Source: a virus. Taken from it: a stretch of 44,727 nt of DNA. The stretch covers positions 1 to 44,727 of IMG/VR virus record IMGVR_UViG_3300031977_002617; one strand, written 5' to 3'. The position numbers were made by a program, and so were the translations under genes. How positions within the stretch are numbered: the first letter of the stretch is position 1; the number at the start of each line of letters is the position of its first letter. Under the pieces are notes generated by a model. It was not told where the DNA came from. It worked only from the letters and a program-made list of their open reading frames with translations, and ran no database searches. Of the stretch, positions 1-44,727 are shown piece after piece.

Positions 1-146
1 ACTCTTGATACACTATTAACATTAAAGCTACCTCTGATTGTCGGAGGAGTAGTTGCTCCATCAAAATTAACCCATGCAGTAGCGCTATTCTTTGGTACAC
101 TTCCTTGATTAGTTACAAGAGCTTTATTAGAGTCTAATTTAAAACT
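1..146. repeat. Left copy of the 146-base terminal overlap
   Basis: Bases 1-146 match 44582-44727 except at one position: C at 56 against T at 44637. The tail-fibre reading frame continues through the overlap, so this is most simply the join of a circular assembly. It lies inside a coding region, which argues against it being the true packaging end of a T7-like phage. Confidence 0.9.
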
Positions 147-659
147 ATCGGTTATCCCTAGTGGGGTATAAGCTAGTTGCTCAACACTTGTAGGCACTCC
201 ACTAGAAACCCCTACGATCTTAGCTAAATAAGATCTTCCATTTGCATAAACTACATCACTACTATTCTTCCATTCATTAGTAGATAGATCATAATAATCA
301 CTATTAGGATAATTAGTAGCATCTTTTCCATCAAATTGTGGAAGGCTCTGCGATACTCCTAATGTCCCAGTATTATCACAATATAGCCAACTATCTCCAT
401 CTGGTAAAGCTGAAGTATATGCTTGATTAGTGAAAGACTGATTAAAGTTATTAAAGCCTTTAGTTGTGTTATTACCATTAGCTCCTATAACTAATCCATT
501 AACCTCTGGTTGATTACTACCATTAGCTACTACAGTACCGCTAATAACTCCGTTAGCTCCTTGTAGATCTATTGAGGAAACTAAGGTACTAATTTCATTA
601 GGCAGTCCACTACCGTCTGTGTGAACCGCGTTATCTATTCTATCTGTTGTGTTACTCAT
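1..659 (-). CDS. Second tail-fibre protein, N-terminal part (gene crosses the contig ends)
   Basis: The gene starts with ATG at 657-659 behind a strong AGGAGG site that overlaps the stop of the upstream fibre gene. It reads without a stop to base 1 and continues in frame from 44581 down to the stop at 44359, giving a 293-residue protein when the ends are joined. The N-terminal half is rich in Asn, Gly, Ser and Thr with short beta-type repeats. The part near base 1 has an Ala-Trp-Val-Asn-Phe-Asp-Gly motif followed by a Ser-Phe-Asn-Val segment, a pattern common near the C-terminus of phage tail fibres. The likely role is receptor recognition, as a distal fibre or tip attached to the 533-residue fibre encoded just upstream. 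The function is inferred from composition, motif and position. Confidence 0.85.
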   Translation of the reverse strand, partial: MSNTTDRIDNAVHTDGSGLPNEISTLVSSIDLQGANGVISGTVVANGSNQPEVNGLVIGANGNNTTKGFNNFNQSFTNQAYTSALPDGDSWLYCDNTGTLGVSQSLPQFDGKDATNYPNSDYYDLSTNEWKNSSDVVYANGRSYLAKIVGVSSGVPTSVEQLAYTPLGITDSFKLDSNKALVTNQGSVPKNSATAWVNFDGATTPPTIRGSFNVNSVSR

Positions 660-667
660 TAGTCCTC

Positions 668-2269
668 CTATATAGCCCAAATTCTAACATTAGCCGAAAC
701 AACAGTTATGTTAGTGTCTGAGTCCGAATCATTTTCTATTTCTACATACATCCCATCAGCTACATAAGGGTCTGTTTCCCCTCCTACAAATGTAGTAAAC
801 TCTCTAGTCTTAACATCAGCTGTGTTTGCTGATACGTTGTGATATACTATGTCCTTTGAGGCTACTAGAGAGTCGTCTACTTCTCTTCTTAGGTTTATAT
901 GAATAATAGTAGATTCATTACTTCCTACAAGTGGCCTATCAAAGGTGCTTATAATTCTAAGCATATAAGTTTTATAACTATGGTTATGTGTATACAGATT
1001 ACTAGGGAATAAAAACTTATCGTTGTCTACTGTATAAGTAGCTTGATTAGCATTATTCTTATCTTTTAGTTGGAACGTAAGCCCATTCCTAGTCTCATTT
1101 GTAGCTAAAAGACCTGAATTTATCTTATAGGTACTTCCAGGTGTTAATGACGTGTTAACAGTCCCTGTTTCATTGTATATAGTGTAGTCTCTTACTCTAT
1201 TATCATTAAATAAAATACTAGGGCTTACAGCTGTTGTTGTGCTAATATCAAAGTTTTCCTGAGTAGTAGCTAACTGTAGTTTATCTGAAGAATCAAATAC
1301 ACTTCCATCAGGTTTTCTATACTTTAATACTCCTCCTTCACTATAAAGGATTAACCCTCCAGTAGGATTAGTAGTAGGCAGTACAGAAGCGTCTAGTAGT
1401 CCTAAAACCCCAGTCCCACTTCCATAATCAGCTGTGTTCAGTCCTAAGTTACTATTTATTCTTTGAGCTTCTGTGAAAACATTAGCTTGATTCTTAAAAG
1501 CCCCATTAGTATTAATAGTAGTTATACTAGCTGTATTAGTATCTATTTCTGCTTGAAGGTCTGAAAGACTGCCGTTAAAAGCACCAAAGGCAAAGAAAAG
1601 AATATTATCTCCTGCTCTAGCCCCTGTTGTTAATGTTAAGGTACTCCCATCATTAGCTGTATAGTCTACTGTAGGAACTAATATATTACCTGCTCTAGTA
1701 ACTAACGAAGCACTGTTAGCATCATAAGTAAGACCAGTAAACACTGTCTGATCCTGTGTGGCTACAAAAGGTGTTATATCTATAAGACCACTAATAACAG
1801 ACCCTGCGAGTTCAAATATAGTTCCATTATACACCCTCATCTCTAAATCAGTAGTATTATAATATAGGTCTCCTACTACTAAAGCATTTCCATCATTTCT
1901 AGTAGTAGGATCTGTAGCTTTATCACCTAAGTATCTATCAGCAAAATAGTTAACATCACTCATATTATCATTAATACTATTGATAGCTGTTATATTATTA
2001 GCCACTATATCTATATTAGTTTGAGTATTAGGAAGGTCTCCTAAGTCTCTTACAGAAGTAGCTACATATATCTGTACGTTTTCTGTACCGGTTACTGGTA
2101 TGTTATCCTCTGTAAACACCACAGAGTTATTAACTATATCATAAGTAGTTAAATCAGATATTAGAGTTCCTCCTACATATACCCTAATAAATTGTTCTCC
2201 TAATATCTTAAACTCTAAAGGAAAGATCCTTGTAGCACCATCACCATTAAACCTTTTTTCACTTACCAT
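668..2269 (-). CDS. Tail fibre protein (T7 gp17-like N-terminus)
   Basis: This 533-residue protein follows tail tubular protein B, and its ATG overlaps that gene's stop codon. Residues 1-70 contain the GDGATRIFPLEF stretch typical of the T7 gp17 N-terminal domain that anchors the fibre to the tail tube. Around residues 110-150 is the Asp-Arg-Tyr-Leu-Gly ... Gly-Asn-Ala-Leu-Val-Val-Gly-Asp-Leu-Tyr pattern often seen in fibres of marine T7-like phages. The rest is a Ser/Thr/Asn-rich, presumably beta-structured shaft. The C-terminal 80 residues should be a host-specific tip or the docking site for the following 293-residue protein. The fibre assignment is firm; the ligand is unknown. Confidence 0.9.
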   Translation of the reverse strand: MVSEKRFNGDGATRIFPLEFKILGEQFIRVYVGGTLISDLTTYDIVNNSVVFTEDNIPVTGTENVQIYVATSVRDLGDLPNTQTNIDIVANNITAINSINDNMSDVNYFADRYLGDKATDPTTRNDGNALVVGDLYYNTTDLEMRVYNGTIFELAGSVISGLIDITPFVATQDQTVFTGLTYDANSASLVTRAGNILVPTVDYTANDGSTLTLTTGARAGDNILFFAFGAFNGSLSDLQAEIDTNTASITTINTNGAFKNQANVFTEAQRINSNLGLNTADYGSGTGVLGLLDASVLPTTNPTGGLILYSEGGVLKYRKPDGSVFDSSDKLQLATTQENFDISTTTAVSPSILFNDNRVRDYTIYNETGTVNTSLTPGSTYKINSGLLATNETRNGLTFQLKDKNNANQATYTVDNDKFLFPSNLYTHNHSYKTYMLRIISTFDRPLVGSNESTIIHINLRREVDDSLVASKDIVYHNVSANTADVKTREFTTFVGGETDPYVADGMYVEIENDSDSDTNITVVSANVRIWAI

Positions 2270-4332
2270 TATCTTACCTCTCTACTTGATTGTCTATAAG
2301 AACCACTTAAAGATAATGATTCTATTCTAAAGTTATTATTACCATTGTTCTTAACTGTTATTTCTACGTCATCACTACGTGCTAGTATAGTAGCTCCCAT
2401 ATCCCTTAAGCTTCCACTATCATAAGTCTTTGTAGAAGTTACATTATAGCCTATTCTCTTAACATCTACTATAAAGCTTCCTATGCCTTTAATCTTTAAG
2501 TTCTTAAGTTGAACATTATCTACAGGACTCTTAATCTCTAATAACTTAGGCATAAATCTAGGTAGTTTAACGTAACTTTCAAAAGATACTGTAGACCCTA
2601 CAGAGTCTATAATATCAGACTTAGTACTATCTAATGGAAGTATATCTAGTTTTAATATATTAGTAGTAGATCCTTCCTCAGTATATAGGTATAAACTATT
2701 ATCAAATATATAAATATTCTCTATATCAAAGCTAAAGTTAAACTTAATCCAAGCTGATTGTACTCTTTCAGTACCAGTAGATTCTACTTTAAATATATAA
2801 AGAGTATCTTTAACTGTCTCACTATAAGCTATAACATAGCCTAATGTGCTAGATAATAATAACTTATCTATACTAGGAAGTAGGTTAGGAACATTTAAAG
2901 TCGTATCAAATCCTTTAGATACTAAACTATCTTCATCTTTTAGATACTCTCTTAATTGAGATCTACTATCACTTGTCTTACTGATAAAATAAAGACTTGT
3001 TCCAGATACTATAGGCTCTACGTTTACATCCATAGAATAACTACTAACATTAACTATAGATACTGAAGCAGGGCTTAAAGCTCCCTCAGATATTAATTCA
3101 AACTGACTATCAGCTGTAAATATATAAAGACCTCTTTGAAAAGGCTTTACATGGTATATCTTACTGGCTGTTGTAGAAGCTATAGCTACGTCTATAGGAT
3201 CATCATCTAGTACATTAAGTACTGTAGCTATATAGAAGTTATAATAACCTCCTGTCTCACTGAGGACTACATTATCTCCTGAAGCAAACCCTAATCTATT
3301 CTTATAAAAGAATATATCTGTTATAGTACTATTATAGAAACTAGGATCAGGATTAGTATCTGTGTCTCCTACATTAGGAGTTTCCCATTGTAAAGTATCT
3401 ACTTCAAACTCTCCATTAGCCAACCTATCTACTCTTAAAGGCATATTATTTAGAGTACCTCTAGTGCTTGTAGGGTCTTTCCATTCAGTCCAATTATCTC
3501 CAGTCCACTTAACATAATAGTTATTAAACTCATTACTATCATCACCTGTTATCTTAATATATACATCATCAAAAGGCATCTCAGCAGGAAGATCTGTAAG
3601 TTTTCTAGCGATTCCTTTAAATCCTATAGATGCTTGTGTTCCCCAAGAATCCCAGAAACTAAAAGTAAAATCACTATTATCTGTTTTTCTTATCTCTATT
3701 ACAGAACCTAAAGAAGTAGCTGTATAGTTAGCGTCTCCATTAATAAGCCCTGCTAATGTAGTAGCAACTGTTTGAGAATCATCTCCTGATGCTTGATATG
3801 TGGTACTACCATCTAAATATACCGCATAGTTGTAAGGGTTGTTAGAATCATTAGAAGATCTCTTTAGCCAATAGTAAGCTACTTTTTGATAATCATTATC
3901 ATCAGCTGTTACTATTGTCTGTCCTACGGTTTTATCTGAGGACACTATAAAGGTTCTATCTTGTAACGTAAGAGCCTTAAGGTTTCCTACAGTTCCTAAG
4001 TAGTTATTAGCTTCTGTTACGTTAATATAATTAACTGTTTTCTCTATTCCGTCTTTATCAAATATCCTTAAAGGGTTAGTAGGAGATGAGGATTTAACAA
4101 AAACATATTGTTCGTTTCCTTCTCCTCTATCATAGGTATGGAATACATTAGAAGCTATAGAAACTTCGTTAAAGTCTTCTACAAAAGTAGTACCATTACG
4201 TCTATTAACCCCAGTAATAATACTAGGGATACAATTAACCATATCTCTACATTGTGTATCTAACACCAACTCATCTGCTTGTTCTGAGATACCATTATAG
4301 AAAGCAGGAAATAATTTATTAACCAAAGGCAT
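2269..4332 (-). CDS. Tail tubular protein B (T7 gp12-like, nozzle)
   Basis: At 687 residues this is somewhat shorter than T7 gp12 (about 794). It begins MPLVNKLFPAFYNGIS, the usual start of this family (a short Leu/Pro-rich peptide followed by a reference to 'GVS/GIS'), and the middle carries the RVDRLANGEFEV stretch and the FFYKNRLGFASGD motif that are characteristic of gp12-type nozzle proteins. Six copies would form the tail nozzle that contacts the fibres. It lies between tail tubular protein A (2-base gap) and the fibre gene, the same order as T7 genes 11 and 12 except that the fibre follows directly. Confidence 0.95.
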   Translation of the reverse strand: MPLVNKLFPAFYNGISEQADELVLDTQCRDMVNCIPSIITGVNRRNGTTFVEDFNEVSIASNVFHTYDRGEGNEQYVFVKSSSPTNPLRIFDKDGIEKTVNYINVTEANNYLGTVGNLKALTLQDRTFIVSSDKTVGQTIVTADDNDYQKVAYYWLKRSSNDSNNPYNYAVYLDGSTTYQASGDDSQTVATTLAGLINGDANYTATSLGSVIEIRKTDNSDFTFSFWDSWGTQASIGFKGIARKLTDLPAEMPFDDVYIKITGDDSNEFNNYYVKWTGDNWTEWKDPTSTRGTLNNMPLRVDRLANGEFEVDTLQWETPNVGDTDTNPDPSFYNSTITDIFFYKNRLGFASGDNVVLSETGGYYNFYIATVLNVLDDDPIDVAIASTTASKIYHVKPFQRGLYIFTADSQFELISEGALSPASVSIVNVSSYSMDVNVEPIVSGTSLYFISKTSDSRSQLREYLKDEDSLVSKGFDTTLNVPNLLPSIDKLLLSSTLGYVIAYSETVKDTLYIFKVESTGTERVQSAWIKFNFSFDIENIYIFDNSLYLYTEEGSTTNILKLDILPLDSTKSDIIDSVGSTVSFESYVKLPRFMPKLLEIKSPVDNVQLKNLKIKGIGSFIVDVKRIGYNVTSTKTYDSGSLRDMGATILARSDDVEITVKNNGNNNFRIESLSLSGSYRQSSREVR

Positions 4333-4333
4333 C

Positions 4334-4909
4334 TTAAGCCACCGGAGTAGGGTTAGACCCTCTATCTACTAATCTACTTGAAGTGATTAAGTTATAGGAT
4401 TTATTTCTATGTTGTTCTCTTTCAAGTACTATATAAGCTTCTCTTATCCTCTGCTCTAGTTTCTTATCCGTAAAGGTATCTCCCTTAAAGGTAAATTGAG
4501 CTTCCTGAGCTGACTTTAAGACTACCCACTTAGCAAAGCTCTCAGGGGCTTGTTCAAAATCTCTTTCAAAGACTGTTTCACATACTACATCATCTTCAAA
4601 GATAAGTGTTTGTTCATCTACATCATATAAATTGTTACCTTGTAATATAACATTCCTAGTAGTCCCTCTAATAGATAAAACATTAACCGGTATAGAGATC
4701 TTACCAGTAGTCACATCAGGTATGAACGTCCAATCCTCTTTATTGAACCACCATCCAGTTATCTGGGCTTCTTTACTAAATTCATTAATTATATCTCTAA
4801 TTTGTACTGCTTCATGCAGTGGATCTAAAGAGTCTAAATCTACTCCATCAGGAATCTTTATTTCTCCTATAGCCCTTAAACATTGATTAACACCATCTGT
4901 AAGTATCAT
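4334..4909 (-). CDS. Tail tubular protein A (T7 gp11-like, adaptor)
   Basis: At 191 residues this is close to T7 gp11 (196). The N-terminal stretch with NQCLRAIGE and the EAVQIRDIINEFSKEAQ helix followed by GWWFN is the family signature. Twelve copies form the adaptor ring between portal and nozzle. The gene follows the capsid gene and its downstream hairpin, and is preceded by an AAAGGAAAC ribosome site. A plus-strand reading frame inside it is a shadow. Confidence 0.95.
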   Translation of the reverse strand: MILTDGVNQCLRAIGEIKIPDGVDLDSLDPLHEAVQIRDIINEFSKEAQITGWWFNKEDWTFIPDVTTGKISIPVNVLSIRGTTRNVILQGNNLYDVDEQTLIFEDDVVCETVFERDFEQAPESFAKWVVLKSAQEAQFTFKGDTFTDKKLEQRIREAYIVLEREQHRNKSYNLITSSRLVDRGSNPTPVA

Positions 4910-4971
4910 TTGTTTCCTTTATTGTTTTATATCTTTATAGAACCCTATAGATCTATAAGACTCTATAAAGA

Positions 4972-4995
4972 TACTCTAGGACGTCTCCTAGAATA
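4972..4995 (-). terminator. Hairpin just after the capsid gene
   Basis: The minus-strand transcript can form a 10-base-pair stem (4972-4981 with 4986-4995, one G-U pair) with a 4-base loop, beginning three bases after the capsid stop codon. It is followed by UCUUUAU rather than a long U-run. T7 has a partial terminator at the equivalent place after gene 10, so attenuation or RNA processing to favour capsid expression is likely. A 12-base palindrome follows at 4946-4957. Confidence 0.65.
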
Positions 4996-4997
4996 CT

Positions 4998-6005
4998 TTA
5001 TGCTTGTGTACCACCTGTAATAACACAAGATGCACCCGGATTCAATACACCCATACCATAAGAATAGTAAGAGGTTAATAAAGTATCCAACTGTTTTGGT
5101 AAGTAGTTAGACTCTGAAGTAATATCCATAAGCTTAAGAACACCTATACAATCTTCTGTAAATAGAAGTCCTTGAAACTTCTTATCAGTTCCTCCAACAT
5201 CTACACCAGTCTCTACACCGTTTGCTGTATCGTTAGCAATAGTATCCGTAACAGGTAAGTGGTTAGACCACATGATGTCGATACCTGCTACCTTAAGGAC
5301 TGTTCCTGAGTCAATCCCTCCATTACCTGATGTATAATCACCATTAACAGCCTTTTGAGACTGTACGAGGTAGTTATAGTTACGAGGAGTAGTAACAAAG
5401 TACTTAGTTCCTGAGACATTCTTCTCAGTCATCAATGTAGATGCTTCATATAGTGCTTCTAAAATAGCATCACCTTTAGCTTCTGCATCCGATCCTGAGT
5501 CAATAACATCATTATTTACCTCAGAACCATCAGGTTGCATAACAGCTCCACCGATAGTACCTGATGTTTGAGAAGCTAATAGAACTTGAGAGAATACATC
5601 TTTATCGATAGTCTCTGCTAATGCCTCACCTGCTTGTTTTCCTAACTCACTTCGGGTCTCAAAGTGGAGGATCTTTTCTTCAAACTTATTGATAGCTAAA
5701 GAATAATACTCTAAGGTATCAATATTAATGATACGTTCTTTTACAGGAATCTCGTTCGTAGAAATCTCAGTTCCGGGTGTGTGTGTACGGACAACATCAG
5801 AGTTATCTAACGATCTTGCAATAACAGGAAAAGGATAAGAAGAACCTGATTCAATAGTCTTAACCTTAACCATACCTAGTCCCATGTTCTTACGATCAAA
5901 GGCTGTTAATACTAACCCTGAGTAGATCTCTAGGGCATTATCCATATCTGTAGGTACACCTCGTGTACCTGAGTTATTACCAATATTTACTGGGCTAATT
6001 GCCAT
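4998..6005 (-). CDS. Major capsid protein (T7 gp10-like)
   Basis: The protein has 335 residues, against 345 for T7 gp10A. It starts MAISPVNIGNN and ends in LNPGASCVITGG, and the body shows the HK97-fold pattern of T7-like capsids: an N-arm, a KMLDKYPF-like central region, and a Gly-rich C-terminus. It builds the icosahedral shell around the scaffold. It sits between the scaffold gene and tail tube A, with stable hairpins on both sides (6140-6191 upstream, 4972-4995 downstream). That is consistent with an mRNA segment set apart for high expression, since no phage promoter lies directly in front of it. Confidence 0.95.
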   Translation of the reverse strand: MAISPVNIGNNSGTRGVPTDMDNALEIYSGLVLTAFDRKNMGLGMVKVKTIESGSSYPFPVIARSLDNSDVVRTHTPGTEISTNEIPVKERIINIDTLEYYSLAINKFEEKILHFETRSELGKQAGEALAETIDKDVFSQVLLASQTSGTIGGAVMQPDGSEVNNDVIDSGSDAEAKGDAILEALYEASTLMTEKNVSGTKYFVTTPRNYNYLVQSQKAVNGDYTSGNGGIDSGTVLKVAGIDIMWSNHLPVTDTIANDTANGVETGVDVGGTDKKFQGLLFTEDCIGVLKLMDITSESNYLPKQLDTLLTSYYSYGMGVLNPGASCVITGGTQA

Positions 6006-6139
6006 TATATATCCTTGTTTTGTTTATTATTAATTGTTTATTATTAATTTCTTAAAGTTATCCATAAGCTTCCGAACGCATCTAAGTAGCTTTAGGGCTA
6101 AATTACTCATAAATCAAAACTTCTCCTCATTTATCAATA

Positions 6140-6191
6140 ATAGGCTAGTACAAGGGTAAAGGAGGAAATCCCTTGTATTACTCTAGCCTAT
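6140..6191 (-). promoter_or_regulatory. Long RNA hairpin between scaffold and capsid genes
   Basis: Two perfectly paired stems stack here: 9 base pairs (6140-6148 with 6183-6191) and 8 base pairs (6149-6156 with 6170-6177), with a 13-base loop (6157-6169) and a one-sided 5-base bulge (6178-6182). On the minus strand the loop carries CCTCC, complementary to a Shine-Dalgarno site. No U-run follows, so a processing or mRNA-stabilising site for the capsid message is more likely than a terminator. Between it and the capsid ATG lies only AT-rich leader and a doubtful 26-codon frame. Confidence 0.6.
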
Positions 6192-6198
6192 AGTACTA

Positions 6199-7044
6199 TT
6201 AAATAGTCCCTTGTTTTTTACTCTCTAAGTAACGCTTATCTACCATATTGGTATACTTAGCGTCTTTACCATATAATATATTAGCTACTGCTTTACCGTA
6301 CTCATTCCTATCAGAGAATGCTTTAAGAGCATTAGGATTACCACTATAGGACTCTCCTTGAATCCTTGTAGGGTTTGTGTTACCTACTGCTTGTTGTCTA
6401 AGGTACACAAGGTAGTTAGTGGCTTCTTTAGCCGCTTCTATATTACCTGATGTAACCTTAGAGTTAAAGTCTTCCTTCTGAATGTCTGTTAGAGACTCCT
6501 TAGCCCATTCAATAAGTTCTGTATAGGCTTCTTGACCTCCTACTACTTGTTGTACTTGTTGCCTAGCATTATCAGTAATAGCTTGTTGTCCTGATATATA
6601 AGCATCTACAACATCTTTAGGAAGTCCTTGTTTCTCTAAATTCTTATAAGTCTCTTCACTAAGTGTTCCATTATCTATAAACTCTTGATAGTATCCGTTA
6701 AAGTCTTCCTGAGATAGTCCTTTAGGTTCTACCTTTTTTTCTTTAACTTCCTCATTAGATGAGTTATCAATAGTAATGTCATTATTAGTTTCCTTAGGTG
6801 TTTCTTCATTTGTAGTGATCTTCTTTTCAGCTTCTTGATAAGCCTTAATCAGATCCTCTTGTGTCTTAAACTTACCTAAGATTAATTCCTCTTTAGGAGT
6901 ACCGTCTTGATTATATCCCTCAGGTACTCCTTCAGCAACACCAGTAGCCTGTTCCCTAGCTGTCTCCTGAGACTCTTGATGTCTTGCTAAGGCTTGTTCT
7001 TGTACCTGTTGTTGTTCAGGTGTTAAGGAAGGATTATCAGCCAT
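6199..7044 (-). CDS. Scaffold (capsid assembly) protein, T7 gp9-like
   Basis: The protein has 281 residues, against 307 for T7 gp9, and is highly charged and Gln/Glu-rich. It starts MADNPSLTPEQQQVQ, and around residues 40-75 has the LILGKFKTQEDLIKAYQE motif typical of T7-like scaffold proteins. The C-terminal basic tail should bind the capsid interior during procapsid assembly. Its ATG overlaps the stop of the small 59-residue gene upstream, and the capsid gene follows, matching the T7 8-9-10 order. Confidence 0.95.
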   Translation of the reverse strand: MADNPSLTPEQQQVQEQALARHQESQETAREQATGVAEGVPEGYNQDGTPKEELILGKFKTQEDLIKAYQEAEKKITTNEETPKETNNDITIDNSSNEEVKEKKVEPKGLSQEDFNGYYQEFIDNGTLSEETYKNLEKQGLPKDVVDAYISGQQAITDNARQQVQQVVGGQEAYTELIEWAKESLTDIQKEDFNSKVTSGNIEAAKEATNYLVYLRQQAVGNTNPTRIQGESYSGNPNALKAFSDRNEYGKAVANILYGKDAKYTNMVDKRYLESKKQGTI

Positions 7045-7223
7045 TAGGATGCCTTCTTAGCCTTAGGTGTAGTTGCTTTAGGTGTTATATCAATAAAGTT
7101 CTTAGAGTCTTTATCATCTTTTTTATCTCTAAGAACATAGTCCATATCTGTGATGATGTTATCTTTTTTAGACTTCTTAGCTCTCTGCTCTAGTTTAATT
7201 GTGTGTAGTGATTTACCTGCCAT
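7044..7223 (-). CDS. Small basic protein (59 residues), unknown
   Basis: An ATG at 7221-7223 behind a good AAAGGAGAG site gives 59 residues, rich in Lys and Asp, with a Lys/Pro/Thr/Ala C-terminal tail. The stop overlaps the scaffold ATG (TAATG), so translation is probably coupled. It lies in the virion block between portal and scaffold, and could be a minor virion or assembly factor. No family is recognised. Confidence 0.7.
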   Translation of the reverse strand: MAGKSLHTIKLEQRAKKSKKDNIITDMDYVLRDKKDDKDSKNFIDITPKATTPKAKKAS

Positions 7224-7243
7224 TATACTCTCCTTTAGTTTAA

Positions 7244-7390
7244 TTACTTAGTTTTCTTACCGTCTACTACTTTCTTCTTATTCTTCTTTACCCTAGCTTT
7301 AGCTTTAGCTTCGCCTTTAAGATCTGCTGTTCCATTTGAGATCATTCCATTAACCTTAGGGAGTTCTTCTTTAGTCTGTTCTTTAGCCAT
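7244..7390 (-). CDS. Small Lys-rich protein (48 residues), unknown
   Basis: An ATG at 7388-7390, overlapping the region just after the portal stop (7394), encodes 48 residues with a strongly basic C-terminal half (alternating Lys/Ala, then a Lys run). This frame fills the gap between portal and the 59-residue gene without overlap. The ribosome site is only a weak GGATAA. The charge suggests nucleic-acid or capsid-interior contact, but this is a guess. Confidence 0.55.
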   Translation of the reverse strand: MAKEQTKEELPKVNGMISNGTADLKGEAKAKARVKKNKKKVVDGKKTK

Positions 7391-7393
7391 TAA

Positions 7394-8917
7394 TTATCCT
7401 TGTTGTTGTGTTGCGTTATCTACCATATTAGTAGCCGCTTGTTGTTCTAGTTGCTGTGAAGCTGCTTGTTGTTGTTCAGCTTGTAACTGCTCCTGACCTT
7501 TTATGTATCTACCTTCAGGTAACCCTAAGTTCTTAGCTATATCGTTGATATAGTTATCAATATTCATTTTTGCTAAGACTTGCTCAGGGCTTCCTAACTC
7601 TTGAAGGAGACCATTAAGTTGTCTAAGTTTTTCAATATCGTTATTACGTCCTAGTGCTTCTACACCAGTTACAATAATTAGGTCAAGCCCTTCCATATCT
7701 ACCTGAGTCTCTATATTATTCAGCATAACATTAGCTAAAGGTAATTGAAACTCTTGACTTAATATTGAATATACACCTCCTAGAGACTCTTCAAGGTCAC
7801 TAGCTAAGAATCTAATCTCACCTAGTGTAGTCCTCTCAGAATCCCTAACAGCACTTGTAGCTGATAAGAAGGCTTGTTCTAATCGCCTAGTTAAGGTTTC
7901 GATTAGATTTAAAGGGATATTTAGATCACTTCCTTTCTCTACTCTTAGTACAGTTAAATCTTCTTCAAGATCACCAGATACTACCTCACCATTAGTAGCT
8001 CCATTTAAAGCATCCATGTCGGTTAAAGATCCGGGTCTAATACCAAAGATAGTCCTAGCTTGTACGGCGGCTGTCTCTACGGTTAGTTGATATAATGCCT
8101 CAAGATTCCTAAAGTCTCCTAAGTATTGTTCTACTAATCCTCTACCGTAGTTCTCACCATTTATAGAAGTCCACCGTAAGGGTATATAAGGGTTCTTTTC
8201 TTTTTTATAATTAGTTAATGAATTATTTACAAGGGTATCTCCTACCTCTTGCCACTCATACCAAGTACCTTCTCTCAACACAGCTCTAGTATATATAGCT
8301 ATCTCTGTTTCTTCCTCAGATTCAAATTCAATAGAAGTAAGTAAATCATCAGGTAAAGAGTATTTAGACTTCATTTCTTTAGTTATAATTTCTATAACAC
8401 TACCTTCAAAGTCTCTTTGCACCACATACTGATCTAATTTGTATGCTTTAAGACCGGTAGGTGTCTTGTACCCTAGAGAGTTTCCTGTTATGATAAGAGA
8501 CTTAAATAGCTCAAAGCTAGGAACTCTTAGGGCTTCCTTCTCCATCTGCTTTAAGGCTTCTTGTTCAATAGACACTAGTGTGTTCTCTGCTCTATCCAGC
8601 TCCTGAGTACGTCCTGTACGCTCTGCTGTATCCCTTACCTCTTCCTTAATCATTAATCTAAAGAAGTTAGTGTTAGGAGGTAATAGAGCTAATAATAATT
8701 TACTAGCTAAACCATTCACTAACCTAGCTCCTAGACCCTGATAAGGAGTCTCTAAGGTAGTCTCTTCTGTGTGACCGTCAGCAGGTAGTACAGAAGGAAG
8801 TGTTAGGGATGAACAGTCTCTAGCTCTTGTTAATACACTAGATCTATTCTGGTCTAACTGAGTGAACCTACTCTTAGCTGTAGTGTCCTCTAGTTCTTTG
8901 TTTATATCAAAACTCAT
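7394..8917 (-). CDS. Portal (head-tail connector) protein, T7 gp8-like
   Basis: The protein has 507 residues, against 536 for T7 gp8. The N-terminus, with RFTQLDQNRSSVLTRARDCS and then the Gly-Ala-Arg-Leu-Val-Asn-Gly-Leu-Ala motif and LLPPNTNFFRL, is the standard opening of T7-like portals. The C-terminus is Gln-rich. Twelve copies form the DNA entry and exit vertex and bind the adaptor and the terminase. The start overlaps the end of the small gp7.3-like gene. The position at the head of the virion cluster fits. Confidence 0.96.
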   Translation of the reverse strand: MSFDINKELEDTTAKSRFTQLDQNRSSVLTRARDCSSLTLPSVLPADGHTEETTLETPYQGLGARLVNGLASKLLLALLPPNTNFFRLMIKEEVRDTAERTGRTQELDRAENTLVSIEQEALKQMEKEALRVPSFELFKSLIITGNSLGYKTPTGLKAYKLDQYVVQRDFEGSVIEIITKEMKSKYSLPDDLLTSIEFESEEETEIAIYTRAVLREGTWYEWQEVGDTLVNNSLTNYKKEKNPYIPLRWTSINGENYGRGLVEQYLGDFRNLEALYQLTVETAAVQARTIFGIRPGSLTDMDALNGATNGEVVSGDLEEDLTVLRVEKGSDLNIPLNLIETLTRRLEQAFLSATSAVRDSERTTLGEIRFLASDLEESLGGVYSILSQEFQLPLANVMLNNIETQVDMEGLDLIIVTGVEALGRNNDIEKLRQLNGLLQELGSPEQVLAKMNIDNYINDIAKNLGLPEGRYIKGQEQLQAEQQQAASQQLEQQAATNMVDNATQQQG

Positions 8918-9126
8918 ACCACACCTACAGTACTACCACCTGTTGTTGTACCTAAGGGTATTTGTAGAGCTGAAGTACCCTGAGTTTTAGTCTCTCTTTT
9001 TTTCTTTTCTGCTTCCTCATCAGTAAACTCCTCTAATACAGCACTAGCTTCAGACTCCTGAGGTGCTTGTTCAGGTGTAGCCGCTATAGGTTGTACTGAT
9101 GGCTTACTACCAAATAGTCCTCCCAT
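8914..9126 (-). CDS. Small virion protein, possibly T7 gp7.3-like
   Basis: A 70-residue protein immediately upstream of the portal, overlapping its start by 4 bases. It begins MGGLFGSKPS, has an acidic Glu/Ala middle, a Lys/Arg cluster and a Ser/Gly/Thr-rich hydrophobic C-terminus. T7 gene 7.3, a small tail-assembly/host-range protein, has the same position, size class, basic cluster and Gly/Ser-rich end. The assignment rests on position and composition only. Confidence 0.55.
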   Translation of the reverse strand: MGGLFGSKPSVQPIAATPEQAPQESEASAVLEEFTDEEAEKKKRETKTQGTSALQIPLGTTTGGSTVGVV

Positions 9127-9314
9127 TAATTATCCTTTGTGTTTAAATATGCTTCTAAATAAGAGATTACCTCTTGATTACCAATTAACCTATTAACCTC
9201 CTCTATATCTTTAACTTTCTTAGGGAGTTTATCAGGAAACCTCTCTTTAAGAGCCTCTAAGATACCTTCAGTGTCTTGATTTATCTTTATCTTACCTTGT
9301 TTAGGATTAATCAT
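9126..9314 (-). CDS. Unknown protein (62 residues), first gene of the virion operon
   Basis: This is the first gene after the phage promoter at 9492-9514, with its ATG about 180 bases downstream of the predicted start site and an AAAGGAAC ribosome site. The protein is mixed-charge and helical, with no recognised domain. It overlaps the next gene by one base. Its leading position implies strong late expression. Confidence 0.75.
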   Translation of the reverse strand: MINPKQGKIKINQDTEGILEALKERFPDKLPKKVKDIEEVNRLIGNQEVISYLEAYLNTKDN

Positions 9315-9491
9315 ATAGTTCCTTTATTGTTAATTATAATAGTAATTAGTAGTAATATCTTATAGTCTCTTTAAGTCTCCTTAAGTGTCTTATAGTATTC
9401 TTTAAGGTAACCCCCTTACCCCCTTAAGTGTTTTATATTGCTCTATTTATTTTAATAATAAAAGAACATAAATTGAAAAGATAAAAATCTT

Positions 9492-9514
9492 CTCCCCTTA
9501 TGGGCAACGTATCT
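9492..9514 (-). promoter_or_regulatory. Phage RNA polymerase promoter in front of the virion genes
   Basis: The minus strand reads CGTTGCCCATAAGGGGAGA, resembling the T3/T7 class III core (CACTAAAGGGAGA), with +1 at the G opposite base 9497. Sixteen bases, GTTGCCCATAAGGGGA, are identical in four places in the genome. It lies between the exonuclease stop (9587) and the first virion gene, and would drive about 20 kb through the join to the terminases. The leader to 9315 is AT-rich and holds ACTTAA/ACTATAAG-type repeats. Confidence 0.85.
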
Positions 9515-9586
9515 TCAACAAAGCCCTTAACGGTGGTACTTAGAGGGTGTTTTTTAGGTTTCTTACATTTAAGACACATTAAAGTA

Positions 9587-10366
9587 TTATTTGTGACTTT
9601 CAGGAGACCATAAGTCTATCTTAAATTTTCCTTCTTTATCTATAGAAACTTGATGCATTGAAGCACATCTAGCCTGAGACAGAGCAAACTCTTCAGTAAG
9701 ACCTTTAGATTCATAAGTGGTTACTATAGTTTCCCAATAATCTAAACCTTCCTTCTCGCATTCATCTAGGATCTTATTAGCCTTTACTTTACCTATACCC
9801 TTACATCCGGGATAACCATCTGTCACATCTCCCATTAATACTTGAAAGTAAAAGAATCTCTCAGCTTCCTTAGTGGTTACTTTTATCGTTTTATTATTAT
9901 TATAATTGAGATGCGATCCTTCGGTTTGTAGTAGAACATCTTTATCTATAGCACATAAGTAGTAATCATCAGGATAGTTAGTCTTTTTATATACTACTAT
10001 ATCATCAGCTTCTACACCATAAGCTATGTTAGCTTTATATCTATCTATAAGGTACTTAAATAAGCTATCATAAGCCATTGGCTTACTTCCTGATTTCCTA
10101 TTACTCTTATAGTCCTCATATACCTCATACCTAAAGTTACTTCCTGATGTCAGCCATAGTTCTACTTCATCACATCCAGTATTAAACTTTATATTTTCTA
10201 TACAAGCATCTATAGCGTTCTTAGCTAGTAACACATCATAAGTTACTTGTTCTTCTTTTATTTCATCTATTCCTAGTTCTAACTCTAATTCATTCCAACA
10301 GAACTTATCCTCAAAGGTAAACCCTGCTTTGTAAATAAGGGAGTCAGCATCTATTAAGGCTATCAT
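9587..10366 (-). CDS. 5'-3' exonuclease (T7 gp6-like, flap-endonuclease fold)
   Basis: This 259-residue protein begins MIALIDADSLIY, the first acidic metal-binding motif. It also has GVEADDIVV, CAIDKDVL and, near residues 178-195, GDVTDGYPGCKGIGKVKA, the helix-hairpin-helix and second metal site of the FEN/T7 gp6 family. It would remove RNA primers, process ends and help degrade host DNA. The start overlaps the 91-residue gene by 4 bases. It is the last replication gene before the late promoter. Confidence 0.95.
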   Translation of the reverse strand: MIALIDADSLIYKAGFTFEDKFCWNELELELGIDEIKEEQVTYDVLLAKNAIDACIENIKFNTGCDEVELWLTSGSNFRYEVYEDYKSNRKSGSKPMAYDSLFKYLIDRYKANIAYGVEADDIVVYKKTNYPDDYYLCAIDKDVLLQTEGSHLNYNNNKTIKVTTKEAERFFYFQVLMGDVTDGYPGCKGIGKVKANKILDECEKEGLDYWETIVTTYESKGLTEEFALSQARCASMHQVSIDKEGKFKIDLWSPESHK

Positions 10367-10638
10367 CTTATATATCTCATGTCTATTATCTTTTCCCTGA
10401 CCTTATAATTGTTATGTTCAACATTTTGTATCGAATTATTGGCTAGTTCAAGGGTTGAAAAAACCTCTACTCTATCTCCTCCTCTTATATCATATACTAT
10501 ATAAACAACATTACCGGCTTTTTTATGCTCTTCCCTAAATTCATAATCTTCACACGCACTTTTTGAGTTAAAACAAGTACCATCCTCAGCCACATAAATA
10601 GTCCTTGTAACGACTTCTTGCTCTTCTCTTATTTTCAT
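10363..10638 (-). CDS. Unknown small phage protein (91 residues)
   Basis: The N-terminal part contains the TIYVAEDGTCFNSKSACEDYE motif, a pattern I have seen in many small uncharacterised phage proteins (Tyr-x-x-x-Asp-Gly ... Phe ... Cys-x-x-Tyr-Glu). The C-terminal half is a short alpha/beta segment. It sits between NrdB and the exonuclease, with overlaps or single-base spacing on both sides, so it is co-translated with them. Function unknown. Confidence 0.8.
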   Translation of the reverse strand: MKIREEQEVVTRTIYVAEDGTCFNSKSACEDYEFREEHKKAGNVVYIVYDIRGGDRVEVFSTLELANNSIQNVEHNNYKVREKIIDMRYIR

Positions 10639-11577
10639 CTAGTACCTCCATTCTCCTGTTAGTCCTGCTACATCATAATCAGCTGATCGTCCTTCAAAGA
10701 AGTTTTGTAAGCTAGAACCATTAGTTAATTCATCAAACCACGTTAAAGGGTTCTCTCCTATCCCATAGTTCTCTTTAAGTCCTAATTGTATTAATCGTCT
10801 ATCAGCTATATATTCTATATAGGTCTTAACATCTCTTTTATCTAGTCCCTCAGGAGAGAATCCTTTAAAAGCAAAATCAATAAAGGAATGTTCTATATTA
10901 ACTATAGTCCTAACCATCTTATATATCTCTTTTTTAAACCCATCATTAACTGTCTCAGGTCTCTCATTACAGATCTCTCTGAATAGCCTAGACAGTCCTT
11001 GTACATGGAGTGTCTCATCTTTAAGACTCCATTCATTAATCTTACAAGTTCCTAAGAACTTACCTAACCTTTCAAAATTCTTAAGCATTATAAAAGAACC
11101 AAACAAAGAGATACCTTCAAGGCATACCTGTTTAGCTAATTTATGTTGTATATTATCATATCCTTCAAACCAAGCGGCTTCAGCTTTAGCTACAGTCTCA
11201 GGATACTTTAAGAACTCTGAATAGTAGTTCTCAGGAAGACCTAAAGATTCATTAAGATGTGCATAGCCTTCTTGATGTATCCATTCTCTCGCTGCAAAGC
11301 TAGTCAGCATTCCTCTTATCTCACTATTCCTAACTTCATTCAGCAAACATATATAACCATTACCTACTGCATGATCTGATTCTGTGAAGATGCTTAGGAT
11401 ATTCTTAATGAACTGCCTTGTCCCTTCATCAGCCATTCTAAAGTCCTCTAAGTCTTTAGTCATATCTACTTCTTCAACTATCCAATGAGAGTTTTCTGAT
11501 ACCTTACGGTACTCATCAGCCCAAGTATAATCAAAGGGTTTATATACATTACTTTTTTTAAAAATACTTTTACTCAT
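10639..11577 (-). CDS. nrdB: Ribonucleotide reductase class I, small (beta) subunit
   Basis: A 312-residue ferritin-like radical-generating subunit. The metal ligands are visible: Asp68 (in TESDHAV), Glu98 and His101 (REWIH), Glu154 (EGISLF), Glu188 and His191 (DETLH). The radical Tyr105 lies four residues after His101, as in Escherichia coli, so this is a tyrosyl-radical class Ia-type protein rather than a Tyr-less subclass. It ends in aromatic-containing EWRY, which should dock into NrdA. With NrdA it converts ribonucleotides to deoxyribonucleotides for phage DNA synthesis. A 31-codon membrane-peptide gene separates the two subunits. Confidence 0.97.
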   Translation of the reverse strand: MSKSIFKKSNVYKPFDYTWADEYRKVSENSHWIVEEVDMTKDLEDFRMADEGTRQFIKNILSIFTESDHAVGNGYICLLNEVRNSEIRGMLTSFAAREWIHQEGYAHLNESLGLPENYYSEFLKYPETVAKAEAAWFEGYDNIQHKLAKQVCLEGISLFGSFIMLKNFERLGKFLGTCKINEWSLKDETLHVQGLSRLFREICNERPETVNDGFKKEIYKMVRTIVNIEHSFIDFAFKGFSPEGLDKRDVKTYIEYIADRRLIQLGLKENYGIGENPLTWFDELTNGSSLQNFFEGRSADYDVAGLTGEWRY

Positions 11578-11586
11578 CTATATCCT

Positions 11587-11682
11587 TTATCTGTTTGAAT
11601 CTATATAATCTAGTGTTATAGCTAATAAAAATATAATTATTAATACAGCTAAGATAGGAGATTCGTACTCTACTACTCCCAT
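11587..11682 (-). CDS. Membrane micropeptide (31 residues) between nrdA and nrdB
   Basis: ATG at 11680-11682, with the GAGGGG of the nrdA end as ribosome site; stop at 11587-11589. The peptide has a short acidic start, one hydrophobic helix (LAVLIIIFLLAITL) and a charged tail. It exactly fills the gap between the two reductase genes. A single-span membrane protein of unknown role; coding is inferred from fit, ribosome site and hydrophobic pattern. Confidence 0.6.
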   Translation of the reverse strand: MGVVEYESPILAVLIIIFLLAITLDYIDSNR

Positions 11683-11684
11683 AA

Positions 11685-13442
11685 TTACCCCTCACAAGCA
11701 AGACATTCATTAGTAGATCCTGCTACTCCATCTTTTAAGGCATCTCTCTGTATCTTTAAGGATACTTTCTCAACTGTAGCACCACTAGATGTCCTAAGGT
11801 AATAAAGACCTTTTAGAGGGTCTCCTATAGAGCTATCATCCCTAGAGAAAGCTCTTAGGTGTACTGAGTTTAAGTACCCTTTATCTGTACCGGAAGGAAA
11901 GAATACATTAACAGACTGTCCTTGACATATATACTCTTGTCTACTCCTAGCCATATCTACTATCCATCTTTGATCTAATTCGTAGGCTGTCTTAAATACT
12001 TCCTTATCTGAATCACTCAAAAAGTCTAGGTGTTGTACAGATCCATCATTGTTCATAATATCCTTCCAAACTTCATCAGTATCCTTACCTATACAGAATA
12101 GTAATTCCTTAAGCTCAGGGTTCTTGACAAGGTAACTACCTACTCTAGTCTTTTGAGTATAACAGTTAGATAATCTAGGTTCAATAGAAGGAGAACAACC
12201 TAACATAATGCTTGAATTAGCATTAGGAGCAATAGCTAGTAGGTGTGCATTACGTCTATTAGACCCTTTAAGGTACTCAGGTTCTCCAAATAGTTTAGCT
12301 GCAAACTTTGACCTAGATTCAGCTTGGTCTTTTATTTGTTTAAATATGCTTCTATTTAATGAGATGGCTATACTACTCTCAAAAGGTATTCCTTTGTTTT
12401 GTAAATAATCAGCAAACCCCATAGCTCCTAACCCAATACTTCTTTCACTCTTAGCACTTTTAACTGCACTAGGGAGCTTAACACCTTTTTCTATGAAATT
12501 ACTTAATACTAGGTCTAAGAAGAATACTAAGTCTCTTACCATAGCTGTATCTTTCCACTCATCATACCTAGCTATATTAACACTAGATAAACAACATACA
12601 GCTGTATAATCTTTATCTGTAGGAAGATGTATCTCATTACAAAGATTACTACCATTTATTTGTAATCCTCTACTCTTTAGATAAGGATTTAGTTTCCTAT
12701 TAGCTTCATCTATATAATTAAGATAAGGCTCTCCTGTTCTAAATCTAGTAGTCAGTAATAACTCCCAAAGGTCTCTAGCTCTTACGGTCTCTTTAGTCTC
12801 GTTGTTATTAGGGTCTACTAAATCAAAATCCAAATCTTCCTTAACAGCTTCTAGGAAGTCATCAGTTATATTAACACCATGATGTAGGTTAAGGGACTTC
12901 CTATTAACATCACCTGTAGGTGTTCTCATCTTAATAAACTCTACAATATCAGGATGACTAATATCTAAATAGCCTGCATAAGCTCCTCGTCTAGTAGCTC
13001 CTTGTTTGTAAGCAACCATATCAGAATCTACTGTATGTAGCCATCCGGGTACTCCGGGACTAATATCATTAAGAGATCTAACGTTTCTCCAATGACCTCC
13101 TACTCCTCCTCCGGCTACTGACAGTAACCTAGTCTCTACTGTATGGCTATTAAGCCCATCTATTGAATCCTCTACATAATTTAAGAAACAGCTTATAGGC
13201 ATACCTTTTCCATCATGTGAGTTAGAAAGGATAGGACTAGAAAACATAAACCAACCTTTAGATACATAATCATATATACTTTGAGCTAGTAGTACATTAT
13301 CTTTACAGAAGTATTCTGCTGTTCTAGCAAAGGCTTGTTGAGGACTTGTCTCTCCTTCTAATAGATAATGCTTATTAATTAGGCTCTTAGCAAAGTCATC
13401 TAATAAGTTATCTCTTGTTAAATCTATCTTAACTTTTCCCAC
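11685..13442 (-). CDS. nrdA: Ribonucleotide reductase class I, large (alpha) subunit
   Basis: About 585 residues, a short phage-type catalytic subunit lacking the N-terminal ATP-cone. I place the start at GTG 13440-13442, 8 bases after a GGAAGG site and coupled to the upstream stop at 13429; the frame is open 7 codons further. Key parts: ISCFLN (first redox Cys), NLCNEI (Asn, thiyl-radical Cys, Glu), CCLSSVN (second redox Cys), PNANSSIMLGCSPSIEP, the Tyr-Tyr radical relay in LYYLRT, and a C-terminal CLACEG pair that re-reduces the active site. It works with NrdB just downstream. Confidence 0.96.
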   Translation of the reverse strand: MGKVKIDLTRDNLLDDFAKSLINKHYLLEGETSPQQAFARTAEYFCKDNVLLAQSIYDYVSKGWFMFSSPILSNSHDGKGMPISCFLNYVEDSIDGLNSHTVETRLLSVAGGGVGGHWRNVRSLNDISPGVPGWLHTVDSDMVAYKQGATRRGAYAGYLDISHPDIVEFIKMRTPTGDVNRKSLNLHHGVNITDDFLEAVKEDLDFDLVDPNNNETKETVRARDLWELLLTTRFRTGEPYLNYIDEANRKLNPYLKSRGLQINGSNLCNEIHLPTDKDYTAVCCLSSVNIARYDEWKDTAMVRDLVFFLDLVLSNFIEKGVKLPSAVKSAKSERSIGLGAMGFADYLQNKGIPFESSIAISLNRSIFKQIKDQAESRSKFAAKLFGEPEYLKGSNRRNAHLLAIAPNANSSIMLGCSPSIEPRLSNCYTQKTRVGSYLVKNPELKELLFCIGKDTDEVWKDIMNNDGSVQHLDFLSDSDKEVFKTAYELDQRWIVDMARSRQEYICQGQSVNVFFPSGTDKGYLNSVHLRAFSRDDSSIGDPLKGLYYLRTSSGATVEKVSLKIQRDALKDGVAGSTNECLACEG

Positions 13443-13620
13443 GTTCAAGCCCTTCCACAACACTACTGTGTACTGATAAAATCATACTCATTATAATAAA
13501 CCAATTAGCTTCATTTTTAAGAGCTTCAATGTCAGGATACACCATAGAAGCTAAGGTAATGCCTAGTGCTATAAATAAGGATACCCAAGCAAATATATTT
13601 AAAAGCTTAGATCTTTTCAT
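13429..13620 (-). CDS. Small membrane protein (63 residues)
   Basis: Starts MKRSKLLNIFAW and contains two hydrophobic segments (about residues 7-28 and 40-52), so a small two-span or membrane-associated protein is likely. Its 3' end carries the ribosome site for nrdA and overlaps it by 14 bases, so the two are co-translated. No family recognised. Confidence 0.7.
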   Translation of the reverse strand: MKRSKLLNIFAWVSLFIALGITLASMVYPDIEALKNEANWFIIMSMILSVHSSVVEGLERGKS

Positions 13621-13870
13621 TTTTATATCTCCCTATAAGAATCTCAATGTAATGCTTAGCTTTCTCTAAGTCCTCTAAACCATTCTTCTTTCTATATCTA
13701 GACACATACTTAATAACATTACCTTCACAATAACCTAAGTCATTAGCTAATGTGTAGTCAATAGGTTGTATCTTCATATCTATATAATGATCTCCACCTA
13801 CTTGCTTAGGTCTCAAATCAATCTCATCAGTACTCGTTATCTCATGGATGTGGGCTTGTGGACTACTCAT
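13607..13870 (-). CDS. DUF3310-domain protein (87 residues)
   Basis: The core GGDHYIDMKIQPIDY ... YCEGNVIKYVSRYRKKNG-type sequence followed by LEDLEKAKHYIE is the DUF3310 pattern, the small domain also found in T7 gp1.7, reported to be a nucleotide kinase. This protein holds only the domain. Overlaps with the upstream MazG-like gene and the downstream membrane gene put it inside the nucleotide-metabolism block. The domain is clear, the activity is not. Confidence 0.85.
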   Translation of the reverse strand: MSSPQAHIHEITSTDEIDLRPKQVGGDHYIDMKIQPIDYTLANDLGYCEGNVIKYVSRYRKKNGLEDLEKAKHYIEILIGRYKNEKI

Positions 13871-14459
13871 CTTCTTCTCCTTCTAACTCATTAAACGCTT
13901 CAAGAGTACCCGGCACTGTCTTAGTAGTCTTCTCTTGTTCACGTAGTCTCTTAACTTCTGCAACATCGCTATTAAACCCTCGTTCATCTAATAGCTCTTC
14001 AATACGTTTCTTAGGGTCTACCCAATCCTTCCCTTTCTCTACCTTATTTTTTGTTTTATCCTTAGGTTTATTCTTATTAGCTTCAATAACATAACCCATA
14101 GCGTAATCAATAATAGATTTACCTTTTTTATCATATACTTTAACCCCATGACGTACTAAGGCTTCTATGATGAAGGTATTCATATAGATCATCTGTTTTT
14201 CTCTATCCTCAACATTAAGATACATAAAGTTATTTATGGCTTTAGCTATAGATCCACTATGTACAAAGTTACAATCACAATAAGCATCAATCATGTCAAC
14301 AACAGCTGTTTGTTTAAATAAGTTATCATCTCTTAAATAATCCTTAAGAGCTATTTTAAACTCGTAAGCTTCCTCATCAAACATATTCTCTTCTAACTCA
14401 AAGTCACACTCTAAATCATTTCTATCATAATTCCATTTAGCAATCTCAATCAAACTCAT
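13863..14459 (-). CDS. Possible MazG-like nucleotide pyrophosphohydrolase
   Basis: 198 residues. The N-terminal half is helical, with a Trp-x-x-x-Arg-Asn start like phage MazG-type proteins, a Glu-Glu-rich helix (ELEENMFDEEAYEF) and a later DMIDAYCDC helix in the place of the usual Glu-x-x-Asp motif. The C-terminal third is Lys/Glu-rich and probably disordered or coiled. If active it would hydrolyse NTPs or alarmone-like nucleotides. The motif is imperfect, so this is tentative; an unknown helical protein is the alternative. Confidence 0.5.
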   Translation of the reverse strand: MSLIEIAKWNYDRNDLECDFELEENMFDEEAYEFKIALKDYLRDDNLFKQTAVVDMIDAYCDCNFVHSGSIAKAINNFMYLNVEDREKQMIYMNTFIIEALVRHGVKVYDKKGKSIIDYAMGYVIEANKNKPKDKTKNKVEKGKDWVDPKKRIEELLDERGFNSDVAEVKRLREQEKTTKTVPGTLEAFNELEGEEDE

Positions 14460-14470
14460 TCTTTTTCTCC

Positions 14471-14551
14471 TTAAAATAATATATACATCATAGTAGTAAC
14501 TTGATATTTACTATCTATTAAAATAAAACTTGTAACTAATTCATACTCCAT
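14471..14551 (-). CDS. Micropeptide (26 residues), unknown
   Basis: ATG at 14549-14551, 5 bases after an AAGGAG site that overlaps the DNA polymerase stop; stop at 14471. The frame exactly fills the gap to the next gene and leaves an AAGGAG site for it. The peptide is hydrophobic with aromatic residues. Coding is plausible but not proven. Confidence 0.45.
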   Translation of the reverse strand: MEYELVTSFILIDSKYQVTTMMYILF

Positions 14552-14560
14552 AACTACTCC

Positions 14561-16486
14561 TTAATGTGTTTCTGACCAGTTATCGCCTATATCGGCTGAC
14601 CCTCTTAGAGGTATCCTAAAGTTAAGTTCCTCTGTAACTAAATCAAAAGTTCTCTCGCATATCTTAGCTACCAAGTCAGCTATATCTTCCATGCATTCTA
14701 TCTGTACTTCATCATGGATGTTACCTACAAACTCATAATCTACACCTTCCTTAAAAAGAAGTTGTAATTCTTTATCTAGTAAGACACAGTAGTATTTCAT
14801 TACTAAAGCACCTGCTCCTTGTAGCAGAGTATTAAGAGCACTATGAGAGGATCTAATAAAATACTTATTACCGTCAAGAGCCTTTAAGTACCCTTGTTGA
14901 TCTACTTTAGTCTTAACAGCTTCTACTAACTGTTTAATGGCAGGTATCTGTTTAAAGAACTTATTCTTAAGTTTCTTACCTTCTTTAGAAGAACCTCCTA
15001 CAATACTACCTATCTTCTCATCACCTGCCCCATAAAGGAAGGCATAGATAAATGTCTTAGCGTCATCTCTCGTAGGAAGTCCTGCACCTTTCTGATTCAT
15101 TGTATGAATATCAGTACCTTGATCCTTATCTCCTTTATCTACAGCTTCAGCATATTTACCTCCATCATATTTAGCCATGTAGTGACTAAGTGTTCTAAGC
15201 TCTAAACCATCAGCATCACACCCCACTATCTTATAACCTTCAGGACATATAAATAATGACCTACACTCATGTCCTTTATAAGCTTTATTAGAAGGTACTT
15301 GTGCTACATTAGGATACCTGTGGGTACATCTACGACTTACTGCTCCTAATGTATCTACACTACCATGTATTCTATTGTCTTCTCTTACTAACTTAAGCCA
15401 AGCATTATTACCTTCAGCTAGTTGCCCTAATAATTTCTTAACATTAAAGTAGTGGACTAAAGGCTTAGCCCATTCCTTATCAGAGAATAACTTAAGTATA
15501 TCTTCCCCACCAGTCTTAGGGTTTCCTTTCTTTGTGAACTCCCAATCTTGCTTACCAAAGTAGTGAGTAACCCATCTATATATTTGAGCACCACTGGACG
15601 GATTAAAACCTACTTCCTGATAATACCCCCATTCTAAGTCTTCATTATAACAAGCTCCTTTATCTAATTGTTTTTGATAGTTAACTGTCAGGCTTCCATC
15701 TTTCTTATACTTATTTATCTCATTTAAAGGAAACCAAGTCTTAATAGGCTTAAAGACCTTAAGTAATTCTTCAAGAGCCTTCTCCTTCTCCTTAAGCAAT
15801 TCTACATGAAGCTCTTTAGCCTTCTCAACATCAAACAGCCAACCCTTAGCTTCTTGTCTCTGTATGATCTTAGCAAACTCTTGCTCTAGTCTCATAGCTT
15901 CATCAGGAATATTCTTAGTTAATAGCTTATTATATAGAGTATAATTAACCTCTACATCTTGTCTACAATATTCTACCATGTCTTCTGTAAGCTTAGTCCA
16001 GTCCTCATGTTGATCTTTATAGTTACCTAATCTAATCCCCCAAGCCTTAAGACTATGAGATCCCATCAGGTTATTAGCATATAAGGGCTCAGATAAGAGA
16101 TTATCACTAGAAGTGTCCATAAAAGGATTCTTTCTTATCTCTTCAGGACAAGGATCTTGCCACCCTACTCGTATCTTATCTCTCTCTCTTAAATCAGGAA
16201 AGGCTAGTTTACTAGCTATAATAGTATCAAATAGACTACAATTATAAGATACCTCATAGAGCTTAAATAAAGCAGGTAGATCGAAGTTTATAATATTATG
16301 ACCTATTAGTACGTCTGCTGTCTTTAAAAGCCTTAGAGCGTCTTCTATACCCCCTGCTGAGCCTTTAATAGGATTAAGGGTATAGACTTCTGTAGGATTA
16401 TCATTAACTTTGATAGCTATACACCATACAGTAGTGCAGTCTAGGAGGAGACCATCTGTTTCTATATCAAAGACTATCTGGTTCAT
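14561..16486 (-). CDS. DNA polymerase, family A with 3'-5' exonuclease (T7 gp5-like)
   Basis: 641 residues, against 704 for T7 gp5. Exonuclease motifs: FDIETDG with Asp7 and Glu9, GHNIINFDLP (Asp69), and YCRQDVEVNY. Polymerase motif A is DADGLELRTLSHY, motif B is AKTFIYAFLYGAGDEKIG, and motif C is IHDEVQIE. The residue equal to E. coli Pol I position 762 is Tyr (FIYAF), as in T7. That choice is known from virome studies to go with fast lytic phages carrying reductase genes, which fits nrdAB here. It would replicate the genome with the primase-helicase upstream. Confidence 0.97.
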   Translation of the reverse strand: MNQIVFDIETDGLLLDCTTVWCIAIKVNDNPTEVYTLNPIKGSAGGIEDALRLLKTADVLIGHNIINFDLPALFKLYEVSYNCSLFDTIIASKLAFPDLRERDKIRVGWQDPCPEEIRKNPFMDTSSDNLLSEPLYANNLMGSHSLKAWGIRLGNYKDQHEDWTKLTEDMVEYCRQDVEVNYTLYNKLLTKNIPDEAMRLEQEFAKIIQRQEAKGWLFDVEKAKELHVELLKEKEKALEELLKVFKPIKTWFPLNEINKYKKDGSLTVNYQKQLDKGACYNEDLEWGYYQEVGFNPSSGAQIYRWVTHYFGKQDWEFTKKGNPKTGGEDILKLFSDKEWAKPLVHYFNVKKLLGQLAEGNNAWLKLVREDNRIHGSVDTLGAVSRRCTHRYPNVAQVPSNKAYKGHECRSLFICPEGYKIVGCDADGLELRTLSHYMAKYDGGKYAEAVDKGDKDQGTDIHTMNQKGAGLPTRDDAKTFIYAFLYGAGDEKIGSIVGGSSKEGKKLKNKFFKQIPAIKQLVEAVKTKVDQQGYLKALDGNKYFIRSSHSALNTLLQGAGALVMKYYCVLLDKELQLLFKEGVDYEFVGNIHDEVQIECMEDIADLVAKICERTFDLVTEELNFRIPLRGSADIGDNWSETH

Positions 16487-16721
16487 TGAAATGTTTCCTA
16501 TATATTTTAACCTCAGCTCTTAAAGTATATAACTCGTCTCTCATTTCTGTGTATGTTTTTTTCAATCTATTATAGTCGTCAATAACTTCACAGGCATTAT
16601 GTAATATAGTTTCTCTATCTCTTCTAAGGATCTTAACTTTTTTTAGAAGTTCCTTATGTCTCTTTCTAATATCGGAAGAGAATAAATATCTTGGCCACTT
16701 AATCATAATATACTCCTTCAT
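16467..16721 (-). CDS. Unknown basic coiled-coil protein (84 residues)
   Basis: Arg/Lys-rich, with heptad-like spacing over residues 20-75. It overlaps the DNA polymerase start by 20 bases and the upstream gene by 23, so co-translation is likely. No domain recognised. Confidence 0.65.
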   Translation of the reverse strand: MKEYIMIKWPRYLFSSDIRKRHKELLKKVKILRRDRETILHNACEVIDDYNRLKKTYTEMRDELYTLRAEVKIYRKHFNEPDSL

Positions 16722-16911
16722 ATATTTCTTTATACCTTTTCAAGGCATTTTCTTCAGTACAGTGCGGTCTACCATAAACGTATGGATTTAAGTTTATTGT
16801 TTTGCCTCTTAATCTGTAGAACCATTTTCGAGTATCAAATATATGAAATACCTTATAGTCATCACGGTTATATTCTGTTTTAATTAAGTATCTACCTTTA
16901 GAAGTCTTCAT
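16699..16911 (-). CDS. Unknown small protein (70 residues)
   Basis: Basic and aromatic-rich, with many Tyr, Arg and Lys. It overlaps the end of the primase-helicase gene by 14 bases and the next gene by 23. The tight overlaps on both sides support real translation. No recognised family. Confidence 0.65.
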   Translation of the reverse strand: MKTSKGRYLIKTEYNRDDYKVFHIFDTRKWFYRLRGKTINLNPYVYGRPHCTEENALKRYKEIYEGVYYD

Positions 16912-18556
16912 TCACTTCCTCCTCTTGTGCCACACTATCCCATTCCTCATCTACTTCCCTAAGAAGTCCATTAGAATCATCATACCTTAGACTAAAAGTC
17001 TTGCCAGTTGCTTGACCACTAAACCTATCCTTAAGACACCTAAAGATAGTCTTCTTACGTTCCTCTTTATCTGCGTGTTGGTTATTACGCTCTAGTCCAA
17101 ACATATAGTGTGCCCATCTCATAATAGCCCTAGAGCCTGTGAACTGTTTAGCTTCTACTCTACCACCTTCTTCATGTGAAGCTCCCTTAGAAGGAGTAGT
17201 AAGATGGCTAATAGCTAGTATCCATATATTTAATTCTTTACAAAGACTAGCTAACTCTTCCATAAAACCATCTAAGAATCTTCTCTCATCACTAGCTTGT
17301 GCCGTAATAGCTGTTATATTATCTAAGTAGAAGTAATCGACTCCTAAGTTATGGTGCATAATCCTTATCTTACTCTTAATTACTTCCCAATCGATAGCAC
17401 CAAAGCTATCATACATAAACAGATTACCGCTACTATTGATGGATTCTATAGTATCTTTAAGTTCTGAGTTCTTATATAGACCTTCACCATCATTAGGTAA
17501 ATGATAATGCTTACCGTCTAATTTACCTGCTATACGCTTAAGGGTCTCTATAGGTGTTTGTTCCAACATAAAAGTACCTACCTTAAGATTAGCTTTAGTT
17601 GTATCATGGGCTATTTGAGTCATAATAAAATCAGTCTTACCTATACCTACACCTGCACCTAGTAGATGAAGTTCTCCTAATCGCCTACCATAAGTAGCCT
17701 TAGTAATACCTTCAAAGACCCATGATGTTCCCCATTCAGTAGGTTTTATAGCATCTTCTACTAAATCACTAGCTACTACAATACCATCAGGTCTAAACTC
17801 TTTAGCCTTATAGAAAGTATCTACAATACCAGAGATACCTTCATTAACTAATACTTCATTAGCATCTTTATATTTACTATGGGTTACTACTTTAACCTTA
17901 CCTGATGGAAATAAAGGTACTACTTGTTCTATTGCTTCCTTACCTGCATCATCATTATCAAACCATATAACTATACTTTCAAAAGTATTTAGCCAATCTA
18001 TCTGTTTAGAGATCTCTTTCTTAGCGGATCCTGCTCCATTCTGTATGGATACTACAGGATACTTACCTTCCCAAGCAGTAGCCACAGATAAAGCATCAAG
18101 TTCTCCTTCAGTAATAGTTACTACCTTACCGCCTTCGCCAAATAACTGTTGTCCAAACAATAAAGTCTCTTTAGGTTTCCCTATAAACTTAAAGCTTTTA
18201 TCACTATATCTAAGCTTCTGGGCTATAGGTTGAGATTCTTTATTATAATAGTTAGCTATTTGACACTTATTACCATTCTTATCAGTCCCTAAAGTATAAT
18301 CATACTTACTACATATCTTCTGTGGTATCTTACGCTTCCTTAACTCAGTGTATTCACCTTCTAATAGTTCTACTTCTTTACCCATCATGGAATCCTTAGA
18401 GGTCTTTCTTTGGGGTTGAACACCATCCAAAGTAGACCAAGTATTACAGCTAAAGCAAAAAGTAGTGTTACTAGAATAGACACTATTACCGTCTGAAGAA
18501 CCACATTTAGGACATGAAGTATGATATAGAAACTCTCCTTGATTCTCTCTTTCCAC
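16898..18556 (-). CDS. Primase-helicase (T7 gp4-like)
   Basis: 552 residues, against 566 for T7 gp4A. It starts at GTG 18554-18556, seven bases after a GGGAGG site. The N-terminal zinc motif has Cys pairs (SCPKCGS ... FCFSCN), so this is the full primase form. TOPRIM motifs are EGELDALS and WFDNDDAGK. The RecA-like helicase has Walker A GAGVGIGKTDF and Walker B YFYLDNIT. The acidic C-terminus ends in Phe (EEEVNEDF), like the T7 tail that binds the DNA polymerase. It unwinds DNA and lays down primers at the fork. Confidence 0.97.
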   Translation of the reverse strand: MERENQGEFLYHTSCPKCGSSDGNSVYSSNTTFCFSCNTWSTLDGVQPQRKTSKDSMMGKEVELLEGEYTELRKRKIPQKICSKYDYTLGTDKNGNKCQIANYYNKESQPIAQKLRYSDKSFKFIGKPKETLLFGQQLFGEGGKVVTITEGELDALSVATAWEGKYPVVSIQNGAGSAKKEISKQIDWLNTFESIVIWFDNDDAGKEAIEQVVPLFPSGKVKVVTHSKYKDANEVLVNEGISGIVDTFYKAKEFRPDGIVVASDLVEDAIKPTEWGTSWVFEGITKATYGRRLGELHLLGAGVGIGKTDFIMTQIAHDTTKANLKVGTFMLEQTPIETLKRIAGKLDGKHYHLPNDGEGLYKNSELKDTIESINSSGNLFMYDSFGAIDWEVIKSKIRIMHHNLGVDYFYLDNITAITAQASDERRFLDGFMEELASLCKELNIWILAISHLTTPSKGASHEEGGRVEAKQFTGSRAIMRWAHYMFGLERNNQHADKEERKKTIFRCLKDRFSGQATGKTFSLRYDDSNGLLREVDEEWDSVAQEEEVNEDF

Positions 18557-18559
18557 ACA

Positions 18560-18793
18560 TCAGCCTCCCTTTAGTACACCATAATCGTCTAAGAGCTCTG
18601 AATATCTATCAGAACTTTCTAGGACTGCTCTCAGGTTTTTAGCAACTTTTTCTAGAGCATAAGCCTCAACAGAATACTCATCTCTTTTATCTGTTTTATA
18701 CCTTTCATCTAGATATTCTACTCTACGTTCTAGGTATTTTACTTCATTAACTAAAGAATTCATAGTGTAGAAAAACTCATTATAGTAATCCAT
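18560..18793 (-). CDS. Unknown coiled-coil protein (77 residues)
   Basis: Acidic, helical and Tyr/Glu/Leu-rich, with a likely coiled coil over residues 12-60. It lies between the resolvase and the primase-helicase with 0-4 base gaps, and its stop region supplies the primase-helicase ribosome site. No family recognised. Confidence 0.65.
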   Translation of the reverse strand: MDYYNEFFYTMNSLVNEVKYLERRVEYLDERYKTDKRDEYSVEAYALEKVAKNLRAVLESSDRYSELLDDYGVLKGG

Positions 18794-19195
18794 CTAAATC
18801 TCCTTTATACTACATTCAATTCTAGGATTTTCTTTATCTATCCCACCAAACTTAAATACTACCTCTACTACATTATCGTAATCATCATCAGGTATCTTAT
18901 TAAAAGTAACTAAAGTATCTTGAAAGAACTTAGAAGCTACTGCACCATAATTATCTAAATCAAACTTACGTCTATTCATATAATATATAGTATAAGATAA
19001 ACTAATAGGTGAAGAAAGCTTAGGAATATCCTTAAGAAGCTTCCCTACTTGTGCTGTATATACCTTCTTAATATTATTACTAACTCTAAACTGCCAGTTA
19101 CGGTAGTTATTAAGAGTTAAATAGTGTTTCTTCTTCTTTCTAACACCGGTCTCTATGTATAAAGGTAAGGATACTTTATGTATCCTAGAAGTCAT
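18794..19195 (-). CDS. RusA-like Holliday-junction resolvase
   Basis: 133 residues from ATG 19193-19195, nine bases after an AAGGAG site; a longer frame from GTG at 19237 has no ribosome site. The second half has the RusA pattern: RKFDLDNYGA (Asp-x-Asp-Asn), FQDTLV, IPDDDYDNV (acidic metal ligands) and a final beta strand. It occupies the place of T7 gene 3 endonuclease I, next to SSB, so a different nuclease family probably resolves recombination and packaging junctions here. The start overlaps the SSB end by 11 bases. Confidence 0.75.
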   Translation of the reverse strand: MTSRIHKVSLPLYIETGVRKKKKHYLTLNNYRNWQFRVSNNIKKVYTAQVGKLLKDIPKLSSPISLSYTIYYMNRRKFDLDNYGAVASKFFQDTLVTFNKIPDDDYDNVVEVVFKFGGIDKENPRIECSIKEI

Positions 19196-19832
19196 CTTCT
19201 TGATCTCCTTCATCATCAAACCCACTAGCTTCTTCACTCACAGAAGTATAACCATCTTCGTCATCAAACCCATCTGTAGTAGAGCCTCCTCCATACTCTA
19301 CAAGATCAATGATCTGTACTACTTCCCAGATAAGACTAACACCTACAGTAACAGTACTAGCCATATAATAAGGATTAGCATAGGCTTTACATCTAATAAC
19401 AGAACCATTACCAATTAGAGGAATATCTTGTACAGCTATAACATTACGATCAGCATCAATAACAGATACTCTATCCTGCCCTTTCTTTCTATTATCTACT
19501 TTACCTAATTTAAACTTAAAGATAACATTACCAGTAAGTTCTCCCTCTTGATCTTCCTCTTCTCTAAATACCTCAACTTTATTCAACTGTTTAGCCTTAG
19601 CCCCTTTAAGGTTTCCTTTAGTCTCAATGAATGCTTGATCTCTAAGTTTCTCTAACTTATCAATAAAAGCTTTAACTGTAGGATCATCAGGGTCACATAC
19701 TAAATCTACCTTATAGTCTCCTAAAGGTTCAAAAGATCTATCAGGCTCTTGAATATGACACCATTTAGCCTTACCTTTAGGGCTTACTAATCTTTGTCCT
19801 TTGACTGTGAATGGTTTTTCTGGTCTATTCAT
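19185..19832 (-). CDS. Single-stranded DNA-binding protein (T7 gp2.5-like)
   Basis: 215 residues, against 232 for T7 gp2.5. The N-terminal KGQRLVSPKGKAKWCHI segment and the OB-fold-like middle fit the gp2.5 family. The last 30 residues are very acidic and end in Phe (DEGDQEDDF), the tail that binds polymerase and primase-helicase in T7. It coats single strands and promotes annealing. It is flanked by the 56-residue gene and the resolvase in an overlapping cluster. Confidence 0.93.
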   Translation of the reverse strand: MNRPEKPFTVKGQRLVSPKGKAKWCHIQEPDRSFEPLGDYKVDLVCDPDDPTVKAFIDKLEKLRDQAFIETKGNLKGAKAKQLNKVEVFREEEDQEGELTGNVIFKFKLGKVDNRKKGQDRVSVIDADRNVIAVQDIPLIGNGSVIRCKAYANPYYMASTVTVGVSLIWEVVQIIDLVEYGGGSTTDGFDDEDGYTSVSEEASGFDDEGDQEDDF

Positions 19833-19995
19833 TGTTCTCTTCCTTTGTTTTTAATGTATAATTCTCAAATACTATATCTTGTAAGGTGTGTAATACACCT
19901 AACCTAGCCCTTAACTTCTTTACTTCGTCTTCTATCTGATCTATATCAATAAAGACATCATTCAATAGCTCTCTAACTTTCTCTTTATAAGTCAT
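19825..19995 (-). CDS. Unknown small coiled-coil protein (56 residues)
   Basis: ATG at 19993-19995, with a GGAAAGG site, overlapping the end of the phosphoesterase by 11 bases; the stop overlaps the SSB start by 8 bases. The peptide is charged and helical (KVRELLNDVFIDIDQIEDE, then Lys/Arg/Leu heptads). It fills an otherwise empty 150-base gap, which supports coding. Unknown function. Confidence 0.65.
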   Translation of the reverse strand: MTYKEKVRELLNDVFIDIDQIEDEVKKLRARLGVLHTLQDIVFENYTLKTKEENNE

Positions 19996-20977
19996 ATCCT
20001 TTCCTTAATTTTGTTAAATAATTAGCTCCCACATAAGGATCAAAGAACACCTTAATCCTATCTGGATTAGTGACAGGAAGATTAGGATCTATAATAGTAA
20101 CAACACAAGGACTTAAGTTATCATCTCTAAACCCCATATCTATCTTATAACTATCTATCTGTTTATAACTACCTACAGATAAAGCATGGGAGATTTTCTT
20201 AGTCTCTGGTTGAGGTACTATAGAATAACCTAAGCTATGGGTGTGTCCATGAATTATAATATCATCTCTAGTTCCTAATAAGGCTTCCTTAACTGATCCT
20301 TGTGCGTTGTTATATTGTGAAGATCCTTTAAAGTGATGACGTGCTCTTAGGGTATTCTCAGAACCATTAGGAAACTTAAGAATAAGCCTAATATCGTCAC
20401 CAGTAACCCCACTATACTTAGTTGCTTGTCTTATTACATATTCACCTCCATTCCATTTATCATGATTACCTACAATAGTATATAGCCAATCATTCTTACC
20501 AATATAATGCTCAATTAGCTGTATGCTCTCTTCAACTGTAGTGTGTTGTTCACCATATAGTTTACCTAAGAACCCTACCCAGTTGTTAGTGGTATCACCT
20601 AAGTTACCTCCATAAAGACCTTGAGTCTCTTTTAGTAGTTTTATATGGGAATCAACTAATTGTAGATCTACCCCATCACTATCTAAGTGCATATCTCCAA
20701 AGTGAAGGATACCAATAGGTAGATTATCCTTAAACTCTACATCAGTTCCTGACTTGTAGTTTTCTGATCTAGTTTTGTTTTTAAATATTGTATCTCTAAT
20801 AGATAATAACTCATCAATAGATAATGATGTAGTAGGTTTCTCCTCTACTTTAGGTCTCTTAAGCCATCTATATCCAGTACGAAGGCTTATATTTAAGTCA
20901 TTACATATCTTATCTAAGTCTTCCTCAGCTTTATCTATCCTCTCATAAAACTCAGGTAATAATTTTAATTTACTCAT
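19985..20977 (-). CDS. Calcineurin-like metallophosphoesterase with N-terminal helix-turn-helix
   Basis: 330 residues. Residues 15-45 look like a helix-turn-helix (LDKICNDLNISLRTGYRWL). From about residue 95 come the metallophosphoesterase motifs in order: FGDMHLD, GGNLGDTTN, VGNHDKW and HGHTHS, giving the full two-metal site. This is the first gene after the phage promoter at 21025-21047. Family members act as nucleases, phosphodiesterases or protein phosphatases; the attached DNA-binding segment makes a DNA substrate more likely. Confidence 0.85.
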   Translation of the reverse strand: MSKLKLLPEFYERIDKAEEDLDKICNDLNISLRTGYRWLKRPKVEEKPTTSLSIDELLSIRDTIFKNKTRSENYKSGTDVEFKDNLPIGILHFGDMHLDSDGVDLQLVDSHIKLLKETQGLYGGNLGDTTNNWVGFLGKLYGEQHTTVEESIQLIEHYIGKNDWLYTIVGNHDKWNGGEYVIRQATKYSGVTGDDIRLILKFPNGSENTLRARHHFKGSSQYNNAQGSVKEALLGTRDDIIIHGHTHSLGYSIVPQPETKKISHALSVGSYKQIDSYKIDMGFRDDNLSPCVVTIIDPNLPVTNPDRIKVFFDPYVGANYLTKLRKGYDL

Positions 20978-21024
20978 ATACTCTCCTTTAGTATCTATAA
21001 GTGTCTTTATCTTTTCTTTTAGTT

Positions 21025-21047
21025 ATCCCCTTATGGGCAACGCTTTA
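21025..21047 (-). promoter_or_regulatory. Phage RNA polymerase promoter in front of the replication genes
   Basis: Minus strand GCGTTGCCCATAAGGGGATA, with the same 16-base core as the other three sites and +1 opposite base 21030. It lies directly between the RNAP stop (21062) and the phosphoesterase start (20977), so it opens the replication block. Upstream it shares a CTTAAAGTT-CCTTAAAG context with the site at 30044-30066, but its start differs (GGGGAUAAC). Confidence 0.85.
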
Positions 21048-21061
21048 AGGAAACTTTAAGG

Positions 21062-23569
21062 TTAGCTGAAAATATACCTAGAATCCTTAACTTCTTCAAG
21101 ATCTAAATCATTAATCATACCCTCCTTTATTTTATGTATTATATCAGGACTTAATTGATTACACCAATCTTCTAATGGATTGCTACTAAACAACTCATAA
21201 TATGCTTGTCTAACAGCTACATTCATAGTAGGTATATCATTAGGTTTCATCCCAAAACTATCATGTATTAACATAAAATCATTCTTATCCTGCTCTTGAC
21301 ATAGCTCCACAGTCCTGAAAAGTAATGTCTCATCTAATGAATGTATATAATTAGGAGCTATTCCATTTATCATCTTCCTATAGTGTACCTCCTTAGTTCT
21401 TGAATATAGTACTAAACTCCCAAAAGGACTATTAAGTCTCTTTCTTTTAGACTTCTTTATATTTTGTAGAACAGGAAATCTAAAAAAAGGAGTAAACCAT
21501 AAGGCTCTATCGTGATCTTTAAGATGTTCTCTAAGGACTTCCTTTATAAGACTTTGACCTATAATAGCCCCTTTAACTACTTTACTGATAGCTTTATGAT
21601 TCATGTTAGCTAACAAAGTAGCTACTACCCATTTATCTCCCTTCCAAAATATATCGTTATTATCTTCATATTCTGTTAGTAACTCTTTAAGTTGATTAAC
21701 CATACCTAACCTAGTAACAGAGTACGGTTGAGTCATAACATTCCTTTTAGTGAGCTTTCTAGTCACCCTGCCCTTTAAACTATTAGCTTCTATTAATGTA
21801 GAAGTACTGTGAGATACTTTATCTTTAGTAGTATAGTCTATAGTTTTATCAAACTCCTCATTAGCTAAATCTAGCTCTACCTGATCTGCTACGTCCTTAT
21901 AAATATCATTAGGTTTATCTTGATCTCCATTAATAACATTTACAGCCATAGCTCCTTTCTTATCCTTAAGTAATCCACTATAGATCTGGATACCACTACA
22001 AGTAGCGTCTAAGGCTACTGGATTAACGCATATACTTGTAGGATCAGCGAGGTAATCAGCGTAACTAAAACAAAAGCTGAGGTATAGTAACGGCTCTTTT
22101 GCTTCATTCCACCTTTTAAGGAACGTATAGGGGTCTTCTGCGATCTTCTTGATTTCTTCTTCTTTCTCATCTATTCTCCTTATTCTATCTTCATAGCTTA
22201 ACTTATCATAACCATAACAATTAGCACCATGTATCTTTAACCAATAGACTCCTTCATCAGTTAGGGGCTCTCCGTCAGCGAACTCCAACATGGACTTAAT
22301 AACACAATTACCTTGTGGATTTAAGTGTTGTTGTAGAGGGTATAATCTACCTCTAAAGTCTAATTGGTATGTATAATAGAACCTATCATATTCCTTATAT
22401 ATATTAGCTAACTGTAAAGCCATAGAAAAAGATAATCTCTTAGACTGTATTCTTTTATTTCTAAGTTCTTGATCTTCAAACACCTTCTTCCATCTTATAT
22501 AGTCCTGCTTATCCTTAAACATACCATTACTATCAAGTAAGCCAAACCTCTCTTTAGGGTGTAAATCATAACTATTTAATACATCACCATAAGGAATGTC
22601 TCCATATAGGATAGGATTAGTTTCAGTACTTGAAGGATCTACAAGGTTCTTATCGCTAATATAGTTTATAACCTCTAATACTCTCTTATTTATTCTAAAA
22701 GGTACTTTCTGTAACTTATTAACTACCCCTAGAAGTCTGCTAAGGTCTGGTTGAATCCTATAACAAATGTAATCAAAGTCCTTATCATGGGCTTTTATAA
22801 ACTTTGTTACTTTAGGATAACTATAGTAACCTCCAGTATCCTTTAGTTCCATCCAGTCTTTAGGAGGATAAACCATAGGCTTGTATATTATATTATTAGT
22901 TAAGAAATAGTTTTTACTCATCAACAATATACTAATAACATTACTACTAGGTTTAACCATCAAGGCATTACCTTCTGCTCTAAACACTTCTATAAGATCA
23001 CAGCCTGACTTAGTAATTATATCCATAAGGAGTATACCAACATAATTAGCTACTTCTTCTTTCTCTAGTGCTTCTATCCTATAGTCCTTAGAGGCCTTGA
23101 TCTTATTACTATCCATAATACTTTTGGAATCCTTATACCTATTCTCAATATAAGAATAATAATTAGGATCTGTTTCCTTTAACTGAATAACTTTAGTTGT
23201 CATAATAAAAGAATCAAACAGCTTCTTAGAAAACCTTAGTAAAGGTGTCTCAGGAGTCTTTAAAGCCAATGCTATAACGTTCTTAATGATGACATAGGCT
23301 AGGTCTTTCTTAACCTTGTAGAAGTCTTTAAAGACCGATACAGCTAGTTTCTGTTTTCCTTTTAAACCCTTAGTAGTATATAGACTATCTAAATAATCCT
23401 CTACTAGCTTAAGGTTTCCTTTGATTATTAACGTAGCTTCTTTAGTATCTCCTACTCTACCTTGTCTTATAGTGGTCTTAAAGTCGTTATCATACTTCTC
23501 TAAAGAATAGTTAAGGGTACTCTGTTCTATCTCTATCTGTTGTTTAAGTTCCTTATTTTTTTCATTCAA
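21062..23569 (-). CDS. Phage single-subunit RNA polymerase (T7 gp1-like)
   Basis: 835 residues, against 883 for T7. Recognisable motifs: YQLDFRGRLYPLQQHLN, LDATCSGIQIYS (catalytic Asp motif A), KRNVMTQPYSVTRLG (motif B with the Tyr equal to T7 Tyr639), and LIHDSFGMKP (motif C, second catalytic Asp). The start is TTG (23567-23569), six bases after a GGAGG site; nearby ATGs are out of frame. It should read the four promoters with the GTTGCCCATAAGGGGA core. The first nine codons lie in a 42-base sequence repeated at 24786-24827. Confidence 0.97.
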   Translation of the reverse strand: MNEKNKELKQQIEIEQSTLNYSLEKYDNDFKTTIRQGRVGDTKEATLIIKGNLKLVEDYLDSLYTTKGLKGKQKLAVSVFKDFYKVKKDLAYVIIKNVIALALKTPETPLLRFSKKLFDSFIMTTKVIQLKETDPNYYSYIENRYKDSKSIMDSNKIKASKDYRIEALEKEEVANYVGILLMDIITKSGCDLIEVFRAEGNALMVKPSSNVISILLMSKNYFLTNNIIYKPMVYPPKDWMELKDTGGYYSYPKVTKFIKAHDKDFDYICYRIQPDLSRLLGVVNKLQKVPFRINKRVLEVINYISDKNLVDPSSTETNPILYGDIPYGDVLNSYDLHPKERFGLLDSNGMFKDKQDYIRWKKVFEDQELRNKRIQSKRLSFSMALQLANIYKEYDRFYYTYQLDFRGRLYPLQQHLNPQGNCVIKSMLEFADGEPLTDEGVYWLKIHGANCYGYDKLSYEDRIRRIDEKEEEIKKIAEDPYTFLKRWNEAKEPLLYLSFCFSYADYLADPTSICVNPVALDATCSGIQIYSGLLKDKKGAMAVNVINGDQDKPNDIYKDVADQVELDLANEEFDKTIDYTTKDKVSHSTSTLIEANSLKGRVTRKLTKRNVMTQPYSVTRLGMVNQLKELLTEYEDNNDIFWKGDKWVVATLLANMNHKAISKVVKGAIIGQSLIKEVLREHLKDHDRALWFTPFFRFPVLQNIKKSKRKRLNSPFGSLVLYSRTKEVHYRKMINGIAPNYIHSLDETLLFRTVELCQEQDKNDFMLIHDSFGMKPNDIPTMNVAVRQAYYELFSSNPLEDWCNQLSPDIIHKIKEGMINDLDLEEVKDSRYIFS

Positions 23570-23588
23570 GTCATTCCTCCTTATCGCT
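23547..23588. repeat. 42-base direct repeat, copy at the RNAP start
   Basis: Identical over 42 bases to 24786-24827. It spans the RNAP ribosome site, the TTG start and the first codons of RNAP. Together the copies bracket a cassette of three genes (75-residue protein, ThyX, 70-residue protein). Confidence 0.95.
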
Positions 23589-23594
23589 TGGGTT

Positions 23595-23822
23595 TTATTC
23601 TTCTTTCTTACGACCTAAAGAAGCTAAACTGGATAATTCATTAATTTCTACGTAATTAGATTCAATCCAATCATTATAAATTTCGATAGCTTCTAATGAG
23701 CTTAATCTAAAGTCACTTTTAAGTTCTAAAAAAATACTAAATTGTGTATGCTCTTTAAATTTCTTTAGGTGTTTTATATAGCTTTCTCTTAAAAAATTGT
23801 TTATATCACTTTCTGGTTTCAC
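23595..23822 (-). CDS. Unknown protein (75 residues) in the thyX cassette
   Basis: Helical and charged, with a basic C-terminal LGRKKEE tail. Its start overlaps the thyX 3' end by 17 bases, and it ends seven bases before the RNAP-side repeat. No domain recognised; a small DNA-binding or regulatory protein is possible but unsupported. Confidence 0.7.
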   Translation of the reverse strand: MKPESDINNFLRESYIKHLKKFKEHTQFSIFLELKSDFRLSSLEAIEIYNDWIESNYVEINELSSLASLGRKKEE

Positions 23823-24573
23823 TATTTACTCCTGTAATAAACCCTTCAAACAAATATTTATGCTCATCAGGTAACTCTTCAAACACTGCTTCAGCTAGTT
23901 TCTGTATCTCCCATAGAGCTTTACTACTTGTTCTAAGGCTTAAAAAGTTTATTAAAGCTCTAGCGTTAATAGTCCATGTTAAGCTTGTCTTATAGGCTTC
24001 GGGTAAAGCATACTTAATCTTATCGTTTTTAATTGTGGTTGTAGTTAGGTATCTTAATCTATCTAATGATTCTACAATATACTGATTTACTTCAGGTTCA
24101 TCAGTCAGCACAACATACTTAGAAGCTCTTTTAATATTTTTATGAACGTATCCATCTATAAAACTCTCTTCCTTCTTTAGCTCTCTCAAAGTATATCTAG
24201 TGCTTTTAACACTATAACTAGCTATTCTATGACGAGCTAATTCTTGTAAACAAGCTCTACTGATACCATCTATATCAAAGGTATAAACTAGATGTTCTAA
24301 AGTAGAAGCATGATGGTTTTGTACACCTACTTTATGAATTAGTGCCTTATCTTTTTCTCCACATTCTTCAGTTTTACTTATAATAAGATCATCTAAACCG
24401 TTAGGTATAGATCTATAACCATCATCTCTACTGTATTCTACAAGACTATCATCAATAAAGACACCTTCTCTCATTTCTTCAGTAGTATCACTTAAATGAT
24501 GAGAATCATAACAGTCTCTTATAGCTTGTGCACATACCCATAAGGGCGTATGGTCTAGTATTTTAACATTCAT
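23806..24573 (-). CDS. thyX: Flavin-dependent thymidylate synthase
   Basis: 255 residues, the usual ThyX size. The signature is at residues 114-127, RHRIASYSVKSTRY, matching RHRxxSxxxxSxRY; the FAD/dUMP-binding His pair upstream (NHHASTLEH) and the downstream ALPEAY and LRTSSKALWEIQKLA segments also fit. It methylates dUMP to dTMP using methylene-tetrahydrofolate and NADPH, complementing NrdAB. It is carried inside a cassette bounded by 42-base direct repeats rather than with the other nucleotide genes. Starts overlap the 70-residue gene by 4 bases. Confidence 0.95.
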   Translation of the reverse strand: MNVKILDHTPLWVCAQAIRDCYDSHHLSDTTEEMREGVFIDDSLVEYSRDDGYRSIPNGLDDLIISKTEECGEKDKALIHKVGVQNHHASTLEHLVYTFDIDGISRACLQELARHRIASYSVKSTRYTLRELKKEESFIDGYVHKNIKRASKYVVLTDEPEVNQYIVESLDRLRYLTTTTIKNDKIKYALPEAYKTSLTWTINARALINFLSLRTSSKALWEIQKLAEAVFEELPDEHKYLFEGFITGVNSETRK

Positions 24574-24782
24574 CTTATTCTCCTATTATTACAAAAAAAT
24601 GTTCTGCGAAATTCCTGAATAGTCATTGAAACCAACTCTGATTCCATTTCAGCCAGTCTTTTTCTTCTATCTAGTATTCTTTTCTCTTTTTTCCAATATT
24701 CTTCTTTAGTAACAGATTTAGAATGAAATACATTAAAACGTTCTTCAAAAATTTTAAGCTTATCAAGTGTAGATTGTTTCAT
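24570..24782 (-). CDS. Unknown charged coiled-coil protein (70 residues)
   Basis: Lys/Glu/Arg-rich and probably coiled over residues 30-60. The ATG overlaps (ATGA) the end of a nine-codon frame left by the duplicated RNAP start (TTG ... TGA), so the duplicated RNAP leader appears to provide its translation by coupling. Its stop overlaps the thyX start by 4 bases. No family recognised. Confidence 0.65.
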   Translation of the reverse strand: MKQSTLDKLKIFEERFNVFHSKSVTKEEYWKKEKRILDRRKRLAEMESELVSMTIQEFRRTFFCNNRRIR

Positions 24783-24785
24783 TTT

Positions 24786-24827
24786 AGTTCCTTATTTTTT
24801 TCATTCAAGTCATTCCTCCTTATCGCT
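24786..24827. repeat. 42-base direct repeat, upstream copy
   Basis: Second copy of 23547-23588. It contains the stop codon of the hexapeptide-repeat gene, the AAGGAGG site, a TTG start and seven full codons of RNAP, then diverges two codons before a TGA. The remnant mini-frame encodes MNEKNKELK. Confidence 0.95.
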
Positions 24828-25248
24828 CATGAACTCGAGCATAACCAAAAACCCGAGCATAATCAGAAACCCAAGCATTATCAGAAACACAAGCATTATC
24901 AGAAACACAAGCATTACCTGAAACCCAAGCATTATCAGAAACACAAGCATTATCAGAAACACAAGCATAACCAAAAACCTGAGCTTCACCATGAACCTGA
25001 GCTTCACCATGAACCTGAGCTTCACCATGAAGCTGAGCTTTATCACGAACTTGAGCTTTATCAAAAACCTTAGCATCATCATAAACCCAACAATTTCCTT
25101 CGTGACTTAAATTTGACTCAGACTCTACATAGCCCCCGAGATCTCCTTTTTTCACGTTACCAAACGACTTCAAGGCTCTAATTCTATACAGCTTAACATC
25201 TCTTACAGTTATATGTATACCTCTTAGTAACTCATATTTCTTGTTCAT
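24820..25248 (-). CDS. Hexapeptide-repeat (left-handed beta-helix) protein
   Basis: 142 residues. After a 40-residue lead comes GDLGGYVESESNLSHEGNC, then about 14 hexads of the form Ala-Gln-Val-His-Gly-Glu or Ala-Cys-Val-Ser-Asp-Asn. This architecture is common in prophage and phage proteins and should fold as a left-handed beta-helix, like acyltransferase repeats but without an obvious catalytic loop. The 18-base DNA unit repeats at 24830-25075. The C-terminus runs directly into the 42-base repeat that supplies its stop, so it may be truncated relative to relatives. Confidence 0.8.
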   Translation of the reverse strand: MNKKYELLRGIHITVRDVKLYRIRALKSFGNVKKGDLGGYVESESNLSHEGNCWVYDDAKVFDKAQVRDKAQLHGEAQVHGEAQVHGEAQVFGYACVSDNACVSDNAWVSGNACVSDNACVSDNAWVSDYARVFGYARVHER

Positions 25249-25249
25249 T

Positions 25250-25444
25250 TTAATTCTCCTCCCTATAGTCTATATTTTCCCAATAGATCTCTGTTAAGTC
25301 TCTAGCAATATCTTCACTAGATTCATTACCTACTATCTCTATCCTTACTTGTTCGTTAGGGCACTTATCTAACCAGTCTAATACTTCTTCATAGTAAAGA
25401 TAACCATAGTCGTTAAACCACTCCTCAAATGTCTTCGTTCTCAT
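25250..25444 (-). CDS. Unknown acidic protein (64 residues)
   Basis: Strongly acidic, with several Trp and Tyr. It overlaps the end of the metallopeptidase gene by 20 bases and is followed one base later by the hexapeptide-repeat gene. No domain recognised. Acidic early proteins sometimes mimic DNA, but nothing here proves that. Confidence 0.65.
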   Translation of the reverse strand: MRTKTFEEWFNDYGYLYYEEVLDWLDKCPNEQVRIEIVGNESSEDIARDLTEIYWENIDYREEN

Positions 25445-26324
25445 AATGACTCCAGTTGTTTAGATAGTAATCTTCTTGATGACTATTATAGTATAATTCA
25501 TCTTCTTCCATTAGATCATAAAAATAAATCTCCTTAGTTAGCTCCTCTACTAATTCCTTATCGTTTAATAATGTTAATACATCTCCCATAACACTCATAT
25601 CCTGTAGTTCATGGGAGGTATGTTCGTTAAAATAACCTACAGATAGGTTAACACAAGCTATTCCAGTAGCTTCTGCTAGATTTACACAGTCTGTAAAAGA
25701 TCCTTGCTGTTCTATATATCCCCTATTAGTAAATAAGGCTATAAGATCTTCGTTATCATAACCATAAGTAGCTACTTCATTAGTCCCTTTACGATCTAAA
25801 GAAATGAAGGAGGATATCTCCAAGGTGTCAAGACAATCTGTATATTTTGCTAAAAAATCAGAGCCCTTGCCTCCTGATTCTTCATCCCAAAAGAACCCAT
25901 AAATATAATTAGTATTACATTCCATAAGCATTTCTAGCATTATAGCGACACCTGCTCTATCATCTGCCCCTAGTACCTTAGTAGTATCCTTATCATCTTT
26001 TAGATACACTTTTTCTACAAATTTAGGAGATGCGTTTATGTTAGAGAAGTACCTGTCTATTAACATGATTTGTCTAAAATCTACTTCCTCTTGTAATGAA
26101 CATAAAGCAGAGCCCTCTAAGTCATTAATAGTATCCAGATGAGACAAAAGCATAGGCAAAGGCTTACCTATTCCTTTAGGTTTAAACAGTATACAACGTC
26201 CTTCTATATGTATCATCTCAAAGGTCTTTTTAATATCAAACCTACTATATAGTTCCCTTATTTCATAGTCTAACATAATCTGATTAAGATATATGATCTT
26301 CTTAAATATTTCTCGGGCTCTCAT
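25425..26324 (-). CDS. Zinc metallopeptidase of the M20/M28/M42 type
   Basis: 299 residues. Co-catalytic zinc motifs appear in order: LLSHLDT (His and Asp, about residues 60-66), GADDRAGVAIMLEM (bridging Asp), FWDEESGGKGS (catalytic Glu pair), SLDRKG (Asp), and NEHTSHE (C-terminal His). All expected ligands are present, so it should be an active exopeptidase or amidohydrolase such as a PepT- or PepA-like aminopeptidase. The last 50 residues are very acidic. Such an enzyme is unusual in the early region of a T7-like phage; substrate unknown. Confidence 0.8.
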   Translation of the reverse strand: MRAREIFKKIIYLNQIMLDYEIRELYSRFDIKKTFEMIHIEGRCILFKPKGIGKPLPMLLSHLDTINDLEGSALCSLQEEVDFRQIMLIDRYFSNINASPKFVEKVYLKDDKDTTKVLGADDRAGVAIMLEMLMECNTNYIYGFFWDEESGGKGSDFLAKYTDCLDTLEISSFISLDRKGTNEVATYGYDNEDLIALFTNRGYIEQQGSFTDCVNLAEATGIACVNLSVGYFNEHTSHELQDMSVMGDVLTLLNDKELVEELTKEIYFYDLMEEDELYYNSHQEDYYLNNWSHYENEDI

Positions 26325-26411
26325 TTTTTAACTCCTTTATTAGTATTTCATTCATTTATTCTCCTTGTTTTTTAATATCCATTGACACGCTTTTAATACA
26401 TTTCATTTTTT

Positions 26412-26525
26412 CTAAAAACTAATAAATATTTCGAATATATTGACTATTACCAATCCCACTACAAACCCAAGCATAAAAGAAAATAGTGGATTCAGTTTAC
26501 TCTCTTCTGAAAATAAAAACTTCAT
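26412..26525 (-). CDS. Membrane micropeptide (37 residues)
   Basis: ATG at 26523-26525 behind AAAGGCAGG; stop at 26412-26414. It has a charged start, a single hydrophobic helix (FSFMLGFVVGLVIVNIFEIF) and no cleavage site. It lies in an otherwise empty 230-base gap between the pentapeptide-repeat and peptidase genes. A 17-codon frame with a good ribosome site also precedes the peptidase gene at about 26.35 kb and may be a leader. Confidence 0.5.
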   Translation of the reverse strand: MKFLFSEESKLNPLFSFMLGFVVGLVIVNIFEIFISF

Positions 26526-26551
26526 AAACCTGCCTTTAATACATTAAATCA

Positions 26552-27292
26552 TTATCCTTCAATATTAGCTCCTTCAATATTAGCTTCTACAATATTAGCT
26601 CCTTCGAGATTAGCCCATCTAAGATCAGCTCCTTCGAGATTAGTCCATTTAAGATTAGCTTCTTCGAGATCAGCTCTTATGAGATTAGCTCCTGAAAGAT
26701 TAGCTTCTTCGAGATTAGCCCATCTAAGATTAGCTCTTCTAAGATTAGCCCATTTAAGATTAGCTTCTTCGAGATTAGCCCATTTAAGATTAGCCCATTT
26801 AAGATTAGCTTCTTCGAGATCAGCTCTTATGAGATTAGCTCCTGAAAGATTAGCTTCTTCAAGAGTAGCTCCTTCGAGATCAGCTCCTTCGAGATTAGCT
26901 CTTCTAAGATTAGCTCCGTAAAGATCAGCTCCTTCGAGATTAGCCCATTTAAGATTAGCTTCTTCGAGAGCAGCTCCTTTAAGTTTAGCCCATTTAAGAT
27001 TAGCTCTTCTAAGATCAGCTCCTTCGAGATTAGCTCTTCTAAGATCAGCTCCTTTAAGATTAGCCCATTTAAGATTAGCTCTTCTAAGATCAGCTCCTTC
27101 GAGATTAGCTCTTCTAAGATCAGCTCCTTTAAGATTAGCTTCTTCGAGATCAGCTCCTTTAAGATTAGCTTCTTCGAGATCAGCTCCTTTAAGACTTATC
27201 CTATTTTTTACGCAATACTCAACTATTTCTTTAACACTGTTAAATTGTCCCTCGTGAATTATAGTCCTGCTTATCCTTGTATATAGCTTCAT
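26552..27292 (-). CDS. Pentapeptide-repeat protein
   Basis: 246 residues from ATG 27290-27292, six bases after GGAGG (an upstream in-frame ATG at 27310 has no good site). Residues 1-35 form a lead domain; the rest is about 40 repeats of Ala-(Asp/Asn)-Leu-x-x in long uninterrupted blocks, predicting a right-handed quadrilateral beta-helix. Some relatives (Qnr, MfpA) mimic DNA and bind gyrase; others have unknown roles. The 15-base DNA units are nearly identical, suggesting recent expansion and possible length variation. Confidence 0.9.
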   Translation of the reverse strand: MKLYTRISRTIIHEGQFNSVKEIVEYCVKNRISLKGADLEEANLKGADLEEANLKGADLRRANLEGADLRRANLKWANLKGADLRRANLEGADLRRANLKWAKLKGAALEEANLKWANLEGADLYGANLRRANLEGADLEGATLEEANLSGANLIRADLEEANLKWANLKWANLEEANLKWANLRRANLRWANLEEANLSGANLIRADLEEANLKWTNLEGADLRWANLEGANIVEANIEGANIEG

Positions 27293-27293
27293 C

Positions 27294-27464
27294 TTAATCC
27301 TCCTCTTCATAATCTAAATCATAATCCCTACTTACATCCTCTTCTATGTCATCTAGGTATATACAATCTATTCCTTCTGTTTTTCTATAACAGTCAGTAT
27401 ATCCTGAATTTTCAAGATCGACTAAGCAATCTGCATAATCCTGTATATCTTGTTCTAAACTCAT
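27294..27464 (-). CDS. Small acidic protein derived from the 599-residue gene's 3' end (56 residues)
   Basis: ATG at 27462-27464, right behind the stop of the 599-residue gene and its GGAGG. The last 24 residues (DCIYLDDIEEDVSRDYD then LDYEEED) match the end of the neighbour (DYIYLEDIMEYVSSDYE ... LDYEVEED) except that about 27 residues are missing. The DNA is similar too: a 51-base stretch has about 7 differences by eye. It looks like a tandem duplication with an internal deletion. Function unknown. Confidence 0.7.
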   Translation of the reverse strand: MSLEQDIQDYADCLVDLENSGYTDCYRKTEGIDCIYLDDIEEDVSRDYDLDYEEED

Positions 27465-27465
27465 C

Positions 27466-29265
27466 TTAATCCTCCTCAACTTCATAATCTAAACTATAAC
27501 ATCCATCATCTAAGCACTGATATTCTCCTCCATCCTTACTCACATAATAATACTTATCTTCAAGGTATACATATTCATAATCACTACTTACATACTCCAT
27601 TATGTCCTCTAGGTATATATAATCTCTTACTTCTTCTGTATACTCCCTATCAATATAGTATTCTTTATCAAAAATAAATATGGCATCCTCTTCAGGAATA
27701 TACCAACCATTTATTTCACAATTGTAAACTTCGTCAGCTCTTATAAAATCCTCTGTGTCTCTAATATATAGGTAGTCATCAATATCTCCGAAACTATAAT
27801 TCCCATAGCTATCATAGCCTAATATATATAAATTTTCATTGTTTTTCAGATACTCTTCACTAAAAAGGTACCCACCTCCCTCAGCTTCCTCTATAGGCTG
27901 AGAATACTCTCTACTGAAGTAAGCTCCTTCCCCTTCACAAAAATAATATTCATCTCTATTTTCAATACAATATTCACATATTCTTTCCGATTCTCTATTA
28001 TGAGATAGAACATAATATAATTCTCCTTCACTATAGGAACCTCCACAACACTCACATGACATATTAGATAATCTATGTGCTGATAACTCACCTATGTCAT
28101 CTCCTTCAAGATTAATAGGGGTAAATACCTTAGAGTACATATCATATTTAATCCTCATAGCACCAGATAGATCCTCTTTTTCAATAAAGAACGTACTATC
28201 TTTAACTCTAGCTACTTTATAGCTATCAAAATAATTAAAATCTGAACTTGAAGAGTTCATAACACTTACTTTAAACGCTTTAGGGCTTATCCCTAGTTTA
28301 TTATATAAGGACTTTCTAAGATCCTTATTATAACCACATTCCCCCCCTTCATAATATGAACCACCATTAAATATTAATATATCTTCAGGAGTATATTTGG
28401 ATAAATACTTAAGTCCTAAAAAAGATCTAGCTACTTTATTCCCACTATCATCCAATATGTAGGTTATAAGAAGGTCTTCACTCCTAGCAAAAGAGTTAGT
28501 ACATAAGTGGTACTCTCCTCCGAACCTAAAACAACTACGCCAACCTGTGGTATTCTCACTAGCTGTTATGAAGTCATAAGGATCTATTGATACTACTACA
28601 GGTACTTTTTCTTTAAGCTCTACCTTCTCTATACCAGATACCATAGAATCTATAAGGCCTTTAGGTATCTCAATATCATAAAGATTCTTTAAGATTGTAG
28701 GTAGTAGCTTGGTAATAGTATATCTAAACTTTAAAACTTTAGTCTTTTTTTCATTATCTACATCAGATTCTTTAATAATTCCTCTATCAACTAGGTCTGT
28801 TAGGTCTTTATGAGACACTAGATAAGCCTTTAGTTTATTTTGTGAATCTACGTAAAATCTAATCTCAAATTTAAAACCATAATTTAAAGAAGAGCTTGTC
28901 TCAATATAAAGAGTATCATTTCCTCCACCTGCTTCACTAAGTGTCCCATTATATCTTGTTTGAATATATAAACTTGAAGTTACTAATGGCATGTTTTTGA
29001 GATATACTATCGGTGTTAAAAAAGGACGTATGTTGTCATATATATCCCTTACTATATCGTCTATATCTCTAATTCTATCTATATAAATAGTATTCTTAAT
29101 CTTACCTTCTAACAACCAATCATGTTCTTTTAATTTCTTATTTATCAGATCATAATCACATACTTGACGTAAGAAACTATTACTCGTGGTGTGGTATTGA
29201 TTATAATAAAAAGTCTTTATTTTTTCTCTACTATCTTCCAATAGATTATGTAATTCCTTATTCAT
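27466..29265 (-). CDS. Large unknown early phage protein with zinc-ribbon-like Cys motif (599 residues)
   Basis: Three parts are visible. Residues 1-215: helical, charged. Residues 225-330: an SIDPYDFITASENTTGW-R-SC segment resembling a 'Ser-x-x-Pro-x-Asp-Phe ... Trp-x-Ser-Cys' motif I recall from large uncharacterised phage proteins. Residues 400-435: Cys-x-Cys-Cys and Cys-x-x-Cys pairs (MSCECCGG, ICEYCIE), a probable zinc site. The last 170 residues are Tyr- and Asp/Glu-rich with repeated 'YIxxED' units. It overlaps the 233-residue gene by 8 bases. Early expression and acidity suggest host takeover or counter-defence; that is inference. Confidence 0.8.
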   Translation of the reverse strand: MNKELHNLLEDSREKIKTFYYNQYHTTSNSFLRQVCDYDLINKKLKEHDWLLEGKIKNTIYIDRIRDIDDIVRDIYDNIRPFLTPIVYLKNMPLVTSSLYIQTRYNGTLSEAGGGNDTLYIETSSSLNYGFKFEIRFYVDSQNKLKAYLVSHKDLTDLVDRGIIKESDVDNEKKTKVLKFRYTITKLLPTILKNLYDIEIPKGLIDSMVSGIEKVELKEKVPVVVSIDPYDFITASENTTGWRSCFRFGGEYHLCTNSFARSEDLLITYILDDSGNKVARSFLGLKYLSKYTPEDILIFNGGSYYEGGECGYNKDLRKSLYNKLGISPKAFKVSVMNSSSSDFNYFDSYKVARVKDSTFFIEKEDLSGAMRIKYDMYSKVFTPINLEGDDIGELSAHRLSNMSCECCGGSYSEGELYYVLSHNRESERICEYCIENRDEYYFCEGEGAYFSREYSQPIEEAEGGGYLFSEEYLKNNENLYILGYDSYGNYSFGDIDDYLYIRDTEDFIRADEVYNCEINGWYIPEEDAIFIFDKEYYIDREYTEEVRDYIYLEDIMEYVSSDYEYVYLEDKYYYVSKDGGEYQCLDDGCYSLDYEVEED

Positions 29266-29959
29266 TTTCCTCTCCTAATATATCGAATAATAATGCTCGT
29301 TTTAAAAAATTATATTTATCATCTGGGAAGTGTATTCGGATAGCATAAGGTATAAGTTTATCTACATTAGAACTATCCCAAAATAACCCTCTTATTTCTC
29401 TATCCTCAACAAATGTATTTTCAAGATTAAAAATAGATTTCCTATACAGATAAAAAGGCGATAAATTGGTAGATGGTAGTAGTTGGCTTGTTCTTATTAA
29501 CTCTATATATTTAGAGTATAATAAATCTTCAGTAAATCCAACTAATTCCTCAACTGTAGGTATAATATCATAATCCTGCAGATCTTCTTTAGGGATAGAG
29601 ATAATATCTGGTAGATATTTTCGATATTTATATGTACATACGAAGTCTGCTATATAAACCAAATAATATGATAGAATGCAATATTTTTCATCAACACTAA
29701 GCCAATAATTATGGGTTTTTCTACGTGAAGGTATAAACTCTTCTAACTCTATATGAGGTATAGGATCTTCTTTAATGATGTTATTTATTATCTCTATAAT
29801 TAGATTATTAAGCCCAACAGTATCTCTTTTTCTGATAAGTATATCAGTAAATTTGTAATTATCATATTCTATAAATAAATCTCTTATTTCCTTAAATAAA
29901 TCCTCAACGGTGATATTATCTATTTTTTCTCTTACCTCTTCTTCCATCTGTTCCAACAT
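29258..29959 (-). CDS. Unknown early protein (233 residues)
   Basis: First gene behind the phage promoter at 30044-30066, with an AAAGGA ribosome site. Helical and acidic-aromatic, no motif recognised. It overlaps the 599-residue gene by 8 bases, so the two are probably made together and may interact. Confidence 0.8.
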   Translation of the reverse strand: MLEQMEEEVREKIDNITVEDLFKEIRDLFIEYDNYKFTDILIRKRDTVGLNNLIIEIINNIIKEDPIPHIELEEFIPSRRKTHNYWLSVDEKYCILSYYLVYIADFVCTYKYRKYLPDIISIPKEDLQDYDIIPTVEELVGFTEDLLYSKYIELIRTSQLLPSTNLSPFYLYRKSIFNLENTFVEDREIRGLFWDSSNVDKLIPYAIRIHFPDDKYNFLKRALLFDILGEENE

Positions 29960-30043
29960 AATTAATCCTTTATATATAATAATTAGTAATATCTTTAAGT
30001 CTCTTATAGTATCCTTAAGGTATTAAGTATCTTTCCTTAGGGT

Positions 30044-30066
30044 TTCCCCTTATGGGCAACACTTTA
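30044..30066 (-). promoter_or_regulatory. Phage RNA polymerase promoter in the early region
   Basis: Minus strand GTGTTGCCCATAAGGGGAAA, same 16-base core, +1 opposite base 30049. It precedes the 233-residue gene by about 85 bases and the polymerase gene further on, so RNAP could amplify its own message. The transcript start GGGGAAACCC can form a three-pair stem with a GAAA tetraloop. Confidence 0.85.
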
Positions 30067-30084
30067 AGGCAACTTTAAGAATAG

Positions 30085-30196
30085 CTATAAAAGGCTTTTA
30101 AGATACCTAGAAACAACTTTAATAATAAAATAGTATAAACATACTACTAAACTATTAAAATGGCTAATAGATACCTTAAAAGGCTTTTAAACCTAT
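30085..30196. repeat. Structured repeat, copy A
   Basis: A roughly 110-base element related to 30457-30569. Shared blocks: AAAAGGCTTTTAAGATACC, a GTAT-AAAC-ATAC hairpin, and GGCTAATAGATACC followed by a CTTAAAAGGCTTTTAA palindrome. In this copy the hairpin's closing pair is A-T (AGTAT/ATACT), where copy B has G-C. It lies just upstream of the promoter at 30044-30066. Confidence 0.75.
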
Positions 30197-30456
30197 ATTA
30201 CATATATTAATCTAGTATCAGTTATTAACGATTAATACGTTTTAGGGTTATAGGCTACTCTTACAACCTAACACACACTTATCAACCCTTTGGGATTTCC
30301 GCCCTATGTGCTTACTACTACTTATCGTTAAAGCTATTACAAATATATGGTTCACTTCTAAAGTATAGAGAAAATAAAAGAACATTTAGAATCTTAAAAT
30401 ACTTATTGATCTTTAGGATTCTACCTATTACTATTACATAAAATATATTATATAAT
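30197..30456. other. Non-coding stretch between the structured repeats
   Basis: AT-rich region without a credible gene. It holds a 12-base inverted repeat at 30387-30398 and 30412-30423 (one mismatch on the minus strand) with a 13-base loop, and a GC-richer patch near 30290-30315. No tRNA-like structure was found. Near a promoter and AT-rich, it could serve as a replication origin, but this is only a suggestion. Confidence 0.5.
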
Positions 30457-30569
30457 CATAAAAGGCTTTTAAGATACCCAGAAGGCTCTAAAACTCTAAA
30501 AAGGTATAAACATACCCTAAAGAATTAAAAAGGCTAATAGATACCTTAAAAGGCTTTTAAGAGCCTATA
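30457..30569. repeat. Structured repeat, copy B
   Basis: Related to 30085-30196 and ending directly at the stop of the 201-residue early gene. Its central hairpin is GGTAT-AAAC-ATACC, with a G-C closing pair in place of A-T. The palindrome at 30544-30562 could stop or pause transcription after the early gene. Confidence 0.75.
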
Positions 30570-31175
30570 CTAAAATGAAGGCTCAAAAGTCTCTTTAGGT
30601 TTTAATTTATTGTTAATCTTATCAGCAAATGCTTGTTTCTGCTCTTGGGTCATCATATCCCATAAGCGATCTAAAGATTTCTCTAAGGATACGATCTTAC
30701 CATCAACATCACTTAACTTAAATTCTAACATGAACTCCTTTAAAGTTTGCTGAAATTCATCATTATATTGGATAGTTGTTCCAAATTTAATACGGTTAAG
30801 CTTATTCCGAACTCTTTTAGTGTCTTCTTCGGATACTTTAGCTACTTCCTTTAGCTTGTCTAAGGCTAGTAGTAGCTTAATACCACCTTCAATATTATAA
30901 TAATATAATTCTTTATGGTTAGTAAATAGTTTCTCTTGATACCATTTAGCAGCATACTTAATAGTCTTATAAATGCGATCATTAAACGATTTACTATAAT
31001 TACCTTCTAACACCTCTTTCGCGTCTGTTAAAAGCCCCTTAAGTGATGATTCAACATTAGTAACCTTGCTGTTCTTAAGTAATTGATATGTATCGTTAAA
31101 TAATGTTTTACTAGCTAAATCACTAGATACTAAACTGTTGGCTGTTGCTTTTACTTGGTCTTTGAATGTTTGCAT
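30570..31175 (-). CDS. Unknown early protein (201 residues)
   Basis: Helical, Lys-rich, no Cys. It starts MQTFKDQVKATANSLVSSD and has no recognised domain. The second gene transcribed after the presumed genome entry end, so probably made first from host-polymerase promoters; the T7 genes in this place block host defences and transcription. It is followed by structured repeat B. Confidence 0.8.
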   Translation of the reverse strand: MQTFKDQVKATANSLVSSDLASKTLFNDTYQLLKNSKVTNVESSLKGLLTDAKEVLEGNYSKSFNDRIYKTIKYAAKWYQEKLFTNHKELYYYNIEGGIKLLLALDKLKEVAKVSEEDTKRVRNKLNRIKFGTTIQYNDEFQQTLKEFMLEFKLSDVDGKIVSLEKSLDRLWDMMTQEQKQAFADKINNKLKPKETFEPSF

Positions 31176-31222
31176 TTTTAATCCTTTATTGTTTTGATAA
31201 TGCTATTATGACGTACTATAGC

Positions 31223-31624
31223 TTAAATTATACTTAACTGCTTAAGAAATTTATAAAAGAATTTAAAAGTTTCTAAAGGCTCATTAAGATCATCAATAGT
31301 TATAGTTACATTAGGTTTGATAATATAATCACAAATACAGTTAAATATTTGATCTTTAGTTAAATTACTATCGTCACTATTAATAATATGATATAGATCT
31401 GATTTGTTGTCCTTAAGGAATTTAATTAGATCTAGTTTATTAGCTACCTTATGACTATAACTTATATTTCTTACTCGCCTATTTAAAGATATATTATCTA
31501 TCTGATCTTGTAACTGTTTAATAGATTGATTTAATCTACTTAAGGTGTTTTCGTGGTCTGTTAGAATATCCCCTTGTAACTTAGAATAAGCATATAAGTT
31601 GTTTATGTCGTCTTTATCGTACAT
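31223..31624 (-). CDS. Unknown first early protein (133 residues)
   Basis: The first gene after the putative genome end, start ATG 31622-31624 with an AAAGGATAC site. N-terminal half is coiled-coil-like (LNQSIKQLQDQIDNISLN), the rest helical with a Lys/Asp mix. Its position matches T7 gene 0.3 (anti-restriction), but there is no sequence likeness that I can see; only the position suggests a counter-defence role. Confidence 0.75.
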   Translation of the reverse strand: MYDKDDINNLYAYSKLQGDILTDHENTLSRLNQSIKQLQDQIDNISLNRRVRNISYSHKVANKLDLIKFLKDNKSDLYHIINSDDSNLTKDQIFNCICDYIIKPNVTITIDDLNEPLETFKFFYKFLKQLSII

Positions 31625-31713
31625 TATGTATCCTTTGGTTGTATTTAACTCTCTATACTAGATAAGTTATGATGTAAGTATAATATAGACTAGCTTAAAT
31701 ATTTCTTAATACA

Positions 31714-31929
31714 CATTAAATCACATTATGTACATTAGGTGGTATTGATAACGGTTATCATTAAGAGACTGATTTGGTACTGAGTGTTTACATTAAGTAA
31801 CATTATGGCTGATTGAGAATCCTTAAGTAGTATTATGATTCATTAAGTAGTATTGATTAAGTATCTAACGGTAGTTAGGTAAGCATTGAAGCCTTAGGCA
31901 TACATTATGATACCTTTGAGAGCCTTAGC
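31714..31929. repeat. Heptamer array, early-gene side
   Basis: Eleven heptamers of the form C(A/C)TTA(A/T/G)(A/G/C) on the plus strand: 31714, 31724, 31733, 31759, 31791, 31801, 31821, 31841, 31892, 31903 and 31923. T7 has comparable CCTAAAG arrays next to its terminal repeats. A weak host-type promoter (TTAAGA and TATTAT, 18 apart, minus strand) overlaps its left edge near 31.69 kb. Confidence 0.6.
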
Positions 31930-32034
31930 AGGTGGTTCTGTGAGTGTTTAAGTAAGTGTTTAGAGATCTTTGGGTGTCTCTGTTAGTTCTTTAGGGGCAT
32001 GGGGGGAAGTCCGTCTACGATCTGTAGGTATATC

Positions 32035-32066
32035 CCCTCACGGATATTTGAGATATTTTTCAGTTT
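32035..32066. repeat. 32-base direct repeat, first copy
   Basis: Starts CCCTCACGGATATTTGAGAT and is identical to 32076-32107, with a period of 41 bases. It contains a GATATTT-GA-GATATTT internal repeat, like a protein-binding site. Confidence 0.9.
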
Positions 32067-32075
32067 CCTCATCTA

Positions 32076-32107
32076 CCCTCACGGATATTTGAGATATTTT
32101 TCAGTTT
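32076..32107. repeat. 32-base direct repeat, second copy
   Basis: Second copy of 32035-32066. Paired sites in the presumed terminal region could bind the terminase or a host factor; this is inference from position. Confidence 0.9.
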
Positions 32108-32118
32108 TTTTAGGAAGT

Positions 32119-32180
32119 CCTTAAGTAATCCTTAGCAACCCCTCCTTAGGAGTCCTTAGGATTCATTATGAGTCATTAAG
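32119..32180. repeat. Heptamer array, terminase side
   Basis: Six heptamers in 62 bases (CCTTAAG 32119, CCTTAGC 32130, CCTTAGG 32144 and 32154, CATTATG 32164, CATTAAG 32174), with two more at 32262 and 32272. Same consensus as the array at 31714-31929, on the other side of the core. Confidence 0.6.
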
Positions 32181-32224
32181 ATTACTATATCTTAACTTAT
32201 AGTTATATACCAAATAATAGCTTA

Positions 32225-32252
32225 ATTATAAGTTAAATTATAGTTAAGTAAA
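32225..32252 (-). promoter_or_regulatory. Candidate host-polymerase promoter
   Basis: On the minus strand TTTACT (32247-32252) and TATAAT (32225-32230) are 16 bases apart, a fair sigma-70 match pointing toward the early genes. It lies in an AT-rich patch with several TTAACTATAA-type repeats, so chance matches are likely. If the packaging ends are at 31.93-32.12 kb, it would be at the far end of the linear genome. Confidence 0.3.
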
Positions 32253-32421
32253 TAAAGACCTCCTTATGTATCCTTAGGAGTCTTATAGAGTCTTTTAGTA
32301 TATTCTTATAGTAGTAATTATATATTATTATTAATAGTAATATTATAAGTATATTTAAGTCTCTTATAGTCTCTTTAAGAGTCTTATAGAGTCTTTAAGT
32401 ATCTTTATCTTTCCTTAGGGT

Positions 32422-32444
32422 CTCCCCTTATGGGCAACGTATCT
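32422..32444 (-). promoter_or_regulatory. Phage RNA polymerase promoter near the genome end
   Basis: Minus strand ACGTTGCCCATAAGGGGAGA, same 16-base core, +1 opposite base 32427. It lies just after the large terminase gene and points into the presumed terminal-repeat region with no gene nearby, the same place as the T7 phiOR promoter used in replication and packaging. The transcript would start GGGGAGACCC, a three-pair stem with a GAGA tetraloop. The rest of 31625-32491 holds the repeats listed separately and AT-rich sequence. Confidence 0.85.
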
Positions 32445-32491
32445 CTAACGGTGACCATAACTAAGGCATTTAGGGGTGTTTTTTAATATCA

Positions 32492-34195
32492 TTACATTCT
32501 AAATACATTTAAGCCTTTTAAAGCAGGACTTATAGCTTTTTTATTTTTGTTATTATTTCTTTTTACTACGTCCATAAAGTGTTCTATATTTTGTAATCTC
32601 TGTTTTTCTTTATAGTTCTTTAGGACTTCATTAGGATCTTGTATTAATACTCTAGTCCATTCCTTTACAACCATAGCTAGTACATCAAGTCTATCATCAT
32701 GTAACAAGCTACCTCTATCTCTTGTGATATGGGTTAATTGATGAAATAAACTATAAGGTAAGTTCTGAGGAGACTCTAAAGCTTTCTTTATGTCTCTCTC
32801 TACTAACCCTTTATCTACTACTAATCTATGTTGATTAAGGACTGGTTCTAGTGTATCTATAATCCTTAGTTCTTTCTGTATAGTAGCTTTAAGATCTTCT
32901 ACAGTACAAGGATAGATAGCATGGAGTATAGGCTTAAGGAGGGTAGAGAACATACCATCACCGAAGTTATCTTCTATAAATAGTTTATTAACTGAGTATT
33001 CTTTAGCTACTGTGCTTAAGGTTACTAGGTTCTCTTCCTTGTATCCTCCTCTAAGCCCTCCTTGTGTTAATAGATATAGTTTACCATGTAAGTGAGCTAC
33101 TATACAGTAAGCTAATTCATCTTTACCTCTACCTGCAGGATCTATCCCCATATAGATACCTTCATACTCCCCATAGTCCTCACTGATAAAACTAGGTCTA
33201 TAGAAACCATCACCAGTAAACCCTATATTTGGTATCTCATTATATCTATTTTCTAATGATGAACTATACCCTAATTTAAGAGGAGCTTCTGTAGGGCTTA
33301 TATCAGTAACTATAAGATCATGTAGCTTTAGAGGATACCTCTCAGCATCACTTAGGGTAGTATCTAACATAAACTGTAATTTAAATCCTGATCTACCATA
33401 ACTAACTTCCCTATTAGTAAGATCCTCATCTGTAAATCTAGTATCTATAGACTTACCTATTAACGTAGGATCTTTAAGAAGGTCTTGGTGTATGTAAGGA
33501 GCTAAACATCCTTGATAAACGTCTATATCCTCAGGATACCTAGCAGGGAAGATACGTGTTAAGTATCCTTTATCTCTAAGCCCATTATAGATACTCTCAG
33601 AACTTTGAGGAGTACCTAATACAAGTATCTGAGATTCTTCATCTGTTTGTAATATAGCTTCATATTCAGCTACTTGTTGTAATAACTTAGCTCTCATCAT
33701 CTCAGTAGCACTATTCTGTTGTCCTTCAACGTCATCTGAGATAAGTAAAGTAGCTCTATTACCTTGTAATTGTGATGTAATACCTAAAGCTTTTACTGAA
33801 GGTTGTACTGTTACTTCACAACCATTTACATCAAAGTTTACTACAGAAGACCTTTGATCTCCTCTAGGCTCTAGGTGCTTCAGTATATCCATAGTAGCTA
33901 TCATCTTTCTGATAAACATAGCTATATTATCTGAGTGTCTCCCACTTTGAGAGATAATTAATACCTTCTCATTAGGATTCCTCAATAATCTCCATGTTAC
34001 ATAAGCACCTGTAATCCATGTTTTACCTATACCCCTAAGTGCTTGTAGCACCATACGCTTCTCTTTAGCTTGTAAGAAGTCAGCTATATGGAACTGCATA
34101 GGTGTAGGCTTAGGTAAATTTAGGTTCTCCCAAGCATAAGCTAAGAAGTATTTAAAGTCTAGTAGTACCCTTTGATCTACTTGATTATTATTCAT
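32492..34195 (-). CDS. Terminase large subunit (T7 gp19-like)
   Basis: 567 residues, against 586 for T7 gp19. ATPase motifs: Walker A LQALRGIGKTW and Walker B ATLLISDDVEG, followed by the coupling motif LVLGTPQS. Nuclease motifs: MGIDPAGRGKDE, FIEDNFGDG and HDDRLDVLAM, giving the three acidic residues of the RNase H-like fold. It pumps DNA into the head and cuts the concatemer. It is the last gene before the terminal region, and follows the small subunit across a hairpin. Confidence 0.96.
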   Translation of the reverse strand: MNNNQVDQRVLLDFKYFLAYAWENLNLPKPTPMQFHIADFLQAKEKRMVLQALRGIGKTWITGAYVTWRLLRNPNEKVLIISQSGRHSDNIAMFIRKMIATMDILKHLEPRGDQRSSVVNFDVNGCEVTVQPSVKALGITSQLQGNRATLLISDDVEGQQNSATEMMRAKLLQQVAEYEAILQTDEESQILVLGTPQSSESIYNGLRDKGYLTRIFPARYPEDIDVYQGCLAPYIHQDLLKDPTLIGKSIDTRFTDEDLTNREVSYGRSGFKLQFMLDTTLSDAERYPLKLHDLIVTDISPTEAPLKLGYSSSLENRYNEIPNIGFTGDGFYRPSFISEDYGEYEGIYMGIDPAGRGKDELAYCIVAHLHGKLYLLTQGGLRGGYKEENLVTLSTVAKEYSVNKLFIEDNFGDGMFSTLLKPILHAIYPCTVEDLKATIQKELRIIDTLEPVLNQHRLVVDKGLVERDIKKALESPQNLPYSLFHQLTHITRDRGSLLHDDRLDVLAMVVKEWTRVLIQDPNEVLKNYKEKQRLQNIEHFMDVVKRNNNKNKKAISPALKGLNVFRM

Positions 34196-34221
34196 TATAT
34201 CCTCTCCTTTAAAATAAGACC

Positions 34222-34286
34222 CCTAGAAGGCTTTAAAAGTTCTACCCTACTCATTATACCTTTTAGAATAGTTTTTGCCTTCTAGG
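34222..34286 (-). promoter_or_regulatory. Hairpin between the terminase genes
   Basis: A perfect 10-base-pair stem (34222-34231 with 34277-34286; arms CCTAGAAGGC and GCCTTCTAGG) closes a 45-base loop in the 107-base gap between small and large terminase genes. It has no U-run. A processing or attenuation site is likely; a related CTTCTAGGTAGCTTAAAAG sequence lies at the amidase gene end (41.32 kb). Confidence 0.5.
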
Positions 34287-34301
34287 TACCTTAAAATGAT
34301 T

Positions 34302-34556
34302 CTATGAGTATGCTTTAAGTAATTCCTCTACAGTCTCTATCTTTTTATCTTTATTATTATCAACAGTATTAGATATTGAAGTAAATAAATCTTGTTGTGG
34401 TTTAGATTCTACTATATCTGCTGTTATATTATTATTCTTAAGGAAACTTATAGCTTTCTCTATAGCCTTTAAGTCTCCTTCTCTTACTAAAGTAGCTAGT
34501 TGATTAGCTACCATACCATGAAGATTATTAAGTTCTTCTACTGATGCTTTATTCAT
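34302..34556 (-). CDS. Terminase small subunit (T7 gp18-like)
   Basis: 84 residues, against 89 for T7 gp18. The N-terminal half (LHGMVANQLATLV ... LKAIEKAISFLKNNNI) matches the 'ALxxxxxxGE ... AIxFLKxNxI' pattern of T7-like small terminases. It recognises concatemer DNA and loads the large subunit encoded downstream. The start overlaps the internal virion protein gene by one base. Confidence 0.9.
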   Translation of the reverse strand: MNKASVEELNNLHGMVANQLATLVREGDLKAIEKAISFLKNNNITADIVESKPQQDLFTSISNTVDNNKDKKIETVEELLKAYS

Positions 34557-37500
34557 TAATCAATCTCCTTTGGTTTAAGTCTTATTCCTCTATCGCTTTC
34601 CTCTAAAGCTTCCTCTATACGTCTTGCTAAAATATTCGTTCCCAAAACATTAGGGTAGAAAGATTTGAGTACTCTTGATGTATCTCCTTTTAGGGCATCA
34701 TCTACTAAGTCAAAGGTTGGCGAGAAAGTAGAAACACCTCGCTGTCCTTGACTGAATACAGGATCAATATCAGCTCCTAGTACATTTCCTACTCCAATGA
34801 CTGAGTCTACAGCGGAAGGCAATAATGCTGAAAAAGGAAGTGTACTAACCACCCCTTTGGCAATATTTTCATTCTTAAATGCTTCTTTACGTCTTTCTTC
34901 ATCTCCTATGGTATTTACGTAGTTCTTAGCCATGTAGGCTGCTACACCTGTCGCTACTGCAGAAGTCCAAATTACAAACCTTTTCTTATCAAAGTTCATA
35001 AGGTCTCTTGATAACTGTTTAGAATGGGCAGTAATCATATAGCTTTTAAGTTGCATAGATAATTGTCCGAATACACTATTTTTATATAAGGTATCAGACC
35101 ATGCTTTTAACCCTATATGATCCCCTATAAGAACTCTTTGTACCATTACCTGAGCTTGTCTCCTCATACCCATAATAAAGGCTTCTCTTGTAGCATTATC
35201 CCAATCGCCTAAATTGTATTTAACCAACTTACCATTATCGTCTATTACCATATTAGTTAAGAGGTTTTCCTTTATTCTGCTGAATGTTTCCCTATTCCAT
35301 CCCATCTCTTCAATAGTCTGAGGGTTTATTTTGCCCCCTCTAACTGCTTTATGTATGTTAGACATCATAGCTGATGTATAGAAGTGTTCAAGAAGTCCTG
35401 TAAGAGATTTAATACCTCCTAATTGGAAAGTAGCTTCTTGAGCCGCTGTTAGGTATTTACCTGTTTTTTCATAAGCTTTTTCTAAAGCTCCTATTACACC
35501 TTTTCTATCGTTTCTTAATTTTAAATCATCTACGTATAAATCCTCATATTTAGCTGTTTGAGGTAATGAGAAGCTATGTTCATTCAGTGATATAAAAGCT
35601 CTTATTTCTTCTGTTATAGCATCCGCCTGTTTCCCTGAGTACCCTTTCACAAAATGTTTAAAAGCAGGTAAGGATTTCATTAAGGACTTAACTGTTACTT
35701 CATTAGCGACTCTGGATACTTCAAGCGACATAGCCCAAAAAGCAGTCCCTAACTTCAGACTCGCGAGTTTACCTGAGAGGTAGACTAGGTCTTGCATAAT
35801 ACTATTTTTACTATCAATAGTAGCTTGTCCTAAAAACTGAGACATTACGTCCTCAAATGTTTGAAGAATCTTAACAGAGTTCTTTGAGAGGTCGATAGGT
35901 TGTGAGATACCTTCTTTAGCTAGTAGACTTTTCTCAAGTTGTTTTCTAAATTCAAATATCTCACTTCTTGAATTAAATCCTGCTTTCTGAAGAGCTATGT
36001 CTCCCCCTACACTATTACCATAACCTTGCCAAAGACGTTGTACGTTGTATTCTAGGAAGTCTCCTAATCTTATCTCTTCTCCATTTTCAGCTATAACAGG
36101 AACGTCTAAAGCAATATTAGACCTATAAGCTGCTCTACCGGATAAAGGCTTTGGTCTTTCAACACCTTTAGCGACCCTTTGTGCTATATCTAAAGCTTCT
36201 AATACGTCTTCTAAATCATCTGACTCTGATAGTAAGGCTTCTGTTGTTTCCTTTATTGTATCTATTCTATTATCGATGCCTAGTTTCTGTTCAAAACTAA
36301 GATTAGCTCTTTGATTATATCTCTCTAAGGATCTTTTTGTCCAACCCTGTGCCCTTTCTTTTAGTAATTTTTCATTAACTTCTTTACCTGATCTCTCTAA
36401 AGTAGCTCTTAAAGAAGCTTCTATTAATCTATTAAAGTCTTTTTCTGTATGGTTCTTAACAAAAAACTTATCGAGTCTATAAGATATAGGCATATAATCA
36501 GGATCTTTAGGTATAGCATCTTCTCCTATAAAAGATCTATGTCCTATGTTTACGTTATAATCATAAGCTTCTGTAGCTAGGTTACTATTAGCCTGACGTA
36601 CCTTCTTATTAAATTCTAACCATTCATCAGATAGTCCTGCTTCATCTATTTTTCCATACCTGAGCTTACCTGCATACTGAAAGAAGTCTTCTTGTAGATC
36701 TATATTTAGTCTTTTAGATAACTTAGAACTTCTTGTTAGATCAACGTACTCTAAATAGAGGGAGTTATAGTTTCTATTTATAGACCCTTGTATATTATCA
36801 TAGTATCTAATATTGTATTCAGCGGCAGCATAGTCTCCCTCTGTTGTTATCTTTCTAGGATTATAGAATAGCTTTTTAGCTAGTTCATCCATCTCAGGTA
36901 CTCCAGTAGTACTTAAAACAGTAAGTTGGTCTATCTGTAGCTTTTCATCAATTATCTTTTTATATTTACTATCATAATAGTCCTCTCTGGCTTGTGGAGT
37001 ACTTAATTCAGAGATAGCTGAGACCTCTTCATCTACAGATTGTACAACACGTTCCATAGGGACTTCTCCAAGTTCTTTAGGAAAAGCTAGAGATTGTCCT
37101 CCCCAGAAACCTGCTACACCTGATATAAGGAGATCTATTTCATCTCTATCTCTAATATCATCTATTTGCTTAGGGGCTTCTAAAGCTCCTTCTATACCTA
37201 CTCCTAAAGTGCCTTTAGCTAATACATTAGAAGCCTTAGCCCCTAATCCTAACTTCTTATAGAAAGCTGCTGTAGCTCCTGCCACTGCTGTTACACCTGC
37301 GGCTATAGGACCTGCAATGGCAGCTAATGCAGTAGCTCCTGCTACAACCACACCATCAGTGATACCTGCTCCTATACGATATATGTAACCTTCCCATCCT
37401 AAAGAATCTAAAGCTTTGGCATTCTCTTCTCTTGATAGTTCTTCTCTTAATAGCTCTAAATAGGACTCTTTACTTGTGGATTTTTCGAGGATCTTATTAA

Positions 37501-37753
37501 CCTGCTTAGCTTGTAGTCTTCCTTGATCTTTAAGACCCAGTAAGTAATCTTTGTTTTCTAAAGCATCATAATCAACATCAATATCTCCACCATTAACAGA
37601 GCTTTCTACTTTCTCCCAAATATTACCTGTAAAACTATCCTGAGCAAAAGCTGATGTGATAGCTTTCCACCTTACGGACTCTTCTTCAGGTTCTTCAAAT
37701 CCCTCCTCTTCTTCAAAAGGATTCCTTTCTGGTATCCTATAATCAACAAACAT
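34556..37753 (-). CDS. Internal virion protein (T7 gp16-like position)
   Basis: 1065 residues, shorter than T7 gp16 (1318). The N-terminal lytic transglycosylase domain of T7 gp16 is not evident; instead the protein starts with an acidic stretch, then has an Ala/Gly-rich hydrophobic segment (about residues 130-165, VVAGATALAAIAGPIAAG) that could span a membrane, and a long helical body. The C-terminal SFYPNVLGTN region resembles gp16-type ends. It should be ejected to form the DNA conduit across the host envelope. It follows the gp15-like gene after 10 bases. Confidence 0.8.
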   Translation of the reverse strand: MFVDYRIPERNPFEEEEGFEEPEEESVRWKAITSAFAQDSFTGNIWEKVESSVNGGDIDVDYDALENKDYLLGLKDQGRLQAKQVNKILEKSTSKESYLELLREELSREENAKALDSLGWEGYIYRIGAGITDGVVVAGATALAAIAGPIAAGVTAVAGATAAFYKKLGLGAKASNVLAKGTLGVGIEGALEAPKQIDDIRDRDEIDLLISGVAGFWGGQSLAFPKELGEVPMERVVQSVDEEVSAISELSTPQAREDYYDSKYKKIIDEKLQIDQLTVLSTTGVPEMDELAKKLFYNPRKITTEGDYAAAEYNIRYYDNIQGSINRNYNSLYLEYVDLTRSSKLSKRLNIDLQEDFFQYAGKLRYGKIDEAGLSDEWLEFNKKVRQANSNLATEAYDYNVNIGHRSFIGEDAIPKDPDYMPISYRLDKFFVKNHTEKDFNRLIEASLRATLERSGKEVNEKLLKERAQGWTKRSLERYNQRANLSFEQKLGIDNRIDTIKETTEALLSESDDLEDVLEALDIAQRVAKGVERPKPLSGRAAYRSNIALDVPVIAENGEEIRLGDFLEYNVQRLWQGYGNSVGGDIALQKAGFNSRSEIFEFRKQLEKSLLAKEGISQPIDLSKNSVKILQTFEDVMSQFLGQATIDSKNSIMQDLVYLSGKLASLKLGTAFWAMSLEVSRVANEVTVKSLMKSLPAFKHFVKGYSGKQADAITEEIRAFISLNEHSFSLPQTAKYEDLYVDDLKLRNDRKGVIGALEKAYEKTGKYLTAAQEATFQLGGIKSLTGLLEHFYTSAMMSNIHKAVRGGKINPQTIEEMGWNRETFSRIKENLLTNMVIDDNGKLVKYNLGDWDNATREAFIMGMRRQAQVMVQRVLIGDHIGLKAWSDTLYKNSVFGQLSMQLKSYMITAHSKQLSRDLMNFDKKRFVIWTSAVATGVAAYMAKNYVNTIGDEERRKEAFKNENIAKGVVSTLPFSALLPSAVDSVIGVGNVLGADIDPVFSQGQRGVSTFSPTFDLVDDALKGDTSRVLKSFYPNVLGTNILARRIEEALEESDRGIRLKPKEID

Positions 37754-37763
37754 AAAATCTCCT

Positions 37764-40457
37764 TTACTTCATGCTTTCTATTAATTTGTTATCTACAACG
37801 CTTGTCCTTCCATCTTCATAGTAGACGTGCCACATAACATCCTCTTTGTTTTGCTTATATCTTAAGTAATCTACTGGATATACAAAGAATATATCTCCTT
37901 TAGGTAGAGGCTTATTGTGAATATCTACAACATCTTTTCTACCTAAAGTATTTCCTAACTGCTTTACTGTCCTTTCATATTCATCTGAGGTATTAAACAT
38001 TTCATTATGAATATATACTTCTCCTGTTCCAATACCAGGTAAATTGACAGATATAAAATCTTCTTCTATAGCCTTTTCCATATAAGTATTAAGATTGTTT
38101 ACATCATAGATACCTGCTGTCATTAAGTTTCTTATAACAAATGAAAGTTCTCCTCTTATAGCATACTGATCTGCATTCTCAGGAAGTTCTAATGTATCTT
38201 CTTCGATTAGAGCCAATAAGTTTTCTTCTACATCCTGAGTTTTTACTGTTTGTGGATTAGTTAAGAAAGTCTTAAATCTCTCCATTGCTACTTGTTTGTT
38301 ATTCTCTAATTGATCAAACATCCAAGCTACTCTTAGGTTCTTAAGGTCTTTACCCTTAACTTTATAATTAAAGGATTTAGCAGTCTGTGCATAGTTATAT
38401 GATCTCATCACCCCTTGCCAATCATTTTCTTCTTTATATCCACCTATAATGTTGTCTACTAGAGAAACACCTCCAAATGAAGGAGTACCCTTAAAGCGTT
38501 CTTTTTGAAGTTTAGTAAAATCTCCTCCAGATGTAATAAGGGTCTCTACAAGTTCTTTACGTTGTTTAAATTGTTCAAAAGCTCTCTTCTCAGTAATAGG
38601 AATAGCTTTTTCCTTGTAAGCTGAAGCTAGTGTTAACGCATAAGATTCTACTGTAGTACTATAGTCTCCCTTTTCAGCCCTGACTCTTAAGTCACTAAGC
38701 ATATTCCTGTATATTACTCTTTCCTCGTCGTCCAGTTTCTTTAAGTTATCTGTGGCTTCTTTAGCACTTTTCTCAAATACGATAGAGTAGAAAGACTCTT
38801 TTTCGCTGTTAGATAACGTAGAGTTTCTTATAGTTTCTATTTTTTCTTCAGTAGGTCGAGTAGATCTCATAATCGCTTGTACGTCTCTCCTAGATCTTAC
38901 GTCTCGTGAAACAAAAGCCCTCGCTTCTTCATCTATGATTCTATTAAGCTCTTTTTTTCTACTTTCTTCAACATCTTTAGTCTCTATCTTAATCATAGAA
39001 TTCTTTTCATCTTTTGTTAGATGAGTCGATTGGATTATCCTAGAGATTCTTTCTTCTAAAGGAGCATCTGTTTTTAAGAATAAATTTAATTCCCTTTTAG
39101 ATATTCTATTTACCGTTGCATTTTTTTTAACATCTTTACTTACAAGATCTGAAAGTCTTTTATTATATTCTTCTTCGCTAATAAGTCCTCTATCCTTTAA
39201 AGAGATTAAAGCTCCCCCTCTTTCTTCTAAATTAAGATTACTATTATTGAACTCAAACATTTTATTCTTAACTTCTTCTTTCAATATGTTAGTTTCAATA
39301 TTCTGTATCTTTTCCTTTACTAAATTATTTAAGAAAGGATCACCAAGATCTTGCATATTTCTTAAAGCTTCTAGTTTCAGTTCTGGTGAAGATTTAGGGT
39401 TTTTAACTAACAAATCAAGATTTTGTATAGAAAGTCTCCTATTATAGTTAGCCCTTGCTCTCTTAGCTTTATTGTATTCAGTCTCTATTTCTTTATCTGT
39501 GTAGTTATTACGAGGATCTTCAATCAAGAGCCTAACTTCCGTGTCTGTAATCGTAGGATCGTTAAGTTTCGTTTGAGTATAAGCTCTATGGTTATTCATA
39601 TCCTTTCGTTTTTCGATATTACTGACTTGTTCTAACTGAGACTTATATTGAACATCTGTAAGTATTTCGTCATCTTTAGCTTTCTTTATCTTACCTTGTT
39701 TCTCTTTTAGTGTTAGTAAAGGATCTTTTAGTTCTTCCTTTAAAACCCCTAACTCCTGAGCCCTAAAGGTATTCTTTAAAGTACTAAAAATGTTATCTAG
39801 GTTTCTAACATAAGGTTTATTCTTATTAGCAGGATCGCTCTGTACAACCTCCATAATATCCTTATGTGCTTGATTAACTTGACTATACTTAGCATCTTCT
39901 CCTAGAGATACAATAACACTATTAGCTAAAGCTGTAGTAAACTCTTCAGCTCCTTTTGCTTTATCTACTCTAAAGTTAGGAGCCGCCTTTAAGAACTCGT
40001 TATATAACTCTTTCTGAGTCTTAGGATCAGCATCAATAAAAGCTGTAGCTACATCAGTAACCGCATTCTTATAAGCTTCTGCACCTTCTTTATCTAAAGT
40101 AGCCTTATATCTATTACTCATATAATCTAATGATCTATCTTGAAGTCCTCTAAACCTTAATATACTCTTCTCACTAAGATCTGAGTTATTGATAGCATCT
40201 TCTGTATTAGCTGTGTAGATAGTATAAGCTTCCTTCATCTCTTCTGAAGTCGTAGCTTGTTCTATTCGTTTCCTATAAGCGTCTTTCTCATCATATAGTC
40301 TTTTAGACACTTTTTGAGTCTTTTCTAGTTCTTCTCGTTCTTTAAAATCTGCTACGGCTTGTGTAGCTACTCCTAGATACTTATTAACTTTATCAGCAAT
40401 ATCTACTCTAGGTCTCTGCTCTGTTACTATTGGTGCTAGACTGAATTGTTTAGCCAT
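37764..40457 (-). CDS. Internal virion protein (T7 gp15-like position)
   Basis: 897 residues, against 747 for T7 gp15. Almost entirely helical and charged, with long Glu/Lys/Arg coiled-coil stretches; starts MAKQFSLAPIVTEQRPRVDI. The C-terminal 120 residues are more globular. Position after the gp14-like gene and before the gp16-like gene is the T7 core order. Assigned mainly by position, length and composition. Confidence 0.78.
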   Translation of the reverse strand: MAKQFSLAPIVTEQRPRVDIADKVNKYLGVATQAVADFKEREELEKTQKVSKRLYDEKDAYRKRIEQATTSEEMKEAYTIYTANTEDAINNSDLSEKSILRFRGLQDRSLDYMSNRYKATLDKEGAEAYKNAVTDVATAFIDADPKTQKELYNEFLKAAPNFRVDKAKGAEEFTTALANSVIVSLGEDAKYSQVNQAHKDIMEVVQSDPANKNKPYVRNLDNIFSTLKNTFRAQELGVLKEELKDPLLTLKEKQGKIKKAKDDEILTDVQYKSQLEQVSNIEKRKDMNNHRAYTQTKLNDPTITDTEVRLLIEDPRNNYTDKEIETEYNKAKRARANYNRRLSIQNLDLLVKNPKSSPELKLEALRNMQDLGDPFLNNLVKEKIQNIETNILKEEVKNKMFEFNNSNLNLEERGGALISLKDRGLISEEEYNKRLSDLVSKDVKKNATVNRISKRELNLFLKTDAPLEERISRIIQSTHLTKDEKNSMIKIETKDVEESRKKELNRIIDEEARAFVSRDVRSRRDVQAIMRSTRPTEEKIETIRNSTLSNSEKESFYSIVFEKSAKEATDNLKKLDDEERVIYRNMLSDLRVRAEKGDYSTTVESYALTLASAYKEKAIPITEKRAFEQFKQRKELVETLITSGGDFTKLQKERFKGTPSFGGVSLVDNIIGGYKEENDWQGVMRSYNYAQTAKSFNYKVKGKDLKNLRVAWMFDQLENNKQVAMERFKTFLTNPQTVKTQDVEENLLALIEEDTLELPENADQYAIRGELSFVIRNLMTAGIYDVNNLNTYMEKAIEEDFISVNLPGIGTGEVYIHNEMFNTSDEYERTVKQLGNTLGRKDVVDIHNKPLPKGDIFFVYPVDYLRYKQNKEDVMWHVYYEDGRTSVVDNKLIESMK

Positions 40458-40460
40458 TGA

Positions 40461-40970
40461 TTATCCTCCTATTACACTCCCTAATTGTGCTCCACTAGCT
40501 CCTGCTCCTGCAACAGATGCAACTCCTTCTAAGAATCCTACATGATTCATATCTGCTTGAATACCTGCGTTAATAATAGACTGATTAGCTCTATCTCTAA
40601 GATTCTCTGTAAGTACCCCAAACTCTACTAGCTTATCCTCAGCCGCTTTAGCTAGAGCGTTATTAGCTTGTGTAGACTTAATAGCTACTTGATCATAGAG
40701 TCTCGAAGCCGTAGCCCCTGCTATATTTTGTTCTACTATTCTATTACTAGAAGTAGCACTCTCTTCAAGAGCCTTATAACGTACTTTAGATTGTTCTAAT
40801 CTTATCTCATCTTGCACACTTTCAGCTTGCTCTTGTACTTGTGCTACTTGCTTCTCAAAAGAAGTCTTAATACGATACACATTATTAACAAAAGCCTTAG
40901 CGTTAGCTTTATTCTGTTCTCTTATTGCTAGGAATTGTAGTCCTGCTGATGCCGCCGCAAATGCCGCCAT
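40461..40970 (-). CDS. Internal virion protein (T7 gp14-like)
   Basis: 169 residues, against 196 for T7 gp14. Ala/Gln/Glu-rich and helical, with a hydrophobic Gly/Ala C-terminus (GVASVAGAGASGAQLGSV) and the 'EQNKANAKAF' N-terminal helix typical of gp14 proteins. It forms part of the ejected conduit in the outer membrane. Stop of the 90-residue gene overlaps its ATG by one base. Confidence 0.8.
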   Translation of the reverse strand: MAAFAAASAGLQFLAIREQNKANAKAFVNNVYRIKTSFEKQVAQVQEQAESVQDEIRLEQSKVRYKALEESATSSNRIVEQNIAGATASRLYDQVAIKSTQANNALAKAAEDKLVEFGVLTENLRDRANQSIINAGIQADMNHVGFLEGVASVAGAGASGAQLGSVIGG

Positions 40971-41242
40971 TATAGTCCTCCTATATACTTATAAAGAATT
41001 TCTCCATCCTCTCTTAAGACTTCTTCACTATGGTTCTTGAAGATGTCAACATTATCTAACTTATAATAAATATTATTATGTAACTTATCTTTGATTCTAA
41101 GATACAATCTCCTAAGTTTTCTAGGATCTCCAGTACAATATAAAAGAAAGCTAGAGACTTCCCCAAACACTATTGTATCTATAAAAACAAAACAACTCTT
41201 ATTATCTTCATCACTAATAAACACTCTACTAACTGCTTCCAT
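40970..41242 (-). CDS. Small protein (90 residues), T7 gene 13 position
   Basis: Mixed alpha/beta composition with several Cys, no recognised domain. It lies directly before the gp14-like gene, where T7 has gene 13, and so could be a virion-assembly factor. The gap to the amidase gene holds a hairpin (41263-41296). Confidence 0.6.
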   Translation of the reverse strand: MEAVSRVFISDEDNKSCFVFIDTIVFGEVSSFLLYCTGDPRKLRRLYLRIKDKLHNNIYYKLDNVDIFKNHSEEVLREDGEILYKYIGGL

Positions 41243-41262
41243 ATAAACCCCTTTAAGAAGCT

Positions 41263-41296
41263 CTAGGAGGGCTTTTATCTCTTAGCCTACTCCTAG
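41263..41296 (-). promoter_or_regulatory. Hairpin between the amidase and internal-core genes
   Basis: A 7-base-pair outer stem (41263-41269 with 41290-41296) and 4-base-pair inner stem (41270-41273 with 41284-41287), in the 88-base gap that separates the lysis block from the internal virion genes. No U-run. Probably another processing or attenuation site. Confidence 0.45.
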
Positions 41297-41330
41297 TACC
41301 TTTCATTAATTAAAACGTCTTCTAGGTAGC

Positions 41331-41759
41331 TTAAAAGCTAAATATAGACGTAATACGATCTCTAAATTCTCCTACATCAAAATTAGGACATCTTTTATTA
41401 CTTACTTCATAATGTCCTATTACTCTATCTATAGGGATGCAAAATTTAAACATAAGCTGTTTAACAAGCTTTTCAAGGCTTTTAAACTGGTTCTCTGTGA
41501 AAGATTCTTTACCTATAAGACATATCCCTATATAGTCATTATATCTTCTAGCATGGGCACCTAAGTTATCTATATCTCTGCCTCTTTCAATAGTACCATC
41601 CATACAAGATAAGTAATTGGTTTTCTCTACTTGTCCATTGCATATAACAAAGTGGTATCCTATAGAGTCCCACCCTCTACCCAAGTGCCACTTATTTATC
41701 TCTATAGATGAACCAAAAAGTGAATCACTACAGTGGATTATAATTCCATCAGGTCTCAT
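41331..41759 (-). CDS. N-acetylmuramoyl-L-alanine amidase (T7 lysozyme-like endolysin)
   Basis: 142 residues, against 151 for T7 gp3.5. Amidase_2 zinc ligands are His9 (IIIHCS), His in GHYEVS and Cys in RCPNFD, and the IGYHFVI strand is present; these match T7 His17, His122 and Cys130. It cleaves the peptide from murein. Unlike T7, where the gene sits in the replication region and the protein also inhibits RNAP, here it lies with the holin. The start overlaps the holin stop by 4 bases. Confidence 0.95.
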   Translation of the reverse strand: MRPDGIIIHCSDSLFGSSIEINKWHLGRGWDSIGYHFVICNGQVEKTNYLSCMDGTIERGRDIDNLGAHARRYNDYIGICLIGKESFTENQFKSLEKLVKQLMFKFCIPIDRVIGHYEVSNKRCPNFDVGEFRDRITSIFSF

Positions 41760-42148
41760 TTCTTCTCCTTAAAACTATTTATAACACCGCCAGTAAAATA
41801 CCAAGCAACTATAGCTGACATTATCCAACCTAAACTAAAAACTGATATAAGATCTAAATAGCTTTTTAGTAATTGATCATTACTAAAACATAATAGCCCT
41901 ACCCCTATCCAGAAAGCTAATATAAAATTAATAGTAAAGGTTATAGCAATCACCCTCTGTGCAATCTTGAAAGGCTCATAAAGAGGTAAAAGCTTCATCT
42001 TAGCCTCTACCTTAAAGGTCTCTATCTTTATTTTATCCTCAGCTTTCTCTTCATCTGTATAGAAAGCTTTATCAAGTCCATTATAAATACCATCTACAAC
42101 TTTAGTAGCATTGTTAGGACTAAACAAATTTGTTAATGTTTTAAACAT
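41756..42148 (-). CDS. Holin-like membrane protein (3TM/GTA-type)
   Basis: 130 residues. After a soluble lead with FYTDEEKAEDK comes the FKIAQRVIAI motif and two long hydrophobic segments (about residues 65-85 and 97-118), ending in a basic tail. This matches the phage holin family with an Ala-Gln-Arg motif before the first helix. It would open the inner membrane to let the amidase, encoded next, reach the wall. Confidence 0.85.
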   Translation of the reverse strand: MFKTLTNLFSPNNATKVVDGIYNGLDKAFYTDEEKAEDKIKIETFKVEAKMKLLPLYEPFKIAQRVIAITFTINFILAFWIGVGLLCFSNDQLLKSYLDLISVFSLGWIMSAIVAWYFTGGVINSFKEKK

Positions 42149-42158
42149 ACCTTCTCCT

Positions 42159-42623
42159 TTAAGCTAATAGTCTCCTCACTTCTTCAAAATCTCTTCTCAT
42201 GTGGCTCATAGAGTTACATATAACTTCTTTAGGATCTTCTTTAATAAGTTCTTTAATAGCAGGTTCAATACTGTTAAAGGTTAAGGGTTTATCTAGCATT
42301 TTAATTCTAGGATAACAAGACTCTATAGTCTCCTTAACTTCTTTAAAAGCACTAACTACTAAAATAGGAATAGGCTTTCCTTTACGAGTAAGTCCTTTCA
42401 TCCTTATAAATTCTATTAGATGTCCTCCATCTTTCTTCTGCATGTGCCAATCTGTTATAACCATCTCCACATCCCTATTAGTATCTAGGTATATGCAGGT
42501 ATCTACCACATTTGAAAAAGTAACTATTTCTATAGCTATATATTCTAGTATTGATGATAGTAGTTTTAATTGTACTTCATCATCTTCTACTATAACTAAT
42601 TTATTTAGAATCTTATTTTTCAT
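42159..42623 (-). CDS. Stand-alone response-regulator receiver protein (CheY-like)
   Basis: 154 residues. Receiver-domain residues are all present: acidic pair Asp14/Asp15 (VIVEDDE), phosphoacceptor Asp58 (VITDWHM), switch Ser91 (VVSAF) and Lys112 (LDKPL). A helical 25-residue tail follows; there is no DNA-binding or enzyme domain. It should accept phosphate from a host histidine kinase or phosphotransfer protein, or decoy it. It lies between a coiled-coil membrane protein and the holin, an odd place for a signalling protein. Its weak ribosome site overlaps the previous stop. Confidence 0.88.
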   Translation of the reverse strand: MKNKILNKLVIVEDDEVQLKLLSSILEYIAIEIVTFSNVVDTCIYLDTNRDVEMVITDWHMQKKDGGHLIEFIRMKGLTRKGKPIPILVVSAFKEVKETIESCYPRIKMLDKPLTFNSIEPAIKELIKEDPKEVICNSMSHMRRDFEEVRRLLA

Positions 42624-42624
42624 C

Positions 42625-43092
42625 TTAAGATCCTATAAATATACGTGTAACAACATAAAGAACTATAGGGGTTGTTATTGATAAGATAAACCATCTAAGT
42701 ATTCTTTTAGATATAATCCCTTCAACACTTTCCCAATGTTCTTTAGCATCTTCTTTTCTTTTCTTTTGATAAGTATCTGAATTAACTACAAGGCTTACTA
42801 TAGAAGTTGAAGTAATAGGATCACTAAGTAAAGACCTAACATCATTAAGTACAATATTTTTATGATTAGTACTATCTGTGTGTTTAGTTATAGTCTCTAA
42901 AGCTATCTGAAGAGTTTCTTGTCTAAACTCAATAGACCCTAGCACTGATAGAATCTTATCATTCTTATCCTGCTTATCTTTAAAACTATCTTTTAGATCC
43001 TCAACATTCTTAGTTAGCCCTTCTAGTTTTCCTTCAAGTCTAATAAGACCTTCAGTATTCTTATCAATAGCTTCTCTATTATGATCCATCAT
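42625..43092 (-). CDS. Coiled-coil protein with C-terminal membrane anchor
   Basis: 155 residues. Residues 5-55 form a coiled coil (LIRLEGKLEGLTKNVEDLKD), the middle is charged, and one hydrophobic helix lies at the C-terminus (about 132-152). This resembles XhlA-type or spanin-like lysis proteins only in outline. Overlaps the previous gene by 4 bases. Confidence 0.6.
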   Translation of the reverse strand: MMDHNREAIDKNTEGLIRLEGKLEGLTKNVEDLKDSFKDKQDKNDKILSVLGSIEFRQETLQIALETITKHTDSTNHKNIVLNDVRSLLSDPITSTSIVSLVVNSDTYQKKRKEDAKEHWESVEGIISKRILRWFILSITTPIVLYVVTRIFIGS

Positions 43093-43343
43093 TTATTATT
43101 CCAAACTTTAATTGAATTAGAAAACACCCATAAAAACCAGTAGTTAAATACTATACCTACAAGCAATCCTACTAAGGCTAATAAGTGTTCTTGTAGGCTA
43201 GATCCATTACCTAGTAGTAAAGGTAAGGTTATTATTAGGTACTTAAATACTCCGAAAATTATTGCTAGTACCCACATTAGACTCTTATTATCTATAGGGT
43301 CTTTAGAGTGTACGCTATGATAAAGCCTTCGGACGTATACCAT
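43089..43343 (-). CDS. Small membrane protein (84 residues)
   Basis: Two or three hydrophobic segments (about residues 24-44 and 52-76) with a basic N-terminus. It starts inside the end of the papain-like gene and ends inside the start of the coiled-coil gene, so all three are co-translated. It could be an antiholin or an accessory lysis factor. Confidence 0.65.
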   Translation of the reverse strand: MVYVRRLYHSVHSKDPIDNKSLMWVLAIIFGVFKYLIITLPLLLGNGSSLQEHLLALVGLLVGIVFNYWFLWVFSNSIKVWNNK

Positions 43344-43794
43344 GTCGACTCCTATCAGATAGTAAGGAATAAGCTAAGTTGACCCCATGCATTTGAGTCT
43401 TACTATAACCTAAAGCATTCATTACCCACTCACTACAAAACCATTTATTAGGACAGTGCCTATTTATAGGGAACATTTGAGATAATAGAATACCTAATAT
43501 ATCATATTTATGTCCTTTAGTCCTCAAATAGAATTCTGTTATATACTCTAAATCCACATCCCTAACTTCTACCACATCATACTCATACCTATTAAGTCTA
43601 ACTACCTCAGTTCTTCTTACCCCCTTATCCAATATAGCTGAGTAAGCATAGTTATCTATTACAAGCTCCACATGGGAATATTTACCTCTTAAGGTTATTA
43701 ACCAATTCATAAGAGCCTTGCCTAAAGATAACTTCTTAAAGTAGTTTTTAGCTGTAGGTTTATGTCTAAACCATACTTCTACACTGTTATACAT
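43315..43794 (-). CDS. Permuted papain-like (NlpC/P60-type) cysteine hydrolase
   Basis: 159 residues. The likely catalytic His is in KYSHVELVID (about residue 40) and the Cys in KWFCSEWVM (about residue 125), the permuted order of YiiX-like NlpC/P60 proteins. Such proteins are common in the tail and lysis regions of marine phages. It could cut murein peptides during entry or lysis, or act on lipids. Its start overlaps the 190-residue gene by 8 bases. Confidence 0.7.
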   Translation of the reverse strand: MYNSVEVWFRHKPTAKNYFKKLSLGKALMNWLITLRGKYSHVELVIDNYAYSAILDKGVRRTEVVRLNRYEYDVVEVRDVDLEYITEFYLRTKGHKYDILGILLSQMFPINRHCPNKWFCSEWVMNALGYSKTQMHGVNLAYSLLSDRSRHGIRPKALS

Positions 43795-44359
43795 TTACAA
43801 GCTCCTTAAAATCATCTAAAGATGCCTTACTAGCTTCTAACCATCCTTGTATAAACTGAGGATCATTAGAGTTCTCTAGTTCCCAAATAAGATCTTCTTT
43901 AAGCTCCCAACAGGGATTGATAAACTTAATAAGATCGTTCAAGATAGACTGCAGTGTATTATAGTTTAAAGGTATTTTAGTCTGTGTAGTTCTATTAGTA
44001 TAATTTAATAGAAAATCTTCCTTAGTCTTTAATCCTTGTTCTATCTCTCCTCTATATCCTTCTAGTTGCTCTACTATAAAACCCCTAAACCCTGAACAGT
44101 TTAATATAGGATGCCCATTTACAACAAGAGTCCTGAAACCTGTTCCATCATAGTAATTCTCAAGCTCTTCTATTAGCTTAGACTTTAGAGCATTATAATC
44201 AGGTTGAAAAATACCATTTTCATCTGGGGTTAAATTATAATATTCATAATAGTTATTATCGCCATCTTTAGCAAATTTATCTAAACTAACAAAACCATTC
44301 CACCATACTTGGCTACTTTCTAAGTAACCGTTTATATTTACTTTACCATATCCACTCAT
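43787..44359 (-). CDS. Unknown protein after the second fibre gene (190 residues)
   Basis: N-terminal 40 residues are Gly/Asn/Tyr-rich (MSGYGKVNINGYLESS), the rest helical and acidic. No recognised family. It follows the fibre gene directly (overlap of one base), so a fibre-assembly factor, tip or extra fibre is likely. Confidence 0.7.
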   Translation of the reverse strand: MSGYGKVNINGYLESSQVWWNGFVSLDKFAKDGDNNYYEYYNLTPDENGIFQPDYNALKSKLIEELENYYDGTGFRTLVVNGHPILNCSGFRGFIVEQLEGYRGEIEQGLKTKEDFLLNYTNRTTQTKIPLNYNTLQSILNDLIKFINPCWELKEDLIWELENSNDPQFIQGWLEASKASLDDFKELVNV

Positions 44360-44727
44360 TAATTTTTACCTCCAAATACAATAATAGATATTGTTGACCC
44401 ATTATAGGGTGATGTTGCATACATATTACCAACTCTGAATTTCTCAGTGGTTCTAAACTCTGTTATTTCTCCTATATAACGTATACCTGTTTCTCCGCTT
44501 AGGGTTGATCCGGTAGACCCAATAGAGTAAAAGGTGTTATCCATAGACTCTTCAAAAAAGATTTCGTACCTACCGGTAGATACTCTTGATACACTATTAA
44601 CATTAAAGCTACCTCTGATTGTCGGAGGAGTAGTTGTTCCATCAAAATTAACCCATGCAGTAGCGCTATTCTTTGGTACACTTCCTTGATTAGTTACAAG
44701 AGCTTTATTAGAGTCTAATTTAAAACT
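44359..44727 (-). CDS. Second tail-fibre protein, C-terminal part (continues from base 1)
   Basis: The same gene as 1-659; the frame enters from the overlap (44582-44727 repeats 1-146) and ends at the stop at 44359. The last 100 residues contain the Trp-Val-Asn-Phe-Asp-Gly motif, a Gly-Arg-Tyr-Glu-Ile-Phe-Phe-Glu-Glu strand and a Gly-Ser-rich end. At the mismatch base 44637 this copy encodes Thr where the copy at base 56 encodes Ala. Confidence 0.85.
   Translation of the reverse strand, partial: SFKLDSNKALVTNQGSVPKNSATAWVNFDGTTTPPTIRGSFNVNSVSRVSTGRYEIFFEESMDNTFYSIGSTGSTLSGETGIRYIGEITEFRTTEKFRVGNMYATSPYNGSTISIIVFGGKN
44582..44727. repeat. Right copy of the 146-base terminal overlap
   Basis: Repeats bases 1-146 with one difference (44637). 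See the left copy. Confidence 0.9.

Follow-up and report, generated by a model that had tools for sequence, protein, structure and literature searches.

A stand-alone response-regulator receiver beside a membrane coiled-coil protein in the lysis block of a T7-like phage

In strictly lytic phages the timing of lysis is usually ascribed to holin accumulation and membrane potential alone. The T7-like genome described here carries, among its lysis genes, a response-regulator receiver that lacks an output domain, and the question is what such a protein could do there. The first-pass annotation of this DNA had offered three ideas, namely that the receiver drains phosphate from a host two-component system, binds a host kinase, or gates the time of lysis.

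The genome and its lysis block

The window, meaning the whole stretch of DNA analysed, is an entire IMG/VR record of 44,727 b. Its ends (1-146 and 44582-44727) form a 146-b direct repeat with one mismatch, located inside a tail-fibre gene, indicating that the contig is a near-complete genome that was cut within this gene. The genome is T7-like, as had been recognized earlier, and encodes a single-subunit RNA polymerase, a primase-helicase, a DNA polymerase, RNR, ThyX, a portal, a capsid protein, gp14/gp16-like proteins and TerL. Judged by the terminase, the nearest named relative is Lauvirus lau218 (58%). Two ORFs in the early region, of 599 aa (27466-29265) and 233 aa (29258-29959), have no PHROG match, and a 252-aa ORF at 26552-27310 is matched by phrog_7713 in seven stretches, indicating an internally repetitive protein.

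The lysis block is located after the tail-fibre genes and starts with a 190-aa ORF, which is followed in the order of transcription by these genes:

43315-43794, minus strand: permuted papain-like (C92-type) protein, 159 aa, phrog_1128 (E 1e-23)
43089-43343, minus strand: small protein with two transmembrane (TM) segments, 84 aa, resembling a holin only in size and topology
42625-43092, minus strand: membrane coiled-coil partner, 155 aa, with an N-terminal coil and a C-terminal TM segment at about 135-153
42159-42623, minus strand: stand-alone receiver (REC), 154 aa, with a C-terminal helical tail (Pfam, CheY alignment, AF2, Foldseek)
41756-42148, minus strand: holin-like protein, 130 aa, two TM segments, phrog_9646
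41331-41759, minus strand: endolysin, N-acetylmuramoyl-L-alanine amidase (Amidase_2), PF01510 (E 4.6e-13) and phrog_822, lysis (E 2.7e-32)

The stop codon of the coil gene and the start codon of the receiver gene are 1 b apart (TAAGATG), and the holin-like gene is found 10 b from the receiver gene with an AAGGAG ribosome site that spans the receiver stop. The placement between a coiled-coil membrane protein and a holin, as proposed in the first-pass annotation, is thus correct with the holin read as a holin-like ORF, and the suggested late expression is supported by the location of the receiver on the late strand. No promoter or terminator signals above chance and no Rfam matches were found in the block.

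The holin-like protein is related to gp46 of Roseobacter phage CRP-143 and to Vibrio phage proteins, and the papain-like protein shows 28% identity to gp28 of Alteromonas phage V22 in a pairwise comparison (E 3e-5). The family phrog_1128 is labelled enoyl-CoA hydratase-like, and V22 gp28, a permuted papain-like C92 protein, matches it as well; from these sequences the label is probably wrong.

The coil of the partner protein is predicted to be cytoplasmic. Its predicted structure is all-helical with a pLDDT of 67 and a pTM of 0.28, a low confidence for which the model was left unused. With its one-TM coiled-coil protein, holin-like protein and amidase the block is built like the XhlA-XhlB-XlyA module of PBSX, in which, to our knowledge, no receiver has been reported. 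The likeness is one of architecture only, as the partner has no sequence match to PBSX XhlA or to the XhlA family (PF10779), nor to the partner protein of any other phage described below.

A catalytically complete receiver

Residues 10-120 of the receiver ORF match PF00072 (Response_reg) with 43 bits (E 5.9e-11), above the curated cut-off of 30.2 bits. No other Pfam match was found, and the 34 residues C-terminal of the match contain no DNA-binding domain of the PhoB/OmpR type and no other output domain. The AF2 model (mean pLDDT 82.5) shows the (beta-alpha)5 receiver fold and a C-terminal helix at 131-153, in a poorly resolved tail with pLDDT below 70. Foldseek gave 400 matches in the PDB at E <= 1e-3, the top ones all being receivers (RssB, PhoP, DivK, CheY), and the assignment as a stand-alone receiver is confirmed. 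In BFVD the best tailed-phage match is V22 gp30 over 145 aligned columns, a match that may be favoured by the presence of the V22 sequence in the alignment behind the model.

When aligned to E. coli CheY, D12/D13 correspond to Glu13/Asp14, D57 to Asp58, T87 to Ser91, K109 to Lys112 and P110 to Pro113. Three of the active-site positions named earlier (Asp58, Ser91 and Lys112) are therefore right, whereas the acidic pair given as Asp14/Asp15 was one residue off. CheY Pro61 is replaced by Gln62 and the switch aromatic Tyr106 by Met109; a proline and an aromatic residue at these positions are common in receiver domains, not universal. As read from the alignment, the receiver is catalytically complete and probably phosphorylatable, in line with the earlier view that it is active, yet non-canonical because of these two replacements, and Met109 may weaken canonical signalling.

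Single-domain regulators of the CheY, DivK and Spo0F type have the same fold, acidic pair, phospho-Asp, Ser/Thr and Lys, and also lack an output domain. The window receiver differs from them in its extra C-terminal helix, in the loss of the Pro61 and Tyr106 equivalents, and in its neighbours, which are not chemotaxis or phosphorelay genes. The cRec proteins of jumbo phages are likewise phage-borne, receiver-like and without a kinase, but they are divergent receivers tied to NAD+/ADP-ribose enzymes with no two-component link (PMC7824862), whereas the window encodes a classical receiver among lysis genes, with no NAD+/ADP-ribose processing genes beside it.

Close relatives of the receiver were found neither in phage records nor in IMG/VR (exact peptides), and a plasmid search gave one weak match and no close relative. 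A single known contig might point to a bacterial receiver mis-assembled into phage DNA, but the codon usage is ordinary for the genome (rank 23 of 37 window genes) and the GC content is also native, so the gene does not look foreign. The 1-b junction with the coil gene, the overlap of the receiver stop with the next ribosome site, and the fact that isolated phages repeat this gene order also speak against an artefact, and with native codon usage in such a tight operon we regard a chimera as extremely improbable.

Lysis cassettes of terminase relatives

No PF00072 match was found in 48 terminase-related records (47 from IMG/VR and Roseobacter phage CRP-143), many of which are fragments; the same search detects the window's own receiver. 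The lysis cassettes of these relatives have a coiled-coil/TM protein in the corresponding position but no receiver, as seen in L003, L030, L033 and CRP-143, indicating that the receiver is an addition to an older coil-bearing cassette. Since TM-coil proteins are common in lysis cassettes that lack a receiver, the adjacency of the two genes partly reflects how such cassettes are made up.

Receivers in Alteromonas phages

By searching with other receivers, stand-alone receivers were found in isolated Alteromonas phages that are T7-like, N4-like, myoviral or belong to two siphophage groups, each directly 3' of a small one-TM coiled-coil ORF. The rarity of receivers expected from the first-pass annotation is thus limited to the terminase relatives of the window phage, because in Alteromonas phages they recur. 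In the T7-like Foturvirus phages H4/4 and R8W the order is holin, TM-coil, receiver, two-TM-like ORF and terminases, and in the R9Y siphophages and their IMG/VR kin it is TM-coil, receiver and lysozyme. Phages PB15 and XX1924 have a coil-TM protein, the receiver, an M15 peptidase or endolysin-like ORF and a holin-like ORF, where the partner in PB15 is a member of the phage 'hemolysin' (XhlA) family (E 1.8e-16) and that of XX1924 is also of XhlA type. In the N4-like phages PT11-V19 and R22Y the TM-coil and receiver are followed by antisense holin-like and endolysin-like ORFs. The myovirus V22 and the schitovirus A5 have TM-coil, receiver, Rz-like spanin, two-TM ORF and endolysin, and in V22 a permuted papain-like protein is located upstream of the pair, as in the window.

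These receivers (H4/4 gp44, R8W gp48, R9Y, V22 gp30, A5 gp11, PB15, XX1924) are, like that of the window, stand-alone and mostly 147-154 aa long, keep the catalytic residues, and are encoded within or next to lysis genes, directly 3' of a one-TM coiled-coil ORF. The window differs in its partner, which has a C-terminal anchor and no sequence relationship to theirs.

A looser scan of IMG/VR yielded nothing but the T4-like contig L100, on which a CheY-like receiver of 123 aa (5004-5375) has no TM-coil neighbour; two terminase relatives of the window, L028 and L048, derive from the metagenome that also gave L100. Nothing was found when IMG/VR was scanned for PB15-type receivers. Matches in Komp_PAO1_1 and Bhz63 are complete response regulators that include an output domain and hence not stand-alone, and those in 'Bacteriophage sp.', 'Listeria phage LM' and similar entries are on unannotated, bacterial-looking contigs that were set aside without individual checks.

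Several of these genes have been published under other functions. V22 gp30 and A5 gp11 are described as CheY-like class II auxiliary genes in a host-recognition module, in which the function of V22 gp29, gp31 and gp32 is called unknown (PMC7289586, PMC10579305), and R8W g48 is described as PhoB (PMC8228385). From these descriptions, and from the position of the block downstream of tail-fibre genes in several phages, the receiver could be an auxiliary regulator of host chemotaxis or of the phosphate response. R8W g48 has no DNA-binding domain despite its name and is hence not a PhoB, and in the window the link to the tail fibres is one of gene order only. Furthermore, V22 gp31 is Rz-spanin-like (phrog_4297, E 7e-6), A5 gp14 is annotated as endolysin, and PB15 and R9Y have an M15 peptidase or a lysozyme next to the pair, which places the genes in a lysis setting and makes an auxiliary role quite improbable.

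The V22 region gp28-gp35 (L102:24959-28235), published within the host-recognition module, contains the papain-like protein, TM-coil, receiver, Rz-like spanin, two-TM ORF and an endolysin-like ORF, and by its predicted products looks like a lysis cassette. The annotations of MF278336 gp44, MW043865 gp48 and MN877442 gp30 as a DNA-binding response regulator (PhoB) or a hybrid sensor histidine kinase are wrong, all three being stand-alone receivers. In the non-subscription literature we found no description of a lysis setting or TM-coil pairing for these receivers.

Conservation of the pair and of the active site

A TM-coil ORF is located directly upstream of 12 of 13 non-redundant phage receivers, L100 being the exception, and of none of 20 bacterial stand-alone receivers taken from one genome scan. 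Fisher's test gives p 4e-8, a value that overstates the difference because of the relatedness among the phage receivers and because the bacterial ones were chosen by likeness to one of these.

Counts of Lys+Arg in the flanks of the TM segment place the coil in the cytoplasm in 13/13 partners, with the TM segment at either the N- or the C-terminus, and three Rz-like spanins used as controls gave a periplasmic coil, as expected. By net charge the topology of the PB15 and XX1924 partners is ambiguous, and the V22, A5 and L185 partners have weak TM segments. In sequence the partners make up at least three families between which no similarity could be detected, with the window partner on its own, indicating that the receiver follows a membrane-anchored cytoplasmic coil and not one protein family.

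The receivers are themselves diverse, and that of the window shows 18-26% identity to those of the Alteromonas phages. In the tree the 14 Alteromonas-type phage receivers cluster with a support of 80/85, and the window receiver is on a very long branch (4.46) with an AU p of 0.43 for joining this clade, which speaks neither for nor against its membership. A C-terminal tail shared between the window and phage receivers seemed promising by eye and was rejected, as it was not above shuffled tails (0.135).

The CheY alignment shows intact phosphorylation residues in all phage receivers examined except those of PT11-V19 and R22Y, so the loss of Asp58 or Lys112 in most homologues, named in advance as counter-evidence to an active receiver, was not seen. 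PT11-V19 (L092:3998-4450) and R22Y (L101:4001-4465) encode pseudo-receivers that have lost the phospho-Asp, Ser/Thr and Lys, with a shortened loop following beta3 and with the TM-coil partner kept. In this one lineage phosphorylation must be dispensable, since the pair remains. The receiver fold might then act as an adaptor that caps or assembles the membrane coil independently of phosphorylation, in the manner of an antiholin or chaperone, the active site being a leftover; the missing proline and switch aromatic in the window receiver would agree with this. However, the catalytic residues are kept in all other lineages at identities near 20-30%, a sign that phosphorylation is under selection in them, and we consider a purely structural adaptor unlikely.

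Catalytic residues without an output domain are also what a phosphate sink needs, and the receiver could drain or occupy a host histidine kinase and so silence a host response late in infection, for example to envelope stress, to phosphate starvation or in chemotaxis. A phage protein that binds histidine kinases is known, PIT4 of phage LSL4, which binds FleS, PilS and PA2882 (PMC10714779). A sink or decoy does nevertheless leave unexplained why the receiver is fixed beside a membrane coil and lysis genes across tail types, and why one lineage has kept the pair and lost phosphorylation, and host takeover fits poorly with the late placement. Neither of these earlier ideas alone explains the pairing, and we hold a sink or decoy to be rather unlikely. 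Lysis gating is favoured among the three, because the receiver pairs with a membrane coiled-coil protein in the lysis cassettes of several unrelated phages, and the first-pass interpretation is on the whole partly supported.

A possible switch for lysis timing

The anatomy of the receiver and coil arrangement is well supported. Its fixed pairing, its location in lysis cassettes, the topology of the coil and the conserved catalytic residues lead us to propose, at somewhat less than an even chance, that the receiver is one half of a two-protein switch for lysis control, the membrane coiled coil being the other. We infer physical contact between the two, phosphorylation in vivo and an effect on lysis. 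The receiver would be made late, its translation coupled to that of the gene immediately before it, which encodes an inner-membrane protein with a cytoplasmic coiled coil, of the accessory kind that accompanies holins in lysis cassettes (of XhlA type in PB15). In PBSX, lysis needs XhlA, XhlB and the endolysin together (PMC10630273, PMC5589764). A host histidine kinase or a small donor such as acetyl phosphate might supply the phosphoryl group, and in one of its two states the receiver would dock on the coil and advance or delay the triggering of the holin, whereby the signalling or energy state of the host could tune the time of lysis.

A wider reading is that the placing of a phosphorylatable receiver on a cytoplasmic membrane coil in the lysis cassette has happened repeatedly, in phages with several kinds of tail, with the host phosphorelay or acetyl phosphate setting the lysis time, and that the window phage, whose receiver and coil are both different, arrived there by convergence; this is conceivable, though we would sooner doubt it than adopt it. 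Since the pair is also found in Alteromonas phages that have been isolated and can be cultivated, the question is already open to experiment. If the proposed switch is real, several published CheY- and PhoB-like auxiliary genes become lysis-control genes, and through the receiver in the lysis cassette the two-component signalling or the metabolic state of the host would act on these phages directly. The recurrence of the pair in unrelated marine phages suggests that the moment of lysis may be tied to the signalling state of the host.
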